64,000 nt of DNA. Source: Chitinophagaceae bacterium. Lineage in GTDB: Bacteria > Bacteroidota > Bacteroidia > Chitinophagales > Chitinophagaceae. Positions 1 through 64,000 of the stretch are shown in pieces. Under the pieces are notes generated by a model. That model saw nothing but the letters and a program-made list of their open reading frames with translations, had not been told where the DNA came from and did not search any database. The position numbers and the translations under genes were made by a program. Position 1 is the first letter of the stretch, and each line of letters begins with the position of its first letter. The stretch is taken from positions 1 through 64,000 of the forward strand of contig JAIEMP010000003.1 of NCBI GenBank assembly GCA_019752045.1, in the 5' to 3' direction.

Positions 1-172
1 TCTTTTTCATGATTTACGTTTTTAAAATTAAGACTTTTGTCTACTTTTAAAACGTACTGTTTTTGGGGGAGCCTACAATGCAGCCTTCTTTCATAATTGT
101 TTGAGTAACCAACATAGTATTTATCAGAAGTATCGGAATATATTATGTAGACATAAAACATGCTGTAAAATA

Positions 173-201
173 AAAAAGTCCCGGCTTTCACCGAGACTTT
201 T
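173..201 (-). terminator. Intrinsic terminator downstream of tRNA-Asn
   Basis: Read on the minus strand, an AAAAGTC-CGG stem pairs across a six-base loop with CCG-GACTTTT, with one mismatch, and runs into a T-rich tract. It starts just past the 3' end of the tRNA, so it most likely ends tRNA-Asn transcription. The hairpin is read directly; the role is inferred. Confidence 0.7.
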
Positions 202-202
202 G

Positions 203-276
203 CTCCCCCCGCTGGACTTGAACCAGCGACCCTCTGATTAACAGTCAGATGCTCTAACCAACTGAGCTAGGGAGGA
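203..276 (-). tRNA. tRNA-Asn (anticodon GTT)
   Basis: The minus strand folds as a complete 74-nt cloverleaf. The acceptor stem is TCCTCCC paired with GGGGGGA and the discriminator is G. The D arm is GCTC/GAGC, the anticodon stem TCTGA/TCAGA carries a CTGTTAA loop, and the T arm is GCTGG/CCAGC with TTCAAGT. The anticodon GTT reads Asn codons. The CCA end is only partly encoded (CA). A terminator follows directly. Confidence 0.95.
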
Positions 277-332
277 ATGGGCGGCAAAAATAGGGGATTT
301 TGGTTTTTTGTTCCCTATTTAAACCGAACTTT

Positions 333-695
333 TTATTTAAATAATCCAAAAAATCCTGCTTCTTCCATTCCAATATAAATTCCATCGGCTCTTTTTTCTA
401 CCGGATAGGTTTTTAAATAGTAGCCTTCGCCACTTACATTTCGTCCGTTTTGCAAATTATACTTGTAGCGGTGGAGCGGACAAACAATGTTTCCGGCAGC
501 GTCTAAAAAACCATCTGATAAAAAGCCACCAGCATGGGGGCATTTGCTGGTGCAGGCAAACAGTTCTTCTCCTTTTTTAGCGATACAGATCTTTTTTCCT
601 TTTACTTCTATTTCGCAGAGGTTGTTTTCCTGCCAAAAAAAATCATCTGCACTTTCTGCTATTTTGTGCCAGTTGTATTTTTTTTCTGCAGCCAT
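333..695 (-). CDS. Rieske [2Fe-2S] domain protein (small ferredoxin-like)
   Basis: This is a 120-residue cytoplasmic protein that is essentially one Rieske domain. The cluster ligands are visible as C52-x-H54 (KCPHAG) and C72-x2-H75 (CPLH), the C-x-H-x17-C-x2-H spacing of Rieske ferredoxins and NirD-like subunits. No signal peptide or membrane segment is present. Its ATG shares one base with the stop of hflX (TAATG), so translation is probably coupled. No oxygenase or reductase partner is nearby, so the electron-transfer partner is unknown. Family assignment is firm; the physiological role is not. Confidence 0.88.
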   Translation of the reverse strand: MAAEKKYNWHKIAESADDFFWQENNLCEIEVKGKKICIAKKGEELFACTSKCPHAGGFLSDGFLDAAGNIVCPLHRYKYNLQNGRNVSGEGYYLKTYPVEKRADGIYIGMEEAGFFGLFK

Positions 696-1885
696 TAATA
701 GAGATATTCTGTTTTATACGGATAGCGAACCTGATAGAGTCGTTTTACATTCTCTAATATTCTTGCACGGAGTTCGGGGATGTTTCTTTTTTCTGTTGCA
801 GATATAAACACACAGTTACCGCCGGTTTCATTTTCCCAGCGTTCTTTCAATTCCTGCAGAATGTTTGCTTTTACATCATCTTCGAGCCATTCATCAAAGT
901 TCTTTTCTTCGTACAGGTCCATTTTATTGAAGATGGTAATCACGGGTTTATCGTAACACTTTAAGTCCTGCAGTGTTTTGTTTACCACATTGATCTGGTC
1001 TTCGTATTGGAGGTGTGATATATCAACTACATGCAGTAATACATCACTCTCTCTTACTTCATCCAATGTACTTTTAAAACTTTCTACCAGATGATGTGGA
1101 AGTTTGCGGATGAAACCAACGGTATCACTTAAGAGGAAGGGCATGTTTTCAAACACAACCTTACTGGTTGTTGTATCAAGTGTTGCAAACAATTTATTTT
1201 CTGCAAACACTTCCCGTTTGCTGAGGATATTCATAAGTGTGCTCTTGCCCACGTTGGTATAACCAACCAATGCCACACGGATAAACTCACCACGATCTTT
1301 GCGTTGTGTGAAAGCCTGTTTGTCAATTTCAGCTAAACGTTTGCGTAACAAAGAGATCTTATCTTTTACAATACGACGATCGGTTTCAATCTCCGTTTCA
1401 CCCGGGCCTCTTGTACCAACACCACCACCTTGCCGTTCAAGATGTTTCCACATCCCTTTCAACCGTGGTAAGATGTATTGATATTGTGCAAGCTCCACCT
1501 GTGTTTTAGCCTGTGCTGTTTTTGCACGCCGTGCAAAAATGTCGAGGATCAGATCACTGCGATCGATGGTATAGATCTCCAGTTCTTTTTCAATGTTCAT
1601 GATCTGTGCGCCGGTAAGCTCATCATCAAAAATGATGAGGGAGATATCCCGTTCCTGCACATATTTTTTTATTTCCTGCAGTTTTCCTTTGCCCACAAAT
1701 GTTTTACTATCGGGGTGTGCTAATTTTTGTAAGAACCGTTTCATGGTAACAGCGCCTGCTGTTTCTGCAAGAAAGGCCAGCTCATCCAGATATTCCTGTA
1801 CCTGTAATTCAGTTTGTCCTTTTTGCACCACACCAACGATGATGGCTTTCTCTTCCTGTTGTATTTCCTGTTTACGATCAATCAC
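695..1885 (-). CDS. hflX: GTPase HflX
   Basis: HflX is a ribosome-binding GTPase that splits stalled or heat-damaged 70S ribosomes. The 396-residue protein has the N-terminal HflX domain with the signature TRGPGETEIETDRR (about residues 158-171). The G domain shows the P-loop GYTNVGKS (208-215), TLDTTT, DTVGF (254-258) and NKMD (320-323). The length is normal for the family. It starts at ATG 1885 and is the first gene of a two-gene unit with the Rieske protein, whose start overlaps its stop by one base. Assignment rests on several family-specific motifs. Confidence 0.96.
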   Translation of the reverse strand: MIDRKQEIQQEEKAIIVGVVQKGQTELQVQEYLDELAFLAETAGAVTMKRFLQKLAHPDSKTFVGKGKLQEIKKYVQERDISLIIFDDELTGAQIMNIEKELEIYTIDRSDLILDIFARRAKTAQAKTQVELAQYQYILPRLKGMWKHLERQGGGVGTRGPGETEIETDRRIVKDKISLLRKRLAEIDKQAFTQRKDRGEFIRVALVGYTNVGKSTLMNILSKREVFAENKLFATLDTTTSKVVFENMPFLLSDTVGFIRKLPHHLVESFKSTLDEVRESDVLLHVVDISHLQYEDQINVVNKTLQDLKCYDKPVITIFNKMDLYEEKNFDEWLEDDVKANILQELKERWENETGGNCVFISATEKRNIPELRARILENVKRLYQVRYPYKTEYLY

Positions 1886-1937
1886 TGTATAAAAAATTCA
1901 ACTGCAAATGTAGAATAAGTTTGTGGCGTGTATCAAT

Positions 1938-1973
1938 AAAAAAGCGTGGCGCATTGGCGCCACGCTTTTTTAT
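1938..1973 (-). terminator. Intrinsic terminator after the outer-membrane protein gene
   Basis: A perfect nine-base stem GCGTGGCGC (1944-1952) and GCGCCACGC (1957-1965) with a four-base loop is flanked by A and T runs. On the minus strand it lies just beyond the stop of the 1988-2737 gene and upstream of hflX, so it separates the two units. The symmetric A/T flanks would allow it to work in both directions. Confidence 0.85.
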
Positions 1974-1987
1974 TCTTCAACAATATT

Positions 1988-2737
1988 TTATAAACCGGTT
2001 AATGTAATACCAAACGTAAGTGGTCTTATCTGGTTAGGTCCTTGCCCTTCTTTAATAAAATCATTTAACTGGTATTGTCCAAAAATGGCGAAGTTGCCCA
2101 TGCCTATTCTTGCAGTAGCAGCAAGGCGCAGATTGTTAAAATGTTTACGGTCCTTTTCTTTTAATACATAAGCACTGTTGCCGTTTCCATCAGCATTAAA
2201 TTTTGTTTTATCAGTTGCACTGATGATGGTTCCTACCTTCATCCCCAAAGCAAATTTTAAACTTTTGTTCGGATGTTCGGGATCAACCATAAAACGTAAT
2301 TCAACCGGTGCTTCCAGATAAACCGTTGCCAGCTTCATTGATTTGTATTGATTGGCCGTATCTCTGCCGCTGTGTTTTGCAAAGGTGAATGCTGTTCCGT
2401 TTATAATGTTCAGGTTTCTCTTGGCACCCTTATCAAAAAACATATTATCGGCACCAACACCTGCACCAAGACCAACACTGAAACGTGGATCAACTTTAAA
2501 CGGAAAATCAAAAGAGAAATAAGCATTCACGCTTCTTGCAAAACCTTTGGTTGCAATGGAGTCAGGTTTGTTTAACCACTGCAAATAACCTATCTGGAGC
2601 ATTAAATGATCTTTTGGCCGGTTGCCTAAATTCACTTTAGACCAGTCTTTCTTTTTCTTTTTCCCGGTTTCGGTTTCCTGTGCAATAAGCGATAAACCAG
2701 TTGCAGCGAAGAATAAAAACAGTATTGCTTTTTTCAT
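1988..2737 (-). CDS. Outer-membrane beta-barrel-type protein, unknown function
   Basis: This 249-residue protein begins with a clear signal peptide (MKKAILFLFFAATGLSLIAQ, cleavage probably after the Ala-Gln region). A lysine-rich stretch follows, then alternating polar/hydrophobic strands ending in a terminal strand TFGITLTGL. The pattern resembles the PorT / outer-membrane beta-barrel families common in Bacteroidota. No enzymatic motif is visible. It stands alone between a terminator and the tRNA region. Export is well supported; the barrel assignment is moderate and function is unknown. Confidence 0.75.
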   Translation of the reverse strand: MKKAILFLFFAATGLSLIAQETETGKKKKKDWSKVNLGNRPKDHLMLQIGYLQWLNKPDSIATKGFARSVNAYFSFDFPFKVDPRFSVGLGAGVGADNMFFDKGAKRNLNIINGTAFTFAKHSGRDTANQYKSMKLATVYLEAPVELRFMVDPEHPNKSLKFALGMKVGTIISATDKTKFNADGNGNSAYVLKEKDRKHFNNLRLAATARIGMGNFAIFGQYQLNDFIKEGQGPNQIRPLTFGITLTGL

Positions 2738-2885
2738 AATTGTAAAGAAACAAATGTATTTGCTTATCGGTTAAGCAAAGGTTAAAGCCATTTTTATGAT
2801 AAAGCCGGGAAGACGAAAAGGCGAGAGGTAATCTTTAAGTTCAACTCATTTCCCGTCTTTCAGCCTTACCGGCATTTGTTATTAG
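2738..2885. other. Intergenic stretch before the tRNA-like region
   Basis: This non-coding stretch lies upstream of the outer-membrane protein gene. Its only visible structure is a loose inverted pair around GGGAAGACG (about 2807) and CGTCTTTC (about 2853). No gene is seen. The promoter of the 1988-2737 gene should lie near 2740-2800, but no convincing TAnnTTTG box with a -33 partner was found there. Confidence 0.4.
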
Positions 2886-2951
2886 TGGATCCTGTAGGAT
2901 TTGAACCTACGACCCTCCCGACTAAAAGTCGGGATGCTCTAACCATAGAGC
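2886..2951 (-). pseudogene. Defective tRNA-Lys-like remnant (TTT in the anticodon position)
   Basis: The 3' half (T arm, acceptor strand AGGATCC and discriminator A) is identical to the intact tRNA at 3017-3090, and a D-arm-like GCTC...GAGC is present. The 5' acceptor strand that should pair with AGGATCC is missing. The anticodon arm is 19 nt instead of 17 and closes as a 7-bp stem over TTTTA. A functional cloverleaf therefore cannot form. I read it as a partial tRNA duplicate or recombination scar. A small hairpin AAAGAC/GTCTTT sits where the acceptor stem should be. Confidence 0.7.
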
Positions 2952-3016
2952 AAAGACAAAAGTCTTTTGGATGCTGTATCCGAAGTTGAATTGATTTTTA
3001 TTTCTTCAACTTTTTG

Positions 3017-3090
3017 TGGATCCTGTAGGATTTGAACCTACGACCCTCTGATTATGAGTCAGATGCTCTAACCATCTGAGCTAAGGATCC
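3017..3090 (-). tRNA. tRNA with CAT anticodon (elongator Met, or Ile2 if lysidine-modified)
   Basis: A complete 74-nt cloverleaf: acceptor GGATCCT paired with AGGATCC and discriminator A, D arm GCTC/GAGC, anticodon stem TCTGA/TCAGA with a CTCATAA loop, and T arm GTAGG/CCTAC with TTCAAAT. The CAT anticodon fits elongator Met or TilS-modified Ile2. It lacks the unpaired first base and GGG/CCC anticodon-stem pairs of initiator tRNA. No CCA is encoded beyond the discriminator and C-A-like flank. Met versus Ile2 cannot be settled by eye. Confidence 0.9.
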
Positions 3091-3247
3091 AAAGCCTTTT
3101 GGGCGGGGGCAAAGATAGAAAAATAGGTGTTTCAAAAGCATTTAAATTTCATGCAATTGATTTTGGTACAGAAATACTTCTTAAAGCAAAACAATAAATC
3201 AAAGATGTGATGACAGATTATTTCGCTGAGCGCTGTTTCTTTGCAGC

Positions 3248-3859
3248 ATGCAACAAATTAGAAATATCATTTTTGATCTGGGTGGAGTGCTGCTGAACAT
3301 TGATTTTAAATTAACTGAACAGGCATTTGCTGATTTCGGTGTAACCAACTTCGCCTCTTTTTTTAACCAGTTTCACAGTAATGATCTGTTTATACAATTA
3401 GAAACAGGAGTAGATGAAGCTGCTTTTTACAACAACTTCAGATCCGCCACCGGCCTGGGTTTGAGCGATGAAGAGATCAGAGATGCATGGAATGCATTGC
3501 TGCTCGATTTCAGGAAAGAAAGCGTTAAACTGTTACCGCAGCTACGTACAAAGTACAAGCTCTACCTGCTCAGCAATACCAACGAAATTCATTTGCAGGA
3601 GTTTCATAAACGATATACTGCAACATTTGGCCACGCAGATTTTGATGAGCTGTTTGATGCTGCATATTATTCACATCGCATTGGTCATCGCAAACCCAAT
3701 GCATCGGCCTATCAATTTGTATTGGAGAAACATGGGTTAATTGCAGAACAAACTCTTTTTATTGACGATAGCATCAACAACATCGAAGCCGCACAAAAAC
3801 TGGGGATCCAGACCATTCATTTGCTGCCCGGAATGAAGATTGAAGAGCTTGGGCTATAA
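3248..3859 (+). CDS. HAD-superfamily phosphatase (YihX-like, IA-v3)
   Basis: This 203-residue soluble hydrolase carries all four HAD motifs. They are the nucleophile motif FDLGGVL (Asp10), motif II LLSNTN, the motif III lysine in HRKPN, and motif IV LFIDDS followed by NNIEAAQ. The replacement of the second motif-I aspartate by Gly (DLGGV) is typical of the YihX / alpha-D-glucose-1-phosphatase group. Likely substrates are small sugar phosphates, but the sequence does not fix the substrate. It is monocistronic and converges with the DUF4834 gene. Confidence 0.88.
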   Translation: MQQIRNIIFDLGGVLLNIDFKLTEQAFADFGVTNFASFFNQFHSNDLFIQLETGVDEAAFYNNFRSATGLGLSDEEIRDAWNALLLDFRKESVKLLPQLRTKYKLYLLSNTNEIHLQEFHKRYTATFGHADFDELFDAAYYSHRIGHRKPNASAYQFVLEKHGLIAEQTLFIDDSINNIEAAQKLGIQTIHLLPGMKIEELGL

Positions 3860-3892
3860 TAGATTTACTCATCACTCATTACTCATCATTCA

Positions 3893-4117
3893 TTATTTTA
3901 CCTCTTCAAAATCAATATAATCATCCTTCTTCGTTTTAGGGCTTTCTTTTACCGGTTCAGGTGTGGGGGCATAGCCCTGCTGTTGCTGCATGCGGCTCTG
4001 GAACTCATTCATTTTCTGCTTCATTTCACGGGTAGCCCTGCCCACCGGAATGAGAAAGTTGAAAATAAAGCGGTAAAGGAAATAAATGAGCAGTGCAATT
4101 AAAAGTACACGTAACAT
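3893..4117 (-). CDS. DUF4834-like small membrane protein
   Basis: A 74-residue protein with one N-terminal transmembrane helix (about residues 2-22, LLIALLIYFLYRFIF). A basic, glutamine-rich amphipathic stretch and an acidic tail (DDYIDFEEVK) follow. The arrangement and length match the DUF4834 family, which is largely restricted to Bacteroidota. Function is unknown. It is divergent from the rimP operon and convergent with the HAD gene. Confidence 0.75.
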   Translation of the reverse strand: MLRVLLIALLIYFLYRFIFNFLIPVGRATREMKQKMNEFQSRMQQQQGYAPTPEPVKESPKTKKDDYIDFEEVK

Positions 4118-4223
4118 GCAGCAAAGATAAAATAAACCACAGGTTTCAATTGTGAAGAATCCTGTAAAGCTTTACAGGCGGGGCATAGGGTAAAAATAAT
4201 TTTTCCATTCACATCCATTGTTG

Positions 4224-4231
4224 TAAGTTTG
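4224..4231 (+). promoter_or_regulatory. Bacteroidota -7 box (TAAGTTTG) for rimP-nusA-infB
   Basis: TAAGTTTG matches the Bacteroidota -7 consensus TAnnTTTG and would place the transcript start near 4236, about 55 nt before the rimP ATG. A convincing -33 TTTG was not found at 19-21 bp. The position argues that translation starts at the ATG at 4292 and not at the upstream in-frame codon at 4229. Confidence 0.5.
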
Positions 4232-4252
4232 CGGCGGACAAAAGAAACAGTG

Positions 4253-4287
4253 GAAGGGAACGATAAACGTTCCCTTCTTTATTTCCG
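4253..4287 (+). promoter_or_regulatory. Leader hairpin (attenuator-like) before rimP
   Basis: A perfect 10-bp stem runs from 4253-4262 (GAAGGGAACG) to 4268-4277 (CGTTCCCTTC) with the loop ATAAA. It is followed by TTTATTT and then, 15 nt after the stem, the rimP ATG. Hairpin plus U-rich tract looks like a weak intrinsic terminator or attenuator in the leader of an operon that encodes NusA, itself a termination factor. The structure is read directly; regulation is inference. Confidence 0.6.
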
Positions 4288-4291
4288 ATAC

Positions 4292-4804
4292 ATGAACATA
4301 GAGCAAAAAGCAGCAAAGATTCAGTCGTTGGCAGAAGAGATCATCAGCAAAGACCCTGATAGTTTTCTCATAGATGTAAAACTCACCCCGGGGAATAATA
4401 TTCAGGTGTTTGTTGATGCTGATGCAGGGCTTCCGCTCAGCAGATGTATTGCCTACAACAGAGCGCTATATAAACAAATTGAAGAAGCAGCGTTGTTTAA
4501 CGAAGGCGATTTTGCACTGGAAGTTTCTTCACCCGGATTAGAAGAACCGCTGAAACTGAATAGACAGTACCGTAAAAATATTGGCCGGCTGGTAGAAGTG
4601 GTGTTGAAGGATGGGCGCAAAATTGAAGGTAAACTGGTAGCTGCAGAGAACGAGATAGTTGTTGAAGAAACCAAAGCCCGTCTGTCTTCAAAAGAAAGAA
4701 ATAAAGAAGGTGGTCAGGGAAAGGGTAAACAACCGGAAGTGGTACAGCATACACTTTTGTTCGACGATATCAAATCAACTAAAATTCAAATTGTATTTAA
4801 CTAA
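4292..4804 (+). CDS. rimP: Ribosome maturation factor RimP
   Basis: RimP helps assemble the 30S subunit. The 170-residue protein has the N-terminal alpha/beta domain (PDSFLIDVKLTPG..., then EVSSPGLEEPL, the family hallmark, at about residues 80-90) and the C-terminal SH3-like domain (GRLVEVVLKDGRKIEGKL). I chose ATG 4292 because the family starts with a helix like MNIEQKAAKIQSLAEE. The 21 residues encoded upstream would span the leader hairpin. It is the first gene of rimP-nusA-infB, the conserved bacterial order. A lysine-rich insertion lies near residue 135. Confidence 0.95.
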   Translation: MNIEQKAAKIQSLAEEIISKDPDSFLIDVKLTPGNNIQVFVDADAGLPLSRCIAYNRALYKQIEEAALFNEGDFALEVSSPGLEEPLKLNRQYRKNIGRLVEVVLKDGRKIEGKLVAAENEIVVEETKARLSSKERNKEGGQGKGKQPEVVQHTLLFDDIKSTKIQIVFN

Positions 4805-4848
4805 TTACGGTTGCACAAAACACCCGTTATGTTTTAAAAAAATGAGTT

Positions 4849-6096
4849 ATGGCAAGTATTAATCTTATTGAAAGTTTCCAGGAGTTTAAAGATGCGGAAA
4901 ATATTGACCGCCCCACGATGATGAAAGTACTGGAAGATGTATTTAAAACTTTACTCCGCAAAAAATACGGAGCAGATGATAATTTTGATGTGATTGTAAA
5001 CACAGAGAAAGGCGATCTGGAAATCATGCGTCGCAGAACCATTGTTGAAGATGGTCAGGTAGAAGATCCGCTGGCACAGATTGCTTATACAGATGCAGTG
5101 AAAATTGAACCCGATTATGAAGTTGGTGAAGAGTTATATGAAGATGTAGATATTCATGATTTCGGCCGTCGTGCCATCCTCGCAGCTAAACAAACATTGG
5201 CCAGCCGTATTGGAGATCTCAAGAAAAACGGATTGGTAAAAAAATATACCGATCGTGTAGGCGAAATCATCAGCGCAGAAGTTTATCAGGTATGGAAAAA
5301 AGAAGTGCTGTTGCTTGATGAAGAAGGAAACGAATTATTATTACCCAAAAGCGAACAGATACCACAGGATTATTTTAAGAAAGGTGAAAATATCCGTGCT
5401 GTCATTAAAAAAGTTGAATTAAAAAATAACGCACCCGTAATCATCCTTTCCAGAACCAGTCCGCTTTTCCTCGCTAAATTGCTGGAAATTGAAGTGCCTG
5501 AAATTTTTGATGGATTAATTGTGATAAAAAAGATTGTGCGTGAACCGGGAGAAAGAGCGAAAGTTGCAGTTGAAAGCTTTGATGATCGTATTGATCCGGT
5601 TGGTGCATGTGTGGGTATGAAGGGTAGCCGTATTCATGGTATTGTACGTGAATTAAAGAATGAGAATATTGATGTCATCAATTTTACCAATAACATCAAC
5701 CTGTTGATCCAGCGTGCACTTACGCCCTCTAAGATCACAAGTATGAATATTGATCAGGAAAAGAAACATGCAGAAGTGTATCTTAAACCCGATCAGGTTT
5801 CACTGGCTATTGGTAAACGTGGTGTAAACATTAAACTCGCCTGCGAACTCACCGGTTTTGAAATTGATGTGTATCGTGATGCTGAAGATGAACAGGATGA
5901 ATTTGATATTGATCTGGATGAATTTACAGATGAAATTGAAGGTTGGGTTATTGATGAGTTGAAGCGTGTAGGTTGTGATACTGCCCGCAGTGTGCTGGAA
6001 CTTACAACCGAAGAACTGGAACGCAGAACAGATCTGGAAAAAGAAACCATTGCCGAAGTACGCAGGGTGTTGAAAGAAGAGTTTGAAAAAGAATAA
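4849..6096 (+). CDS. nusA: Transcription termination/antitermination factor NusA
   Basis: NusA binds RNA polymerase and modulates pausing, termination and antitermination. The 415-residue protein has the N-terminal polymerase-binding domain, an S1 domain (about 130-200), and two KH domains (VGACVGMKGSRIHGIV, then the second with SLAIGKRGVNIKLA). One short C-terminal helical unit follows (residues about 360-415, DTARSVLELTTEELERRT). It lacks the two long C-terminal acidic repeats of the E. coli protein, as is usual outside Gammaproteobacteria. It starts 44 bp after rimP. Confidence 0.96.
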   Translation: MASINLIESFQEFKDAENIDRPTMMKVLEDVFKTLLRKKYGADDNFDVIVNTEKGDLEIMRRRTIVEDGQVEDPLAQIAYTDAVKIEPDYEVGEELYEDVDIHDFGRRAILAAKQTLASRIGDLKKNGLVKKYTDRVGEIISAEVYQVWKKEVLLLDEEGNELLLPKSEQIPQDYFKKGENIRAVIKKVELKNNAPVIILSRTSPLFLAKLLEIEVPEIFDGLIVIKKIVREPGERAKVAVESFDDRIDPVGACVGMKGSRIHGIVRELKNENIDVINFTNNINLLIQRALTPSKITSMNIDQEKKHAEVYLKPDQVSLAIGKRGVNIKLACELTGFEIDVYRDAEDEQDEFDIDLDEFTDEIEGWVIDELKRVGCDTARSVLELTTEELERRTDLEKETIAEVRRVLKEEFEKE

Positions 6097-6183
6097 TCAG
6101 TAATGATTATCTGCGATAAGATTTATTTAAACATTTAAACAACATTTTCCCCGATTTTGTGGTCAAATGAAGGGAAGGAAATT

Positions 6184-9051
6184 ATGTCAGACAGTAATAC
6201 ACCACGTTTAATGGCCGCTGCCAAAGAATTTAATATCGGGAAAGATACCCTGATTGATTTTTTAGCGGCGAAAGGATTTAACAAAGACGATCTGAAACCG
6301 ACAGCAAAACTGACAGAGGACATGTACCGTTCACTGCAGGCAGAATTTTCATCTGATAAACTGGCGAAAGCAAAAAGTGATCAGATTGAAATTCCAAAAG
6401 GCGGAATGGCCGATCTCAAAAAGAAAAAAGAAGAAGAAGAGATTTCCTTTAAAAAAGAAGTGAAAAAAATTGCAAAGGAAGAGCCGAAGCCGGAAGAAGT
6501 GAAACCTGTTCCTGTTCCGGAAGTGGCAGAGCCTGCGCCTGTGGTACACGTAGAAGAAGTAAAACCGGTAGTAGAAGAAGTGCCCGCAGAATCTGAACCG
6601 GAAATAACAAAAGTAGAGGTGCCTGAAGTTGAAGCACCCAAAGTGATTGCAAAAATTGATCTCGATAAAATTGATTCTTCAACACGTCCTAAAAAAGTGG
6701 AGAAAAAGAAAGAGGTTAAAAAGGAAGAAAAGCGTGCACCTGTTGTTGAAAAAGTGAAGCCGGTGGTTGAAGAAGTGAAAGAAGAAGAAGTAGCAGAAGA
6801 AGACGAAGAAGTAGTGATTGAAAATATTAAAGCCGAAATTCTGGAAGGGCCTAAAATTCTGGGAAAAATTGATTTACCGCTAAATCCCGAAACAAGACCC
6901 AAACCTGTTACCGATAAAGAGAAGCGCAAGCGTAAGCGTATCCCTATTGATAAAAAAACGACCCAGCCCGGACAGGGCGGTCAGCAGCAGGGTCAGCAAG
7001 GTGGATTTCAAAACCGAGGCAACCAGCAGGGTGGGCCAAACCGTGGTGCTGGCGACAGAAGAGGTCCCGGCACAGGTGCACCAAACCGCAGCGGCGATCG
7101 CAGAACAATTGTTACAAGAAGAGAAGATAAGGTTATTGACGCCAAAGAAATTCAGGAAAAACTCCGTGAGACACAAGCCAAACTTTCAGGTGGTGGCGGC
7201 CGTGGTAAAAGCCTTAAGGCAAAATACCGCAAGCTGAAACGGGAAGAGATGGCAGATAATATGCAGGATGGTGCAGAAGATAACAAGCTGCAGGTAACTG
7301 AGTTTATCAGCGCAGCAGAACTGGCCAGTCTCATGGATGTTTCGGCTACAGATGTGGTGGCAAAATGTTTCGGACTTGGTTTAATGGTTTCCATCAACCA
7401 GCGTTTAGATGCAGAGGTAATTGAACTGGTAGCAAGTGAATTTGGTTTTGAGGTGGAGTTCATTGATATGGAAAAGCAGGCGGAGATGGAAGAAGAAGAT
7501 GATGCAGATGATGATGAAAACAAACAGCCAAGAGCGCCGATTGTAACCATCATGGGTCACGTAGATCATGGTAAAACATCGTTACTCGATTATATCCGTA
7601 ATGCAAACGTCGTATCAGGTGAAGCCGGAGGTATTACGCAGCATATCGGTGCATATGAAGTAACCAATGCAGAAGGTAAAAAGATTACGTTCCTTGATAC
7701 GCCCGGTCACGAAGCGTTTACGGCTATGCGTGCCCGTGGTGCGAAGGTGACAGATATTGCCATTATTGTTGTGGCTGCTGATGATGCCGTGATGCCGCAA
7801 ACAAAAGAGGCCATCAGCCATGCGCAGGCAGCGAATGTGCCCATGATTTTTGCGGTGAATAAGATTGATAAAGATGGGGCTAATCCGCAAAAAATTTATG
7901 AGCAGTTATCTCAAATGAATATTCTTGTAGAAGAGTGGGGAGGTAAATTCCAAAGTCAGGAGTTATCTGCTAAAAAAGGATTGAACATTGATAAATTATT
8001 AGAAAAGATTTTACTCGAAGCTGAGTTGCTTGAACTTAAAGCCAATCCTGAAAGGGAAGGAACCGGTTCTATCATTGAAGCATCGTTGGATAAAGGACGT
8101 GGATACGTAGCAACCATTCTTGTACAGAACGGAACCCTTCATCAGGGCGATCTGATTGTATCTGGTCAGTACTACGGACGTATTAAAGCCATGTTTAACG
8201 AACGTAATCAGCGTATTGAAGTGGCAGGTCCATCTACTCCGGTGCAGATTCTTGGTTTAAATGGTGCACCACAAGCGGGTGAGAAATTTAAAGTGTATGA
8301 AGATGAAGCAGAGGCAAAAGAAGTAGCCGGTCGTCGTGCACAAATTCTCCGTGAACAGGGCATCAGAACCAAGAAGCATATTACATTGGATGAGATCGGT
8401 CGTCGTTTGGCGCTTGGTAACTTTAAAGAACTGAACCTGATCATTAAAGGTGATGTGGATGGTTCGGTAGAAGCCTTAACGGATTCATTACAGAAATTAT
8501 CAACCGAAGAAATTGCGGTGAACGTTGTACACAAAGCTGTTGGTCAGATCTCTGAAGCCGATGTAACATTGGCAAGTGCATCGGATGCAATCCTTATTGG
8601 TTTTAACGTTCGTCCATCTATGCAGGCATCACGTTTGGCAGATCAGGAAGGAGTGGAGATCAAGAACTACTCCATCATTTACAATGCCATTGAAGAGGTG
8701 AAGAGTGCAATGGAAGGATTGCTGGAACCGAAGATTACAGAGAAAGAAGTAGCGACTGTTGAAATCAGAGAAGTGTACAAGTTTGATAAAGCAACCGTTT
8801 CCGGTTGTTATGTGCTCGAAGGCAAACTGAAACGTGATGCAAAAATCCGCCTGTTCAGAGATGGTGTATTGGTTTACCCAAGAACAGAAGGGGGCTTTGC
8901 AGAACTCGGCAGCTTGAAACGTTTTAAAGATGATGCGAAAGAAGTGGCTTCAAACATGGAGTGCGGCTTAACCATCAAAAACTTCAGCGATGTAAACGTA
9001 GGCGATACCATTGTAGCCTTTGAAGAAGAAGAAGTAAAACGCACATTATAA
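6184..9051 (+). CDS. infB: Translation initiation factor IF-2
   Basis: IF-2 is the GTPase that brings initiator tRNA to the 30S subunit. From ATG 6184 the protein is 955 residues. It has the short IF2 N-terminal domain ([19 protein letters not shown]), a long low-complexity acidic/lysine/proline and then glycine-glutamine-rich linker, and the G domain with GHVDHGKT (from residue 458), DTPGHEA (505) and NKID (559). Domains II-IV follow. The long charged linker is typical of Bacteroidota. ATG 6184 follows a purine-rich AGGGAAGGAA, and an upstream TTG at 6157 is less likely. Third gene of the operon. Confidence 0.97.
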
Positions 9052-9075
9052 AATTCCTGAACAAGGGAATGTTAA

Positions 9076-9120
9076 AACAGAGATGGTTGTGTACAGATAA
9101 CGGCCATCTCTGTTACTTTT
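9076..9120 (+). terminator. Terminator after infB
   Basis: An 11-bp stem AACAGAGATGG (9076-9086) / CCATCTCTGTT (9104-9114) with a 17-base loop is followed by ACTTTT. It lies 25 bp past the infB stop and marks the end of the rimP-nusA-infB unit. The long loop and short T run make it a moderate terminator. Confidence 0.65.
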
Positions 9121-9230
9121 GATGCTCATCTGTAACAACAGACATCATTCAATAAGCAAACGCAACATCAAAAGAGACGCATTCCATTTTTATAAATGGA
9201 AGCAGTGACAAAAGAAAAATAAACGAATTC

Positions 9231-10583
9231 ATGAAACAACTTGTATTTATAGCAGCTGTATTCCTTTCACTGGCAGCACAGGCACAAACAAAAAAAGTAG
9301 TTGCAGAAAAAATTATTGGAGTTGTAGGCGACCGCATTGTGTTGAAATCGGATATTGATAATCAGTTGAACGATGCAAGGAGCAAAGATTACGAATTGCC
9401 TCCTGATGCAAACTGTTATTTAATGCAGCAGCTCATCATCAATAAAATGCTGGCTATCCAGGCCGAAAAAGATTCTTTGCCTGTTAGTGATGAAGAGGTG
9501 GAAGCTGATGTAGATAACAGGATCCGTTATTTTATTCAGCAATACGGATCAAAAGAAGTGATTGAACAGATCACAGGTAAAACCATTTACCAGTTTCGTG
9601 ATGAGATGCGTGAGCCAATTAAAGAAGGAAAGCTGGCCTCTGCCATGCGGAACAAAATAGTAGAGAACATCAAGATTACACCGAATGAAGTAAAAGCTTA
9701 CTTTGATAAAATTCCCAAAGACAGTCTGAGCTTTTATGAAATGGAACTGGAGATTGGTGAAATTGTTGTGTATCCAAAAGCCGGTCGTGAAATGGAAGAA
9801 TATGCCCAGGAAGAGTTGAAGGAGTTTAAGCGCCAGGTTGAAGCAGGAACCAAGAAGATGGAATTCCTTGCATCGCAGTACAGCGAAGATCCCGGAGTAA
9901 AAGAAAATGCAGGTATGTATGTGCTTAACCGGAGCGATAAACAATGGGACCCTACTTTCTTTAATACTGCAATGAGTTTAAAAGAAGGACAGGTTTCAAG
10001 AGTGATCAAATCAAAGTTTGGGTATCACATCATTCAGTGTTTATCACGCAATGGTGAAGAGGTAACTGTGCGGCATATTTTAAAAATTCCACGGATCAAT
10101 GACGAAGATATCCGTGCAGCCATTTATAAGCTGGATACCATCCGTGTAAGATTGATTGCTGGCAGCATCAAATTTGGAGAAGCTGTAAGCAAATATTCAG
10201 ATGAACCCAGTTCAAAATTTACAGGCGGCCGCAAAACAGATCAGGAAGGATCTTCTGTAATTACGATTGATAAATTAGATAAGGATATTATTCCTGTACT
10301 GGAAAAACTGCAGCCAGGTGAATATTCTCAGCCTGCAGCTTTTACAGATGAGCAAGGGAAAAAAGGGGTGCGGATGGTATATCTCATCAGCCGTACACAA
10401 CCCCACCGTGAAAACCTGAAAGATGATTACAGCAAAATTGCTGCCCGTGCTCTGGAGCAAAAGAAAGAACGGGAACTGGAAAAATGGTTCATTAAAAACT
10501 CAAGTACTTTTTTTGTGCAGATAGATGAGGAGTATAAAAGCTGCGAAGCAATTAAAGCCATACTCCGGACACCGGCTAAATAA
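9231..10583 (+). CDS. SurA/PpiC-type periplasmic peptidyl-prolyl isomerase
   Basis: This 450-residue exported foldase has a signal peptide (MKQLVFIAAVFLSLAAQAQ). A SurA-type N-terminal chaperone domain follows (IIGVVGDRIVLKSDIDNQL, and the helical EVEADVDNRIRYFIQQYG). Two parvulin repeats are visible: one near residues 175-275 (SQYSEDPGVKENAG...FGYHIIQCL) and one near 280-395 (VRHILKIPRI...SKYSDEPSSKFTGG). This is the SurA architecture, so it probably escorts outer-membrane proteins. It is transcribed alone between two terminators. Confidence 0.9.
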   Translation: MKQLVFIAAVFLSLAAQAQTKKVVAEKIIGVVGDRIVLKSDIDNQLNDARSKDYELPPDANCYLMQQLIINKMLAIQAEKDSLPVSDEEVEADVDNRIRYFIQQYGSKEVIEQITGKTIYQFRDEMREPIKEGKLASAMRNKIVENIKITPNEVKAYFDKIPKDSLSFYEMELEIGEIVVYPKAGREMEEYAQEELKEFKRQVEAGTKKMEFLASQYSEDPGVKENAGMYVLNRSDKQWDPTFFNTAMSLKEGQVSRVIKSKFGYHIIQCLSRNGEEVTVRHILKIPRINDEDIRAAIYKLDTIRVRLIAGSIKFGEAVSKYSDEPSSKFTGGRKTDQEGSSVITIDKLDKDIIPVLEKLQPGEYSQPAAFTDEQGKKGVRMVYLISRTQPHRENLKDDYSKIAARALEQKKERELEKWFIKNSSTFFVQIDEEYKSCEAIKAILRTPAK

Positions 10584-10598
10584 TTAAGAAAATGTGAA

Positions 10599-10632
10599 AA
10601 AACACCCCTGCAGCCAGCAGGGGTGTTTTTTA
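10599..10632 (+). terminator. Strong terminator after the SurA-like gene
   Basis: A 12-bp stem AAACACCCCTGC (10600-10611) / GCAGGGGTGTTT (10617-10628) with an AGCCA loop runs directly into a T tract. It separates the foldase from the marR promoter, whose -33 box begins just after the T run. Confidence 0.9.
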
Positions 10633-10665
10633 TTTGGAAATAATACATGTATGTACATATATTTG
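10633..10665 (+). promoter_or_regulatory. marR promoter with overlapping palindromic operator
   Basis: TTTG (10633-10636), a 21-bp spacer and TATATTTG (10658-10665) form a good Bacteroidota -33/-7 promoter. Between and overlapping the -7 box lies TACATGTATGTACATATA (10644-10661), which matches the perfect palindrome at 11145-11162 in 16 of 18 positions. The layout suggests that the MarR protein represses its own gene. The boxes are read directly and the repressor binding is inferred. Confidence 0.75.
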
Positions 10666-10669
10666 CATA

Positions 10670-11128
10670 GTGAAACTGGAACAAGCTATACAAAGTGTGA
10701 ATTTTAAGAACGAAACCCACAAGGCAGGTCTCAACATCCTGTACACCGCCTGGTGGTTAAAGACAATGATGAGCAGGGAGTTGAAAAATTTTGGCTTAAC
10801 ACATGAGCAGTACAATGTACTCAGGATATTAAAAGGCAAGTCGCCCGATGAAATGTGTGTGAAAGATATTGCCGGGCGCATGATTGAAAAAAGCTCCAAC
10901 GTACCAAGGATTATAGACCGTTTGGTGCTGAAAAAGCTGGTGAAGCGAACAAATGATGCGAATGATAAACGGCATACAGTAATGTCTCTCACAGTAGCCG
11001 GTCTTAATATTTTAGAATTGAGTACACAACGGATCAATCAGTTGCTTGATGAAATGATTCAGTTAACCGATTCATCTGCTGCACAGCTCAACGAATTGCT
11101 GGAGCAAATCAGGGCAAAAGAAAGTTGA
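10670..11128 (+). CDS. MarR-family transcriptional regulator
   Basis: A 152-residue winged-helix dimer of the MarR family: helix-turn-helix with SREL...LTHEQYNVLRILKG, recognition region SSNVPRIIDRLVLKKLVKR, wing NDANDKRHTVMSLTVAG, and a C-terminal dimerisation helix. The likely start is GTG 10670, since upstream codons overlap the promoter. That start lies only about 5 nt past the -7 box, so the transcript may be nearly leaderless. It precedes the pirin/OsmC/reductase operon and probably controls it in response to oxidants or electrophiles. No redox-sensing cysteine pair is obvious. Confidence 0.88.
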   Translation: MKLEQAIQSVNFKNETHKAGLNILYTAWWLKTMMSRELKNFGLTHEQYNVLRILKGKSPDEMCVKDIAGRMIEKSSNVPRIIDRLVLKKLVKRTNDANDKRHTVMSLTVAGLNILELSTQRINQLLDEMIQLTDSSAAQLNELLEQIRAKES

Positions 11129-11144
11129 TATTTTTTTAAACAAA

Positions 11145-11162
11145 TACATGTACGTACATGTA
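11145..11162 (+). promoter_or_regulatory. Perfect 18-bp palindromic operator before the pirin operon
   Basis: TACATGTACGTACATGTA is an exact palindrome 15 bp before the first pirin ATG and 17 bp after the marR stop. It matches 16 of 18 positions of the element in the marR promoter. Such a pair is the expected signature of one MarR dimer controlling both units. No clear TAnnTTTG box accompanies it. Confidence 0.75.
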
Positions 11163-11176
11163 ATAAAATAAAGATC

Positions 11177-11890
11177 ATGAAAACAATTCTTCATAAAGCA
11201 ACAACAAGAGGCCATGCCAACCATGGCTGGCTTAACAGTTATCACAGTTTCAGCTTTGCAGGTTATTACAATCCTGAGCGGATTCATTTTGGTGCACTCC
11301 GTGTATTGAATGATGATTCTGTTGCAGCAGGCATGGGCTTTGGAACTCACCCGCATGATAATATGGAAATCATCTCCATTCCCCTGAGCGGCGATTTGAA
11401 ACACAAGGATAGCATGGGTAATGAAACCATCATCAAACAAGGCGACATTCAGGTGATGAGTGCAGGCACCGGTATTTCTCACAGTGAAATGAATGCCAAC
11501 AAAGACAAAGAAGTAAAGTTTTTGCAGATCTGGGTATTTCCGAATAAGAAAAATGTGCAGCCACGTTACGGACAGATCACATTGGATGAAGCTAAAATGA
11601 AAAACAATTTGCTGCAGGTGTTAAGTCCAGATGCAGATGATGAAGGCGTATGGATTCATCAGGATGCATGGTTCAGCCTCGGCAATCTTGAAAAAGGAAT
11701 TACCAAAGAGTATCAACTGAAAGGAACAAACAGTGGAGTGTATGCTTTTGTATTGGAAGGCGATGTAACCATCAATGCTGAAGCGCTTAATACACGTGAT
11801 GGTCTTGCCATCAGCGAAACCGACACACTCAACATAACAGCAGATACCGACGCAAGGTTATTGTTGATGGAAGTACCCATGCTCAACTAA
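11177..11890 (+). CDS. Pirin-family protein (YhhW-like)
   Basis: A 237-residue bicupin of the pirin family; bacterial members such as YhhW can act as quercetin dioxygenases or redox sensors. The metal ligands are visible in the N-terminal cupin as H58 and H60 (THPHDNMEI), H102 and E104 (ISHSEMN). The C-terminal cupin lacks a comparable set, as is normal. No signal peptide. It is the first gene of the operon behind the palindrome and is distantly related to the second pirin at 12465. The substrate is unknown. Confidence 0.9.
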   Translation: MKTILHKATTRGHANHGWLNSYHSFSFAGYYNPERIHFGALRVLNDDSVAAGMGFGTHPHDNMEIISIPLSGDLKHKDSMGNETIIKQGDIQVMSAGTGISHSEMNANKDKEVKFLQIWVFPNKKNVQPRYGQITLDEAKMKNNLLQVLSPDADDEGVWIHQDAWFSLGNLEKGITKEYQLKGTNSGVYAFVLEGDVTINAEALNTRDGLAISETDTLNITADTDARLLLMEVPMLN

Positions 11891-11933
11891 ACGTCTAAAT
11901 CAACATTCATAATAAAAATCTAAACACAAAAAA

Positions 11934-12455
11934 ATGGCAACGTACAAAATTGATGCATCGCACAGCGACATTATTTTCAAGGTGAAACACCTGATGATTA
12001 CAACCGTAACAGGACAGTTCAAAACATTTGATGCAACTCTCTCTGCAGATGCACATGATTTCAGTGATGCAGCAGTCACCTTTACTGCGGATATTAACAG
12101 TGTTGATACTCGCAGCGAACAAAGAGATACCCACCTGAAGAGTGATGACTTTTTTGCAGCAGACAAATTTCCTGAGTTAAAATTTGTTTCTACTTCAGTT
12201 GCAAAGAAAGAGGATGGTCTTGTAGTGAAAGGCGATTTAACCATTCGTGATATAACCAAACCAATTGAACTGAAAGCAGACTTCAATGGTGTAGTGGTTG
12301 ATCCATGGGGACAAACAAAAGTAGGTTTTGAAGCAGAAGGAAAAATCAAGCGTAAAGAATTTGGACTGGGCTGGGATGCAGTAACGGAAGCCGGAGGTAT
12401 AGTAGTAAGTGACGAAGTGAAACTCCAGTTTCATGTACAGTTTGTAAAACAATAA
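11934..12455 (+). CDS. YceI-family lipid-binding protein (cytoplasmic form)
   Basis: A 173-residue YceI-like lipocalin-fold protein. The family pattern is clear: YKIDASHSDIIFKVKHL at the start, DSRS-like NSVDTRSEQRDTHLKSDDFF in the middle, GDLTIRDITKP and the end strand EVKLQFHVQF. Members bind isoprenoids or quinone-like lipids. Unlike E. coli YceI it has no signal peptide, so it should be cytoplasmic. It lies between two pirins in a stress operon, which fits a role with quinones, but that role is inference. Confidence 0.9.
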   Translation: MATYKIDASHSDIIFKVKHLMITTVTGQFKTFDATLSADAHDFSDAAVTFTADINSVDTRSEQRDTHLKSDDFFAADKFPELKFVSTSVAKKEDGLVVKGDLTIRDITKPIELKADFNGVVVDPWGQTKVGFEAEGKIKRKEFGLGWDAVTEAGGIVVSDEVKLQFHVQFVKQ

Positions 12456-12464
12456 ACTTCATGT

Positions 12465-13325
12465 ATGAAAAAGATCAAGTACATCAGGAAAGCGGCTCAG
12501 CCGCATATGGTAGGAGATGGATTTAAAGTAAGAACGTTTATTACGTCGGCGATGTGGAAGGATATGAGTCCTTTCCTGATGCTTGATTATATTGAGCCGG
12601 TTAACTATCTGCCAACCGAACATCCTCGTGGTGTAGATGTGCATCCGCACAAAGGATTTGAAACAGTGAGTATTTTATGGGAAGGTGCATTGGCACACGA
12701 AGACAGCAGTGGCGGAAAAGGAAAGTTGTTTGCAGGCGATGTACAATGGATGACGGCTGGTGCAGGAATTCTGCACAAAGAATTTCATGAAGAAGAATTC
12801 AGTAGAAAGGGAGGAGTATTGCATGGCGCTCAACTGTGGGTAAACCTGCCTGCAAAAGATAAATCAACAGCACCTGCTTACCAAGATATACGTTCTGCAA
12901 CTATACCTGAAATAAAGCTGGAAGATGAGAAAGGAAAGATCCGCATCATTGCCGGTGAAATGAATGGAGTAAAAGGTCCGGCTAAAACATTTACACGCAT
13001 TAATATTTTTGATGCACATGCGGCAGCAGATGCATCATTTGATTTGCATGTGGCTGATGGTGATCACACAACTTTACTAGTATTAAAAGGAACCATACTA
13101 ATCAATGATGATCAAATAGCACGTGAAGGTGACATGCTGGTATTTGAAGATGCCGGCAACAATATTCATATTCAAACAAATAACGACGTACATCTGTTAT
13201 TGTTAAGTGGCGAGCCAATTACAGAGCCTGTTGCAGCATATGGTCCTTTTGTAATGAACACACAGGAAGAGATCAGAGATGCAATCAATGATTATAATGC
13301 CGGGAAATTCGGCCAGCTAAATTAA
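12465..13325 (+). CDS. Pirin-family protein (long form)
   Basis: A 286-residue pirin. Metal ligands H60 and H62 (DVHPHKGFET) and H104 and E106 (GILHKEFHEE) are in place, followed by the pirin-type LWVNLPAKDK and a C-terminal pirin domain. It is longer and closer to the eukaryote-type pirin than its neighbour at 11177, so the two are probably not redundant. It starts 9 bp after the YceI stop, and the next gene begins 4 bp after its own stop, so co-transcription is nearly certain. Confidence 0.9.
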   Translation: MKKIKYIRKAAQPHMVGDGFKVRTFITSAMWKDMSPFLMLDYIEPVNYLPTEHPRGVDVHPHKGFETVSILWEGALAHEDSSGGKGKLFAGDVQWMTAGAGILHKEFHEEEFSRKGGVLHGAQLWVNLPAKDKSTAPAYQDIRSATIPEIKLEDEKGKIRIIAGEMNGVKGPAKTFTRINIFDAHAAADASFDLHVADGDHTTLLVLKGTILINDDQIAREGDMLVFEDAGNNIHIQTNNDVHLLLLSGEPITEPVAAYGPFVMNTQEEIRDAINDYNAGKFGQLN

Positions 13326-13329
13326 ATGT

Positions 13330-13710
13330 ATGACCTCATCTTCCATTGGTAACGAACAGTACAAAGTAACGCACAGCAATGGAAGGCATACATTCTTTGC
13401 TGATGAGCCGGAAGATAAAGGCGGAAAAGATACTGCCCCAACACCTGATGAATTATTAGAAGCTGCATTGGCAAGTTGCACATTGGTTACACTTCGTATG
13501 TATACCGATCATAAGAAATGGGATATTGGTAAAGCACATATTGTAGTTTTGCTTGAGCGTACAGATGGTAAAAGTATCATCACCCGTAAGCTGAATTTTG
13601 AAAAAACAATTACAGAAGAACAAAAGCAGCGGTTGGTACAGGTAGCTAAAAACTGCCCCGTATCGAAAACATTATCCGGAAATTCTGAACTGATTGTAGA
13701 AATCAGTTAA
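13330..13710 (+). CDS. OsmC-family peroxide-reducing protein
   Basis: A 126-residue OsmC/Ohr-fold protein. The two conserved cysteines are C50 (AALASCTLVTL) and C109 (AKNCPVSKTL), which in this family reduce organic hydroperoxides with the first as the peroxidatic thiol. No signal peptide. Two ATG codons, at 13326 and 13330, are possible; the second is in frame. It forms part of the pirin operon and supports an oxidant-defence role for the whole unit. Confidence 0.92.
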   Translation: MTSSSIGNEQYKVTHSNGRHTFFADEPEDKGGKDTAPTPDELLEAALASCTLVTLRMYTDHKKWDIGKAHIVVLLERTDGKSIITRKLNFEKTITEEQKQRLVQVAKNCPVSKTLSGNSELIVEIS

Positions 13711-13723
13711 AGTAAAGTAATCA

Positions 13724-13783
13724 ATGGAGCAGGTAATAACAAACAGCAAGATCAACAGAACTGCATTAAAAAGAAAACAATGA
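13724..13783 (+). other. Possible 19-codon coupling ORF
   Basis: ATG at 13724 opens a 19-codon reading frame (MEQVITNSKINRTALKRKQ) whose TGA overlaps the next gene's ATG (ATGA at 13780-13783). This would couple translation of the flavin reductase to the operon. The peptide is basic and matches nothing I recognise. It may be chance. Confidence 0.2.
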
Positions 13784-14337
13784 ACATCGAAATTATATCA
13801 GGCAGTCCGAGAGAAAACAGTGTTACCCATCGGGTAGCATTATTCCTGAAAAAAATATTGACTGAGCAAACAGCACATACAGTTAACATCATTGATGTAA
13901 AAGAATGGGATTTACCGTTACTGCAAAATGTATTTGTATCGGTTGATGCAACACCTGAAGAGTTTAAACCATTAAGCAAACGGATGTTTGATGCACATGC
14001 GTTTATCCTTGTAACACCGGAATACAACGGCAGTTATACACCGGCTATGAAAAATGTGCTGGATCACTATCCCAAACAAAGCCACAAAGCATTTGGTATT
14101 GTTACCGCCAGCCCGGGAATGATGGGCGGCATCCGAGCCACACAGCAAATGCAACTGCTCATCAATGCGTTATTTGGTATTGCCAGTCCGCACATGCTGG
14201 TAGTAGGCGGTGTTGATAAGAAATTTGATGCGGACGGAAACCTGCTCGACGAAGCTTATCAAAAAACTGTAGATGGATTTATACGGGAATTTTTATGGCT
14301 GGCAGAAAGTTTGCACCCTGAAACAGTGTTGAATTAA
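13780..14337 (+). CDS. NADPH-dependent FMN reductase / quinone reductase-like flavoprotein
   Basis: A 185-residue flavodoxin-like enzyme. The N-terminal phosphate-binding loop is GSPRENSVTHRVA (residues 7-19), and the flavin-edge motif TPEYNGSYTPAMKNVLDHY (about 85-103) is diagnostic of the FMN_red family that includes azo- and chromate/quinone reductases. It probably moves two electrons from NAD(P)H to quinones or similar compounds. It is the last gene of the pirin operon and is consistent with a MarR system that responds to quinones. Confidence 0.9.
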   Translation: MNIEIISGSPRENSVTHRVALFLKKILTEQTAHTVNIIDVKEWDLPLLQNVFVSVDATPEEFKPLSKRMFDAHAFILVTPEYNGSYTPAMKNVLDHYPKQSHKAFGIVTASPGMMGGIRATQQMQLLINALFGIASPHMLVVGGVDKKFDADGNLLDEAYQKTVDGFIREFLWLAESLHPETVLN

Positions 14338-14361
14338 TGCAGCAATGTTGGTATGGATTCA

Positions 14362-14369
14362 TACCTTTG
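14362..14369 (+). promoter_or_regulatory. -7 box (TACCTTTG) before the purF-like gene
   Basis: TACCTTTG fits TAnnTTTG and places a transcript start near 14374, 45 nt before the ATG. No good -33 box was found at 19-21 bp. It lies 24 bp after the stop of the reductase, so the amidotransferase likely has its own transcript. Confidence 0.45.
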
Positions 14370-14418
14370 CGGCTTCATCGGCTGAGGTGAAAACCAAGGC
14401 CGGCTTCTCAAAATAATC

Positions 14419-16266
14419 ATGAGCGACGAAATAAAACACGAATGCGGCCTGGCCTTTATTCGTTTACGCAAACCCTTCTCTCATTACCAGAAACAATATG
14501 GCTCCGTGCTGTATGGCCTTAACAAGCTGTACCTGCTCATGGAAAAACAACACAATCGTGGACAGGATGGTGCCGGTATTGCTGCTGTTAAACTACATGT
14601 AGAACCGGGATATCCTTTTATGCACCGGCTTCGCAGTTGTGCACAGCAACCCATTGCTGATTTGTTTTTTAAAGTGGGACAGGAAGTGGCCGAACTGGAA
14701 AAATATCAACCCGATATTAAGCAACATCCCGGACTCATGAAAGGTCATTTGCCTTTTTTGGGCGAGTTAATGCTGGGTCATTTACGTTACGGCACACAGG
14801 GAAAAAATAATACAGAGTTTTGTCATCCGTTTATTAAACGCAATACCAATTCATCACGCAACCTGGCATTGGCGGGTAACTTTAATCTGGTGAATACCGA
14901 TGAGTTGTTTGGTTTGGTGAATATTGATCCGGGTGAATTTCAAAGGCAGAGTGATCTGGCCGCCATGATGGAAGTAGTGCATCATTTTTTAGTGCAGGAA
15001 GATGAAACACATCCCAACAATCCTGCAGTTTGTTCTGTGTTGAAAAAAGCGGCTCCTTTATTTGATGGTGGTTATACCATTGGTGGTATGACGGGTAATG
15101 GAGTTGGTTTTGTAATGCGTGATGCACATGGTATTCGTCCGGCTTATTATTATATCAACGACGAAGTGATTGTTGCAGCCAGCGAACGTGCAGCCATCCG
15201 TACAACGTTTAATGTTGGTGAAAATGAAGTATTGGAGTTAATGCCAGGGCAGGCGTTGATAGTTGAACCCGATGGTCATTATCATATTGAACAAATACTG
15301 GAACCGAAAGAACGGAGAGCCTGTTCGTTTGAACGGATTTATTTCAGCCGTGGCAGCGATGAAAAAATTTACAGAGAACGTATTACACTTGGTCATAAAC
15401 TCAGCAAGCGTATACTGGAGCATATCAATTACGATTTAAAGAATACCATCTTCTCTTATATACCCAATACAGCCGAAGTTGCATTTTATGGTTTGGTGAA
15501 AGGGATGGAAGAATACCTCAACCAGATTAAAGTACAACGGATCATGAGTTGGGGAAATGATTTCAACGAAGAGAAGTTGAATGAAATGATCACCCGCAAA
15601 ATCCGTCAGGAAAAAATTGCCATCAAAGATGTAAAGCTGCGTACGTTTATTACAGAAGACAGCAGCCGTAACGAAATGGTACAACACGTGTACGATATTA
15701 CTTATGGTACTGTGCGGAATGGAGAAGATACATTGGTGGTGATTGATGACAGTATTGTACGGGGTACTACACTGAAAGAAAGTATTGTGCGAATGCTGGG
15801 TCGTCTTGGTCCAAAGAAAATTATTGTTGTATCCAGTGCACCACAGATCCGTTATCCCGATTGTTATGGGATTGATATGAGTAAGCTCGGCGATTTTGTG
15901 GCATTTCGTGCGGCTATGGAATTATTGAAAGAACGTGGAATGGAAAGTCTAATAGATGAAGTGTTAACCACTATCAAAGAACTGCATCGCAACAATCAGT
16001 TGCATACAGAGAATGTGGTACGGCGTTTATACAAACCATTTACAACAGAAGAGATCAGCGATAAAATTGCACAACTCATTACACCTGCCGGTTTTCAAAT
16101 ACCGGTGCAGGTCATTTATCAGAATATCGAGGATTTGCATGCAAGCTGCCCCACCAACACAGGCGACTGGTATTTTACCGGTAACTATCCAACACCCGGT
16201 GGCAACAGAGTATGCAATAAAGCTTTTTTGAATTATATGGATGGCAAAAACGTTCGTGGTTATTAA
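14419..16266 (+). CDS. Amidophosphoribosyltransferase (PurF-type, long Bacteroidota form)
   Basis: This enzyme makes phosphoribosylamine from PRPP and glutamine, the first purine step. The N-terminal Ntn glutaminase uses Cys9 (HECGLAF) after an eight-residue propeptide. The phosphoribosyltransferase half has the PRPP loop VVIDDSIVRGTT near residue 440. At 615 residues it is about 100 longer than E. coli PurF, with insertions in the glutaminase domain (residues 60-110) and a C-terminal extension. Bacteroidota often carry this long form besides a standard PurF, so I leave the symbol blank. A terminator follows. Confidence 0.9.
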   Translation: MSDEIKHECGLAFIRLRKPFSHYQKQYGSVLYGLNKLYLLMEKQHNRGQDGAGIAAVKLHVEPGYPFMHRLRSCAQQPIADLFFKVGQEVAELEKYQPDIKQHPGLMKGHLPFLGELMLGHLRYGTQGKNNTEFCHPFIKRNTNSSRNLALAGNFNLVNTDELFGLVNIDPGEFQRQSDLAAMMEVVHHFLVQEDETHPNNPAVCSVLKKAAPLFDGGYTIGGMTGNGVGFVMRDAHGIRPAYYYINDEVIVAASERAAIRTTFNVGENEVLELMPGQALIVEPDGHYHIEQILEPKERRACSFERIYFSRGSDEKIYRERITLGHKLSKRILEHINYDLKNTIFSYIPNTAEVAFYGLVKGMEEYLNQIKVQRIMSWGNDFNEEKLNEMITRKIRQEKIAIKDVKLRTFITEDSSRNEMVQHVYDITYGTVRNGEDTLVVIDDSIVRGTTLKESIVRMLGRLGPKKIIVVSSAPQIRYPDCYGIDMSKLGDFVAFRAAMELLKERGMESLIDEVLTTIKELHRNNQLHTENVVRRLYKPFTTEEISDKIAQLITPAGFQIPVQVIYQNIEDLHASCPTNTGDWYFTGNYPTPGGNRVCNKAFLNYMDGKNVRGY

Positions 16267-16362
16267 TAAACCCGAAGAACAGTTTGTTTGGCAAAATTTT
16301 TGCTCAATTATCATTGCCCGTCTTTAAAATCACGTTCCGTTCAGGAAATGTAATTTGGTTAC

Positions 16363-16394
16363 AACCATCTGTTTTTTAACAGATGGTTTTTTAT
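16363..16394 (+). terminator. Terminator after the purF-like gene
   Basis: An 11-bp stem AACCATCTGTT (16363-16373) / AACAGATGGTT (16378-16388) with a TTTT loop is followed by TTTTATTT. It lies 96 bp past the stop, before sixA. Confidence 0.85.
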
Positions 16395-16422
16395 TTGATT
16401 GATTGTGTACTTTAGATGATAC

Positions 16423-16917
16423 ATGAAAACCTTACTCCTCATACGTCATGCAAAAAGCAGTTGGGATGATCCCACACAAAATGATTTTGACCGGCCATTA
16501 AATGCAAGGGGGGTGAAAGATGCACCCATGATGGCGCAGCGGCTGATGGATAAAAAAATAAAGATTGATGCTTTTATCAGCAGCCCGGCAAAACGTGCAA
16601 AAAAAACCTGTGCATTATTTATGGATGCATTCCGTGCAGCGGAAAATGAAATGATCCTTCAATCACAATTATATCTTGCAGAGCCTGTAGTGTTTTTTGA
16701 TACAATCAGTAAAATAGATGCCGGCGTTCAGCATGCTGCAATCTTTTCACACAACAACGGTATTACTGAATTTGCCAATCAACTCAGCACTGCACGAATT
16801 GATAATATGCCTACCTGTTCTGTGTTTGCAGTAAAAGCGGATATTGAAAACTGGGCCGACTTTAAAAAAGCCAAAAAAGAATTCTGGTTTTTTGATTATC
16901 CGAAACTGGGGAGCTGA
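16423..16917 (+). CDS. sixA: SixA-like phosphohistidine phosphatase
   Basis: A 164-residue member of the histidine phosphatase superfamily. The RHG-type motif is LIRHAKSSW with catalytic His9, followed by DFDRPLNARG, the second conserved region ISSPAKRAKKT, and the distal catalytic His in IFSHNNGIT. SixA removes phosphate from histidine-phosphorylated proteins such as HPt domains or PTS components. No partner is adjacent. The family call is strong; the substrate is unknown. Confidence 0.88.
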   Translation: MKTLLLIRHAKSSWDDPTQNDFDRPLNARGVKDAPMMAQRLMDKKIKIDAFISSPAKRAKKTCALFMDAFRAAENEMILQSQLYLAEPVVFFDTISKIDAGVQHAAIFSHNNGITEFANQLSTARIDNMPTCSVFAVKADIENWADFKKAKKEFWFFDYPKLGS

Positions 16918-16970
16918 GAGATTAAAAGAGTTGTTTCGTTAAAAGAGAAATGGGAAAGTTAAGGCAATGG

Positions 16971-17105
16971 GCTAAGAGATCAAAAGAGAAAAAGAGAGGA
17001 AAGAGTTTTTAATTCTTCTCAAGGATCAGGTGTACTAAAATGTAAAACAGAATAAGGCTAAATGATTACCCTCTTTATCTTCTTTCACTCCTTTTAACTC
17101 TTAGC
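16971..17105. repeat. Long imperfect inverted repeat between convergent genes
   Basis: GCTAAGAGATCAAAAGAG and onward (16971-17005) pairs imperfectly with CTCTTTATCTTC...CTCTTAGC (17071-17105), giving a possible 35-bp purine/pyrimidine stem with a 65-base loop. It fills the gap between convergent sixA and a lipoprotein gene and could stop both transcripts or be a dispersed repeat. No coding potential is seen in the gap. Confidence 0.5.
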
Positions 17106-17507
17106 TTAGAATTTTGTAAACTGTAACTCTTCTGCAGGATTAAAATTATCATCTTTAAAAACCACCCGTCCGTATGTTTTTAAACTGATGTCCCACTCCT
17201 GACTGATGTTGATGAGCTCTATTTCAGGCGAAGCGATGTTCAGAATAAATTTATCTCTTGCTTCATCTTCATTCCAGGTGCCGGTATAGGTATCAACGCC
17301 ATTGGTTACAATCATTCCTTTATCTGCTTTAAACGTAAACTGCCAGTTGGCATAAGCAGCGGTTTGATTCACATTATTCTGCTTCATTAAGTTCACATAC
17401 CAGTTGCCTTGTGTAATAATGCTTGTGAGTAAGGGAGGGTCGCTGGGTTTGCGACAGTCTGTAAAAAATAACAAGGTTAAAAGAGAAAACAAGATCAGTT
17501 TGTTCAT
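17106..17507 (-). CDS. Putative lipoprotein, lipocalin-like (unknown)
   Basis: From ATG 17507 the protein is 133 residues with a lipoprotein signal peptide and lipobox-like LLFFTDC (Cys18). The mature part has the strand pattern of the small secreted lipocalin-like proteins of Bacteroidota (GNWYVNLM..., YTGTWNEDEARDKFIL). An upstream in-frame codon at 17612 would extend into the neighbouring terminator and is rejected. Not similar enough to name. The gene follows the amidohydrolase terminator and is probably transcribed alone. Confidence 0.7.
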   Translation of the reverse strand: MNKLILFSLLTLLFFTDCRKPSDPPLLTSIITQGNWYVNLMKQNNVNQTAAYANWQFTFKADKGMIVTNGVDTYTGTWNEDEARDKFILNIASPEIELINISQEWDISLKTYGRVVFKDDNFNPAEELQFTKF

Positions 17508-17576
17508 AGTGATAACATTTGCTGCTGCTAAAGTAATATGTTTTTTTGCTAAGTAGGTAGTACAACTATACGAAAT

Positions 17577-17607
17577 AAAAAGGCTGCCGGTTTCATGGGC
17601 AGCCTTT
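17577..17607 (-). terminator. Terminator after the 434-residue amidohydrolase
   Basis: AAGGCTGCC (17579-17587) pairs with GGGCAGCCTT (17597-17606), flanked by A/T runs on both sides. It lies 20 bp beyond the amidohydrolase stop on the minus strand and upstream of the lipoprotein ATG. Confidence 0.8.
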
Positions 17608-17626
17608 ATCACATAATTTGAATGTG

Positions 17627-18931
17627 TTATTTGATACCGTATTTATGTTTGTAACGCTCGTACAATTGTTTGTGCTTGTCTTCCAGACTCACCTGCCGGC
17701 CTTGAATGAAAGCATGTGTAACAATGCTTGTTTTCATATCCAGAATATCGCCTTCGCTGATAACAATGTTTGCATCTTTACCCACTTCAATTGAACCGGT
17801 TCTGTTATCCATACCAAGGATTTTTGCTGCATTGAGAGTAATGGCAGTTAAAGCCTGTTCTTTGGTAAGGCCATACGCAACGGCTGTACCTGCATTAAAC
17901 GGCAGGTTACGGCCACGGGTTTGTCCGTCTTCATCATTAATGGCAAACAGCACACCTGCATTTTGCAGATAGGTTGCTGCTTTATACGGCTGATCCACAT
18001 CATCATCCATCATGGTTGGTAAACTGTGTTGCTGACCAAGAATCACTGCAATATTGTTCTGCTTCAACAAATCAGCAATTTGCCAGCTTTCACTTGCACC
18101 AACAATCACTACATCAAAACCAAATTCTTTTGCAAAATCAACTGCTACCAGCATTTCTTTTACAATATCGCAATGCACAAACAGTTTTTGTTTTTTCTCC
18201 AGCAAACCTTTTACTGCTTCAAACTTTAAATTAACAGCACTGTGTGTTGCTTCTTTATGATAGGCTGCTGCTTCACGGAAAAACAGTTTGATCTGTTCAA
18301 TACGGCCCAGACCTTCTTTTATTACATCATTGGCATTGCGTGTTTCAGCTAAACCTAAAAATGCAGCAAAGGGATTGGGGCGAAAGAACAACGAAGGCAT
18401 GTTCATGTGCACCTGTCCGTCTGCACGGTAAATCGCATCTTCCCAGTTCCATGCATCGAGCTGCACCACAGAAGAAGATCCGCTGATAGTTCCGCCTTGA
18501 GGAACAACATTAGCAAATAAAATTCCGTTGCTCTTTAACGTGTTAATCACTTTTGAATCGCTGTTGTAAGCTACAACAGAACGGATGTTTGGATTGTACA
18601 ATCCGATTTCTGTATGATCAACCGTTGCACGAACACTGTTTACTTCTACCAAACCCAATTGAGAAATAGATAAGATCAATCCGGGATAAACATGCTTGCC
18701 TTTTATATCAATCAGTTTTCCGGGAGAAGCAGGAGAGCTTTCGCCAACTGCTGTGATCTTTCCGTTTTCAAATGTTACAAACCCATTTGCAATCACGGTT
18801 CCGTTACCCACATGGATGGTTGCATTGGCTAAGGTTATTTTTTCTGTTTGCGGTTTTGCGGGGTACACATCGTCCTGTGCAAATACAGTTGCAGAAACAA
18901 AAAGTATAATGATGATGAATATTTTTTTCAT
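17627..18931 (-). CDS. Secreted amidohydrolase-superfamily protein with altered metal site
   Basis: A 434-residue protein with a signal peptide (FIIIILFVSATVFAQ). The amidohydrolase frame is clear: N-terminal beta-sandwich (VIANGFVTFENGKITAVG), the GKHVYPGL turn, the mid-domain VHCDIV, and C-terminal LTAITLNAAKILGMDNRTGSIEVGKDANIVI. However, the usual HxH after PG is replaced by PGLILSISQLG (residues 83-93), so the first two metal ligands are missing. It may be inactive or a structural partner of the 1007-residue paralogue upstream in the same operon. Confidence 0.85.
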   Translation of the reverse strand: MKKIFIIIILFVSATVFAQDDVYPAKPQTEKITLANATIHVGNGTVIANGFVTFENGKITAVGESSPASPGKLIDIKGKHVYPGLILSISQLGLVEVNSVRATVDHTEIGLYNPNIRSVVAYNSDSKVINTLKSNGILFANVVPQGGTISGSSSVVQLDAWNWEDAIYRADGQVHMNMPSLFFRPNPFAAFLGLAETRNANDVIKEGLGRIEQIKLFFREAAAYHKEATHSAVNLKFEAVKGLLEKKQKLFVHCDIVKEMLVAVDFAKEFGFDVVIVGASESWQIADLLKQNNIAVILGQQHSLPTMMDDDVDQPYKAATYLQNAGVLFAINDEDGQTRGRNLPFNAGTAVAYGLTKEQALTAITLNAAKILGMDNRTGSIEVGKDANIVISEGDILDMKTSIVTHAFIQGRQVSLEDKHKQLYERYKHKYGIK

Positions 18932-18956
18932 TTTAATTTAGTTTAATGTTGAATGT

Positions 18957-19355
18957 TTAAGGTTTAACGTTCTTTCTGGTTCCGGCAACCTCTGATTTAT
19001 TTAAGTACTCAATGAATTTTTGAATCAGCCCACTGGTTTGTTTTGCATCTGATGCAAATGCTTCAAATTCCTGTTCTGAAATATAACCACGATCCAGAGC
19101 TCTGTACAATTGTGATCTGAATTCGCCACAAGAACCTTTTGCGTACCCAAGAAAAAGTATAAACTCCTTTCTGGTTCCACGTTCAAATCCTTCTGCTATA
19201 TTATCCATTACTGAGCCTGAAGAGCCATCAATCTGATCAATCAATCGAAAACTTTTTTTAAACCGCCCACTGTCAATTAACTCGCCTGTTTTTTTGCAAA
19301 GCTTTCTTGCCAGTTTCCATGATTCAATGTCTTCGAAAGTTTTAATGGTTGCCAT
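18957..19355 (-). CDS. Four-helix-bundle protein (23S rRNA intervening-sequence type)
   Basis: A 132-residue protein of the four-helix-bundle/IVP family: FEDIESWKLARKLCKKTGELI, IDGSSGSVMDNIAEGFERGTRKEFILFLGYAKGSCGEFRSQLYRALDRGYI, all diagnostic. The family was first seen in intervening sequences of 23S rRNA and is scattered in Bacteroidota genomes, usually without known function. Here it is set between two amidohydrolase genes with short gaps (25 and about 35 bp), as if inserted into their operon. Function unknown. Confidence 0.88.
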   Translation of the reverse strand: MATIKTFEDIESWKLARKLCKKTGELIDSGRFKKSFRLIDQIDGSSGSVMDNIAEGFERGTRKEFILFLGYAKGSCGEFRSQLYRALDRGYISEQEFEAFASDAKQTSGLIQKFIEYLNKSEVAGTRKNVKP

Positions 19356-19390
19356 AACTTTTAACTTTTTACGTTAAACTTTAAACTGAA

Positions 19391-22300
19391 TTATTGTTCT
19401 GCATCAATCACCAGCAAACCATGTTTATGATTGTGATCGCTGCAGGTATGCATCAATTCCATACTTGGAGCAAACGGAACGGTTGGCATACCGGCTCTTT
19501 TATCGCCAATCATTTTCGCCATCAGTCTTGCACGTTCTTTAGCAAGATCAATACGGAGCTGTTTGTCTTTTTCACGATCGTAGTAAACAATACCATCTAC
19601 AATGGTTTTCTCAGCTTTTGCATAAATGCTCAGCGGATGATCGCTCCACAAAACTACGTCGGCATCTTTACCAACTTTAATACTTCCTACCTTATCATCT
19701 ACATGCAACATTTTTGCAGGGTTAAGGGTAACCATCTTTAATGCATCTTCTTCACTCATGCCGCCATACTTTACACTCTTGGCCGCTTCATGATTTAAAT
19801 GGCGTGCCATTTCAGCATCATCTGAATTGATGGCTACGTTTACACCCACCTTCTGCATAATGTTGGCATTGTACGGAATGGCATCCAGTACTTCCATTTT
19901 ATAATTCCACCAATCACTGAAGGTAGATGCTGCTGCACCATGCTGTTTCATTTTATCTGCCACTTTATATCCTTCCAGAATATGTGTAAAGGTGTTGAGT
20001 GTAAAGCCGAAACGATCTGCCACACGAATCATATCAGTGATTTCACTTTGTACATAAGAGTGACAAGTGATGAAACGTTTTTTATTCATGATCTCTACCA
20101 ATGCATCCAGTTCAAGATCACGGCGTGGACCAAGTGCTTTGGGATTCTTCTTTTTTTCTTCATCAAATTTTTTCCATGCAGCTTCATATTCTTTTGCACG
20201 GGTAAACGCATCAACCAATACCTGACTTACACCCATTCTCGTATCGGGGAAACGGTTGTTTTGTGTAGAACCGGAACGTTTTACGTTTTCGCCCAATGCA
20301 AATTTGATAAAGCCTGTCCATCCCTGAAATTTCAAACCTTCATCATTTGCACCCCAACGTAATTTGATGAGTTGTGTTTGTCCGCCAATAGTATTGGCCG
20401 AACCATGCAGGATGTGAGATGATGTAACACCACCGCTTAACTGGCGATAGATGTTGATATCGTCGGGGTTCAGGTTATCTGCAATACGTACTTCTGATGT
20501 TACACTTTGTGCACCTTCGTTAATAGAAGCAGCAGCAATATGTGAGTGCTCATCAATAATACCTGCTGTTACATGTTTGCCTGTACCATCAATTACTTTT
20601 GCTCCTGTTTCACTTAAGTTTTTACCAATCGCTGCTATCTTTCCGTTTTTCAACAGCACATCGGTGTTTAAAAGAATACCCTCTTTTTCATTGGTCCAAA
20701 CAGTTGCATTTTTAATGAGGATGGTTTCCTGTTTAGGCATTTCTTCAAAACCATATCCGTTAAACGGATAAGTGATCTTTCCGGTTTTAGGAGTCATCTT
20801 TGGTTTTGTACTGTCTGCTTTTGTTTCTGCTTCTTTATTAAACACAGCAGTCCATGTAAAACGGTTACCATTTACATCATCACCAATACCACTCCAGATA
20901 TTGTTATTTGCAATGCCGCTGAGGCGAATATTGTTTCTGCTTCCTTTTGCTTCAGGGAAATTTAATTTCACCTGCTTGCCATCAAAAGTAAAGCGACCGG
21001 TTACGGTGTCTTTTGCAATTACATTTGCACTGTTGCTGCTCTTCACATCTAACATAAATGTTTTTGCTCCTCCCGGAGTATTCACTGTAAGAGTATAGAT
21101 GCCTTTTGCATCATTCCACAATTCTTCTCTCACTGCATATTTTTCTCCCTGAATCCAGTTTTGGTAGATCACCGTTTTTTCAGAAAAAATGGGGCCACTT
21201 GTAATAAGGAAATTTGCAATCTTACCAGCATCGAGACTGCCTACCTGATCGTATACACCTAACAGTGTAGCCGGATTTTTGGTTAATGCTTCAAATGCTT
21301 TGTTTTCAGTTAAACCATACTCAATGGCTTTGCGAAGGTTAGCCATAAATTGTTTTACATCACGCAGGTCTGAGCTGGTTAAGCAAAAATTGATGCCTGC
21401 TTTTTCAAACATGCCTGCATTTGATGGAGCCATTTCCCAATGCTTCATATCTGTTAATGCAACAAAACGTGCATCATGCGGATCTTCAATATCCATAGCT
21501 GCCGGATAATTGAGCGAAAGAATAAAACTTGCTTTGGTACCGGCCATGTCGTTGATGCGCTGATATTCGTTACCACCTGCTTTAATAATGTACTGTACAC
21601 CAAATTCATCTCCAATCCTGTCGGCACGTACAACAGCCCATTTATCATTTGCTTCAAAAATCTGCGGCAGGTTTTGTTGTTCGTTCCAGTTTTTCAATGT
21701 TAAGTTGATGCCTTCGGCTAACGGATTGTTTTTATACCATTGTGCATCCAGAAAACTCTGGCGCAACAAAGCAATACTGCCCATTACAGATTGCGGATAA
21801 GTTTGAGTTGAACTTCCTTTACTGAACGAATAATGAGCAGACGCTTTTTCCTTTACTACAACCATGTTTTCTTTTTCGCCGGCCAGTGTAACAAATGTGC
21901 CTGTGCCTCTGGCAATACCATCACGCTGGTGTGCAAGCACTGCCCCAAATCCGCTTTCACGCAAATTTTTTGCTTTTGTTTCATCGGGCGAAAAAATTGC
22001 TGCTGCATTTACATCTGAGCGTATAGCCTGGTTCCAGCCAAAAGGTCCTTTTTGATTACTGGTAAGTTGGGCCGGAGCATTAAAGTTAAATCCACCTTGT
22101 GTACGCTGGATAACGGGCATTCCGTAATCTGCATAAATATCAATAAAAGACGGATAGATATAACGGCCTTTGCAATCTATCAGCACGGCTTCTTTCGGGA
22201 TGGAAATGCCTGTCCCAATAGCTGTAATTTTTCCTTCTTTAATCAGAAGTGTTGCATTGCTGAGCGTGGTTGCTGCATCCTTAACGATGGTTGCGTTCGT

Positions 22301-22414
22301 AAATGCATATATGCCGCTTCGTTTATCGGCTACACCATTTACCGGAAATGTTTCCTGTGCCCTGGATAAAGCCGTAAGCAGCAGTACCCAGGAGAATAAG
22401 ATAAATCTTCTCAT
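19391..22414 (-). CDS. Large secreted double-domain amidohydrolase
   Basis: From ATG 22414 (signal peptide FILFSWVLLLTALSRAQ) the protein has 1007 residues and two amidohydrolase repeats. The N-terminal repeat has the frame (GRYIYPSFIDIYADYG) but lacks the HxH ligands and looks degenerate. The C-terminal repeat keeps them (GIIDEHSHIAA), with later ligand regions ITCHSY, TFTHILEGY and AINSDDAEMARHL. A linker of beta-type (residues about 450-560) joins them. Likely a periplasmic hydrolase of cyclic amides or peptides. It starts the three-gene operon with the four-helix protein and the smaller paralogue. Confidence 0.88.
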   Translation of the reverse strand: MRRFILFSWVLLLTALSRAQETFPVNGVADKRSGIYAFTNATIVKDAATTLSNATLLIKEGKITAIGTGISIPKEAVLIDCKGRYIYPSFIDIYADYGMPVIQRTQGGFNFNAPAQLTSNQKGPFGWNQAIRSDVNAAAIFSPDETKAKNLRESGFGAVLAHQRDGIARGTGTFVTLAGEKENMVVVKEKASAHYSFSKGSSTQTYPQSVMGSIALLRQSFLDAQWYKNNPLAEGINLTLKNWNEQQNLPQIFEANDKWAVVRADRIGDEFGVQYIIKAGGNEYQRINDMAGTKASFILSLNYPAAMDIEDPHDARFVALTDMKHWEMAPSNAGMFEKAGINFCLTSSDLRDVKQFMANLRKAIEYGLTENKAFEALTKNPATLLGVYDQVGSLDAGKIANFLITSGPIFSEKTVIYQNWIQGEKYAVREELWNDAKGIYTLTVNTPGGAKTFMLDVKSSNSANVIAKDTVTGRFTFDGKQVKLNFPEAKGSRNNIRLSGIANNNIWSGIGDDVNGNRFTWTAVFNKEAETKADSTKPKMTPKTGKITYPFNGYGFEEMPKQETILIKNATVWTNEKEGILLNTDVLLKNGKIAAIGKNLSETGAKVIDGTGKHVTAGIIDEHSHIAAASINEGAQSVTSEVRIADNLNPDDINIYRQLSGGVTSSHILHGSANTIGGQTQLIKLRWGANDEGLKFQGWTGFIKFALGENVKRSGSTQNNRFPDTRMGVSQVLVDAFTRAKEYEAAWKKFDEEKKKNPKALGPRRDLELDALVEIMNKKRFITCHSYVQSEITDMIRVADRFGFTLNTFTHILEGYKVADKMKQHGAAASTFSDWWNYKMEVLDAIPYNANIMQKVGVNVAINSDDAEMARHLNHEAAKSVKYGGMSEEDALKMVTLNPAKMLHVDDKVGSIKVGKDADVVLWSDHPLSIYAKAEKTIVDGIVYYDREKDKQLRIDLAKERARLMAKMIGDKRAGMPTVPFAPSMELMHTCSDHNHKHGLLVIDAEQ

Positions 22415-22742
22415 GTTGCGGTTGATTTTTTTAAATAAAAAATTAAGGTAAGCGAAAAACCAAATTTGCAACAGAAGATTTTATGAGCGGAAAGATCTAA
22501 GTGCAAACGAAGAATTAATTTTGTTTACAACGCATTTGCAATCCTGATAAACCAATAAGAGGGGTTTGTTCAGCTAAGAAGACAGGAGAGTAAAACAAAC
22601 GGTTTGTAAATAAGGGGAAAGCAATGGTCGTTCATATGACTAATTAGTGACATTGAATAGTAAAACTACCACTTGTAAAATACATTTTATACTACAGGAA
22701 CACTAAGCGTTATAATATACATTTGCACAGGTTCCATTATAC
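22415..22742. other. Divergent intergenic region with kinase promoter box
   Basis: This 328-bp gap separates the divergent amidohydrolase and kinase genes. TACATTTG at 22718-22725 matches the -7 consensus and lies 17 bp before the kinase ATG, so the leader would be very short; no -33 TTTG is present at 19-21 bp. The rest shows no ORF, hairpin with T tract or repeat that I can support. Confidence 0.5.
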
Positions 22743-25700
22743 ATGAACAGAACAACTCTTATACCTGAGATCTTTCAGTGCTCCCGTTTATTTTATTATT
22801 CCCTTATAGATTATAGTGGACGTTTTATCACATGCAATGATTTTTTTCTTGAATTATATAAAATCAAAAAATGTGATTTTGAAAGCCGGTTGTTTTTTGA
22901 TCTTATACAACCAAATGACAGAAGAAGGTTACAAAAAGCAATGGACTGGTGTTATAAACATCCGGGTACATCTACTTTTATTGAGGTAATCATGTTGCAT
23001 CCAAATCAGTCTACAAAACAAGCACGCTGGGAATTAATAACAGTTGTTCATTCTGTAACCGGCGAAATGTGTTTACAATGCACAGGATATGATCTCGAAG
23101 AAGACATTAATCATCCAATAGCCGGCACCTCCAAACAGCCAGACCTGTTAATGAGGCATGAGATGCTTGAAACACTCCTCTCAAACAGCATAGATGTTTT
23201 TTTACTCACAGATAAGGAGAATATTATTTTATACTGTACACCAAATGTAACGAAGGTATTAGGCTATCATCCACAGGAATTAATAGGGCGAAACGGGTTT
23301 GAATTTGTACATCCCGACGATTTAGAAACCACCATTCATGCATTTAAAGAAGAGTATGATCATCCGCATGAAAATCACAGTGCCGATATCCGCTTTCTTA
23401 AAAAAGATGGAAGTTGGTTATGGGCTGAAGCAAAAGGGAAAAATTTATTTCACCTGCCGCATGTAAATGCGATGCTGATTAACCTGAACGATATTTCACT
23501 CCGCAAAAAATCTGAAGAGGCGTTGGAAGAAAGTGAGCTCAGGTATAAATCTCTTTTTCAGCAACTCCCTCTGCCTTCTTTTGTAGTTAGTCCGGATTAT
23601 AAAAGTATCATCGATGTTAATTTCAGTGCACTGGAGAAATATGGTTATACAAGAGATGAATTTTTACAATTAACAGTTTGCAGTCTTTTTCTTGAGCAAA
23701 TTACACCTGATCAAATGGCGGCAGTATATGAAACCGGAGAGGCTTTTCATCATAAAACCAGGAATGGGAACATATTTAGTGCGGTTATGCAAAGAAGGGT
23801 GATTGATTATGCAAATATGACCTGTGTTATGCTTGTAGTAACGGATGTAACTGAAGAACGCCGGACACAGGAAGAACATCAGCTGGGTTACGATGTTTCT
23901 GAGATATTAATTCAACCAAACAGCCTGCAGCAAAATCTTGCAACAGCTGTAAAACGCATACGTGAATTTGTAAAATGGGATCTCGCCGAGCTGTGGGTGC
24001 CTAATTTTGATGAAGTATTAATCCGTAAAAAAGTAACGGATTATGATGAGAAGCATCCCGATGAGAGGCTCCTTAAATTTCTGGAAGCATCCGCAGAGCT
24101 TGCGTTTACTATTAATGATTTTGAAAATGTACCTTCTTATAAGACTTTAAAACCTTATTGGGTTGAGCATCTGGAAACAGGCCACTCTTATCAACGTAGA
24201 AATCTGGCAGTAGCCCACGGTTTTAAATCAACATTGGCAGTACCTGTTGTAAGCAGCGGTCGTGTAATAAGTTTTCTCATTCTGCACAGCTTTCAACAAA
24301 GGGCTTTTAATAAAGCCGATGCGAACCTTCTGTCTGTTACAGCAAATTTGATTGGCGCAGAAATGGAAAAACGTAAAAATGATCTGGTGCTGGAGAAATT
24401 TTTCAGCATCAGTAACGATATATTAACCATCTCCGGATTAGATGGGGTTTTCAAACGGGTAAATAAAGCATTTGAAAATTTCATTGGCTATACACAGGAA
24501 GAAGCCAATAAAATTGATCCCATCAGTTATGTGTATGAAGAAGACAGGGTGAAGGTGCTGGAGAAACTAAATGAAATGAGCAGCGGCAATTCCATTCCCT
24601 ATTTTGAAAACAGGGTAGTTACAAAAAACGGAGAAATAAAATGGGTGGCATGGACGGCCAACGTGCTGTTAAAAGAAGGGATGGTCATTGCATCGCACAG
24701 AGATATTACAGCACAGAAAAAAGCAGCTGATGAAATTAAGATGAGTAACGACCGTTACGAACTGATTAAAAAAGCCACCAACGAAGCAATTTGGGATTAT
24801 GATCTTGTAACACAAACTATTACCAGAAGTAACGGGTATAAAGTTCTTTTTGGTTATGATACTGATCAGGAACATGCCGGACTTTTATTCTGGGAATCAA
24901 AACTGCATCCGGCAGACAAAGAATCTGTCATCAAGCAATTTCATGATTTTGTTGTACAAAAAACAATCCCTCAATGGCAATGTTCTTACCGTTTTCAGCG
25001 GGCTGATGGTTCGTATGCGTTTGTTTCTGATCAGGGATATTTAATTTTTGATCAGCTTCAGAACCCCATCCGGATTGTTGGTTCTATGCAGGATATTACA
25101 GAAGAAAATGAGTTTGCGGAAAAATTAAAAATCAGTAATGAAAGATATGAACTGGTAACAAAAGCCACCAATGAAGCGATCTGGGATTTAGATCTTACTA
25201 CACATCAGTTAACATGGAGCGAAGGATATAAATTATTATTTGGTCATGATTTTAATGACCAGGAAAACGGGTTGGATTTTTGGGCCGATAATATCCATCC
25301 GGCAGACAGAGACAGGATTGTAACAGACTTTGATACTTTTTTATTGCAGCATGATAACCCTCACTGGACAAGTGAATACCGTTTTAAGCGGAAAGACGGG
25401 AGCTATGCCAATGTGATTGATAAAGGATACCTGATCTTTGATCTGCATCAGAACCCTATTCGTATGGTTGGTTCCATGCAGGATATTACGGAGCAAAAAA
25501 AGCTGGAGAAAGAATTTTACGAACGTGAAAAAAACAGACAAAATCAAATTGCCCAGGCAGCAGTTCTTGCTCAGGAAAAAGAAAGGGCCGAAATAGGGAA
25601 AGAGTTACACGACAACGTAAGCCAGCTGCTGACCACCACAAAGTTGTACCTTGAAATGCTACGCCTTAAAATAGATGATAACCCATTAGATTTAATTGAC

Positions 25701-26171
25701 AGAGGTACCAGACATATCAATACAGTTATAAAAGAAATCCGAAACCTCTCCAGATCACTGGTCCCTGCAAGTATAGATGATCTTGGACTGGTTGCATCAC
25801 TAAACGATTTGATTGAAAGTTATCAGGCATTAGGTAGTATGGATATAACATTTACAGCTCCACCAGATCTGGAATATACTATGGAATCAAGTTTAAAACT
25901 TACTCTCTATCGTATTGTGCAGGAACAAATAAATAATATCGTAAAACATGCCAAAGCAACAGATATTAGAGTTGAATTTACAAAACAGGAAAATATAATT
26001 CAACTGGCTGTATCAGATAATGGCAAAGGCTTTGATATTAATACCATAAAAAAAGGCATGGGTCTTGATAATATTAAAAACAGGGCAGAACTGCAAAACG
26101 GAACTGCCGAAATTATTTCACAGCCCGGTAAAGGGTGCAGGTTAACTATACAAATACCAATCAATAATTAA
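22743..26171 (+). CDS. Soluble multi-PAS/GAF sensor histidine kinase (NarX/DesK-type)
   Basis: A 1142-residue cytoplasmic kinase with no membrane segment. Domains in order: three PAS domains (about 1-115, 140-260, 265-375), a GAF-like domain (about 380-545), three more PAS domains (548-660, 665-790, 795-925), a HisKA_3 dimerisation domain with the phospho-acceptor His956 (GKELHDNVSQLL), and an HATPase domain (EQINNIVKHAKA, DNGKGFD, GMGLDNI). The last two PAS units are near copies of each other. Its partner regulator follows after 12 bp. The signal is unknown, but the cytoplasmic PAS set suggests redox, ligand or light input. Confidence 0.93.
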   Translation: MNRTTLIPEIFQCSRLFYYSLIDYSGRFITCNDFFLELYKIKKCDFESRLFFDLIQPNDRRRLQKAMDWCYKHPGTSTFIEVIMLHPNQSTKQARWELITVVHSVTGEMCLQCTGYDLEEDINHPIAGTSKQPDLLMRHEMLETLLSNSIDVFLLTDKENIILYCTPNVTKVLGYHPQELIGRNGFEFVHPDDLETTIHAFKEEYDHPHENHSADIRFLKKDGSWLWAEAKGKNLFHLPHVNAMLINLNDISLRKKSEEALEESELRYKSLFQQLPLPSFVVSPDYKSIIDVNFSALEKYGYTRDEFLQLTVCSLFLEQITPDQMAAVYETGEAFHHKTRNGNIFSAVMQRRVIDYANMTCVMLVVTDVTEERRTQEEHQLGYDVSEILIQPNSLQQNLATAVKRIREFVKWDLAELWVPNFDEVLIRKKVTDYDEKHPDERLLKFLEASAELAFTINDFENVPSYKTLKPYWVEHLETGHSYQRRNLAVAHGFKSTLAVPVVSSGRVISFLILHSFQQRAFNKADANLLSVTANLIGAEMEKRKNDLVLEKFFSISNDILTISGLDGVFKRVNKAFENFIGYTQEEANKIDPISYVYEEDRVKVLEKLNEMSSGNSIPYFENRVVTKNGEIKWVAWTANVLLKEGMVIASHRDITAQKKAADEIKMSNDRYELIKKATNEAIWDYDLVTQTITRSNGYKVLFGYDTDQEHAGLLFWESKLHPADKESVIKQFHDFVVQKTIPQWQCSYRFQRADGSYAFVSDQGYLIFDQLQNPIRIVGSMQDITEENEFAEKLKISNERYELVTKATNEAIWDLDLTTHQLTWSEGYKLLFGHDFNDQENGLDFWADNIHPADRDRIVTDFDTFLLQHDNPHWTSEYRFKRKDGSYANVIDKGYLIFDLHQNPIRMVGSMQDITEQKKLEKEFYEREKNRQNQIAQAAVLAQEKERAEIGKELHDNVSQLLTTTKLYLEMLRLKIDDNPLDLIDRGTRHINTVIKEIRNLSRSLVPASIDDLGLVASLNDLIESYQALGSMDITFTAPPDLEYTMESSLKLTLYRIVQEQINNIVKHAKATDIRVEFTKQENIIQLAVSDNGKGFDINTIKKGMGLDNIKNRAELQNGTAEIISQPGKGCRLTIQIPINN

Positions 26172-26183
26172 ACTACTAACAAA

Positions 26184-26822
26184 ATGGAAAAGATTACCGT
26201 TTTAATCGCAGATGATCATAAACTGATACGAGAAACCTGGAGTTTCATTCTTAACAGTGATGCACGCTTTTCTGTTATAGCGCAGTGCAGTAATGGCGAA
26301 GAAGCAATTGAACTGGCGCAGAAGCTCCGCCCTAAAATTGCATTGCTCGATATTAATATGACTCCGATTAACGGAATCGAAGCAACAGAACAAATCCGGA
26401 AGCTCTCACCTTCAACAAAAATCATTGGTGTATCCATGCACTCCCAGCCTGCATATGTAAAAAAACTGTTGAAGCTTGGTGCAATGGGTTATGTAACCAA
26501 AAACTCTCCGCAGCAGGAAATGTTTGAAGCCATCCTTGAAGTAAATGATGGTAAACGTTTTATCTGCAGTGAAGTGAAAACCATTTTATCTGAACAGATT
26601 TTTGAAGATGAAAATGCAACAGGTGCCAACACCCTTTCAAGCCGTGAGCTGGATGTAATTAAATACATCAAACAAGGCCTTTCTTCAAAAGAAATTTCTA
26701 CAGAGCTGAGTATTTCACTGAAAACAGTAGAGGTACACCGCCATAATATTCTTAAAAAATTAAACCTGAAGAACAGCGCTGCATTGGTGAATTACATTAA
26801 TGCATCAGGCCTGGTTATTTAA
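26184..26822 (+). CDS. NarL/LuxR-family response regulator
   Basis: A 212-residue two-domain regulator. The receiver has the acidic pair IADDHKL (D10, D11), phospho-acceptor D56 (IALLDINM), Ser/Thr in GVSMHS and the conserved Lys in VTKNSP. The LuxR-type helix-turn-helix covers about residues 145-205 (LSSRELDVIKYIKQGLSSKEISTELSISLKTVEVHRHNILKKL). It lies 12 bp after the HisKA_3 kinase, the usual partner class for NarL regulators. Target genes are not apparent; the asparaginase downstream is separated by a terminator. Confidence 0.95.
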   Translation: MEKITVLIADDHKLIRETWSFILNSDARFSVIAQCSNGEEAIELAQKLRPKIALLDINMTPINGIEATEQIRKLSPSTKIIGVSMHSQPAYVKKLLKLGAMGYVTKNSPQQEMFEAILEVNDGKRFICSEVKTILSEQIFEDENATGANTLSSRELDVIKYIKQGLSSKEISTELSISLKTVEVHRHNILKKLNLKNSAALVNYINASGLVI

Positions 26823-26852
26823 TGGCTTAGTTTTGATGATGATGATGAATGA

Positions 26853-26882
26853 AGGGCACAGAAAAGTGCCCTCTTTTGTTTT
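26853..26882 (+). terminator. Terminator after the kinase/regulator pair
   Basis: AGGGCAC (26853-26859) and GTGCCCT (26866-26872) enclose an AGAAAA loop and are followed by CTTTTGTTTT. It ends the two-component operon just before the asparaginase gene. Confidence 0.75.
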
Positions 26883-26936
26883 ATAACAAACATGTTCTTT
26901 GGTTTTACTAATTTCACCTGCACAAATCAATCATCA

Positions 26937-27425
26937 ATGGCAGTACGCATCTTCATCACCGGTGGTACGTTCGATAAAGAATACAATGAGATTACCGGCC
27001 AGCTTTTTTTTAACGACACTCATATGCACGATCTGCTGGAGATGGGGCGCTGTCGTGTGCCTGTTGAAATACGCACATTGATGATGGTAGACAGTCTTGA
27101 AATGACGGATGAAGACAGGGACCTCATTGTACATCAATGTATCCAGTGCGATGAAGACCGGATTGTAATTACACATGGCACCGATACAATGACTGATACC
27201 GGAAAAATACTGGCAGCAAAAGTGAAAGATAAAACGGTGGTGCTTACCGGCGCCATGATTCCCATTAAGTTTGGTAGTAGTGATGGATTATTTAATCTTG
27301 GCAGTGCATTGGCATTTGCACAGTCATTACCACATGGTGTATATGTAGCCATGAACGGCCGTTACTTTAATTGGGATAATGTAAGAAAGAATAAACAAAC
27401 CGGTATGTTTGAAGAGTTGAAGTAA
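26937..27425 (+). CDS. Single-domain (N-terminal half) L-asparaginase-like protein
   Basis: From ATG 26937 the protein is 162 residues, half of a normal type I/II asparaginase of about 330. It keeps both catalytic threonine regions: GGTFDKEY near the N terminus and THGTDTMTDTGK (about 80-91), plus LTGAMIPI. The C-terminal domain, which completes the active site at the dimer interface, is absent, and no second half follows. Short asparaginase-domain proteins are common in Bacteroidota and are probably genuine. Activity cannot be judged. An upstream ATG at 26892 is possible but adds a non-family tail. Confidence 0.85.
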   Translation: MAVRIFITGGTFDKEYNEITGQLFFNDTHMHDLLEMGRCRVPVEIRTLMMVDSLEMTDEDRDLIVHQCIQCDEDRIVITHGTDTMTDTGKILAAKVKDKTVVLTGAMIPIKFGSSDGLFNLGSALAFAQSLPHGVYVAMNGRYFNWDNVRKNKQTGMFEELK

Positions 27426-27432
27426 CAGTTCT

Positions 27433-27795
27433 TCAATTCTTTTTTTGATTATACACAGCGTGATAGAACGTAGTATCGCCTTTACTGAAAATGATTTTTC
27501 TGTTGTCTTCCTTCTCCAATTCGTAAATATTGTTTACGGTAAATTTTATTTCGGTAAATATGTAACCTGTATGAATGATAAAAACGGCTTTATACAAACT
27601 GTCTTTTTTTACAACCTCCATTTTAAAATCTTCCTGCCAGTTTAACGGGTGATCATTCCCCCTGATGCCTGCCTGCTCTACAACAACAGACTGGTTTAAT
27701 GAAAGTGTACACACAACAATCCGTTTGTAGGTTTTTTGTACACAGCCGGAAATACCAAATGCACAAAGAAGCAGCGTAGCGAAAATAAATTTCAT
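27433..27795 (-). CDS. Small putative lipoprotein, unknown
   Basis: A 120-residue protein from ATG 27795 with a lipoprotein signal (ATLLLCAFGISGC, Cys18). The mature part is strand-rich with no motif I recognise. Its ATG overlaps the stop of the DoxX gene by four bases (ATGA at 27792-27795), so translation is coupled. It is the last gene of the GIN/DoxX operon. A longer reading frame extends to 27954 but lies inside doxX and is rejected. Confidence 0.75.
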   Translation of the reverse strand: MKFIFATLLLCAFGISGCVQKTYKRIVVCTLSLNQSVVVEQAGIRGNDHPLNWQEDFKMEVVKKDSLYKAVFIIHTGYIFTEIKFTVNNIYELEKEDNRKIIFSKGDTTFYHAVYNQKKN

Positions 27796-28268
27796 GTTGA
27801 TTTTTTTAGTGTGATGAGATAATCGGCTCCAAATCTGCCGGAACCAAGGATACAGCCAAATACAGCAACCCATAAAAAACCCAAGGCAGGTAACGCATTC
27901 CATATTCCCTGATTTATCTGCTGCATAAAAATGGCTACCAGCATGGTGCAACAAATCAAAAATGAAAACAATCGTGTTTGAAAACCAAGCATCAGGAATA
28001 ACCCGCCAACTGCTTCACTAAAAGCGGCCATCCATGCAAAGAATGCGGGAAACATAGCAAAGATGCCGCCGTAACCGGCCACATCATCCGGAAACCAGAA
28101 AGCCACTTCAAAAAAGCCCAGATTTTTTTCGGCAGGGCTCCATGGTAATCCAAATTTAGATGAGCCAAAATCCGCTGTAAGAAAATAGCCACACACAATA
28201 CGTGGCACAGAGAGTAACAAATCCTGCCACCAGTATGGAAGTACAATCGGTTGAATAATTTTCTTCAT
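27792..28268 (-). CDS. DoxX-family membrane protein
   Basis: A 158-residue integral membrane protein with four hydrophobic segments typical of DoxX: the first around RIVCGYFLTADFG, then GGIFAMFPAFFAWMAAF, AVGGLFLMLGFQTRL..FLICCTMLVAIFM and LGFLWVAVFGCILGSGRFGADYLI. The ending G-S-G-R-F-G/A-x-D is the family signature, also in the fusion protein upstream. DoxX proteins have been linked to quinone or sulfur oxidation and to redox protection. Third gene of the operon, overlapping the lipoprotein gene. Confidence 0.88.
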   Translation of the reverse strand: MKKIIQPIVLPYWWQDLLLSVPRIVCGYFLTADFGSSKFGLPWSPAEKNLGFFEVAFWFPDDVAGYGGIFAMFPAFFAWMAAFSEAVGGLFLMLGFQTRLFSFLICCTMLVAIFMQQINQGIWNALPALGFLWVAVFGCILGSGRFGADYLITLKKST

Positions 28269-28319
28269 GAAGCGTTAGAATTAAAAGTTTAAATGACAGA
28301 CGAATCGCCTGATTCGTAT

Positions 28320-29447
28320 TTATTGTTTTGTTTCAATAGTGCCATTACCCAAAATGGATGAGCTGCTTGCAGCTTTACCCTTTCCTTTATTTACAATATT
28401 GCCGTTGCCATATCCTTTTGCAGTAAATATGTTTCCGGTATTGATCAACACATCACCATTTCCTGTTTTTTCTATGTTTACTTTTTCTGCAATCAGCTGG
28501 TCGGCTTTCACATCGCCATTGCCATAACAGGTTATATTCAGTTCGCCAACAGTGCCCTCAACCATTGCATCGCCATTGCCACTATTTTTTATACGGAGTA
28601 CTGATCCTTTCATCTCTTTTACAACTAACCTGCTGTTACTGCTATGAGTGATTGATGTAACTGCAGGCATGGTAATTCGTATGCGGATCCCGGTGGTTTC
28701 GAGATAGCGTTTATTGTTTTTATTTCCTTCAATTGAAATGCGTAATACAGAACCTTTTTTTTCTACATTGAGCAACGGTTTCAGATTGTCATCAATGGTT
28801 ACAGAAACAGAAAACGATTTGCCAATTTCCACTTCAATATCACCTGCTAAATCGAATAACTCCAGTTCGTTAAAATTGCTGTAGTCATATGTTTGAGTTA
28901 CAAGCTTACCCGATCCGTTGAGCGGTTTATTTTGTGCTGTACTCTGTAAAGCAGCAAACAAAAAGAAAGCAACTGCTGTTGGTTTTAATGCAGGCATGAT
29001 GTTGATTTTTTTCCGCTTCATGATCCATTCATCAACAGCAAACCGTCCGCTGCCGCCAAAAGAAATCAATACAAATCCCCAAAACAGCAATTGCTGATAA
29101 TACATTCCGGTAACAGGTTCTGCATCTCCATACCAGATAAAAGCAACAATAAAAAACTGAAACGCTAATTGAATAGCTGAGATTCGTGTTAAGAAGCCGA
29201 TGGCAATAAATAGTCCGCCAACAAACTCACCCCATGATGCAGCAGCTGCCCAAAATGCAGGCGATGGAAATGTAAACCCCAGATCTCTTACCTGATCTGC
29301 AAACCAGCCGGGTGCTGCAAAGTCTTTCATTTTTGGCCAGCCAGCTCCAAGAGCCATACTAAAACCAATGTAAAAGCGAAAGAGTAACCAGGAAATATTA
29401 AATGCTTTGTTGCCGGTAAACGTACTGCCGAAAAAAAATTGTTTCAT
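28320..29447 (-). CDS. DoxX membrane domain fused to a GIN (DUF2807) domain
   Basis: A 375-residue protein. Residues 1-145 form a DoxX unit with four membrane helices and the ending GGSGRFAVDEW. Residues about 152-170 are a fifth hydrophobic segment (PTAVAFFLFAALQSTAQ) that looks like a former signal peptide. Residues 175-375 form a GIN/DUF2807 beta-helix with repeated G-N-G-D motifs. If DoxX leaves its C terminus inside, the fifth segment would carry the GIN domain across the membrane. An in-frame fusion of two once separate genes is likely; no frame break is seen. Confidence 0.88.
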   Translation of the reverse strand: MKQFFFGSTFTGNKAFNISWLLFRFYIGFSMALGAGWPKMKDFAAPGWFADQVRDLGFTFPSPAFWAAAASWGEFVGGLFIAIGFLTRISAIQLAFQFFIVAFIWYGDAEPVTGMYYQQLLFWGFVLISFGGSGRFAVDEWIMKRKKINIMPALKPTAVAFFLFAALQSTAQNKPLNGSGKLVTQTYDYSNFNELELFDLAGDIEVEIGKSFSVSVTIDDNLKPLLNVEKKGSVLRISIEGNKNNKRYLETTGIRIRITMPAVTSITHSSNSRLVVKEMKGSVLRIKNSGNGDAMVEGTVGELNITCYGNGDVKADQLIAEKVNIEKTGNGDVLINTGNIFTAKGYGNGNIVNKGKGKAASSSSILGNGTIETKQ

Positions 29448-29472
29448 ATTGATGTGAGTTGAAGTAAGGTAA

Positions 29473-30435
29473 TTATTGATTGATGTTGATGGTTTTGTTC
29501 CTGTCTTCTTTTTTTACAAGTAGAAATGGTGGCTGATCCGAAATTTTTTTGCCACCCATCACTGTATTTACCTGCTCTTCATTAGCCAGATAAATTTTAG
29601 TTCCTGCGGGGAAGCGAAATGCTTTTGAACTATAAGGCGGTAAAACAAAAATGCTGGTACCGTTGCCTTTTTCATCGGGCCGGTAAGAGATAACAGAAAG
29701 CTTTACGGGTAACAAACTGTTGTTTTTAATTTTAAAACGGACATATTCCAATTCAATGTTTTTCTTTACAACAGGAGTTGTATTTCCAAAAAGATTGGTT
29801 ATATCATTGCTGCCATTCATGTTTGTTTCAATCAGTTCTTTTGTATTAACTACAAACTCTGCATTACCCGATGAGCTGAGTGTAGTTGTTTCGGCAATAA
29901 GTGTTCCTGCATGAATATCACTGTTGCCTTTGGTTTGCAACAATACATTGTTCACTGTACCCGAAAGGCTGATGCTGGCATTACCTGAACTGATTAACGA
30001 GAATGTTTGTTGGTTGAGCTCCTTGCATTCAATTTTTGCATTGCCGCTATTGTTGATTGCTTCCAGAGCAGGAACCCTGATGCTGATAACCGTATTGTTT
30101 GTTGAGAGCCAACGGTCGTATTTACCCCCGCTCAAGTCAAACGAAAGTTTCAGTGTACTGCCTTCCTGTTTGTAACGGAAGAATTCTTTGAGGTTTTCAT
30201 CAATACTGATGTTGAGGGAGTAATCTGTTGCTCCTGTAATCACAATTATTTTAGCATTCATATGGCTGATATCGAGACTGGTGAAAGAAGAAACCTGCGG
30301 ATTAAGTTTTACCAGTTTGCCGTTGCCGTTTATCTGCTCCCATTTTTTACCATTGTAGTATGAGTAAGAGCTTTGCGCTGTGCAGGAAGTAAACACATTG
30401 GTAAGGATGATAGAGATGCTGAGGATCCACTTCAT
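29473..30435 (-). CDS. GIN-domain (DUF2807) secreted protein
   Basis: A 320-residue protein with a signal peptide that ends in a lipobox-like VFTSC (Cys18-region). Residues about 35-220 form a GIN/DUF2807 right-handed beta-helix with repeated S-G-N-A turns. A C-terminal strand-rich part follows (NIELEYVRFKIKNNSLLPVKL). The family has been annotated as putative autotransporter adhesin or bactofilin-like, with no proven role. It is the first gene of the operon and pairs with the second GIN domain in the DoxX fusion 25 bp downstream. Confidence 0.85.
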   Translation of the reverse strand: MKWILSISIILTNVFTSCTAQSSYSYYNGKKWEQINGNGKLVKLNPQVSSFTSLDISHMNAKIIVITGATDYSLNISIDENLKEFFRYKQEGSTLKLSFDLSGGKYDRWLSTNNTVISIRVPALEAINNSGNAKIECKELNQQTFSLISSGNASISLSGTVNNVLLQTKGNSDIHAGTLIAETTTLSSSGNAEFVVNTKELIETNMNGSNDITNLFGNTTPVVKKNIELEYVRFKIKNNSLLPVKLSVISYRPDEKGNGTSIFVLPPYSSKAFRFPAGTKIYLANEEQVNTVMGGKKISDQPPFLLVKKEDRNKTININQ

Positions 30436-30535
30436 GATGATAAATTTTGCGGTGAATGATTTGTTTCAGCAAAGATTCGTTCAAGCAGAACGGTTCATCG
30501 CCTCAGATTGTGATTTGAGACCAGGTAAACAGGTG

Positions 30536-30616
30536 TCAAATCATAAACAGAAGGATCAAATCATCTGAGTGTCTGATAACGAATAGGCAAATGCCGGATT
30601 TATAAAAGGCAAATGC
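30536..30616 (-). promoter_or_regulatory. Cluster of direct repeats upstream of the GIN/DoxX operon (candidate AraC boxes)
   Basis: GGCAAATGC occurs at 30586-30594 and again at 30608-30616, exactly 22 bp apart (two helical turns). TCAAATCAT also occurs at 30536-30544 and 30556-30564, with an inverted TGATTTGA at 30511. This 210-bp gap lies between the AraC-type regulator gene and the operon it precedes. Direct repeats at this spacing are what AraC proteins bind, but binding is inference. Confidence 0.5.
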
Positions 30617-30648
30617 GACCCTTTAATAGCGAGAAATAAAGCTGGGAC

Positions 30649-31869
30649 TCAATAATTTTTGTCCAGCCAGTCTTTTGGACTGAGCCCGGTTTGTTTTTTA
30701 AACGCCCTGTTAAATGTAGCCTTTGAATTGAACCCGCAGTCGAACGCAATACCCAGCAGGGTTTGATTTTTCTGTTCTCCTGCTTTGAGCAGCTCGATGA
30801 CGGCTTTAACCCGATACTCATTTACAAAATCGTTAAAGTTTAAACCAAATCCCTGATTAATGACCTTGCTGAGTACAGATGTATTTGTTGAAAGTTTTTT
30901 TGCCAGCTGGGAAAGCGTCAGTTCAGCATCGGTATACAGCTGATCATTTAGCATAGATGCCGAGACTTTTTCTTTCCAGAGAAGCAGGTTGTGATCGGGT
31001 TGTTCTGCAGCCGCAATTACTTCAAACGATGCATCTTCTGTGACTGCTTCAGGAGCCGGCAACAGCACCTGTTTCTGAAATTGAGTTAACAGCTTTGGTT
31101 CAAACAACAGCTTGCGTAAAGGAACATTCACTGCATTGTAACCGTTGATGGCAATATAATAGACCACTAATGCAAAGGCAAAGAAATAATACCAGGAACC
31201 TTCATAGTCCAGTTGGTTAAATGCAGGAATTAAATTCAGCAGTTCTTCAACTAACGGAAGTATGGTAAGGATGCCAAATGCTATCAAAAAATTCCGGAGC
31301 CAACCAAGACCGGCAACATCCAGAAACGAGAATTCAAAAAAAGTATAGCGTTTGTATTTTCTGTAATAGCTGATAGAAAGCAGCAGATAAATAATGATGC
31401 TGAGTTTTTGCAAAACCTGATACCAGCTGTCGAAATCAGGATCATTGTCTCCGTTCATGAGGTAGTATTTTTTTACAATCAGCTTGTCTACCACCACTAC
31501 AATGATACACCAGAGGATATACAACAGGCCGGGAGCAAAATGCAACCAGTCTTTTTGCTGCAAACGAAAATGAAAATTCGTAATACTCTTTACATACATG
31601 TACAGCAAGGGTCCTGTAAACAAACCATGTACAAATGGCGTGTAAAAAAGAAGATCACGATAAAACGGGTTGGTCGTGTTATACCAGCCTGCAAAACCCG
31701 TCATCCATGGTACAACATACAGCCCTGCAAGCAACAGGAAGGTTCCAAGTAATTTATCTGACGTGCTTTCGTGTTTCAAGCCCCTGCGCCACAGCATAAA
31801 ACTGTATACCAGAATATGCACAAAAAAAACAAGCAGAAGCGAACTGAATAAGTTGAAATCAAATACCAT
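30649..31869 (-). CDS. Membrane-anchored AraC-family transcriptional regulator
   Basis: A 406-residue protein with an N-terminal seven-helix membrane part (about residues 1-245) and a C-terminal AraC helix-turn-helix pair (LSQLAKKLSTNTSVLSKVINQGFGLNFNDFVNEYR and TLLGIAFDCGFNSKATFNRAFKKQTGLSPKDW). This design is common in Bacteroidota. The membrane part probably senses an envelope or small hydrophobic signal. ATG 31869 is preferred to a TTG two codons earlier. It lies directly upstream of the GIN/DoxX operon on the same strand, with candidate binding repeats in the gap. Confidence 0.92.
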   Translation of the reverse strand: MVFDFNLFSSLLLVFFVHILVYSFMLWRRGLKHESTSDKLLGTFLLLAGLYVVPWMTGFAGWYNTTNPFYRDLLFYTPFVHGLFTGPLLYMYVKSITNFHFRLQQKDWLHFAPGLLYILWCIIVVVVDKLIVKKYYLMNGDNDPDFDSWYQVLQKLSIIIYLLLSISYYRKYKRYTFFEFSFLDVAGLGWLRNFLIAFGILTILPLVEELLNLIPAFNQLDYEGSWYYFFAFALVVYYIAINGYNAVNVPLRKLLFEPKLLTQFQKQVLLPAPEAVTEDASFEVIAAAEQPDHNLLLWKEKVSASMLNDQLYTDAELTLSQLAKKLSTNTSVLSKVINQGFGLNFNDFVNEYRVKAVIELLKAGEQKNQTLLGIAFDCGFNSKATFNRAFKKQTGLSPKDWLDKNY

Positions 31870-31936
31870 GATCAATATGATGATTGCTGTAACCTGTCTA
31901 AAAATAATATTCTGGAATTCTTAAGTGACTTACAGT

Positions 31937-31967
31937 GGTCTGTGTCCTCACCGACCACAGCAGCAAA
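31937..31967. repeat. Short dispersed hairpin repeat (copy 1)
   Basis: GGTCTGTGTCCTCACCGACC followed by ACAGCAGCAAA resembles the segment at 48905-48934 (GGTCGGTGCCCCTACCGACT then ACAGCAAGAA). Both form a small GGTCGGTG/CACCGACC-type hairpin. They are intergenic and look like members of a dispersed repeat. Confidence 0.4.
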
Positions 31968-31992
31968 CAAACATTCAACAGCAGGATTTTGT

Positions 31993-33603
31993 TTAATCTT
32001 TCTTTTCTAATACGGGGTATTTGATGCCTAATTGTTCCAAGTAAGTATTGTATTTCGTTGGATCGTAATAAAATTTCTTCAACTGGGGACGGAACTGCTC
32101 CATAATTTTTGTGTTGAGAAAAGTTGCAGGTGGCGTATTCTTCTCAACAAAAGGAATGTACTTCGTTTCTTTTGTTTGCACATTGTTGTGATAGTCCCAC
32201 GCATCAGTAATAATCTTTGGATTGCTGAGCATATCAATCAACGTAGCAGCAACCACTTTACTTCCGTGCACCACGCCTTTGTGTGCAATGGGAGTTGCCA
32301 TGGCAATACCATCGGCCCAGTTATGACCCGGTGTTCCGGGAATATTAGAAGGGTAGCGTAACACAACAGTAGGTACATTCCATGCAATATCAGCAATATC
32401 ATCACTGCCACTGCCCCATGAAAATTGTACAGGTCCGTTTAACGTATCGAGCTTTAATGCCAAACCATCAATTGCATTTCCACGTTGATCTTTTTTTGGT
32501 GCGTTCACTAACTTTTGTACTGCTTTCGCCAATGCCTGATCATCGTTGCTCCATGTTGGTAACCCAACGGTTTTAATATTCTTATACATCGCTTCTGCAA
32601 TCGACTTATTAAAATGCCCCGGCCATGCGGTGCCGAGTAAACGATGCTTTACAGTTGTGTTGGTCATCATCGCTGCACCATTGGCGATGCGGATGCCATC
32701 ATCATACATGGCTTTAATATCTTCATAGGTACGTTCACGGAAATAATACCACACTGCTGCTTTTGACGGGACAACATTCGGCTGATCGCCACCGTCAGTA
32801 ACTACATAGTGTGAACGTTGCGTTGGTTTTAAATGTTCCCGTTTGTAATTCCAACCCACATTCATCAACTCCACTGCATCCAATGCGCTCTTACCACGCC
32901 ATGGTGCTCCGGCAGAATGTGCAGAGCTGCCTTCAAACTGAAATTCAACCGACACCAATCCGTTATTTCCTGCATCGCCCCAGCTCACTCCTAAATTATT
33001 TGCAACATGTGTAAAGATGCAGGCATCTACATTTTTAAATAAGCCATCACGGATATACCATGCTTTGCTTCCAACCAATTCTTCGGCAATGCCCGGCCAG
33101 ATCATTAAAGTGCCGGGTAATTTTTCACGCTCCATTATTTTCTTTACTTCAATAGCTGCAAGTATCACCAATGGCAAACCGGAGTTATGTCCTTCACCAT
33201 GTCCCGGTGCATCTTCAACAATCGGACTTTTATAAGCCACACCTGGTTTTTGTGAAGCTTTGGGAATACAATCCACATCACTGCCTAATGCGATGAATGG
33301 TTTGCCGTTTCCCCACTTGGCGATCCATGCTGTAGGCATAACTGAAACACCCCGTTCAATTGTAAATCCATTCTGTTCTAAAATTTTTGTGAGATATGCA
33401 CTTGTTTCTGTTTCCTGAAAACCAAGCTCAGCAAAGCTGAACACCATATCTACCATTACCTGTGCATCTTTTGCTTTGCCATCAACAGCAGCCATCACTT
33501 CTTTTTTCCATGCGTCTGCTTTTGATGGTGGAATGGGTTTTGTTTGTGCAGAAAGTAGAGAAGAAAATAAAAGACAAAGGAAAAGGCTGAATGCTGTTCT
33601 CAT
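31993..33603 (-). CDS. Secreted M20-family amidohydrolase (AbgB-like)
   Basis: A 536-residue zinc hydrolase with a signal peptide (FSLFLCLLFSSLLSAQ). M20 landmarks: ALGSDVDCIP, the metal region GHGEGHNSG, EELVGSKAW with the catalytic glutamate, and the lid domain with SSAHSAGAPWRGKSALDAVELM. The later part SWGSGSDDIADIAW and HNWADGIAMATPIAHKG fits AbgB-type p-aminobenzoyl-glutamate or N-acyl amino acid hydrolases. It is longer than usual by about 60 residues at the C terminus. Exported and probably periplasmic; the substrate is not determined. Confidence 0.9.
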   Translation of the reverse strand: MRTAFSLFLCLLFSSLLSAQTKPIPPSKADAWKKEVMAAVDGKAKDAQVMVDMVFSFAELGFQETETSAYLTKILEQNGFTIERGVSVMPTAWIAKWGNGKPFIALGSDVDCIPKASQKPGVAYKSPIVEDAPGHGEGHNSGLPLVILAAIEVKKIMEREKLPGTLMIWPGIAEELVGSKAWYIRDGLFKNVDACIFTHVANNLGVSWGDAGNNGLVSVEFQFEGSSAHSAGAPWRGKSALDAVELMNVGWNYKREHLKPTQRSHYVVTDGGDQPNVVPSKAAVWYYFRERTYEDIKAMYDDGIRIANGAAMMTNTTVKHRLLGTAWPGHFNKSIAEAMYKNIKTVGLPTWSNDDQALAKAVQKLVNAPKKDQRGNAIDGLALKLDTLNGPVQFSWGSGSDDIADIAWNVPTVVLRYPSNIPGTPGHNWADGIAMATPIAHKGVVHGSKVVAATLIDMLSNPKIITDAWDYHNNVQTKETKYIPFVEKNTPPATFLNTKIMEQFRPQLKKFYYDPTKYNTYLEQLGIKYPVLEKKD

Positions 33604-33644
33604 GCTGATTGGTTTTGATGTATCGAAAGTAAATTAACTAAAAA

Positions 33645-34202
33645 TCAAACAAGATGCTTTATTCCCAACTCCGGATACTTTCCTTCAATTGTTGAGAAGT
33701 ATGTAATGATCTGTTTAAAATCATCCGCTTCATTTGCCGAAGGATAAATGAGCGGGCCCATGGATACTTCCCGTTTGGTAAAATCAAAACCAACCAAGAG
33801 GATGGGTACATTGGCTTCTTTAGCGATGTAATAAAAACCTGTGCGGAGTTTATCTACTTTTTTTCTTGTTCCTTCCGGGCTCATGCCAAGTCGAAAAATT
33901 TCATGCTGACTGAATTTTTCTGCTACCTGTGTTACCATACCTTTTGAAGAAGAACGATCTACCGGTGTGCCGCCAATGGCACGGAAGAACCAACCGAAAG
34001 GTCCATCAAACAATTCTTTCTTTCCAAGAAAATAAGCGTTGGGGATTGGGATCATATAACGTGCTGCTAAACCCACCACAATATCCCATGCGCTGGTATG
34101 TGGTGCAACTGCAATCACCATTTTAGGAACATGTGCTGGAAATGTGCCTGTAATTTTCCACCCTTTAATTTTCCACCAGAACGACAATAGCCATCCGATC
34201 AT
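33645..34202 (-). CDS. PlsC-like acyltransferase
   Basis: A 185-residue protein of the lysophosphatidate acyltransferase superfamily. Motif I is APHTSAWDIV (H-x4-D, about residues 34-43), motif II region GGTPVDRSSS, motif III SPEGTRKKVDKLRTGFYYIA and motif IV NVPILLVGFDF. It is shorter than PlsC (about 240) and matches the small glycerol-acyltransferase-like proteins common in Bacteroidota. A single N-terminal hydrophobic stretch may attach it to the membrane. It is monocistronic and divergent from the PEP carboxykinase gene. Confidence 0.88.
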   Translation of the reverse strand: MIGWLLSFWWKIKGWKITGTFPAHVPKMVIAVAPHTSAWDIVVGLAARYMIPIPNAYFLGKKELFDGPFGWFFRAIGGTPVDRSSSKGMVTQVAEKFSQHEIFRLGMSPEGTRKKVDKLRTGFYYIAKEANVPILLVGFDFTKREVSMGPLIYPSANEADDFKQIITYFSTIEGKYPELGIKHLV

Positions 34203-34258
34203 AAGCGTGTATTAGTGGCAAAAGGTAAGTTGAATTTAAACGATGGCAAACTGTTGTT

Positions 34259-34290
34259 AAGCCCCCAACCCCTAAAGGGGAGTATTAACC
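34259..34290. repeat. Dispersed CCCCAACCCCTAAAGGGGAG-type repeat
   Basis: CCCCCAACCCCTAAAGGGGAG is a GC-rich palindromic intergenic sequence of the type frequent in Bacteroidota. Related copies lie near 48748, 48854 and 57986. It lies in the divergent gap before the PEP carboxykinase gene. Role unknown. Confidence 0.5.
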
Positions 34291-34423
34291 TGAGTATTAT
34301 TTGGGTCTATAAGAAAACAGCATTTTAATTTTTCAAAGCTATTTGCTGCAATTTATGCAGTGCGGCCGCTTATTTAAGAAAACAATTCCAAACAATTTCA
34401 TTTTATCTTTCTACGGGTAGTCC

Positions 34424-34431
34424 TAAGTTTG
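34424..34431 (+). promoter_or_regulatory. -7 box (TAAGTTTG) before pckG
   Basis: TAAGTTTG at 34424-34431 fits TAnnTTTG and predicts a start near 34436, 17 nt before the ATG at 34453. This excludes the upstream TTG at 34429, which overlaps the box. No -33 element is clear. Confidence 0.55.
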
Positions 34432-34452
34432 CCTTCTCTAAATTGCCAAATA

Positions 34453-36282
34453 ATGATTGCTTCAGCCAAACCCGATTTAAAGGAATGGGTAGAAAATATG
34501 CGTCAGCATTTTCAGCCCGATACTGTGCATTGGTGTACCGGTTCACAGGAAGAATATGATTTGCTTTGCCAACAACTTGTCGACAAAGGAACGTTTATCA
34601 AACTCAATCCCGAAAAAAGGCCCAACAGTTTTGCCTGTTTCAGTGATCCCAGTGATGTGGCCCGTGTAGAAGACCGCACATTTATTTGCAGCATCCGCAA
34701 ACAGGATGCAGGGCCCACCAACAACTGGATGGATCCAAAGCAAATGAAAGGGATTCTTGAAGACCTTACTGTGGGAAGTATGAAAGGAAGAACGATGTAT
34801 GTGATTCCTTTTTGTATGGGTCCCGTTGGTTCAAAACTTTCACGTTATGGAGTTCAGTTAACAGACAGCGAATATGTGGTGACCAATATGCGGATCATGA
34901 CGAGAATGGGAAAAGAGGTGATGCCACATATCAATGGTGATTGGGTAAAATGTTTGCACACACTCGGTGCTCCGTTACAAGAAGGACAACAGGATGTAAA
35001 ATGGCCCTGCAACCCAACTGTAAAATATATTTCACATTTTCCTGAAGAACGCCTGGTGATTTCTTACGGCAGTGGTTATGGTGGTAATGCACTGCTCGGG
35101 AAAAAATGTTTTGCATTACGAATTGCCACTGTGCTTGGCCGTGATGAAGGATGGTTGGCCGAGCATATGTTATTGTTGGGTGTTGAAAATCCGGAGAAAG
35201 AAAAAACTTATATCGCTGCTGCGTTTCCGAGTGCCTGTGGTAAAACAAATTTTGCAATGATGATTCCGCCAAAAGAAATGGACGGATGGAAAGTAACAAC
35301 AGTAGGGGATGATATTGCATGGATACATAAAGGGGAAGATGGAAAATTATATGCCATCAATCCCGAAGCAGGTTACTTTGGTGTGGCACCCGGCACCAAT
35401 GCAAAAACAAATCCGAATGCAATGGAAAGCATTCGTGCCAATACCATTTTTACCAATGTGGCCATTACAAGTGATGGCGATATCTGGTGGGAGGGAATGA
35501 CAAAAGAAGTGCCCGATGGATTAACCGACTGGCATGGGAAACCATATGATAAGAACAGTGGTAAACCTGCTGCACATCCCAATGCACGGTTTACAGCGCC
35601 GGGTTATCAAAATCCTGCGATTGATAAAGACTGGGACAATCCAAAAGGAGTAATTGTTTCTGCATTTGTTTTTGGCGGAAGAAGAAGCACCGCTGTACCG
35701 TTGGTGTACCAATCGTTCAACTGGAATTTTGGTGTGTACCTCGCAGCAACAATGGGAAGTGAAATGACGGCTGCTGCGTTTGGTGAATTAGGAAAAGTGC
35801 GGAGAGATCCGTTTGCAATGTTGCCTTTTCTTGGTTACCATATGGGTGATTATTTTAATCATTGGTTACAGTTTGGCAGAGACCTGCCGAATGCTCCACG
35901 CATTTTTGGTGTAAACTGGTTCAGAAAAAATGATAAAGGAGAATTTATGTGGCCGGGCTTTGGCGAAAATATGCGTGTACTGAAATGGATTGTTGAACGT
36001 TGCAAAGGACAGGCAAGTGCAGTTGAATGTCCGATAGGCTGGAGACCACGTTACCGTGATCTTGATTGGAGAGGATTGGAAACGGACCAATTTGCACGGG
36101 AAGATTTTCATAAACTCCAGTTGATTGATAGTGAACTCTGGAAACAGGAATTGTTGAGTCATGAAGAGTTATTTGAAAAATTATACGATCGTATTCCCAA
36201 AGAATTTTTATTTATGCGGCAACTGTTGTTGAGTGCATTGTGGCGCTCACCGGAAGATTATGCAATGGCGCCAGAGAGATGA
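34453..36282 (+). CDS. pckG: Phosphoenolpyruvate carboxykinase (GTP)
   Basis: Converts oxaloacetate and GTP to phosphoenolpyruvate, the first step of gluconeogenesis. The 609-residue protein has the GTP-type P-loop [13 protein letters not shown], the upstream [20 protein letters not shown] segment, the metal/substrate region [24 protein letters not shown], and the guanine-binding region [10 protein letters not shown]. The length and motifs are those of the GTP class, not the ATP class. A promoter box lies 22 bp upstream of its ATG. A REP half-site begins six bases past its stop. Confidence 0.96.
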
Positions 36283-36287
36283 GAAGT

Positions 36288-36349
36288 GTTAACTGTTTGC
36301 ACGAAGATGTTATCTGTCTGCACGGGCCTTAGCCCGTCTGACAGATAAT
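36288..36349 (+). repeat. REP palindrome with half-copy, left of the RAYT gene
   Basis: The hairpin TATCTGTC (36311-36318)...ACGGGC-CTTA-GCCCGT (36322-36337)...GACAGATA (36340-36347) is an imperfect REP palindrome. Just before it GTTAACTGTTTGCACG (36288-36303) repeats the first half, GTTATCTGTCTGCACG (36310-36325), with a period of 22 bp. The transposase gene ends five bases further right. The right flank carries the same design in inverted order. Confidence 0.75.
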
Positions 36350-36353
36350 GAAA

Positions 36354-36965
36354 TTACCAATTATCCATATCGAAATTAATTGCACGGTAAGAGTCCTCAT
36401 AAAAAGTTGACATCTCCAGAGCAAGTAATTGTATTGCCAGTTCCTTGTTAATAAGTGTTCCATTTCGGAAACCGGCATAATCAGGAAATGATGAGTAAGG
36501 CCATTCTTCTATTTTAGAAACTAAACCGGCTTTGTATGCATTTTGATGCAGGTAATGAAAAACGGTTAAAGGATAATGTTCTTTATCTACCAACTTTGCT
36601 TTTGTTTTTTGTTGAAAAAGGTTGCCGCTTACTGATTCTCTTTTATTCAGGGCATTGGCATACGAACTCAACAAAATTTTAAATCCATTGGTCAGTTGCT
36701 GAAGAGAGTTGCCGCCAACTTTTTTTTCAAGAATACTTTCTTCATTTGTGTAGATGAGCAAATGAAAATGGTTAGGCATGAGGCACCAAGATAAAATATC
36801 GCAATAAGGATTTATTTGAATTGTGATATAATTCAGAAAGCGGTTATAATCATTGTCAGAATGAAACAGCAAACGATTTACGTTTGCTTTATTATAAATA
36901 TGATAAAGGTGGTTAGCTACGAAGTGCATGTGCATTAATTTTGGACTGCATTGAAAATAAATCAT
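36354..36965 (-). CDS. REP-associated tyrosine transposase (RAYT, Y1_Tnp)
   Basis: A 203-residue single-strand DNA transposase of the IS200/IS605-related TnpA_REP family. The HUH motif is LMPNHFHLLIY (His-phi-His) and the catalytic Tyr is in HYLHQNAYKAGL, followed by WPYSS, all family hallmarks. Such proteins, not carried by a self-moving IS, act on REP palindromes. Here inverted REP hairpins lie on both sides. The precise start is uncertain; ATG 36965 or a Met ten or twelve codons later both fit. Confidence 0.9.
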   Translation of the reverse strand: MIYFQCSPKLMHMHFVANHLYHIYNKANVNRLLFHSDNDYNRFLNYITIQINPYCDILSWCLMPNHFHLLIYTNEESILEKKVGGNSLQQLTNGFKILLSSYANALNKRESVSGNLFQQKTKAKLVDKEHYPLTVFHYLHQNAYKAGLVSKIEEWPYSSFPDYAGFRNGTLINKELAIQLLALEMSTFYEDSYRAINFDMDNW

Positions 36966-37044
36966 TTTAATGAGAAAGTAAAAGAGAGTATACCTTTCAC
37001 TCGGGCTTGGCTCGTGAATATATGCTAAACGAGGTAAGGTTGTG

Positions 37045-37110
37045 AATACCTGTCAGACGGGCTAAGGCCCGTGCAGACAGGTATTCTCAGGCCCGTGCAG
37101 ACAGATATTT
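37045..37110 (-). repeat. REP palindrome with half-copy, right of the RAYT gene
   Basis: AATACCTGTC (37045-37054), ACGGGC-TAAG-GCCCGT (37057-37072) and GACAGGTATT (37076-37085) form a hairpin that is the reverse complement of the left REP. AGGCCCGTGCAGACAGATAT (37089-37108) then repeats the outer half and runs to the stop codon of the TonB receptor. Left and right copies form an inverted pair around the transposase. Confidence 0.75.
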
Positions 37111-39269
37111 TACAATTTCAATTTCAATCCACCATTTACAACAAAGCCATCCAATGGTGCATAAATATCACGGAACACCGGATTGCTGATGGATCCTGTA
37201 TAGATGCTGTCGAATCTGGTTTGCCTTGCATCCAGAAAATTTTCAAAGTTGATATAGAGAGAAAACTTTTCCCATAATCGTTCTGCCATAAAACCGCAGA
37301 TCCAGTAAGGTTTTCCGGTTGCTCCATCGTTGAGTTGTTGCTTGTCGAAATAATAAGCTTCCAACCCAAGTTTCCATTTCTCTTCTACTTCATACATCAA
37401 TACGGTGTTGATGCGGTTGCGTGGAGTTAATGGGTTAACGGTTTTATTACTGCCCTCATGAATTTTTGTATCGGTAAACGTGTAGCCTAGAAATAATTTG
37501 AAACCATTGTAACCAAGTTTGATATTGGTTTCTGTTCCTCTTGTATCAATATGGCCATTAATATTTACAAACGAATAATTGAAACCGCTACTGCCTCTTA
37601 ACAGTAATGGATTATTGATACGGGTGTAAAAGAAAAGTTGATTGATGCTTACTGATAATTCTTCAAACAAATTTGTTTTATAATTAAAGTCGGCATTAAC
37701 ACCATAACTCTTCTCCAGTTTGTTTGTAGTTGGGTTTACCGCCAATACTTGTTTGTATTGAAGTCGTTCACTTTCTTCTGTAAAAATAGAAGGTGCTTTA
37801 TAACCAAGTCCGCCACCAATGCGTGAAGTGAAATGTGCAGTGGGTTTCAATAGAATTGAAACCCTTGGCAGGAATGCAAATCCATAATCAATCACATAAT
37901 CACCACGTAAACCACTTTCAACATGCAGCCATTCGTTAATGCGTAGTACGTTTTGTACAAACAAACCGGTTGTTACCTGTTGATAATTCCGCAATGGCGT
38001 AGCAGTGGTTTGTTGCTCTTTAAAGTCTTCTGTCCATAGATTAATACCTGCAACCCATTCCGCTATTTCACCACGACGGGAATAATTTGCTTCTGAAAAT
38101 GTACTCAGTTGTTTGCCATCAAATGTATAACCGGGACTTGTAATGATGCGGTTAAATGAATTGATACTTTGCTTTATTGTTAAATGACTGTTTGTGCCAA
38201 AATCATGATCGAAAGAAAATTGTGTGGAGAAGCGTTTGGTTTTGTTCTGTTCATAATAACCATTGCTCACAGTTTTTTTAATATAATCCATATTGCCGCC
38301 TAAACGATCTTCAACCACCGTATTGATACCGAAGACCAGCTTTGTTTTTTCTGATGGATAAAAAAACAAACGTGGATTAACCGTATACCGTTGAAATTTT
38401 GGAATGGCAGATAAGTTAATCTCTGCCGGATCGTAAGCTGCATTGCTGTTACGTGCTGCAAATAAGGTTACACCAAATTTATTAAAACGTTTTCCATAAA
38501 ACATGTTCAGATCCAATCCCGCAGCAGTGGTACCATTGAAATGAAATTTCAATTCCTGTACATCTGTTGGTGTTTTTGAAATCAGATTCACCAGCCCGGC
38601 AATGGCGCCACCACCATACAAAGTAGAAGAAGAGCCTTTAATGATTTCGGCCTGTTTTAAATCAAGTGGCGGAATTTGTAACAAGCCCAAACCACTTGCA
38701 GCACCACTGTACAATGGGAAACCATCTTTCAGGATCTGAGTATAGCGTCCATCTAATCCTTGTATACGGATGGCTGCATTGGCCGATGTGGCAGAAGTTT
38801 GTTGTGTTTGAATACCTGTGCTTTCATTCAACAGCATACGGATATCGCCCGGTTTCATATTCGCTTTTTCATCCAGCTCTTCGCCTGCAATAAATTCAAC
38901 ACGGGTTGGAATAGTACGGATGCTTCTGGTACTACGTGTTGAGGTGATGATGATCTCTTCTTCTTCCTCTTCTGCAGGTACTAACAAAATATCTATTGTA
39001 GAAAGGAAGGGAGAGCTGACTTCCTGTTCTGCAGTTTCGTAACCAATATGTGAAACCACAACAATCATTTTTTCTTTGCTGTCGGTTAATACAACAGCTG
39101 CACCAGTTGAATCGGCAATCACTGTTTGTTTACTTCCCTTTATCAGGATGCTTGCACCGGGTAAAATTGTTTGCGTTGCTTTATCTTTTATTAGAATGCG
39201 GATCTGTTGTTGAGCTGTTGCTGCAATGGATGTACATATGAACAGTAACAGGAATATAAATTTCTGCAT
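37110..39269 (-). CDS. TonB-dependent receptor (likely metal-related)
   Basis: A 719-residue outer-membrane receptor. Order: signal peptide (FIFLLLFICTSIAATAQ), carboxypeptidase-like regulatory domain (residues 20-95, TILPGASILIKGSK), a run of seven glutamates near 105, plug domain (PGDIRMLLNESTGIQTQ...GGGAIAGLVNLISKTP), and a beta-barrel ending in ...GLKLKL with a terminal hydrophobic residue. Adjacent, 40 bp upstream, is a Cys-rich DUF6660 protein, a pairing often seen with copper- or metal-linked receptors. The substrate is not shown by the sequence. Confidence 0.9.
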   Translation of the reverse strand: MQKFIFLLLFICTSIAATAQQQIRILIKDKATQTILPGASILIKGSKQTVIADSTGAAVVLTDSKEKMIVVVSHIGYETAEQEVSSPFLSTIDILLVPAEEEEEEIIITSTRSTRSIRTIPTRVEFIAGEELDEKANMKPGDIRMLLNESTGIQTQQTSATSANAAIRIQGLDGRYTQILKDGFPLYSGAASGLGLLQIPPLDLKQAEIIKGSSSTLYGGGAIAGLVNLISKTPTDVQELKFHFNGTTAAGLDLNMFYGKRFNKFGVTLFAARNSNAAYDPAEINLSAIPKFQRYTVNPRLFFYPSEKTKLVFGINTVVEDRLGGNMDYIKKTVSNGYYEQNKTKRFSTQFSFDHDFGTNSHLTIKQSINSFNRIITSPGYTFDGKQLSTFSEANYSRRGEIAEWVAGINLWTEDFKEQQTTATPLRNYQQVTTGLFVQNVLRINEWLHVESGLRGDYVIDYGFAFLPRVSILLKPTAHFTSRIGGGLGYKAPSIFTEESERLQYKQVLAVNPTTNKLEKSYGVNADFNYKTNLFEELSVSINQLFFYTRINNPLLLRGSSGFNYSFVNINGHIDTRGTETNIKLGYNGFKLFLGYTFTDTKIHEGSNKTVNPLTPRNRINTVLMYEVEEKWKLGLEAYYFDKQQLNDGATGKPYWICGFMAERLWEKFSLYINFENFLDARQTRFDSIYTGSISNPVFRDIYAPLDGFVVNGGLKLKL

Positions 39270-39309
39270 GAATAAATAAGTTAAGTGAAAAATAAATGAA
39301 TAAAAAAAA

Positions 39310-39621
39310 TCAGGCTACACTTAACTGTGGCGGTTGCCAGATAGGGAAATAAATTTCAGAGAGTTGCTGTTGTATTTCTTCGGCATAATGATCAGCTAAT
39401 GGCTCAGGTGATTTCAGTTTGATACAGTTGCATGTTTTTGAAAACTGACAGCAGGAACAGACACAGAAAGGTGTGCAGCTTTCTGCATTTTCATGTTCAT
39501 TGGCCGTAAAGAAAACCGAATTGCCGCTGTCTGTCTTATCTGCACAACTGTTTTCATCTGCACAGGGATATACAGAGAGGAGTAACAGGTAAACAGATAA
39601 GATAGATGTTAAAATCTTCAC
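39310..39621 (-). CDS. DUF6660-like small Cys-rich exported protein
   Basis: A 103-residue protein with a signal peptide (LTSILSVYLLLLSVYPCADENSC). The mature region has about ten cysteines, including CTPFCVCSCCQFSKTCNC in a row. Four helices or a metal/disulfide knot are possible. The family is found beside TonB receptors in Bacteroidota. It starts the two-gene unit with the receptor, so a role as periplasmic metal-binding partner is plausible but unproven. Name is from memory of the family, moderate certainty. Confidence 0.7.
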   Translation of the reverse strand: MKILTSILSVYLLLLSVYPCADENSCADKTDSGNSVFFTANEHENAESCTPFCVCSCCQFSKTCNCIKLKSPEPLADHYAEEIQQQLSEIYFPIWQPPQLSVA

Positions 39622-39688
39622 GCTGCAAATTTAATGGAAGCTGGTTGTCTTTAAACGTTTTTACTGTTGCGTAGTTGCAAAAAGCTGT

Positions 39689-40006
39689 TTAAATTTTTAC
39701 AGCCGTACCGGTAGCAACCACCATGAGCATGCTGCCGCCGTTACCTACTGTTTCAAAATCGAGATCAACTGCTACAACTGCATTGGCACCCATGGCCTGT
39801 GCTTTTTGTGTAAGCTCATGCAAAGCACTGGTTCTTGCTTCTTCAATAACACGTTCGTAGGTACCGCTTCGTCCGCCAACAATATCACGGATGCCTGCAA
39901 AAATGTCTTTGAAAATATTGGCGCCAATAATGGTTTCGGCAGTAACAATACCTATGTATTGCTGTATGGGTTTGCCTTCTACGGTTGGTGTGGTGGTAAG
40001 GAGCAT
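39689..40006 (-). CDS. YbjQ / UPF0145 family protein
   Basis: A 105-residue soluble protein. The family's landmarks are visible: [84 protein letters not shown] and the C-terminal GTAV. The UPF0145 family has been called a heavy-metal-binding domain on structural grounds, but function is not established. Monocistronic, divergent from the vWA gene. Confidence 0.9.
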
Positions 40007-40122
40007 GTACTATTTTTTTGTAAAGGTAGTGAGATGTTACTGATGTGAAGTTACTTGTTGGGCTGTAGCATGGGCATATACCAGGTTATCTTTTTATTGC
40101 AAAAAATGTTAAAACAAAGCAA

Positions 40123-40170
40123 ATGTCTTTATTCACTTATGCAATTGCAGCAGCCGCAGCATCCAAATAA
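40123..40170 (+). other. Fifteen-codon leader ORF in frame with the vWA gene
   Basis: ATG 40123 opens MSLFTYAIAAAAASK followed by TAA (40168-40170), and the same frame continues without a break into the vWA membrane segment. It is either a leader peptide, a remnant of the true N terminus cut by a nonsense mutation, or a sequencing artefact. The sequence is read directly; the reading is open. Confidence 0.4.
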
Positions 40171-40179
40171 AAAATCAAC

Positions 40180-41436
40180 ATTATACAATCTTATCGCAAA
40201 CCATTACTTGCTGCTGCCGTTATCTTCGCAGCAATTTTTATTGTTTCAGCATTTAAGGAACCAAAAAAACAAAGAGAGGTTACCATAGCTTCACAAGAAC
40301 AGATGAAGCCTCCGGTATTAACTAATCCAATTGAAGAAGTACAAACAAAGCCGGCACATTCTAAAGTTTTTCCTCCTCCAACAACCGATCAGAAAATACA
40401 GGTAGCTATTTTGCTTGATGTAAGTAACAGTATGGATGGACTCATTGATCAGGCCAAGGCCCAACTCTGGACAATGGTGAACACACTTGGTCGTGTGCAT
40501 TGTGATAATAAAGCCAATCCAAAAATTGAAATTGCTTTGTACGAATATGGCACACCACGAAATGATGTGCGGAATGGCTATATTAAACAGATCAATAATT
40601 TTATCAGTGATCTTGATTCGCTTTCTGAAAATCTGTTTGCACTAACCACCAATGGTGGGGATGAGTATTGCGGTCATGTTATCTTTAAATCGCTACAGCA
40701 GTTGAAGTGGGATGCAAATCCCAATTCGTACAAAGTAGTTTTTATTGCAGGTAACGAAAGCTTCCGGCAAGGCGGCGTGAGCTTTACACAGGCTTGTACA
40801 GAAGCAAAAGGCAAAGGTGTTATTGTGAACACCATTTATTGCGGCGACCGTCAGCAGGGTATTCGTGAATACTGGAACCTGGTTGGTGAATGTGGTAATG
40901 GCAGTTTCAGTAACATCAACCAGGATCATAAGATTGAAGACATTGCTACACCTTATGACGATGAAATCTTCAAACTCAATGAGCAATTAAACGGCACCTA
41001 TATTACTTATGGTGCAAGAGGAAAAGAATATTACAGCAAGCAGGAACAAATGGATGCAGCCAACGCCGGTATGAGCAAGAAAGCAGCCATCAAGCGTACG
41101 GAAACAAAAAGTAATTCGAAAGTATATAACAATTCAGTTTGGGATCTGGTAGACTGTGCCGGAGACAATGAAGCTGAAATTGAAAAAATTGACAAGAAAA
41201 CATTGCCCGACAGTTTGCAGAATAAAACTACAGCACAACTGAAAGTGATTGTGAGAGAGAAGAAGAAAGAACGTGCAGCCATTCAGGCAAAAATCATTGC
41301 ATTGAATCAACAACGTGAACAATACATCAACGATCAGAAAAAGAAAGGCGGTGCTGCAACAGTTTCTACACTTGAAACAGAAGTGGAACGGATTATTGGC
41401 GAACAGGTGAAGCGGTTTAAGATGAAGATAGAATAA
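40180..41436 (+). CDS. Von Willebrand factor A protein with N-terminal membrane anchor (start uncertain)
   Basis: The conserved body from 40303 has the MIDAS motif LLDVSNSMDG, a vWA fold to about residue 215 and a charged C-terminal coiled region (KEKKKERAAIQAKIIALNQQREQYIN). In the same frame further upstream lies a membrane segment (KPLLAAAVIFAAIFIVSAF), but no ATG, GTG or TTG opens it after a TAA at 40168. An ATT at 40180 is the best start, otherwise translation begins at ATG 40303 without the anchor. Before the stop, ATG 40123 gives 15 codons in the same frame. Metal-dependent protein binding is likely. Confidence 0.75.
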   Translation: MIQSYRKPLLAAAVIFAAIFIVSAFKEPKKQREVTIASQEQMKPPVLTNPIEEVQTKPAHSKVFPPPTTDQKIQVAILLDVSNSMDGLIDQAKAQLWTMVNTLGRVHCDNKANPKIEIALYEYGTPRNDVRNGYIKQINNFISDLDSLSENLFALTTNGGDEYCGHVIFKSLQQLKWDANPNSYKVVFIAGNESFRQGGVSFTQACTEAKGKGVIVNTIYCGDRQQGIREYWNLVGECGNGSFSNINQDHKIEDIATPYDDEIFKLNEQLNGTYITYGARGKEYYSKQEQMDAANAGMSKKAAIKRTETKSNSKVYNNSVWDLVDCAGDNEAEIEKIDKKTLPDSLQNKTTAQLKVIVREKKKERAAIQAKIIALNQQREQYINDQKKKGGAATVSTLETEVERIIGEQVKRFKMKIE

Positions 41437-41464
41437 GAGTAGGTCTTTTCTCATTTAATACAAA

Positions 41465-41500
41465 AATCCCCGTCAGACTTTCATCTAACGGGGATTCTTA
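41465..41500 (+). terminator. Bidirectional terminator between vWA and tricorn-like genes
   Basis: AATCCCCGT (41465-41473) pairs with ACGGGGATT (41488-41496) across a 14-base loop, with A-rich and T-rich flanks on both sides. It lies between two convergent genes and can serve both strands. Confidence 0.75.
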
Positions 41501-41518
41501 TTTATTCTAACGATTTTT

Positions 41519-44500
41519 TTACTTCGCTTCCTTCATCAACTCTTTCACTGCCAGCTCCAGCTGCGGATCTTTACCCAGCATTACTTTTTCATATTCATTG
41601 CGGAGTTTAATATCCGGTTCTGTTTGTGCATTCTCTAAATAATTTCCGTTGGTATCTCTGCAACCAACAGTAGGTGCACCCCATGTAATACCGGTATCCA
41701 TCAAACCGCTCCATGCAGCAAACGAACAGGTGCCCGGCACCGGCATGCCAATTAATTTTCCAATACCCACTTCCTTTACCATGTATGCATAACAATGTCC
41801 ATCGCTGTAGTTGCCTTCATTGGCAATGGAAATGCTTGGCTTGGTCCAGCGGAAGTTGGGTTCAAAGCCGTTGTTGCGTACATCATTTCCATAGTCCATA
41901 AACTTTTTACCGCTGAGGAACATAGCTAAGTCGGCAACCAAATCACCACCGCCATTATTTCTTGTATCAACTACAATTGCTTTTTTGTGAAAAAACTTAC
42001 CCATGATTTCTTCATAGGTGGTGCGGTATGCACCATCGTTCATGCCGGGTATATGCACATAGCCGAGTGTACCGTTACTCATTTGCTCCACTTCATCTGC
42101 ATTGCGTTTTACCCAACGGCGGTAAAGCAATCCGTTTTCTTCGCCAATTGAAATGGGTTTGATGATGAGTTCTCTTTTTGTTGCGCCATCAACAATTACC
42201 AGCAATGTATTTTTTCCTGCTTTGCGGTTGAGGTATTGTGCCACATCTTTATCTGCAGTGATGAGTTCACCATCAATGCTTTCAATGATCATTCCTGCTT
42301 TGATGTTCATACCTGCTTTATCCAGCGGGCCATCTTTAATGACTTCTGTAATTTTTAATCCATTTCCTTTGTATGCATAGTCATAAAAAATACCCAGCGA
42401 TGCGGTTGCATCCCCATTCGGATTAAAACTTCCATAACGTGCTCCACTGTGGCTCACATTTAATTCGCCCAGTAATTCACTCAGCATTTCTGCAAACTCA
42501 TGATTATTGCTGATATGCGGTAAGTATTTTTCATAATCAGGTTTGTAACTGTCCCAGTCAATACCATGAAATGTTTTGTTGTAGAAAGTGGTTTTTGTTC
42601 TGCGCCATACATGATCGAGCATGTACATGCGTTCTTTCAACCCATCCACCATCATTTCTCCATTGATGCTGATGCGATCCTGTTTACCGCTGTTGGGATC
42701 AATCTTCATAAAACCACCATCGCTGTTGATGAAAATTGATTTCTGTTCTTTATCCCAAACCATATTGGCAAAGCCTGCATTCAACGGTACCAGCATTTTG
42801 GTTTCTCTTGTGCGGAGATTAGTGGTCCATAAATTCATTCCACGTTCAAACCTGGCTAAGTAGTAAAGTGTTTCACCATCTTTACTTACCAATGCATCAC
42901 TCATGTTGCTGGAGTGTATGGTGAGTTTTGTTTTACGCATGGTTAAACCATCCCAGTCAATCACCACAGAATCTTTTGCAACTGTTTTTTTCTTAGAAGT
43001 ATCTGCTTTGGTTTTGTTCTCTTCAATTTCTTTTTGCAGCGCAGCATCTTCCTTGCTCAGTTTAAATTTATCAAATGCTTCCTGTGTAAAGAACATTGCA
43101 TAGGCGTCTGACTGTGCACCGCCGCTCATAGCTGCTGCACGTAAACCATCACGGTTGCTGAACCACATCATGCCTTTGCCGCCCATGATCCATTTGGCAT
43201 TGCCATCGTTAAAACCACTGAGGGTAAGGTTTTCTACTTTTTTCCCGTCGGCACTAACCAGTCCCACTTCACCCACTGCACTGCCCGGAACTGCATAATC
43301 GAACAACAGCCATTTACTGTCGGGGCTCCATTGGTAATACTGATCGTTTTCTACAAATGCAAACAACTGATCGCCGGTTAAAACAGTGCGACTTTGTTTT
43401 GATGCGATATTATAAATACGGAGCTGATTTAAATTTTCGATGTAAGCAATTTCTTTTCCATCGGGCGAATACAACGGTTGTGTGTTATGATTTTTATTTT
43501 CAATGACCGTTGTTTCTTTAATTAAAGTAGATGCATAGAAGTAGGGTTCATCTTTTCGTTCAATGGTACTTTCGTAAATGCTCCATTTATTATTACGTTC
43601 GCTGCTGTACAAAATCTTTTTTCCGTCGGGTGAAAAGTTTACGCTTGTTTCCTGCTCCGGAGTATTGGTAATGCGTTTGGTAATGCCGCCATCCACACTG
43701 GTAACAAATACTTCACCACGATAGATGAAAGCAATTTCTTTTCCGTTTGATGAAACACTCATGCCGCTGCCGCTGCTTACACGAAACAGTTTTTCATTGT
43801 TGTTGCGTGCATCGGTGAGTATGCTGATGTTTACTTTTTGAGGAGCTGTACCCGCCTTCATGGTATAGAGTTCTCCATCATAACTGTAACAAAGTAAGCC
43901 ATCATTACTGCTGCTGAGAAAACGCACCGGGTGTTTTTTGTACGAAGTGAGTTTTTCTGATGTGCCTCCTTTCATATTCATTTTATGAATGTTGAAGGAA
44001 CCGCTTTCTTCACTCAGATAAAAAAACGCTGATTCATCTGTTGTAAAAACAGGGTTACGGTCTTCGCCTTTAAACGAAGTGATTTGCTGATGTGTTCCGG
44101 TTTTGGAATCGTACACAATCACATCTCTTGTAACTGCAGATGTATGATGTTTGCGCCATTGATTTTCGCCCGCAGGTTTGTTGGTGTAAAGAAATTTATT
44201 TCCATCTCTGCTGAAACGAATGTCTTCTGCAGGTGTAGTCAGTAATTGTGTTACTCTTCCTCCGTTTATTGAAACGCTGTAGAGTTCACTCATATAACCG
44301 GTGGGGAACTGACGATTCGATGGAAGGTCCATTCTTGTACCGCCAAAGATGATGTTCTTATTATCGGTGCTGAAAGCATAAGGATATTCTGCTGCTGAAT
44401 GATACGTGATGCGTTTGGCTTCTCCGCCATTTACAGAAATGCTGAACACATCAAAGTTGCCGTAGCGGTCACTGGCGAAAGCAATTGTTTTACCATCATT

Positions 44501-44716
44501 ACTCCACACAGGCATAAAATCATGTGCCTCATGCATGGTAAGCGGAGTGGCGTTGCCACCCGATGATGCCACTTTATACAAATCGCCTTTATAGGTAAAC
44601 ACAATGGTTTTACCATCGGGCGAAATAGACGGATAGCGAAGCCAGGAAGGAGTTTGTGCTTCTACATAAAGGAAAGATGTAAAAAGCAGCATGCTCAGGA
44701 CAGAAAATCGTTTCAT
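41519..44716 (-). CDS. Tricorn-like S41 peptidase (periplasmic)
   Basis: A 1065-residue protein with a signal peptide (FSVLSMLLFTSFLYVEAQ). Two beta-propeller regions with PD40-type repeats (SPDGKTIVF, SNDGKTIAF, SPDGKEIAY and others) cover about 1-650. A core domain with ELNVSHSGARYG follows, then a PDZ domain (LDKAGMNIKAGMIIESIDG) and the S41 catalytic domain. There, NEGNYSDGH occupies the position of the tricorn nucleophile serine and TEPDI follows near the end. It probably degrades peptides, and the N-terminal propellers would gate entry. Monocistronic. Confidence 0.9.
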   Translation of the reverse strand: MKRFSVLSMLLFTSFLYVEAQTPSWLRYPSISPDGKTIVFTYKGDLYKVASSGGNATPLTMHEAHDFMPVWSNDGKTIAFASDRYGNFDVFSISVNGGEAKRITYHSAAEYPYAFSTDNKNIIFGGTRMDLPSNRQFPTGYMSELYSVSINGGRVTQLLTTPAEDIRFSRDGNKFLYTNKPAGENQWRKHHTSAVTRDVIVYDSKTGTHQQITSFKGEDRNPVFTTDESAFFYLSEESGSFNIHKMNMKGGTSEKLTSYKKHPVRFLSSSNDGLLCYSYDGELYTMKAGTAPQKVNISILTDARNNNEKLFRVSSGSGMSVSSNGKEIAFIYRGEVFVTSVDGGITKRITNTPEQETSVNFSPDGKKILYSSERNNKWSIYESTIERKDEPYFYASTLIKETTVIENKNHNTQPLYSPDGKEIAYIENLNQLRIYNIASKQSRTVLTGDQLFAFVENDQYYQWSPDSKWLLFDYAVPGSAVGEVGLVSADGKKVENLTLSGFNDGNAKWIMGGKGMMWFSNRDGLRAAAMSGGAQSDAYAMFFTQEAFDKFKLSKEDAALQKEIEENKTKADTSKKKTVAKDSVVIDWDGLTMRKTKLTIHSSNMSDALVSKDGETLYYLARFERGMNLWTTNLRTRETKMLVPLNAGFANMVWDKEQKSIFINSDGGFMKIDPNSGKQDRISINGEMMVDGLKERMYMLDHVWRRTKTTFYNKTFHGIDWDSYKPDYEKYLPHISNNHEFAEMLSELLGELNVSHSGARYGSFNPNGDATASLGIFYDYAYKGNGLKITEVIKDGPLDKAGMNIKAGMIIESIDGELITADKDVAQYLNRKAGKNTLLVIVDGATKRELIIKPISIGEENGLLYRRWVKRNADEVEQMSNGTLGYVHIPGMNDGAYRTTYEEIMGKFFHKKAIVVDTRNNGGGDLVADLAMFLSGKKFMDYGNDVRNNGFEPNFRWTKPSISIANEGNYSDGHCYAYMVKEVGIGKLIGMPVPGTCSFAAWSGLMDTGITWGAPTVGCRDTNGNYLENAQTEPDIKLRNEYEKVMLGKDPQLELAVKELMKEAK

Positions 44717-44879
44717 AAATAAAAGCTGGTTAAGAATTTAAAGATAAAGGGAAAGATGGATGAATGAGGGGAATTTGATGGGCGGTGAAATTTATTTTTA
44801 GGCTTGGGCAACCGTGCCTTTCCCTTTTGCATTTACTTTACTGAATGGCATTTTAAACCACGGAACTGAAACCTATCGA

Positions 44880-45431
44880 ATGGAATTGCAGCAACTGCTA
44901 AAAGAATGTAAAGAGGGAAGCACTACGGCACAGAAATATCTGTTTGACCGATTTGCAAAACAGATGTTTATCGTTTGCCGCCGCTATATGAAAAATGATA
45001 AAACTGCTGAAGAGCAATTGATGAATGGATTTTTAAAGTTCTTTCAAAACATGGAACGGTTTGAATATGTGAGCGATGCTTCCACGGTGGCTTGGCTAAA
45101 AAAACTGATGGTGAATGAATGTCTGATGGAACTTCGTAAAAACAGCAGTTTTTTGCATGTAGCATCAGATGAATTGCCTGAGGTATCCATTGATGAAGCA
45201 GCATTGCACCAACTATCCGCCGGAGAAATCTTTAAACTCATTACTCAGTTGCCGCCCGGATATAGAATGGTGTTTAACTTGTTTGAAGTAGAAGGTTTTT
45301 CGCACAAAGAAATTGCTGTGCAGCTTGGCATCAACGAAGGAACTTCCAAATCACAATTGAGTAAAGCTAAACAGATGTTGCAGCAACTGCTCCATCAACA
45401 AAATAATTTTTATGCAAAAAAAATCAACTAA
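44880..45431 (+). CDS. ECF-type RNA polymerase sigma factor
   Basis: From ATG 44880 the protein is 183 residues. Region 2 is CKEGSTTAQKYLFDRFAKQMFIVCRRYMKN...MNGFLKFFQNM, region 4 is LPPGYRMVFNLFEVEGFSHKEIAVQLGINEGTSKSQLSKAKQML. There is no region 1 or 3, as in ECF sigma factors. An upstream in-frame GTG at 44814 adds a non-family tail and is rejected. The next gene overlaps by 20 bp and encodes a one-helix membrane protein that may be its anti-sigma factor. Confidence 0.9.
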   Translation: MELQQLLKECKEGSTTAQKYLFDRFAKQMFIVCRRYMKNDKTAEEQLMNGFLKFFQNMERFEYVSDASTVAWLKKLMVNECLMELRKNSSFLHVASDELPEVSIDEAALHQLSAGEIFKLITQLPPGYRMVFNLFEVEGFSHKEIAVQLGINEGTSKSQLSKAKQMLQQLLHQQNNFYAKKIN

Positions 45432-46098
45432 ACCTTTTCAGCAAAAGCTGGATACATTAACGGAACTGCCCGAAGGTTTCTTCTTTGATGCTGTACAGAG
45501 CTGGGAACGGATGGAAGAAAAATTAACCGGCAGACAGACAAAACAAAAAAAAATATGGTGGTACATGGCTGCGGCTGCTTCAATCGTATTGATTATTTTA
45601 ATTACTTACTTTAATCAACAAGAAACAATCAAGCCTGTTACAGTAAAACCAGAACAAACCAAAAAAGAACAATCTGTTGTCGCTGCAGTGAAAAGCCATG
45701 AAGCTTTACTGGGTAACGAAACGAAAGAATTATCCAGTACTCCCGTAAGTACCAAAACAAAAAATGGTATTGGAAAAAAATCTCTTGACATGTCTCTCTT
45801 AACTCAGAAAACAAAACAGCCGGAACTCAATACACAAATCAACACACAGGTGGAAGCAATAGTTGAAACCAGGTTGCCGGAAACTACAGGAGTTGCTACT
45901 CCATTGATTAAAGCACCTGTAAAACGAAAAATTATTCACATTAATGATCTTGGTAAAGAAACCTTTTTTAAAGAGCAACAAATTTTAATTGTAAAAGAAG
46001 ATAAAACTTCTCACGAAATGATAACTGAAGACACCAATACTTCACCCAAACCCTGGTACAAAAAATTTAAACCATCACAACGGACCAATAACAATTAA
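45412..46098 (+). CDS. One-helix membrane protein, possible anti-sigma factor
   Basis: A 228-residue protein. Residues 1-45 form a cytoplasmic helical part (LPEGFFFDAVQSWERMEEKLTG), then one membrane helix (about 48-66, WWYMAAAASIVLIILITYF), then a long low-complexity periplasmic part rich in Lys, Thr and Gln. Overlap of 20 bp with the sigma gene and this topology suggest an anti-sigma factor. No ZAS zinc motif is visible, so the call is by context and topology only. Confidence 0.65.
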   Translation: MQKKSTKPFQQKLDTLTELPEGFFFDAVQSWERMEEKLTGRQTKQKKIWWYMAAAASIVLIILITYFNQQETIKPVTVKPEQTKKEQSVVAAVKSHEALLGNETKELSSTPVSTKTKNGIGKKSLDMSLLTQKTKQPELNTQINTQVEAIVETRLPETTGVATPLIKAPVKRKIIHINDLGKETFFKEQQILIVKEDKTSHEMITEDTNTSPKPWYKKFKPSQRTNNN

Positions 46099-46103
46099 AT
46101 TTT

Positions 46104-47249
46104 ATGAAGCAACTATTGATCAGCTTCCTGCTATTAGCAGGAACAGGCAGCACTTTGCATGCACAAACCACTTCATTTGGAGCACAAACTGAAAGTATTT
46201 TTAATTATCCAAAACCTGGAAGTGCAAAAGCCACTTTTTACTTTTGGTATCAAAAGAACAACAGAGTAGTTCTTGAAATGACCGATGTTCGCCAGTTAAA
46301 CCTGATACCAAATTTAGATTCGCTGGTTCAGGAAGCATTTCAATCCATAAAACCATTGAAAGATTCATTTAAAAGTGACGGGTTGGTAAGAAGAGTTGAT
46401 TATGTTGTTTCCAATACTTTGCCACCTCAAATAAGAATTACAACACATCCTAACAAAGGAGAATCCTATAGCTTCTATAAAAGTGAACTGGTGCAAACCA
46501 AAATTGAAAAGGATACTTTTCGAATTAAAATTAATACCCCTAGCCCCAGAAGTAAGTTTAAGGAAGATGGTGTGTTTTATTTCGGCATTACTAACCGACC
46601 TTTTGTAATCACTATACTGGTTGATAATTTTGATGACTTCACTACGTTTCCAGCAAATGCATTGGAACAATGTGTAAATAAAGTAAAGGCTGATCTGGGT
46701 AAAAACCTTACAGCTTCAAAAAAAACTGAGACAAATTTCAGAGCTTATTACAATATGCAAACAGGCAAAATGTTTAGCCCCATGAAGCCTAAATACATGG
46801 GGTGGGGCAGGAGGGCATCTTTCCTGCCAACAATTCAATTTGGTATTCAGTATGCAAGGGGAAGCTTTATTCCGTCAGCAGCAGCAGGCTTGCGCTATTC
46901 TTTTAGAGACGGAGATTATGCTGATAATTATTTTAGTGCGCTGTGGGAGCCTTATTTTTTCTTTAGCCGTGATGCAAATAATAAATTAATAACAAGCCGA
47001 AATGATTTTATTACATTAAAGTATACCTCCATTTACTTAAAAAGAGATAATAATAAAATAAGAATAACTGACAATGTTTCTATTGGTTACCTTATAAGAA
47101 AGCAAGGTAATTGGTTTGAGAAAAATACTTTTAAAGTTGGCATTCCCGGTTTTTTGATGGGCAACCTTATGTTTGAACCTGAATTTTTCTTTAATGATGC
47201 GTTTCGGAATTTCAGTCCTTCATTAAAAATGACATTGCTGTTTGATTAA
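46104..47249 (+). CDS. Secreted protein of the sigma module, unknown
   Basis: A 381-residue protein with a signal peptide (LLISFLLLAGTGSTLHAQ). The rest is rich in strands and aromatic residues and the C-terminal half (RASFLPTIQFGIQYARGSFIPSAAAGLRYSF) resembles a small outer-membrane barrel. No motif names it. It starts 5 bp after the putative anti-sigma gene, so the three form one operon: sigma, membrane protein and exported effector or sensor. Function unknown. Confidence 0.75.
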   Translation: MKQLLISFLLLAGTGSTLHAQTTSFGAQTESIFNYPKPGSAKATFYFWYQKNNRVVLEMTDVRQLNLIPNLDSLVQEAFQSIKPLKDSFKSDGLVRRVDYVVSNTLPPQIRITTHPNKGESYSFYKSELVQTKIEKDTFRIKINTPSPRSKFKEDGVFYFGITNRPFVITILVDNFDDFTTFPANALEQCVNKVKADLGKNLTASKKTETNFRAYYNMQTGKMFSPMKPKYMGWGRRASFLPTIQFGIQYARGSFIPSAAAGLRYSFRDGDYADNYFSALWEPYFFFSRDANNKLITSRNDFITLKYTSIYLKRDNNKIRITDNVSIGYLIRKQGNWFEKNTFKVGIPGFLMGNLMFEPEFFFNDAFRNFSPSLKMTLLFD

Positions 47250-47261
47250 AAAAATAAAAGA

Positions 47262-47281
47262 ACGAACCAAGAATGGTTCGT
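47262..47281 (-). terminator. Terminator after msrB
   Basis: On the minus strand ACGAACCA-type arms (47262-47269 and 47274-47281) enclose a four-base loop and are followed by TTCTTTTATTTTTT. It lies 28 bp beyond the msrB stop and also just after the convergent 46104 gene. Confidence 0.75.
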
Positions 47282-47309
47282 CCTAAGCGATAACTATCTC
47301 AATATGAAC

Positions 47310-47894
47310 TTAACTTTTTTTACCGGTGTATTTTTTCTCGGTTTCTTTTGCTTTTTCAAAATCGAGAATCACTCCGTTAATACAATAGCGTAAACCGGTA
47401 GGAGGAGGGCCATCTTCAAACACATGACCTAAATGCGCTTTACATCTGCCGCACTGCACTTCTGTTCTCGTCATACCATGACTGTTATCAGGTGTATAAA
47501 TAATGGAGCCTTTGCTGATGGGTTCGTAAAAGCTGGGCCATCCGCAACCACTGTCGAATTTGGTATCACTTTTAAACAAACCGTTTCCGCAGGCAGCACA
47601 ATAATAGGTTCCTGCCTCATCAAATTTTTCAAATTTGCTGGTCCAGGGACGTTCGGTTCCTTTCTGGCGGGCAATATAATATACATCCGAAGGGAGTACC
47701 TTTTTCCATTCTTCTTCACTCATGGTTACTTTTGAAGAATCTGTTTTGGAATAAACCGGGTTGCCTGTTTTTGGTTCTCCGGGTTTTTTTGCTTCACTCA
47801 TGGTCGTCTTTTTTTCTTTTGAGTTTGTTGTCTGGGCATTACAGCTGATTAACGTTATGTGTACAAAAATCAATGCCATCAATACTTTCATCAT
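47310..47894 (-). CDS. msrB: Peptide-methionine (R)-S-oxide reductase, exported
   Basis: A 194-residue MsrB with an N-terminal lipoprotein-type signal (LMALIFVHITLISC, Cys19) and a low-complexity linker. The catalytic domain begins near 55. The zinc pairs CAAC and CGRC are present, with the family segments SGCGWPSFYEPI and GHVFEDGPPPTGLRYCINGVILDF; the Cys in RYCIN is the catalytic residue. The exported, lipid-anchored form repairs oxidised envelope proteins. Monocistronic and divergent from adk. Confidence 0.94.
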   Translation of the reverse strand: MMKVLMALIFVHITLISCNAQTTNSKEKKTTMSEAKKPGEPKTGNPVYSKTDSSKVTMSEEEWKKVLPSDVYYIARQKGTERPWTSKFEKFDEAGTYYCAACGNGLFKSDTKFDSGCGWPSFYEPISKGSIIYTPDNSHGMTRTEVQCGRCKAHLGHVFEDGPPPTGLRYCINGVILDFEKAKETEKKYTGKKS

Positions 47895-48079
47895 GATCTG
47901 TTTAATTGTTTCATGAAATTACGAAATGTGATGTCCGTTCAGATGTCGTACACCCGACAAGCCAGCAATATTAACAAATGCTTGTTCAGTTATAACAAGT
48001 TTGGGCAAATTCGGTTCAGATTGCAAAATATTAAATGATGCTGTTTATATTTACAGCCTTACCAAGGTTACATGCGCTT

Positions 48080-48661
48080 ATGTTTAATTTGATTTTATTT
48101 GGCCCTCCGGGGAGCGGAAAAGGAACGCAGTCTGAACGGCTGATTGCAAGATATGGTTTAAAACACCTGAGCACGGGTGATTTGCTGCGCAGCGAAATTG
48201 CTGCCCAAACTCCATTGGGAATGGAAGCCAAAAAAATAATGGATAAAGGTCAGCTGGTACCGGATGAAGTAGTGATCGGGATGATCAGTTCTGCTTTGGA
48301 TGCCAATCCGCAGGCCAAAGGATTTTTGTTTGATGGTTTTCCACGCACTGTTGCGCAGGCCGAAGCGCTGGATAAATTACTGAAGCTGAAAGGCACACAG
48401 ATCAATGCCATGATTTCACTGTTGGTTTCTGAAGAAGAACTCATTAAACGATTGCTCAACCGTGGTTTAACCAGCGGACGTAGTGATGATACCAACGAAG
48501 AAGTGATCCGTGCAAGAATTACAGAATACAGAAATAAAACTTCTGTTGTGGCAGATTATTATAAGCAGTTTGATAAACTGGCTGCTGTAAAAGGCGAAGG
48601 TTCTATTGATGATATTTTTGAATCGTTGCAAAAGGAGATTGAAGTGCATATGGAGGCCTGA
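48080..48661 (+). CDS. adk: Adenylate kinase
   Basis: Converts ATP and AMP into two ADP. From ATG 48080 the protein is 193 residues. P-loop GPPGSGKGTQ (residues 8-17), the AMP-binding region STGDLLRSEIA, GFPRTVAQAEAL and the LID RGLTSGRSDDTNEEVIRARITEYR are all present. The LID is the short, zinc-free form. A start at 48035 would add 15 non-family residues and is less likely. A terminator follows. Confidence 0.96.
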   Translation: MFNLILFGPPGSGKGTQSERLIARYGLKHLSTGDLLRSEIAAQTPLGMEAKKIMDKGQLVPDEVVIGMISSALDANPQAKGFLFDGFPRTVAQAEALDKLLKLKGTQINAMISLLVSEEELIKRLLNRGLTSGRSDDTNEEVIRARITEYRNKTSVVADYYKQFDKLAAVKGEGSIDDIFESLQKEIEVHMEA

Positions 48662-48683
48662 TACTTTTCTCTTAAATAGACTG

Positions 48684-48713
48684 AGCCCTGCACTTGTTGC
48701 AGGGCTTTTCGTT
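48684..48713 (+). terminator. Terminator after adk
   Basis: AGCCCTGCA (48684-48692) pairs with TGCAGGGCT (48698-48706) over a CTTGT loop and is followed by TTTCGTTT. It lies 22 bp after the adk stop. Confidence 0.8.
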
Positions 48714-48747
48714 TGACCCATCCCTTACAGTTAGTCTTCATGTTTAA

Positions 48748-48934
48748 CAACCCTACACCCCCTCCAGGGAGGGATAACCGGTTCGTATTGTAAAAAGCAC
48801 AATTCTATTCTTCTGTTGATATATTGATGGAAGTAAATTGTGGCAATGAAGTTGATAATCCCTCCCGGGAGGGGTTTGGGGTGGGTTAATCAATTCTTCG
48901 CCTTGGTCGGTGCCCCTACCGACTACAGCAAGAA
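48748..48934. repeat. Intergenic region with inverted dispersed repeats
   Basis: The 356-bp gap after adk holds a pair of inverted GC-rich repeats, AACCCTACACCCCCTCCAGG and onward (48748-48779) and its relative in the other orientation (48854-48890). A copy of the GGTCGGTG...ACCGACT hairpin (48905-48934) follows. Similar repeats occur at 34259, 57986 and 31937. No gene is seen. These are typical dispersed repeats of this phylum. Confidence 0.55.
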
Positions 48935-49017
48935 CGATAAGAAAATTACAAGAGAAATCATGTTCAGGTTTCATCCCAACTTGCAGGCATAAACCGTCTT
49001 GTTGTTAACTTGCAGAT

Positions 49018-49461
49018 ATGAAATACATATTACTCTGCCTGATTTTCTTTTCTGTTACAGCAGCCTTTGCACAAAAAACAAAAGAAGAATCTGCCACTGA
49101 AAAATTTGTGTTGAAGCTGCATGAAACAAAGTTTCGCTGGATGGTGCAGAAAAAATTAGACTCACTCAACAGCATACTCGATGAGCGCATACAGTATGTT
49201 CACTCAAACGGATGGGTACAGAATAAAAAAGAAGTCACGGAAGATTTACAAAGCGGCAAGCTGATAATGAACAGCGTACAGGTAACGGAAGCAACCGCAA
49301 GAGTATACAAAGGTTTTGTAATTGTTAATGGTAAAGGCAATTTCAATGTAGTTGTAAACGGTGTTGCTGTTGAACTTCAGTTATTATATACCGAAGTGTA
49401 TGCCAAACGACAGAACGGATGGTTGTTAGTAAGCAGGCATGCAACTAAATTAATTCCATAA
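49018..49461 (+). CDS. Secreted NTF2-like (DUF4440-type) protein
   Basis: A 147-residue protein with a signal peptide (MKYILLCLIFFSVTAAFAQ). The rest fits an NTF2-like cone fold: RWMVQKKLDSLNSILDERIQYVHSNGWVQNKKEVTEDLQSGKL, then VRVYKGFVIVNGKG-type strands and the end RQNGWLLVSRHATKLIP. DUF4440 members are varied and include steroid isomerase-like and unknown proteins. No catalytic residues can be assigned. Convergent with the arsenic operon. Confidence 0.82.
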   Translation: MKYILLCLIFFSVTAAFAQKTKEESATEKFVLKLHETKFRWMVQKKLDSLNSILDERIQYVHSNGWVQNKKEVTEDLQSGKLIMNSVQVTEATARVYKGFVIVNGKGNFNVVVNGVAVELQLLYTEVYAKRQNGWLLVSRHATKLIP

Positions 49462-49502
49462 GGCTTGGCTATTTTAAATGGCCAGACAGGTTAAGAGAAA
49501 AA

Positions 49503-49537
49503 GAGAGAGTCCCGCTACAGCGGGACTCTCTCTTTTT
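49503..49537. terminator. Bidirectional terminator between the NTF2-like gene and the ars operon
   Basis: GAGAGAGTCCCGC pairs with GCGGGACTCTCTC across TACA, with TTTTT to the right and AAAAAG to the left. It serves the 49018 gene on the plus strand and the 27-residue gene on the minus strand, whose stop codon lies at 49536-49538. Confidence 0.9.
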
Positions 49538-49619
49538 AACAACATCCCATGTTGGTGATGCCGCCGCAACAATCATTGTTGTCTGCACAACATCCGGGAT
49601 CTTTTTGATTTGTGTTCAT
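49536..49619 (-). CDS. 27-residue Cys-Cys micropeptide of the arsenic operon
   Basis: ATG 49619 to TAA 49536 encodes 27 residues with three adjacent Cys pairs (CC at 10-11, 17-18 and 26-27), two of them after Asp/Gly-rich segments (DPGCC, NDCCGG, MGCC). It lies 30 bp downstream of arsM on the same strand and the shared terminator follows. Two Cys pairs of the same type end ArsR and ArsM, so it may bind arsenite or another soft metal. Similar tiny peptides are easy to miss in annotation. It is not one of the families I can name. Confidence 0.55.
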   Translation of the reverse strand: MNTNQKDPGCCADNNDCCGGITNMGCC

Positions 49620-49649
49620 GATGCTAAGGTTTATAAATGAAAAAAAGAA

Positions 49650-50486
49650 TTAACAACAACCGCTGCCCGGTGCACAGGCTGCTGGTTTTTGTGCAAATAC
49701 GGTGATAGAAAAGATGCCGGTGTTTCCTTGTTTGAAATCCGCAAGCTCCTGCTCGTTTAAATAATTTTTCAGAATATCATCGGGAATAACAATTGCTTTT
49801 TCTTTTTGGATGGTGATCTGTTGAAACCCGTTTTGCTGAATCAGTTCGAGATATACTTCTTTCTGAATGGCACCTGCAACACAACCTGCATACATCTCTG
49901 CATCTTTCCGCAATGCATCAGGAAGATTGCCAACCAACACCACATCTGAAATACTGAAATGACCACCCGCCTTCAACACACGAAAAATATCTTTGAACAC
50001 GCCATCTTTATTCGGTACTAAATTCAACACACAATTACTTACCACCACATCTGCAGTATTTGCAGTAACAGGCATATGTTCAATATCGCCTTGGCGAAAC
50101 TCTACATTGTTCAATCCTCTTTTTTCTGCATTGGTTCTTGCTTTATCAATCATTGCCGGCGTAAAATCAATACCAATCACTTTACCTGTTGGTCCGGTTT
50201 CAGCAACTGCAATAAAACAATCGTTGCCTGCACCGCTACCCAGATCAATCACCGTATCACCCGGACGGATTTTTGCAAACTGTGTTGGTAAGCCGCAACC
50301 TAATCCCAAATCGGCATCAGGATTGTAGCCTTTCAGATTTGTATAATCATCACTCATGATATTATACACTTCAGTTGAGCAGCCACCTGCGCCACAGCAC
50401 GACGATTGATTGGTTTCTTTATCCTGTAAAGCGATTTCGCTGTACTTCTGTTTTACAATTTCTTTGAGTTGTGTTTCTGTTGTCAT
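49650..50486 (-). CDS. arsM: Arsenite S-adenosylmethionine methyltransferase ArsM
   Basis: A 278-residue ArsM that methylates As(III). The SAM motif is VIDLGSGAGNDCF (residues 79-91), followed by GIDFTPAMIDKARTNAEKRGL and VISNCVLNLVPNK-type VVVSNCVLNLV. ArsM cysteines are present at the N terminus (SSCCGAGGC, C30, C31, C36), C64 in GLGCGLP, the YAGCVAGAI cysteine and a C-terminal CAPGSGCC. It follows arsR by 33 bp. No ArsB, Acr3 or ArsC lies in the window, so detoxification here relies on methylation unless those genes are elsewhere. Confidence 0.94.
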   Translation of the reverse strand: MTTETQLKEIVKQKYSEIALQDKETNQSSCCGAGGCSTEVYNIMSDDYTNLKGYNPDADLGLGCGLPTQFAKIRPGDTVIDLGSGAGNDCFIAVAETGPTGKVIGIDFTPAMIDKARTNAEKRGLNNVEFRQGDIEHMPVTANTADVVVSNCVLNLVPNKDGVFKDIFRVLKAGGHFSISDVVLVGNLPDALRKDAEMYAGCVAGAIQKEVYLELIQQNGFQQITIQKEKAIVIPDDILKNYLNEQELADFKQGNTGIFSITVFAQKPAACAPGSGCC

Positions 50487-50519
50487 GATATTATTTTAAA
50501 AATGAAAAGTTGTTATTCC

Positions 50520-50852
50520 TTAACAGCATTTAGCATTCGCCTCTTTTAGTTTTTCAAAAAGTGAATGAAATTCAGCATTGAATTTTTCAAAAGCTTTCCA
50601 GTTGATGCAATAGCAACTTCGTGGTCCATCGGTTTCGCCATCAATGAGTCCTGCATTCTTTAATTCTTTCAGGTGCTGGCTAACGGTACTTTGTGCAAGT
50701 GGTAATATCTCAACAATCTCACCACAAATACATTGATTGCGTTTTGCCAATACGCCCAGGATGGCAATGCGTGCAGGATGACTGATGGCTTTTGCAAACG
50801 CTGCAAGGTGTTGTTCTTTTGTACTGAATTCTTCTTTTTTGTGGATGGCCAT
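50520..50852 (-). CDS. arsR: ArsR-family metalloregulator
   Basis: A 110-residue winged-helix repressor. Helix-turn-helix LPLAQSTVSQHLKELKNAGLI (about 50-70), preceded by QCICGEIVEIL with Cys41 and Cys43 on the first sensing helix and by SHPARIAILGVL. Cys80, Cys82 and the C-terminal Cys109 and Cys110 give further thiol pairs. It is probably derepressed by As(III) or Sb(III). It leads the operon arsR-arsM-27-residue peptide. The promoter and inverted-repeat operators lie upstream. Confidence 0.94.
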   Translation of the reverse strand: MAIHKKEEFSTKEQHLAAFAKAISHPARIAILGVLAKRNQCICGEIVEILPLAQSTVSQHLKELKNAGLIDGETDGPRSCYCINWKAFEKFNAEFHSLFEKLKEANAKCC

Positions 50853-50861
50853 TTTATTAAT

Positions 50862-50959
50862 CGTTTTTATACGATGAATATGTTCAATTAAAAAGACGAT
50901 TTGTTCGTCTTATTTATTTTATATCGCAAATATACGATTAACGATTTCAGATTTCCAAA
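50862..50959 (-). promoter_or_regulatory. arsR promoter with inverted-repeat operators
   Basis: On the minus strand TTTG (CAAA at 50956-50959), 21 bp and TATATTTG (CAAATATA at 50927-50934) form a Bacteroidota promoter. Inverted repeats flank it: AAGACGA/TCGTCTT within 50893-50911 downstream, and ATCG...CGAT arms around 50924-50937 at the -7 box. A further ATCGT...ACGAT pair lies near 50858-50874. These are candidate ArsR sites; binding is inferred. Confidence 0.6.
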
Positions 50960-50991
50960 CAAAAAGCCGGAAAAAATTTTTCCGGCTTTTG
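50960..50991 (-). terminator. Terminator between AIM24 gene and arsR
   Basis: AAAAGCCGGAAAAAA and TTTTTCCGGCTTTT form a 14-bp A/T-flanked GCCGG stem. It lies 175 bp after the 51167 stop, past the repeat element, and just upstream of the arsR promoter. It could end transcription that leaks from the AIM24 gene. Confidence 0.75.
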
Positions 50992-50995
50992 TTTT

Positions 50996-51130
50996 CGTCA
51001 TGTCGACGAAGGAGACATCTCTATATAATGAGCGTGATTTATGGCTATCGTACACACTATTATTATACTTCAAAATTCTTTAGAGATGCCTCGTGCCTCC
51101 CGCCAAATGCGGGACAGGTCGGCATGACGG
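50996..51130. mobile_element. MITE-like inverted-repeat element
   Basis: The left end CGTCATGTCGACGAAGGAGA continues to CATCTCT. The right end, read in reverse, is CCGTCATGCCGACC...GAGGCATCTCT, interrupted by an extra hairpin CCCGC-CAAAT-GCGGG. This CGTCATnyCGAC...ATCTC pattern is common in Bacteroidota as a dispersed non-coding repeat. The element is about 135 bp with a short internal spacer, carries no gene and sits between the terminator and the AIM24 stop. Confidence 0.6.
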
Positions 51131-51166
51131 CACTCTAATAACTTAAATGCTTTGTTGGTTGGTAAG

Positions 51167-51961
51167 TTATCTTCCATCTCCATCCAGCAAATTACCCAAA
51201 CCACCCAGCAAACTTCCTTCTTCTTTCCTGTTTCCTCTTCCGTAAGAAAGAATACGGCTGGCTAATCTTGAAACAGGTAATGTTTGGATCCATACTTTAC
51301 CGGGTCCACAGAGCGTAGCAAAAAATAACCCTTCTCCACCGAAGATGGTATTCTTAATGCCACCTACAAACTGAATATCAAAATCAACCTGATGCGTATA
51401 AGCCACCACACAACCTGTATCAATCTTTACCACTTCGCCGGGTTTCAGTTCACGTTCAAACACATGACCGCCTGCATGTACAAAGGCTAATCCATCACCT
51501 TCCAGTTTCTGCATAATAAAACCTTCGCCTCCAAACAAACCGGTGCCGAGTTTACGTTGCAATGCAATTCCTACGCTTACTCCTTTTGCAGCACAGAGGA
51601 AAGCATCTTTCTGACAGACAACGGGACCGCCTAAACGCATCAAATCAAGTGGAATAATTTTACCCGGATAAGGCGAAGCAAAACTCACCATCTTTTTTCC
51701 TTGTCCGATGTTGGTATAAGCAGTCATAAATAAACTTTCACCGGTGAGTAAACGTTTACCTGCAGAAAATAATTTACCCAATACACCTGTGCCTTGGTTG
51801 GCACTGCCATCGCCAAAAATCGTTTCCATTTGTATGCCTTCATCCATCAACATAAAACTGCCTGCTTCTGCAATGGCTGTTTCGTTGGGATCGAGTTCAA
51901 TTTCTACATACTGCATTTCTTCGCCAACAATGCGGTAATCAATTTCGTGTGCTGTTGCCAT
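51167..51961 (-). CDS. TIGR00266/AIM24-family protein
   Basis: A 264-residue protein of the AIM24 family. The family pattern is clear: EMQYVEIELDPNETAIAEAGSFMLMDEGIQMETIFGDG at the start, VSFASPYPGKIIPLDL, GGEGFIMQKLEGDGLAFVHAGGHVFERELKPGEVVKIDTGCVVAYT, and IFGGEGLFFATLCGPGKVWIQTLP. It is cytoplasmic with a Gly-rich tail. AIM24 relatives in mitochondria influence membrane organisation, but the bacterial role is unknown. Monocistronic. Confidence 0.92.
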   Translation of the reverse strand: MATAHEIDYRIVGEEMQYVEIELDPNETAIAEAGSFMLMDEGIQMETIFGDGSANQGTGVLGKLFSAGKRLLTGESLFMTAYTNIGQGKKMVSFASPYPGKIIPLDLMRLGGPVVCQKDAFLCAAKGVSVGIALQRKLGTGLFGGEGFIMQKLEGDGLAFVHAGGHVFERELKPGEVVKIDTGCVVAYTHQVDFDIQFVGGIKNTIFGGEGLFFATLCGPGKVWIQTLPVSRLASRILSYGRGNRKEEGSLLGGLGNLLDGDGR

Positions 51962-52045
51962 GATGATAATTTTTTTGTGAAATTAATTGTATCGCAGAAA
52001 ACAGGAATGAATATTTTGTAAGCAACCCTAAATCATGAATAAATA

Positions 52046-52501
52046 TTATGGGATTCGTGTCATTATATATGCATCTGGGTTTGTTGCATTATCAACTAAA
52101 ACCAAGGTATCCTTAATTTTATAATCTACAATCCATGAATAACCTGCACCACCTAAAGCAAAAAAATCCATGGAGTATGCCGTATAGTTGAAAATTGTAT
52201 TTATACGGTTAAAAATTGCTTTATCTGAAGCAAAGATGTTATTATTAAATGTTAAATAAATACTGTCATTGGTTAACACTTTAAAATAAGAACCTACCAT
52301 TGGGGTTTTTATATTACCAGTAAACCCCCCATAGCTATAATGAATTTTCCAGTTACCTACTACTTCATTTTTTATTGCAGTTAATGAGATATCTCGTAAG
52401 TAAACTATTTCACCAGGGTTTTTTGCCCTTTCTTTTTTACACTTTGTGGAAAGAAGCGGCAGAGTGAAAATAATCAGCATAAGTATTTTTTGATGAATCA
52501 T
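52046..52501 (-). CDS. Putative lipoprotein A of a duplicated locus
   Basis: A 151-residue protein with a signal peptide (ILMLIIFTLPLLSTKC). Cys21 follows Lys, so a lipobox is not canonical. The mature part shares features with the 53286 protein: S-L-x-x-I/L-K...NW/HWR-L-H near the N terminus and a W-I/V-x-D...DTLV/I segment near the end. Function unknown. It is divergent from the XRE regulator at 52693, a layout repeated at 53286/54000. Probable paralogues. Confidence 0.7.
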   Translation of the reverse strand: MIHQKILMLIIFTLPLLSTKCKKERAKNPGEIVYLRDISLTAIKNEVVGNWKIHYSYGGFTGNIKTPMVGSYFKVLTNDSIYLTFNNNIFASDKAIFNRINTIFNYTAYSMDFFALGGAGYSWIVDYKIKDTLVLVDNATNPDAYIMTRIP

Positions 52502-52692
52502 AAAAATTCTTTTAAAAATGACAGCTTCATAAAGTAAAATATTGCTTTATCAGTATTATAATGTGGCGGGCTAAAATCAGCGCAGTTATTGTAAGTGTTT
52601 AGGTTTAGCATAATAGTGTTTGGGGCGCTTACAAATTTAATGAAGGATAATTACCCCTTTATCAAAATTTATTTATTGTTTCTTTTTAGCAT

Positions 52693-53010
52693 GTGCCGCA
52701 AAAAAGAAAAAGGACATATTACCTTAACGATTTATTGCTTGGTAACATTGGTAAGAAAATACGGGAATTACGGCTGGTAAAAGGACTTACACAAATGGAG
52801 CTTGCTTTTAACTGTGGCGATTTGGATTACTCTCAGATAAACCGAATTGAACTGGGCAATGTAAATTTTTCTGTTTCCTATCTTCTGCTATTTAAAGAAG
52901 CATTAGAAGTTGAGCCAAATGAATTGTTTATTTTTAAGGATAAGAAAAATAGCAAGGCCCATTTTACAGCGAGGGAATGTTATACGAAACCAACAGTAAA
53001 AAAGCGTTAA
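52693..53010 (+). CDS. XRE-family HTH regulator
   Basis: A 105-residue regulator with an HTH_3/Cro-type domain: GNIGKKIRELRLVKGLTQMELAFNCGDLDYSQINRIELGNVNFSVSYLLLFKEALEVEPNELF. The start is unsettled: GTG 52693 adds a basic leader (MPQKRKRTYY), but a later TTG is possible. It is divergent from lipoprotein A. A short decayed copy of this gene lies near 54000. Confidence 0.82.
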   Translation: MPQKRKRTYYLNDLLLGNIGKKIRELRLVKGLTQMELAFNCGDLDYSQINRIELGNVNFSVSYLLLFKEALEVEPNELFIFKDKKNSKAHFTARECYTKPTVKKR

Positions 53011-53261
53011 ATTCCACCATTTTTTATTTTACTTTTTACATACTGAAAACTTGTAGTATTGTCAGGTTTAAATACAGTAAGTAGGATATTTATGGCATCA
53101 GCTGCACTCTTATTTGACTGTCCAGCAGCAACATTAAAGTATCTAACGGTTCCCATTTCGTCTTTTAATGTGTCAGCAATGAATACTCCAGTTTGGGCAT
53201 AGATCGATGATACTGTTACTAAAAATGTAAAAATGAATAGTAGAATTTTTCTTGGTTGCAT
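53007..53261 (-). CDS. Small exported protein, unknown
   Basis: An 84-residue protein with a signal peptide (RKILLFIFTFLVTVSSIYAQ). The mature 64 residues (TGVFIADTLKDEMGTVRYFNVAAGQSNKSAADAINILL) match no family I know. It overlaps the end of the XRE gene by four bases on the other strand and lies 25 bp from the 53286 gene on the same strand, so they may be co-transcribed. Low-information call. Confidence 0.55.
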   Translation of the reverse strand: MQPRKILLFIFTFLVTVSSIYAQTGVFIADTLKDEMGTVRYFNVAAGQSNKSAADAINILLTVFKPDNTTSFQYVKSKIKNGGI

Positions 53262-53285
53262 AAACTTTAGTTAAGGTGGAAAATA

Positions 53286-53762
53286 TTATGGCTCTTTAGT
53301 ATAGTAATAACGATCGCCTCCTTCGCTTTTAAAGTAATTTTCAAATATCAAAGTGTCGTTGACCAATCTATCTGCAACCCAATTGTTTCGGTAGCCGTAA
53401 ATGTCACGATTAAACATAAGAACATAAGCATAAGTTGAGTTGGCTCCTAGTGGTAATTGAAGCCATTCATAAACTAGTTTTTCTCTTATTACTATGTTAT
53501 TGATTGTATTTTCTCGTCTTATTGAGTCTACCGGAAAAAAAATAAGATATACTCTTACACTGTCAGGTATTATTATGTTATTGACACCTGCAATTGTACC
53601 TATTTCTGCACGATGTAATCGCCAATGTCCATTAAGAAATTTTTTTAATTCAGAAAGCGAAAGGTTTTTCAAGTCTCTCGTACCTTTTATTGTAATTTCT
53701 TTTTTACATGAAAATAAGATGCACACACACACACCAAAAAAGACTGATTTTATTTTTTTCAT
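53286..53762 (-). CDS. Putative lipoprotein B of a duplicated locus
   Basis: A 158-residue lipoprotein with signal and lipobox (VFFGVCVCILFSC, Cys19). The mature part resembles lipoprotein A at 52046: SLSELKKFLNGHWRLHRAEIG against SLTAIKNEVVGNWKIHYSYG, and NNWVADRLVNDTLIFEN against SWIVDYKIKDTLVLVDN. Function unknown. The divergent partner regulator is only a remnant. The region is AT-rich compared with its neighbours, which suggests a locus gained or degrading. Confidence 0.7.
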   Translation of the reverse strand: MKKIKSVFFGVCVCILFSCKKEITIKGTRDLKNLSLSELKKFLNGHWRLHRAEIGTIAGVNNIIIPDSVRVYLIFFPVDSIRRENTINNIVIREKLVYEWLQLPLGANSTYAYVLMFNRDIYGYRNNWVADRLVNDTLIFENYFKSEGGDRYYYTKEP

Positions 53763-54187
53763 AATGTATAGTTAGATGATCTTACTAAATACTAAAACTA
53801 TGATAACATGGTGTAAAATAATTTTACGTGGTGGACTACAGTCGGTGCTAGCAATATCGATAATGAAGTTAAGCATTAGGTGTTTTGGTTACTTACAAAT
53901 ACAAATTAAGAATATTTATATTTATTTGCAAATTATTTTTTTATTGCTTTAAATTGTATTTACTTAGAAAAGATAATTGTGTTGTAAAAGAACTTTAGGT
54001 AAAAAGTATGAGTCAGAAATACGGAAATTACGGTTTGTAAGCCTTAATAAATAATGATCATGATTTTTACGAAACAGTTGTTCTTATTCACAACAGATTT
54101 GTTTTGCCTTTTTAGTAGATCTTTTTATTTTCTACTGTAACAATGGACGCAAAGCAAACAAATTACCTGACTTATAGTGGTGTAAAA
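53763..54187. other. AT-rich intergenic stretch with a decayed XRE-regulator copy
   Basis: This 425-bp gap is AT-rich. At about 53985-54040 a piece resembles the XRE gene near 52745-52785: AATACGGAAATTACGG against AATACGGGAATTACGG, and in one frame IRKLRFVSLNK before a stop. Further left, TACAGTCGGTGCTAGCAATA (53828) resembles a part of the gap before the intact XRE gene. No complete reading frame remains. Confidence 0.5.
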
Positions 54188-54219
54188 AAGAATCCCCTCA
54201 ATGTATTGAGGGGATTCTT
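54188..54219 (-). terminator. Terminator after the RND transporter gene
   Basis: AAGAATCCCCTCAAT (54188-54202) and ATTGAGGGGATTCTT (54205-54219) form a 15-bp perfect stem with a GT loop, flanked by A/T runs on both sides. It lies about 20 bp past the stop of the RND gene on the minus strand. Confidence 0.92.
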
Positions 54220-54240
54220 AAATTAAAATTAGCTTATCAG

Positions 54241-57200
54241 TTATATTTTCGATGGTACTGTTTTACGTTGTTGTCCAACCCATACTTTTTTACCTTGTAT
54301 AAATCTTCCGAGGTACATGATACCTACAAAGATGAAAAAGAACGGACCAAGAAAACCAAGCAGGGCAATATATCTTGTGCCATAGAATTTCTCCATTGGT
54401 CTTCTTAAACGCTCTGCAATGATGTACATACTTGGTACCATCATCAGCGTTAAGAAGAAGGCGAAGATTAAACCATAGATGATGGTCCAGCTAAGCGGTC
54501 CCCAGAACACCACGCTATCACCACCAAAGAAAATCTTTGGATTGAGATGCTGGAACAGGGAAACGAAATCAATATTAAAACCAACTGCCAGCGGTAATAA
54601 ACCAAGCATGGTTGCCAACGCTGTTAGCAATACCGGAATGATACGGATCTTTCCTGCCTGTATGGTTGCTTCTCTTGTTTTATAACCACGGCCCCGGAGT
54701 TCATCGGTAAATTCAATCAACAAAATACCATTCTTAATTACAATACCTGCTAATCCTACAATACCAACACCCAACATGATGGTTGCAATTACTTTTCCTG
54801 TAATAGCATAACCCAGCATTACACCAATGATGCTGAAGAAGATTTCTGTAATGATGATAAATGGTTTACTCATACTGTTGAATTGCAACACCAGAATGAG
54901 GAAGATCAAACCAATGGCAATCACCAGCGCTGTACCAAGGAATGCAGATGTTTCTGCTTCCTGCTCACTTTGTCCGCTTTGGCGGATGGTTACATCTTCC
55001 GGTATTTTCACCTTCGATTTAAAGTCATCAATCTTCAACTTCAATGCAGCATTGATAGGAGCAGCCTGTGTAGGATCTGCTACGTTGGATTGTAATTGAA
55101 TGGTTCGTTTAAGGTTCTTCCGTTTTACACCACCACTTGTACTGGTATAATCAAACGTTGCAATGGCATTGATCGGCACCTGTTTAATTTGACCGGTATT
55201 GAAATCACGGAACGTGATTTTCATATTCATGAGATCCTGAATATTGTTGCGCTGCAGATCACTGTAACGCAATTGAATTTTATATTCATCCTCATCATCT
55301 TTCAGCTTGCTTACTTCTTTACCAAACAGCGCCGTTCTTATTTCAAGCCCCACCTGCGCCGTACTTACACCTTCAATTAATGCACGTTCACGGTCAACAC
55401 TAACTGTAATTTCAGGATTATTCAAATCAACATCCATCAACAGGTTGTCAATACCTTCCACACGGTTTGTATCAAGATAATTGTATAACCCCGTTGCAAC
55501 TTTTGCAATATTGTTGAAGTTGTCGCCAACAATTTCAATGTTCACCGGGGGATCTGTAGGAGGACCACCACCTTCCTGTTCAACACTGATGCTTGCACCG
55601 GGAATGCCTTTTATGTTTTCACGTATTTCATCAATATAAACTTTTGTTGATTTGCCATGACGCTTTTCGAACTCAACAAACGAAACCTGTATGCGACCTA
55701 AGTTTGGTTGTACACTGCGATTATTATCTTCGGGTTTGTTAGCACTTACTGCAACGTTTGCAATGATACTTTCAACAATAGAACCCTCTGCTCCCGGTTT
55801 TTCTTTCTCCAGTACTTTGTATACTTTCTTTTCGAGCAGTTGTGTAACGGAATCGGTATACTTTACATCAGTACCCACCGGCATTTTCAAGTACACATAA
55901 ATAAAGTTGGGATCACCACTCGGGAAAAAAGTAGAAGAGTTGCCACGCAATAACAACAAACCAAGTGCAATGGGGAAGAGGATAAATAAAGAGGTCAGCA
56001 TCAATGCAGGTCTCCATCCTTTTAATACCCAACGCAACATGTTCTCATAACTGTTCATGAGTTTGGGTAATACTTTTTCCTGGAAGAAGTAAATTGCATC
56101 TCTCAACACAAAACGGTTCAGTACTGCCATCAATGCCATAAAGAACAAGAAATTACCAATGCCATGATTGCCCACAACATGCATTACTGCGCCTAAGAAA
56201 ATAAATGCCCACCAATGCCACTTACGGAAGATGGCACTCTTTCTGTCATCAAATTCTCTACCTTCCGGTTTCATAAAGCTCACGGCAAATACCGGGTTCA
56301 TGATAAAGGCAACAATCAATGATGCAGCTAATGTAAGAATCAACATGGTTGGCAGATAGATCATGAACTTACCAATAATCCCTTTCCAGAAAAGCAATGG
56401 AAAAAATGGAGCAAGAGTTGTTGCAGTACCTGCTAATACAGGAATAAAGATTTCGCCTGCAGCTTCTTTGGCACTGCGTATAACAGGAACCTTTCCGTTA
56501 TGATAAATACGGTGTGTATTTTCAATGACCACAATGGCATCATCTACAATAATACCCAAGCCAAATAACAATGCAAAGAGTACAATAAAGTTGAGAGTAA
56601 CAGGTGTACCCACAATTGCATCGGCAACAGGTAAAAATAAAAAAGCCACAAACACACTCAACGGTACACTCAAAGCTACAAAGAAGGCGTTGGTAACACC
56701 CATAAAGAACATGAGGATTAGCAACACCAATACAAACCCAATGATAATGGTATTTACCAGTTCATCAAACGATGTTTTGGTTTGTTTACTCTGATCGCCT
56801 GTGATGGTTACTTTGAGATCTTTTGGTAACAGGTCGTTGTCCTGCATATCCTGAACAGCGGCTTTAATTTTATCAGCTGCATTGATCAGGTTTTCGCCAC
56901 TGCGTTTTACAATGTTAAGTGTAATTACATTTTTGCCATCTAAACGGGCAAAGCTTTCTTTTTGCTTAACGGTATCTTTTATGGTAGCAATATCTTTTAA
57001 ATAAACAGGAGCACCACTTACACCTTTTACAATAATATTATTTAAGTCGAACGCACTGTTAAACTGTCCACGTACACGAACGGTACGTTGCATGGTTCCT
57101 ATTTCTATTTGTCCGCCACTGATATCATTGTTCTCTCTGGCAATGGCGCTTTCAATATCGTTGAATGTAATACGTGAAGCAGCCATGCGGTATGGATCAA

Positions 57201-57810
57201 CGTTTACCTGTATTTCACGTTCAGGTGCGCCCACAATATCAGCTCTGGTGATTTCTTTCAGTTCTTCAAAACGGTCCTGCAGGTTATCTGCATATTGTTT
57301 CAGTTTGATGGGATCAAAATCGCCACTGATATTTACGAACATGATGGGCATTTCACTAAATGCAAATTCCTGCACATCGGGTTGTACTGTAAGATCCTGT
57401 GGTAAATCTGTTCTTGATTTATCCACCGCATCTTTTACTTTTTGTTTGGCCAGATCTACTTTTACATCTGTATCAAACTCAACAACAATCAGTGAAAAAT
57501 CCTGTTGAGAAGTAGATTGAACTTTGATCACTCTTGCACCACTGATGCTTTTTATTTGTTTTTCAATGGGTCTTGTTACAAGGTTTTCAATATCGCCGGG
57601 AGAGTTACCAACATATACAGTGGCTACTGAAATCGTAGGCACCACAATATCAGGATACTGCTCCTTGGGCATGGTATTGAATTTGAATAAACCATACACG
57701 GAAATGATTATGGTGATGATATAGATGGCCGTGCGGTTATCTATACTCCAGCTGCTGGGCTTAAACTCCTTAAACTTTTTTCCGAGCCCTTCTAATATTT
57801 TTGATTGCAT
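54241..57810 (-). CDS. RND efflux permease (AcrB/HAE1-like)
   Basis: An inner-membrane proton-driven drug exporter of 1189 residues. The N-terminal SWSIDNRTAIYIITIIISVYGLFKFNTMPKEQYPDI, the TM4 acid pair GIIVDDAIVVIENT and the internal repeat in the second half are standard. Compared with AcrB it has two extra hydrophobic segments between the halves (WWAFIFLGAVMHVVG and FLFFMALMAVLNRF) and one extra C-terminal helix (FLGPFFFIFVGIMYLGRF). It is the last gene of the tetR-tolC-MFP-RND operon. The substrate is unknown. Confidence 0.93.
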   Translation of the reverse strand: MQSKILEGLGKKFKEFKPSSWSIDNRTAIYIITIIISVYGLFKFNTMPKEQYPDIVVPTISVATVYVGNSPGDIENLVTRPIEKQIKSISGARVIKVQSTSQQDFSLIVVEFDTDVKVDLAKQKVKDAVDKSRTDLPQDLTVQPDVQEFAFSEMPIMFVNISGDFDPIKLKQYADNLQDRFEELKEITRADIVGAPEREIQVNVDPYRMAASRITFNDIESAIARENNDISGGQIEIGTMQRTVRVRGQFNSAFDLNNIIVKGVSGAPVYLKDIATIKDTVKQKESFARLDGKNVITLNIVKRSGENLINAADKIKAAVQDMQDNDLLPKDLKVTITGDQSKQTKTSFDELVNTIIIGFVLVLLILMFFMGVTNAFFVALSVPLSVFVAFLFLPVADAIVGTPVTLNFIVLFALLFGLGIIVDDAIVVIENTHRIYHNGKVPVIRSAKEAAGEIFIPVLAGTATTLAPFFPLLFWKGIIGKFMIYLPTMLILTLAASLIVAFIMNPVFAVSFMKPEGREFDDRKSAIFRKWHWWAFIFLGAVMHVVGNHGIGNFLFFMALMAVLNRFVLRDAIYFFQEKVLPKLMNSYENMLRWVLKGWRPALMLTSLFILFPIALGLLLLRGNSSTFFPSGDPNFIYVYLKMPVGTDVKYTDSVTQLLEKKVYKVLEKEKPGAEGSIVESIIANVAVSANKPEDNNRSVQPNLGRIQVSFVEFEKRHGKSTKVYIDEIRENIKGIPGASISVEQEGGGPPTDPPVNIEIVGDNFNNIAKVATGLYNYLDTNRVEGIDNLLMDVDLNNPEITVSVDRERALIEGVSTAQVGLEIRTALFGKEVSKLKDDEDEYKIQLRYSDLQRNNIQDLMNMKITFRDFNTGQIKQVPINAIATFDYTSTSGGVKRKNLKRTIQLQSNVADPTQAAPINAALKLKIDDFKSKVKIPEDVTIRQSGQSEQEAETSAFLGTALVIAIGLIFLILVLQFNSMSKPFIIITEIFFSIIGVMLGYAITGKVIATIMLGVGIVGLAGIVIKNGILLIEFTDELRGRGYKTREATIQAGKIRIIPVLLTALATMLGLLPLAVGFNIDFVSLFQHLNPKIFFGGDSVVFWGPLSWTIIYGLIFAFFLTLMMVPSMYIIAERLRRPMEKFYGTRYIALLGFLGPFFFIFVGIMYLGRFIQGKKVWVGQQRKTVPSKI

Positions 57811-57985
57811 AGTATGTTGTTATGTAGTAAAGCCTCTTCCTTATTCTCCCGAAGTTGCGGAAGAGGCTTTGCTATGTGTTAATTTCAGCTTTTATCATTC
57901 AGCATTTCATCTTTTTTGCTTTGTTCAACATTTGAAAAGCAGCTTATTTAAAATTTTGCTCTTCGAAAAGCATGGGCTGCGTTTA

Positions 57986-58017
57986 GAACCCTCCCCCTCC
58001 GGGGAGCAGGAGGGGCC
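57986..58017. repeat. GC-rich dispersed repeat between RND and MFP genes
   Basis: AACCCTCCCCCTCCGGGGAG followed by CAGGAGGGGCC is a palindromic member of the same family as 34259 and 48748. It fills part of the 209-bp gap between the adaptor and permease genes and might separate their expression. Confidence 0.5.
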
Positions 58018-58019
58018 TC

Positions 58020-59186
58020 TTATGATGTTGTTACAACCTGCTTATCGTACACTGTTTGGTATCCTTCCGTAATCAACTGCATACCTGCCTGCAAACCGGC
58101 TTTAATCTCAATCTTATCGTTGTATGATTCACCTACAACCACCGGCTTCTTCACTGCAACACTTCTTCCTTTGCTGTCTTTCTCTACAACAAAAACATAC
58201 TTGCCTTTATCATCTGTCTGCACCAGATTAACAGGTATCACTACTGCATTGGGTGCATTGTAATCCTTAATACGCATGCCGGCAATAGAGTTTGGACGTA
58301 CACCGCCACCGGGTATATTTGCTTCCACTGTAAATGTTCTGGAGCTTGGGTTGATGGTTTGTGAAGCAATCTTCACTGTTGAGTTGAATGTTTTATTGAG
58401 ATCAGGCAATGAAACAATTACCGGACTGCCAACTCGTACACGGTTCATATAGTTTTCAGGAACTTCAACTACGGCTTTGAGTGTGCTGTTGTTTACGATC
58501 CTGATCTGGAAACCTGCAGCATTAGCACCAACAAACAATTCACCTACTCTGATGTTCACAATGTCTGCAATACCGCTTACAGGTGAGTACACTGTATATA
58601 ATTTAATTTGTTCGTTAATGGTTGCAATGGATTTTTCCAATGCATCTACATTGTTCTTTGCCTGTAATAACTGCAACTCCGATCCAATGTTCTGATCCCA
58701 CAGATTCTTTGTACGCTGGTACACATCTTTTGCAAGGGTTAATTGTGTTTGTGAAATTTGTATTTGCTGACGTAATACTTTATCATCCATTTTCAGCACC
58801 AGCTGACCTTGCTTTACATACTGACCTTCTTTTATGTAGATAGCTGTCACTACACCACCTTGTCCGTTGGGAGGAGCAATGTAAGAGATATTGTCTGCAT
58901 CAATTTTTCCCTGCAGATCAATATAATGAGAGAAGTCTTCGGTTGTAACAGGAGCAACTGCAATCAATTTTGCTTTGTCTTGTTTTGCAGCCGATGTATC
59001 GAGCTTTTCAATTTCTTCTTCCAGTGTTTTAATTTCTGTTGAAGTTTTGGACATCAGCTGTTTTAATTCTTCCAGTTTCGCTTTCTTTTCGCCGAGTATT
59101 CCTTTTTTTTCTTTTGCTCCCTGTCCGCAGGAAACAAAAGCAAATGCTAAACCGGCGATGAGTGCGTATTGAACAATGCGTTTCAT
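58020..59186 (-). CDS. RND periplasmic adaptor (membrane fusion) lipoprotein
   Basis: A 388-residue adaptor with a lipoprotein signal (ALIAGLAFAFVSC, Cys20). A coiled region follows (KAKLEELKQLMSKTSTEIKTLEEEIEKLD, about 33-62), then the lipoyl half-motif IAPPNGQGGVVTAIYIKEGQYVKQGQLVLKMDD. Next come the alpha-hairpin (LRQQIQISQTQLTLAKDVYQRTKN) and the second lipoyl part VYSPVSGIADIVNIRVGELF. Barrel and membrane-proximal domains complete it. It bridges the permease and the TolC-like channel. An extra N-terminal coil ahead of the first lipoyl part is unusual. Confidence 0.93.
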   Translation of the reverse strand: MKRIVQYALIAGLAFAFVSCGQGAKEKKGILGEKKAKLEELKQLMSKTSTEIKTLEEEIEKLDTSAAKQDKAKLIAVAPVTTEDFSHYIDLQGKIDADNISYIAPPNGQGGVVTAIYIKEGQYVKQGQLVLKMDDKVLRQQIQISQTQLTLAKDVYQRTKNLWDQNIGSELQLLQAKNNVDALEKSIATINEQIKLYTVYSPVSGIADIVNIRVGELFVGANAAGFQIRIVNNSTLKAVVEVPENYMNRVRVGSPVIVSLPDLNKTFNSTVKIASQTINPSSRTFTVEANIPGGGVRPNSIAGMRIKDYNAPNAVVIPVNLVQTDDKGKYVFVVEKDSKGRSVAVKKPVVVGESYNDKIEIKAGLQAGMQLITEGYQTVYDKQVVTTS

Positions 59187-59215
59187 GTTATTTAGTTTAT
59201 AGTAATGGTTGATGA

Positions 59216-60631
59216 TTAGTTTAATTTTCCAATGGCTTTTAAATAGCTGATCTTGGCAACTACTGCGTTGTACAATGCATCAAAGTAACTGCCCTGTGCA
59301 CGCTGTAACTCCGTATCTGCCTGTAAAATTTCAAAACTGCTGCCTACGCCCTGCTCATATTTTTTCTTCGTGGTGTTGTACACCCGTTCTGCCAGCTCCA
59401 GATTTTTTTGCTGTGCATCCATGTTTAAAATGGCGTTGCGTAAATTTATTTTTGCAGCTGTCTGTTCAAAGTCAATTGCTTTTTTTACACTTTCAATGGT
59501 ATTGGTTGTTTTGTCGAGAGTATATTTCGACTGTTGAATTTTATACTTGCGTTGAAAGCCATCAAAAATGGGAACGCTCAGGTTTAAACCAATCAGATTG
59601 GAGTTAAACCAAAACCAGTTTTGTCCGGTAAAAGCCGAAAAGTTTTTGTTCAGCTGTCCCTGTTGCTGAAACTGATAAAAGAAAGCCAGCGTTGGTGCAT
59701 AGCCCAGTTTGTTGCGGCGAACATCCAGCGCCTGCAGTTTTTGTACGGTGTTGAGTAAACGTACTTCGCTGCGGTTATTGTAGTTCACTGTGCCGTCGTC
59801 CAGAATATTTTCCTTTACGCTTGCAACTGTAAGCTGATCGGTAAGTACAATTTGATCATTTTGGTTTAAACCCATTCCAAACTTTAACGAAGCATATCCC
59901 AGCTCAATAATATTTTTCAACTGTGTTTCGGTTGATTTTGTATTGTTGAAGCTTACGGTTGTTTTATCAATATCCAGTTTTTCAATAAACCCGTTTTTGA
60001 ACAGTTGTTCCTGATCGCTCAACAGTTTTTGAAAACGTTGCAGACTCTGCTGCAGTACTTTCAGTTGTTGCTCGGCTATCAGCACCTGGTAGTATGCTTT
60101 CTGCACCTGCTCACGGGTTTTATCTTCCTGCACTTTTATGTTCTCTGCTGCATACTCCATGGATGTTTTGCGTGCAATAATGCCAACAAATACATCGGGC
60201 TGAAAGAGCAACTGATTTAAACCAATACCTGCTGTAACACTCCACGGTTGTACAAAGCTGAACTCCTGTACTGTGAATTCACGTTTTGCCGGGATAGTGT
60301 TGCCTTGTCCGTCTTTTACACCTTCCTGATTCAGCACACTGTACACATCTGTTTTACCCGCACTCGGAAAAAGTACTTTAGGTAATGTAAGATAATGTGC
60401 CACCTGTGCACTGCCTGTTACCTGCGGAAGTGCAGAACCAACAATTTCTTTATTCTGTGCCAGTTGTTTTATTGAGTCAATCCGCAGATTTTTAATTTCA
60501 GCTACATTTTTTAATGCAAGGTCAACAGCCTCCTTTACACTGAGGCGATATTCCGTTTGTGCTTTTGTAAATTGGAAACCAAGAAGCAGCATTGCAGCCA
60601 GCAGCCACTTGTTTCTTACTTGTTTTTTCAT
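59216..60631 (-). CDS. TolC-family outer-membrane channel
   Basis: A 471-residue protein with a signal peptide (WLLAAMLLLGFQFTKAQ). The helical repeats of the outer-membrane factor family are visible (YRLSVKEAVDLALKN...; AYYQVLIAEQQLKVLQQSLQRFQKLL; and in the second half INLRNAILNMDAQQKNLELAERVYNTTKKKYEQGVGSSFEILQADTELQRAQGSYFDAL). It makes the outer-membrane end of the efflux pump and is second in the operon after tetR. Confidence 0.93.
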   Translation of the reverse strand: MKKQVRNKWLLAAMLLLGFQFTKAQTEYRLSVKEAVDLALKNVAEIKNLRIDSIKQLAQNKEIVGSALPQVTGSAQVAHYLTLPKVLFPSAGKTDVYSVLNQEGVKDGQGNTIPAKREFTVQEFSFVQPWSVTAGIGLNQLLFQPDVFVGIIARKTSMEYAAENIKVQEDKTREQVQKAYYQVLIAEQQLKVLQQSLQRFQKLLSDQEQLFKNGFIEKLDIDKTTVSFNNTKSTETQLKNIIELGYASLKFGMGLNQNDQIVLTDQLTVASVKENILDDGTVNYNNRSEVRLLNTVQKLQALDVRRNKLGYAPTLAFFYQFQQQGQLNKNFSAFTGQNWFWFNSNLIGLNLSVPIFDGFQRKYKIQQSKYTLDKTTNTIESVKKAIDFEQTAAKINLRNAILNMDAQQKNLELAERVYNTTKKKYEQGVGSSFEILQADTELQRAQGSYFDALYNAVVAKISYLKAIGKLN

Positions 60632-60720
60632 TGCTTGTCTTTAGTTGTGATTGTTTTTCACTTACTGTCTCGGTAAAGAATGCTGATATGTTTCTTTACG
60701 GATAGCAGGCGAGATGAATG

Positions 60721-61350
60721 TTAAGGTTTATTGTTTCTTTTTTTATGATGTTCTTCTTTGTATTTTAAAATCAGCTTGTATCCTTTTAGTGTGGCAAGAC
60801 CAAACAGAAAATGCTCCATGGTTTCTCTTGTAACATCGGCCAGGTTAAATTTACTGGGAGCAGTTGCTGCCATAGCAAACGGAACCATCATGGTTTCAAC
60901 CCGGTAACGGCTCATCATTTCAACAGGAATATCATCTCTGTACAATTCTTCTTTAATGCCTCTCCGGATGTTGTGTGCCACCACTTCCATCAAAAATTCC
61001 TCTTTCATTTTCCTGAATTTTTCAAAGGCTTTCGGGTGAAATTTTTCTGCATCATACAACACCATCGGGTTCAGCTGCGAAAACTGGTCATAGAGTTGCT
61101 CCAGCGTTAAAAAAATTTCATCAACGGCATTTCGGGCATGCTTTCTGCAAAAGGCACAGTCGTGCTGAGTTTGTGTTACCTCATCATCCATCACTGCATT
61201 TACCAATTCATCTTTTTCGGAGAAAAACTGGTAAATGGTTTTTTTGCTCATGCCAAGCTGTGTGGCAATATCATCCATTGAAACCGAGCGGATACCGTAC
61301 CGCAAAAACAGTTCATGTGCTTTTTTCTGAATGCGTTCTTTCGTTTCCAT
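60721..61350 (-). CDS. TetR-family transcriptional regulator
   Basis: A 209-residue TetR repressor. The N-terminal helix-turn-helix is ERIQKKAHELFLRYGIRSVSMDDIATQLGMSKKTIYQFFSEKDELV (about 5-50). The rest is the helical ligand-binding and dimer part with two nearby cysteines (DCAFCRKHA) that might sense oxidants. It leads the efflux operon and a 30-bp inverted repeat lies on its promoter, so self-repression and control of the pump are expected. Confidence 0.93.
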   Translation of the reverse strand: METKERIQKKAHELFLRYGIRSVSMDDIATQLGMSKKTIYQFFSEKDELVNAVMDDEVTQTQHDCAFCRKHARNAVDEIFLTLEQLYDQFSQLNPMVLYDAEKFHPKAFEKFRKMKEEFLMEVVAHNIRRGIKEELYRDDIPVEMMSRYRVETMMVPFAMAATAPSKFNLADVTRETMEHFLFGLATLKGYKLILKYKEEHHKKRNNKP

Positions 61351-61381
61351 AATTCACAACCCCGTCAATGAAAGGGAGGGC

Positions 61382-61419
61382 CAAAACTATGGAAACTTTT
61401 TTCGTGGCCAAAGTTTCCA
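61382..61419 (-). promoter_or_regulatory. tetR promoter and inverted-repeat operator
   Basis: On the minus strand TTTG (CAAA at 61409-61412), 19 bp and TAGTTTTG (CAAAACTA at 61382-61389) form a standard promoter. TGGAAACTTT (61390-61399) and AAAGTTTCCA (61410-61419) are a perfect 10-bp inverted repeat with a 10-bp spacer lying between the two boxes. This is a strong candidate operator for the TetR protein. Confidence 0.8.
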
Positions 61420-61453
61420 GCTTCTTTTTTTCTGCCTTTCATAAAAAAATAAC

Positions 61454-61486
61454 CTTGGCTTCTGGCAAATGAATACTGTACTTTTG
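61454..61486 (+). promoter_or_regulatory. Promoter of the DUF502 gene
   Basis: CTTG (61454-61457), 21 bp and TACTTTTG (61479-61486) fit the Bacteroidota -33/-7 promoter, with the ATG 19 bp further on. The divergent tetR operator lies about 35 bp upstream. Confidence 0.65.
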
Positions 61487-61505
61487 GCTGTGTAAACACA
61501 ACAAC

Positions 61506-62156
61506 ATGTTTAAAACATTCAATTACAAACGGTTACTTCAATATTTTCTGCAAGGCTTACTGGTGTTAGCTCCGGTGGTGGTTACAGGCTATGCCATTTT
61601 CTGGATTATAACCAGTATTGATGAGTTGTTACCCATTTTTACGTTTGTGGATGATGATGGAAAAGTAAAGGTGCGCAACTTTGGTTTGGGCTTTTTGATC
61701 ATCATTATGGCCATTTGTGCGGTAGGGTATCTGAGTACGTTTTTTATCCAGAGCCGGTTGTTTCATTTGTTTGATCACTGGCTTGAAAAAGCACCGGGCA
61801 TTAAATTTATTTATACCACAGTAAAAGATTTTTTTGAAGCATTTGCAGGAGAAAAGAAAAAGTTTAACCGGCCTGTACTCGCCAATATTGACGATCATGA
61901 TGTGTGGCGTGTAGGCTTTTTAACCCGTGATGATATGGATGATTTTGGGTTGAAAGATTATGTAGCTGTATATGTGCCCATGAGTTATTCCATTGCCGGT
62001 AATGTGTATCTTATTCCTGCGGGCAGAATCAAATCACTGGAAGGTCATGTAACCGGATCCGAAGCCATGAAGTTTGCCATCAGCGGTGGTGTTACAAAAA
62101 TGGACGAAGAGATCAATGAAGAAATCTTAAAAGAAGATGTTGCTGATATGAAATAA
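61506..62156 (+). CDS. DUF502 family membrane protein
   Basis: A 216-residue integral membrane protein with two N-terminal helices (about 10-40, LQGLLVLAPVVVTGYAIFWIITSI; and 55-78, FLIIIMAICAVGYLSTFFIQS). A soluble part follows with GIKFIYTTVKDFFEAF and VPMSYSIAGNVYLIPAGRI, both family-typical. Function is unknown in the family. The next gene starts 5 bp after its stop, so they form an operon. Confidence 0.9.
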   Translation: MFKTFNYKRLLQYFLQGLLVLAPVVVTGYAIFWIITSIDELLPIFTFVDDDGKVKVRNFGLGFLIIIMAICAVGYLSTFFIQSRLFHLFDHWLEKAPGIKFIYTTVKDFFEAFAGEKKKFNRPVLANIDDHDVWRVGFLTRDDMDDFGLKDYVAVYVPMSYSIAGNVYLIPAGRIKSLEGHVTGSEAMKFAISGGVTKMDEEINEEILKEDVADMK

Positions 62157-62161
62157 GATTT

Positions 62162-63127
62162 ATGAAGAAAGCATTCTTTGTACTTGTTTTATTGCTGATG
62201 GCGGAGCAATGTTTCTGCTGGGGTTTTTATGGTCACCGTAAAATCAATTACCTCGCTGTGTTTTTATTACCACCGGAAATGTTGGTATTGTATAAACCGC
62301 ACATTGAATTTTTAAGTGAGCATTCTGTTGATCCGGATAAACGGCGATACGCCATTCCCGAAGAAGGCCCACGGCATTATATAGACATTGATCATTACGG
62401 CAACTATCCATATAAAGAATTGCCACACAACTATGATAGTGCTGTTGCAAAATTTGGTGCTGATTCTATTGCGGTGTATGGCATTGTTCCATGGTGGGTA
62501 CAAACCATGTTGTGGCGGTTAACCGCTGCATTTAAAGAAAAAAATCAGGCAAAAATTTTAAAACTCAGTGCAGAGATTGGTCATTATATTGCTGATGCAC
62601 ATGTGCCGTTGCACGCAAGTCATAATCACAACGGACAATTCACCAATCAAAACGGCATTCATGGTTTTTGGGAAAGCCGTGTGCCCGAACTGCTGGCAGA
62701 AAAAGAGTTTGAATTCTGGTTGGGTAAAGCCATGCATATTAAAAACCCCGGACAGTTTATATGGTCAAGAGTATTGGAAAGTGCAGCTGCAGCCGATACA
62801 GTTTTACGTTTTGAAAAAGAACTCACCGCTTCTTTTCCAGCAGATCAGAAATTTGCTTTTGAAAACAGAAACGGCATCACCACCAAAGTGTACTCCACTT
62901 CTTTTACTGTTGCATACAATCAAAAATTGCTGGGTATGGTTGAACGCCGGATGCAGCAAAGTATTTATGCTGTGGCGAGTTTCTGGTACACGGCTTGGGT
63001 CAATGCCGGTCAGCCTGATTTAAAAAAGCTTTCCAACAAAGATTTTACTGCAGAAGAATTAAAAGAATTTGAAGAATTGAACACGAACTGGAGAAAAGGA
63101 AAGGTTGTGGGGAGAGAGCATGATTAA
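62162..63127 (+). CDS. Zinc-dependent phospholipase C/S1-P1 nuclease-like secreted protein
   Basis: A 321-residue protein with a signal peptide (FFVLVLLLMAEQCFCW; mature start near WGFYGHRKIN). Candidate zinc ligands are the mature N-terminal Trp and the nearby H (WGFYGH), HYIDIDHY, and GHYIADAHVPLHASHNHNGQ followed by NGIHGFWES, which matches the all-helical zinc phospholipase C / P1 nuclease fold. It is co-transcribed with the DUF502 gene. The substrate, lipid head group or nucleic acid, cannot be told. Confidence 0.85.
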   Translation: MKKAFFVLVLLLMAEQCFCWGFYGHRKINYLAVFLLPPEMLVLYKPHIEFLSEHSVDPDKRRYAIPEEGPRHYIDIDHYGNYPYKELPHNYDSAVAKFGADSIAVYGIVPWWVQTMLWRLTAAFKEKNQAKILKLSAEIGHYIADAHVPLHASHNHNGQFTNQNGIHGFWESRVPELLAEKEFEFWLGKAMHIKNPGQFIWSRVLESAAAADTVLRFEKELTASFPADQKFAFENRNGITTKVYSTSFTVAYNQKLLGMVERRMQQSIYAVASFWYTAWVNAGQPDLKKLSNKDFTAEELKEFEELNTNWRKGKVVGREHD

Positions 63128-63261
63128 AATGTTTACAGCAGACAGTTCATTTAATTATTGTTGATGAAAGCTGTGGGTTTTGCAGTGTTCTCAAAACACA
63201 CTGACCTGTTTTATAAACAGCACCTGACAGTTGTTTTTACCAATTGCAGTAAATTCGCACT

Positions 63262-64000
63262 ATGATTCACAATTTCAACGCAGGTCCGTCTATATTACCA
63301 AAAGAAGTTTTTCAGCAGGCAAGTGAAGCCATTCTCAATTTCAATAACAGCGGTTTATCTATTTTGGAGATCGGTCATCGTACGCCTTTGTTTGAAGATG
63401 TGATGCATGAAGCAAGAAGTTTGGTAAAAGAACTCATGCAACTGGATGATGACCATGAAGTGTTGTTTCTTCACGGAGGTGCTACTACACAGTTTATGCA
63501 GGTGCCCATGAACTTACTCAATGAAAATGAAGTGGCTGCTTATACAGAAACGGGTACCTGGGCAAACAAAGCCATTAAAGAAGCGAAATTATTCGGCCAT
63601 GTTGAAGTGGTGGGTTCATCTAAAGACAACAACTATACATCCATGCCTGCAGATATGGTTGTGCCGCCAACAGCAGCCTATTTACATATTACTACTAATG
63701 AAACCATTGCCGGAACGCAATGGCATCAGCTGCCGTATGATTGCGGCGTGCCTCTTGTAGCAGATATGAGCAGCGATATATTAAGTCGTGTATTAGACTT
63801 CAACAAATTTGATTTGATTTATGCCGGTGCACAAAAAAATATGGGAGCAGCAGGTGTAAACCTTGTTATCATCAATAAAAACATACTGGGCAAAACAGAG
63901 CGCAGTATTCCAACCATTCTCGATTACCGGAATCATATCAAAGAAGCAAGTATGCTCAACACGCCTCCGGTGTTTGCAGTATATGTGGCCATGCTCACTT
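63262..64000 (+). CDS. serC: Phosphoserine aminotransferase SerC (N-terminal part, cut by window end)
   Basis: From ATG 63262 an open frame runs off the window end with 246 complete codons. The start MIHNFNAGPSILPKEVFQQA and the segment SILEIGHRTPLFEDVM are typical of SerC, as are VLFLHGGATTQFMQVPMNL and DLIYAGAQKNMG with the PLP-binding lysine. It is a class V aminotransferase of serine synthesis; the full protein should be about 355 residues. The gene is intact as far as seen. Confidence 0.96.
   Translation, partial: MIHNFNAGPSILPKEVFQQASEAILNFNNSGLSILEIGHRTPLFEDVMHEARSLVKELMQLDDDHEVLFLHGGATTQFMQVPMNLLNENEVAAYTETGTWANKAIKEAKLFGHVEVVGSSKDNNYTSMPADMVVPPTAAYLHITTNETIAGTQWHQLPYDCGVPLVADMSSDILSRVLDFNKFDLIYAGAQKNMGAAGVNLVIINKNILGKTERSIPTILDYRNHIKEASMLNTPPVFAVYVAMLT

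Follow-up and report, generated by a model that had tools for sequence, protein, structure and literature searches.

A candidate cysteine-pair micropeptide gene in the ars operons of Lacibacter and related Chitinophagaceae

The window, by which we mean the whole 64,000 nt stretch of DNA analysed, comes from a 4.16 Mb genome which we infer to belong to the genus Lacibacter, since in two members of its genus (G083 and G195) the arsM positions match those in contigs of L. cauensis and L. luteus. It carries a short arsenic resistance (ars) operon on its minus strand, listed here in the direction of transcription.

50857-50941, minus strand: putative ars promoter/operator region, TATATTTG inside ATCGTATATTTGCGATATA, with an imperfect inverted repeat of 19 nt whose arms are separated by 47 nt
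50520-50852, minus strand: arsR, ArsR/SmtB metalloregulator of 110 aa with the C-terminus NAKCC (NCBIfam NF033788, 68.2 bits against a cut-off of 55; Pfam HTH_5)
49650-50486, minus strand: arsM, arsenite methyltransferase of 278 aa (NCBIfam NF008823, 368.8 bits against a cut-off of 263)
49620-49635, minus strand: A/T-rich start context TATAAACCTTAGCATC ahead of the mu ATG, near-identical across eight Lacibacter loci
49536-49619, minus strand: mu (the name used here for the Cys-pair micropeptide gene), 27 codons, MNTNQKDPGCCADNNDCCGGITNMGCC, with relatives in 22 genomes
49500-49535, minus strand: terminator-like hairpin, a 16-bp stem with a 4-nt loop, beginning right after the mu stop codon

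The intergenic gaps are 33 nt (arsR-arsM) and 30 nt (arsM-mu). ArsR has its cysteines at C41/C43, C80/C82 and C109/C110, ArsM carries SSCCGAGGC close to its N-terminus and ends in AACAPGSGCC, that is, a single Cys plus one CC pair (the end CCAPGSGCC is found in six of the eight Lacibacter genomes with mu), and the mu peptide has CC pairs at residues 10-11, 17-18 and 26-27. The coordinates, the 33 and 30 nt spacings and the Cys positions that the first-pass annotation had given for ArsR, ArsM and the micropeptide all proved correct when the sequence was rechecked. In an alignment, C64, C152 and C202 of ArsM fall on Cys of the solved ArsM 5evj, which are known to bind arsenite. One study gives two or three arsenite-binding Cys in known ArsM proteins (PMC8649762). 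The start context TATAAACCTTAGCATC has a putative role in the translation start of mu, and in most other genera the corresponding letters resemble ATAAA(T/A)AGTA(T/A)AGCC.

The hairpin had been called a shared terminator of the operon. In favour of that label, the stem lies directly past the mu stop, the 60 nt following the stop have a folding energy of -30.2 kcal/mol, and the label fits a next gene which is convergent (a DUF4440 protein, 49018-49461, plus strand). On the other side, a simple terminator scan of 49300-51100 listed four sites and the mu hairpin was not among them; our guess is that the scan misses it since the stem consumes its own T-run. Further along, two 35-nt inverted repeats (48741-48775 and 48858-48892) are separated by 82 nt; they show 74% complementarity, have CCCTCC..GGGAGGG cores and resemble an intergenic repeat element.

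In the region upstream of arsR, all eight Lacibacter loci share ATCGTATATTTGCGATATA without a change, and TATATTTG within it corresponds to a TAnnTTTG box, a promoter element. We assign 50857-50941 a putative promoter and operator role on this basis, and the inverted repeat around TATATTTG perhaps represents ArsR operators. A further terminator-like stem (50957-50995), near-constant across the eight Lacibacter loci, lies upstream of this promoter.

Relatives of mu are present in 22 genomes of 11 genera, all within the window's family: eight of the 14 Lacibacter genomes and 14 others. Every one begins with ATG (22/22), the peptides are 16-32 residues long, and all 19 distinct peptides terminate in CC. 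The eight Lacibacter peptides start MNTNQ and finish with CC and the stop, their lengths (27, 27, 27, 25, 25, 16, 16 and 16 residues) differ by whole codons, and in these frame-bearing genomes (8/14 of the genus) the arsM-mu spacer is 29 or 30 nt. Across codons 1-11, the final two Cys and the stop, the eight genes vary at five sites, every one a third codon position, and one of these alters a residue (K6N). Codons 12-15, compared in the five longer Lacibacter genes, vary at all three codon positions, which indicates that the middle of mu is less constrained. Between the mu genes of G167 and G229 there are two differences, both silent.

At 222 non-redundant arsM loci we searched the 200 nt downstream of arsM for ATG starts of frames 14-40 codons long that contain two or more CC pairs. 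Fifteen loci had such a frame on the sense strand (14 mu relatives and one chance frame, at L234), as against none of 222 on the antisense strand and 0.14 per dinucleotide-shuffled set (50 sets). Mu is thus very likely a real, translated gene under selection, and its relatives retain the paired cysteines while the rest of the peptide drifts. The first-pass annotation had read the frame as a thiol micropeptide belonging to the ars operon and had named lack of conservation of the frame or its Cys pairs in relatives as grounds against it; the relatives in 22 genomes support the reading, with both frame and pairs conserved.

The count of 22 comprises 20 genomes from a family profile search plus two (G199 and G202) from a genus search. 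A pattern of the first 11 residues, allowing up to three mismatches, matched seven of 394 family genomes (reversed control 0). The seventh of these, G038, belongs to a different genus and its ArsM shares 61-63% identity, yet MNTNQKDPGCCGGDSGCCGITDFGCC is present 31 nt downstream of its arsM. A 12-row profile (E ≤ 0.05) matched 22 of the same 394 genomes, of which 20 were retained, six in Lacibacter; G085 and G390 were rejected, having neither ars-like neighbours nor a two-CC frame. In the genus search, L155-L157 (E 0.006-0.010) lie inside or opposite other frames and went uncounted, as did matches with E above 0.1. Of the six Lacibacter genomes without mu, four (G197, G198, G204 and G205) have an arsM 68-78% identical, and in G200 and G201 no arsM was found. 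The region downstream of arsM was inspected at no fewer than 116 further loci, two of them without DNA there and 25 read in three frames; this set leaves out G033:C172, with no DNA downstream, and three loci at 32-33% identity (G179, G141 and G190). Downstream of arsM, apparently decaying mu copies, which we did not count, were seen in G086 (L257, with a TTG start and an in-frame stop), G074 (L247, with no ATG) and G091 (L251, with one Cys).

A 19-row profile run on a sample of 395 phylum genomes matched 16, in which the true mu genes were those of G000 (the window's genome), G004 and G034, all in the window's family, and none was found outside it. This search missed G021, a known mu carrier within the sample, so weak members get lost and our counts of mu are lower bounds. 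The other matches were set aside: L299, L302, L305 and L307 are tails of DUF6428-type proteins, L306 is the N-terminus of an ArsM, L300 is the tail of a zinc-ribbon protein, L311 (a second match in G000) is not a mu-type peptide, and L298, L301, L303, L304 and L308-L310 match none of six ars reference proteins. Viral contigs gave no match to the exact pattern, plasmids gave five records with similarity to arsM only, and no Rfam score came close to the gathering threshold. Pfam had no match for the 17 of 19 mu peptides long enough to scan, NCBIfam had none for the window's peptide, and the best PDB match, granulin (E 0.004), a eukaryotic Cys-rich protein, we judged to reflect composition only. 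A peptide like mu was absent from titles and abstract openings among the literature matches listed, chiefly open papers. Going by Pfam, NCBIfam, PDB sequences and the open literature, and as far as these show, mu is not described.

The position of mu in its operons is variable. It lies downstream of arsM in 18 of the 22 loci and upstream in two (G158 and G120), and in the remaining two no arsM is adjacent: G004 has the order arsR-mu-arsN-aquaporin-arsC, with its own arsM about 194 kb away, and G329 has arsR-mu-arsC, with no arsM found in the 94% complete genome. The tie to arsM drawn in the first-pass annotation was therefore too narrow, and we dropped the idea of mu as a satellite of arsM only. 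An arsR is present in 20 of the 22 loci (the contigs of the other two, G038 and G129, end within arsM) and an ArsM or ArsC match in all 22, whilst the neighbours of mu vary between arsM, arsN, arsC, ACR3 and an aquaporin-like gene; the names arsN, arsC, ACR3 and aquaporin are presumptive, the aquaporin being judged by eye, and at L285 Pfam identifies GNAT, LMWPc and SBF. Such variable placement is as expected for an independent gene. We likewise dropped a single mu-carrying ArsM lineage, as a tree of 157 ArsM sequences (20 with mu) needs at least ten changes and has mu in two separate parts, Lacibacter and a second part (12 of 26 rows), which in this fast tree has a support of just 19. No mu was found with the other 137 ArsM, which makes it dispensable, and overall mu seems to be a component of the ars operon that can change place or be lost. 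In one Lacibacter operon (G160; L003:2354-3271, minus strand) a PAP2-superfamily protein (PF01569, E 2.9e-8) with a signal-like N-terminus sits between arsR and arsM, G202 and G203 have the same arsR-arsM distance, and the G120 ars operon (L295:546-1475, minus-strand count) holds a protein that resembles it by eye.

The spacing CC-x5-C occurs in 15 of the 19 distinct peptides, the window's included (as the first gap in 13), and is absent from both 16-residue forms, which have CC-x3-CC only, and from G034 and G027. The first gap between CC pairs is 5 in 13 peptides, 4 in two, 3 in two, and 7 and 11 in one each. According to a study on AfArsR, the three Cys of its As(III) site are modelled by the peptide Ac-NCCHGTRDCA-NH2, which is disordered when free and folds on As(III), with a logK of 6.35 at pH 7.5 (PMC11212059). 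Dicysteine ends are also common on the ars proteins of these bacteria. Two CC pairs within the final 20 residues are present in 148 of 223 ArsM (gap 3 in 81, 5 in 66 and 4 in one), and 182 of 197 ArsR end in CC. The DUF6428-type proteins of L299, L302, L305 and L307 (L302, one of the four tested, is PF20001 in Pfam) adjoin arsR in genus g108 and end CCTP(N/D)SGCC, that is, CC-x5-CC. At L300 a zinc-ribbon protein (1315-1548, plus strand; PF09723) with the tail GGCCGGNSSCCS lies between arsM and arsD, the arsM there has no CC tail, and an ArsA-like ATPase follows downstream (by eye).

The CC-x5-C spacing that mu has in common with the AfArsR As(III) site lends some help to the suggestion, made from the window alone, that this small peptide may carry, buffer or chaperone As(III). 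Together with the dicysteine tails on ars proteins, this shared spacing leads us to read mu as a detached As(III) module, a free-standing As(III)-binding peptide which would buffer arsenite and pass As(III) to dicysteine-tailed partners, and we give this reading a probability of about 0.55. ArsR would repress the operon, and relief by arsenite would lead to joint production of arsR, arsM and mu. The disordered peptide would fold on As(III), its CC-x5-C(C) cysteines holding the metalloid as a tris-thiolate, which would shield the thiols of essential proteins. The Cys tail of ArsM or, in other genomes, those of other ars proteins could then take over the bound As(III) through thiol exchange. ArsM cannot be the sole receiver, because the mu operons of G004 and G329 contain no arsM, and the single CC pair on the window's own ArsM tail is a point against hand-over to ArsM. 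The same motifs might even form an exchangeable CC-x3/5-CC module of Bacteroidota arsenic defence, borne as a tail by unrelated ars proteins, namely ArsM, DUF6428 and the L300 zinc-ribbon protein (ArsR having just a bare CC end), and present by itself in the window's family as mu, which would relay As(III) between the tails; this wider proposal is tentative, and the odds are somewhat against it.

If it has no other arsenite pump, the window's genome may depend on arsR-arsM-mu for much of its defence against arsenic: ACR3, ArsB and an L285-like ArsC were not found there. ACR3 gave no match at 1e-15 in six of the eight mu-bearing Lacibacter genomes, the window's included, but was found in all six without mu (one-sided p 0.009 for the contrast, with relatedness ignored). 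ArsB was found in none of the 14 Lacibacter genomes, and an L285-like ArsC in four, none of them mu-bearing. All 14 encode BshC, so bacillithiol probably serves already as a small thiol, which weakens the idea of mu as a glutathione substitute.

A simpler possibility is that mu is a metallothionein-like sink, sequestering As(III) or another soft metal without passing it on. Its four to six Cys in 16-32 residues would suit such a role, as would neighbours that differ between loci and so offer no fixed receiver. Roughly one site per short peptide would, however, be a costly way to store metal, and the CC gaps of 3 and 5 that mu has in common with ArsM tails suggest exchange, hence we consider a pure sink rather improbable.

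Mu could instead be a leader peptide, in which ribosomes on its Cys codons govern the terminator-like hairpin and hence the downstream genes, as Cys-rich (polycysteine) leader ORFs are said to act in mycobacteria. The stem does begin 0-8 nt past the mu stop in 20 of the 22 loci, the 60 nt past mu average -19.9 kcal/mol against -7.7 kcal/mol past 207 arsM without the frame (an unmatched control), and a same-strand ars gene follows mu in all 14 loci outside Lacibacter. A hairpin within an ars operon of Bacillus CDB3 is described as a terminator with possible read-through (PMC4562236). In Lacibacter, however, none of the eight loci has a match to the six ars reference proteins downstream of mu on the same strand, the next gene is convergent in both loci whose frames were examined (G000 and G160), and the peptide is retained with mostly silent changes; moreover, the hairpin is missing from G269 and G120, and its letters vary between species. 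A leader is unlikely on this evidence, though it is possible that the hairpin is a partial terminator which reduces the genes downstream of mu, mu itself being no leader.

Vicinal dithiols might also re-reduce ArsM or ArsC, both thiol-using enzymes, in the style of a mini-thioredoxin. The presence of one or other in all 22 loci is in line with such a helper, but CxxC occurs in just one of the 19 peptides (G034) and CC-x5-C is the spacing of an As(III) site, so we hold it highly unlikely. We give still less weight to a partnership with CC-ending ArsR, in which mu would donate As(III) to the repressor or compete with it and so tune induction: arsR is the most constant neighbour of mu (20/22), but it is also present at 197 of 223 arsM loci, mostly without mu. 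A chance frame, for which a length of merely 27 codons might speak, can be dismissed for practical purposes, given 14 related frames at 222 arsM loci where antisense and shuffled sequence gave 0 and 0.14, relatives in 11 genera, and changes at third positions.

Mu is a conserved gene family without a Pfam or NCBIfam match in a heavily studied resistance operon, concealed by its size. If it carries arsenite, 16-32 residues would be enough for a metallochaperone, and the common CC tails on the ars proteins of these bacteria would acquire a testable function; if the As(III) relay reading is true, mu would rank with the smallest carriers of a metalloid. Were mu a leader instead, it would represent an unusual form of ars control.

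Of known systems, bacterial metallothioneins of the SmtA type are, like mu, short and Cys-rich; mu is shorter, has CC pairs, and lacks a family match (Pfam, 17 of 19 peptides; NCBIfam, the window's peptide). Mycobacterial polycysteine leader ORFs resemble mu in being tiny Cys-rich frames by a terminator-like hairpin, but differ in that Lacibacter mu has no ars gene found downstream to control. The C-terminal As(III) site of AfArsR shares CC-x5-C in a short disordered stretch with 15 of the 19 mu peptides (PMC11212059), but there the site belongs to a DNA-binding repressor whereas mu is a free peptide without a domain. ArsD, an arsenic metallochaperone (PF06953), resembles mu in its small size, its ars-operon location and its vicinal Cys pairs, C-terminal ones being named for E. 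coli ArsD in PMC4562236; it differs in that the 17 mu peptides scanned have no Pfam match, and the ArsD of L300 has 115 residues against 16-32 for mu. In ArsM and DUF6428 (PF20001) proteins, as in mu, the C-terminus is formed by CC-x3-CC or CC-x5-CC or has one of them close by, but in these the motif is the tail of a larger protein, whereas in mu it has a start codon of its own.
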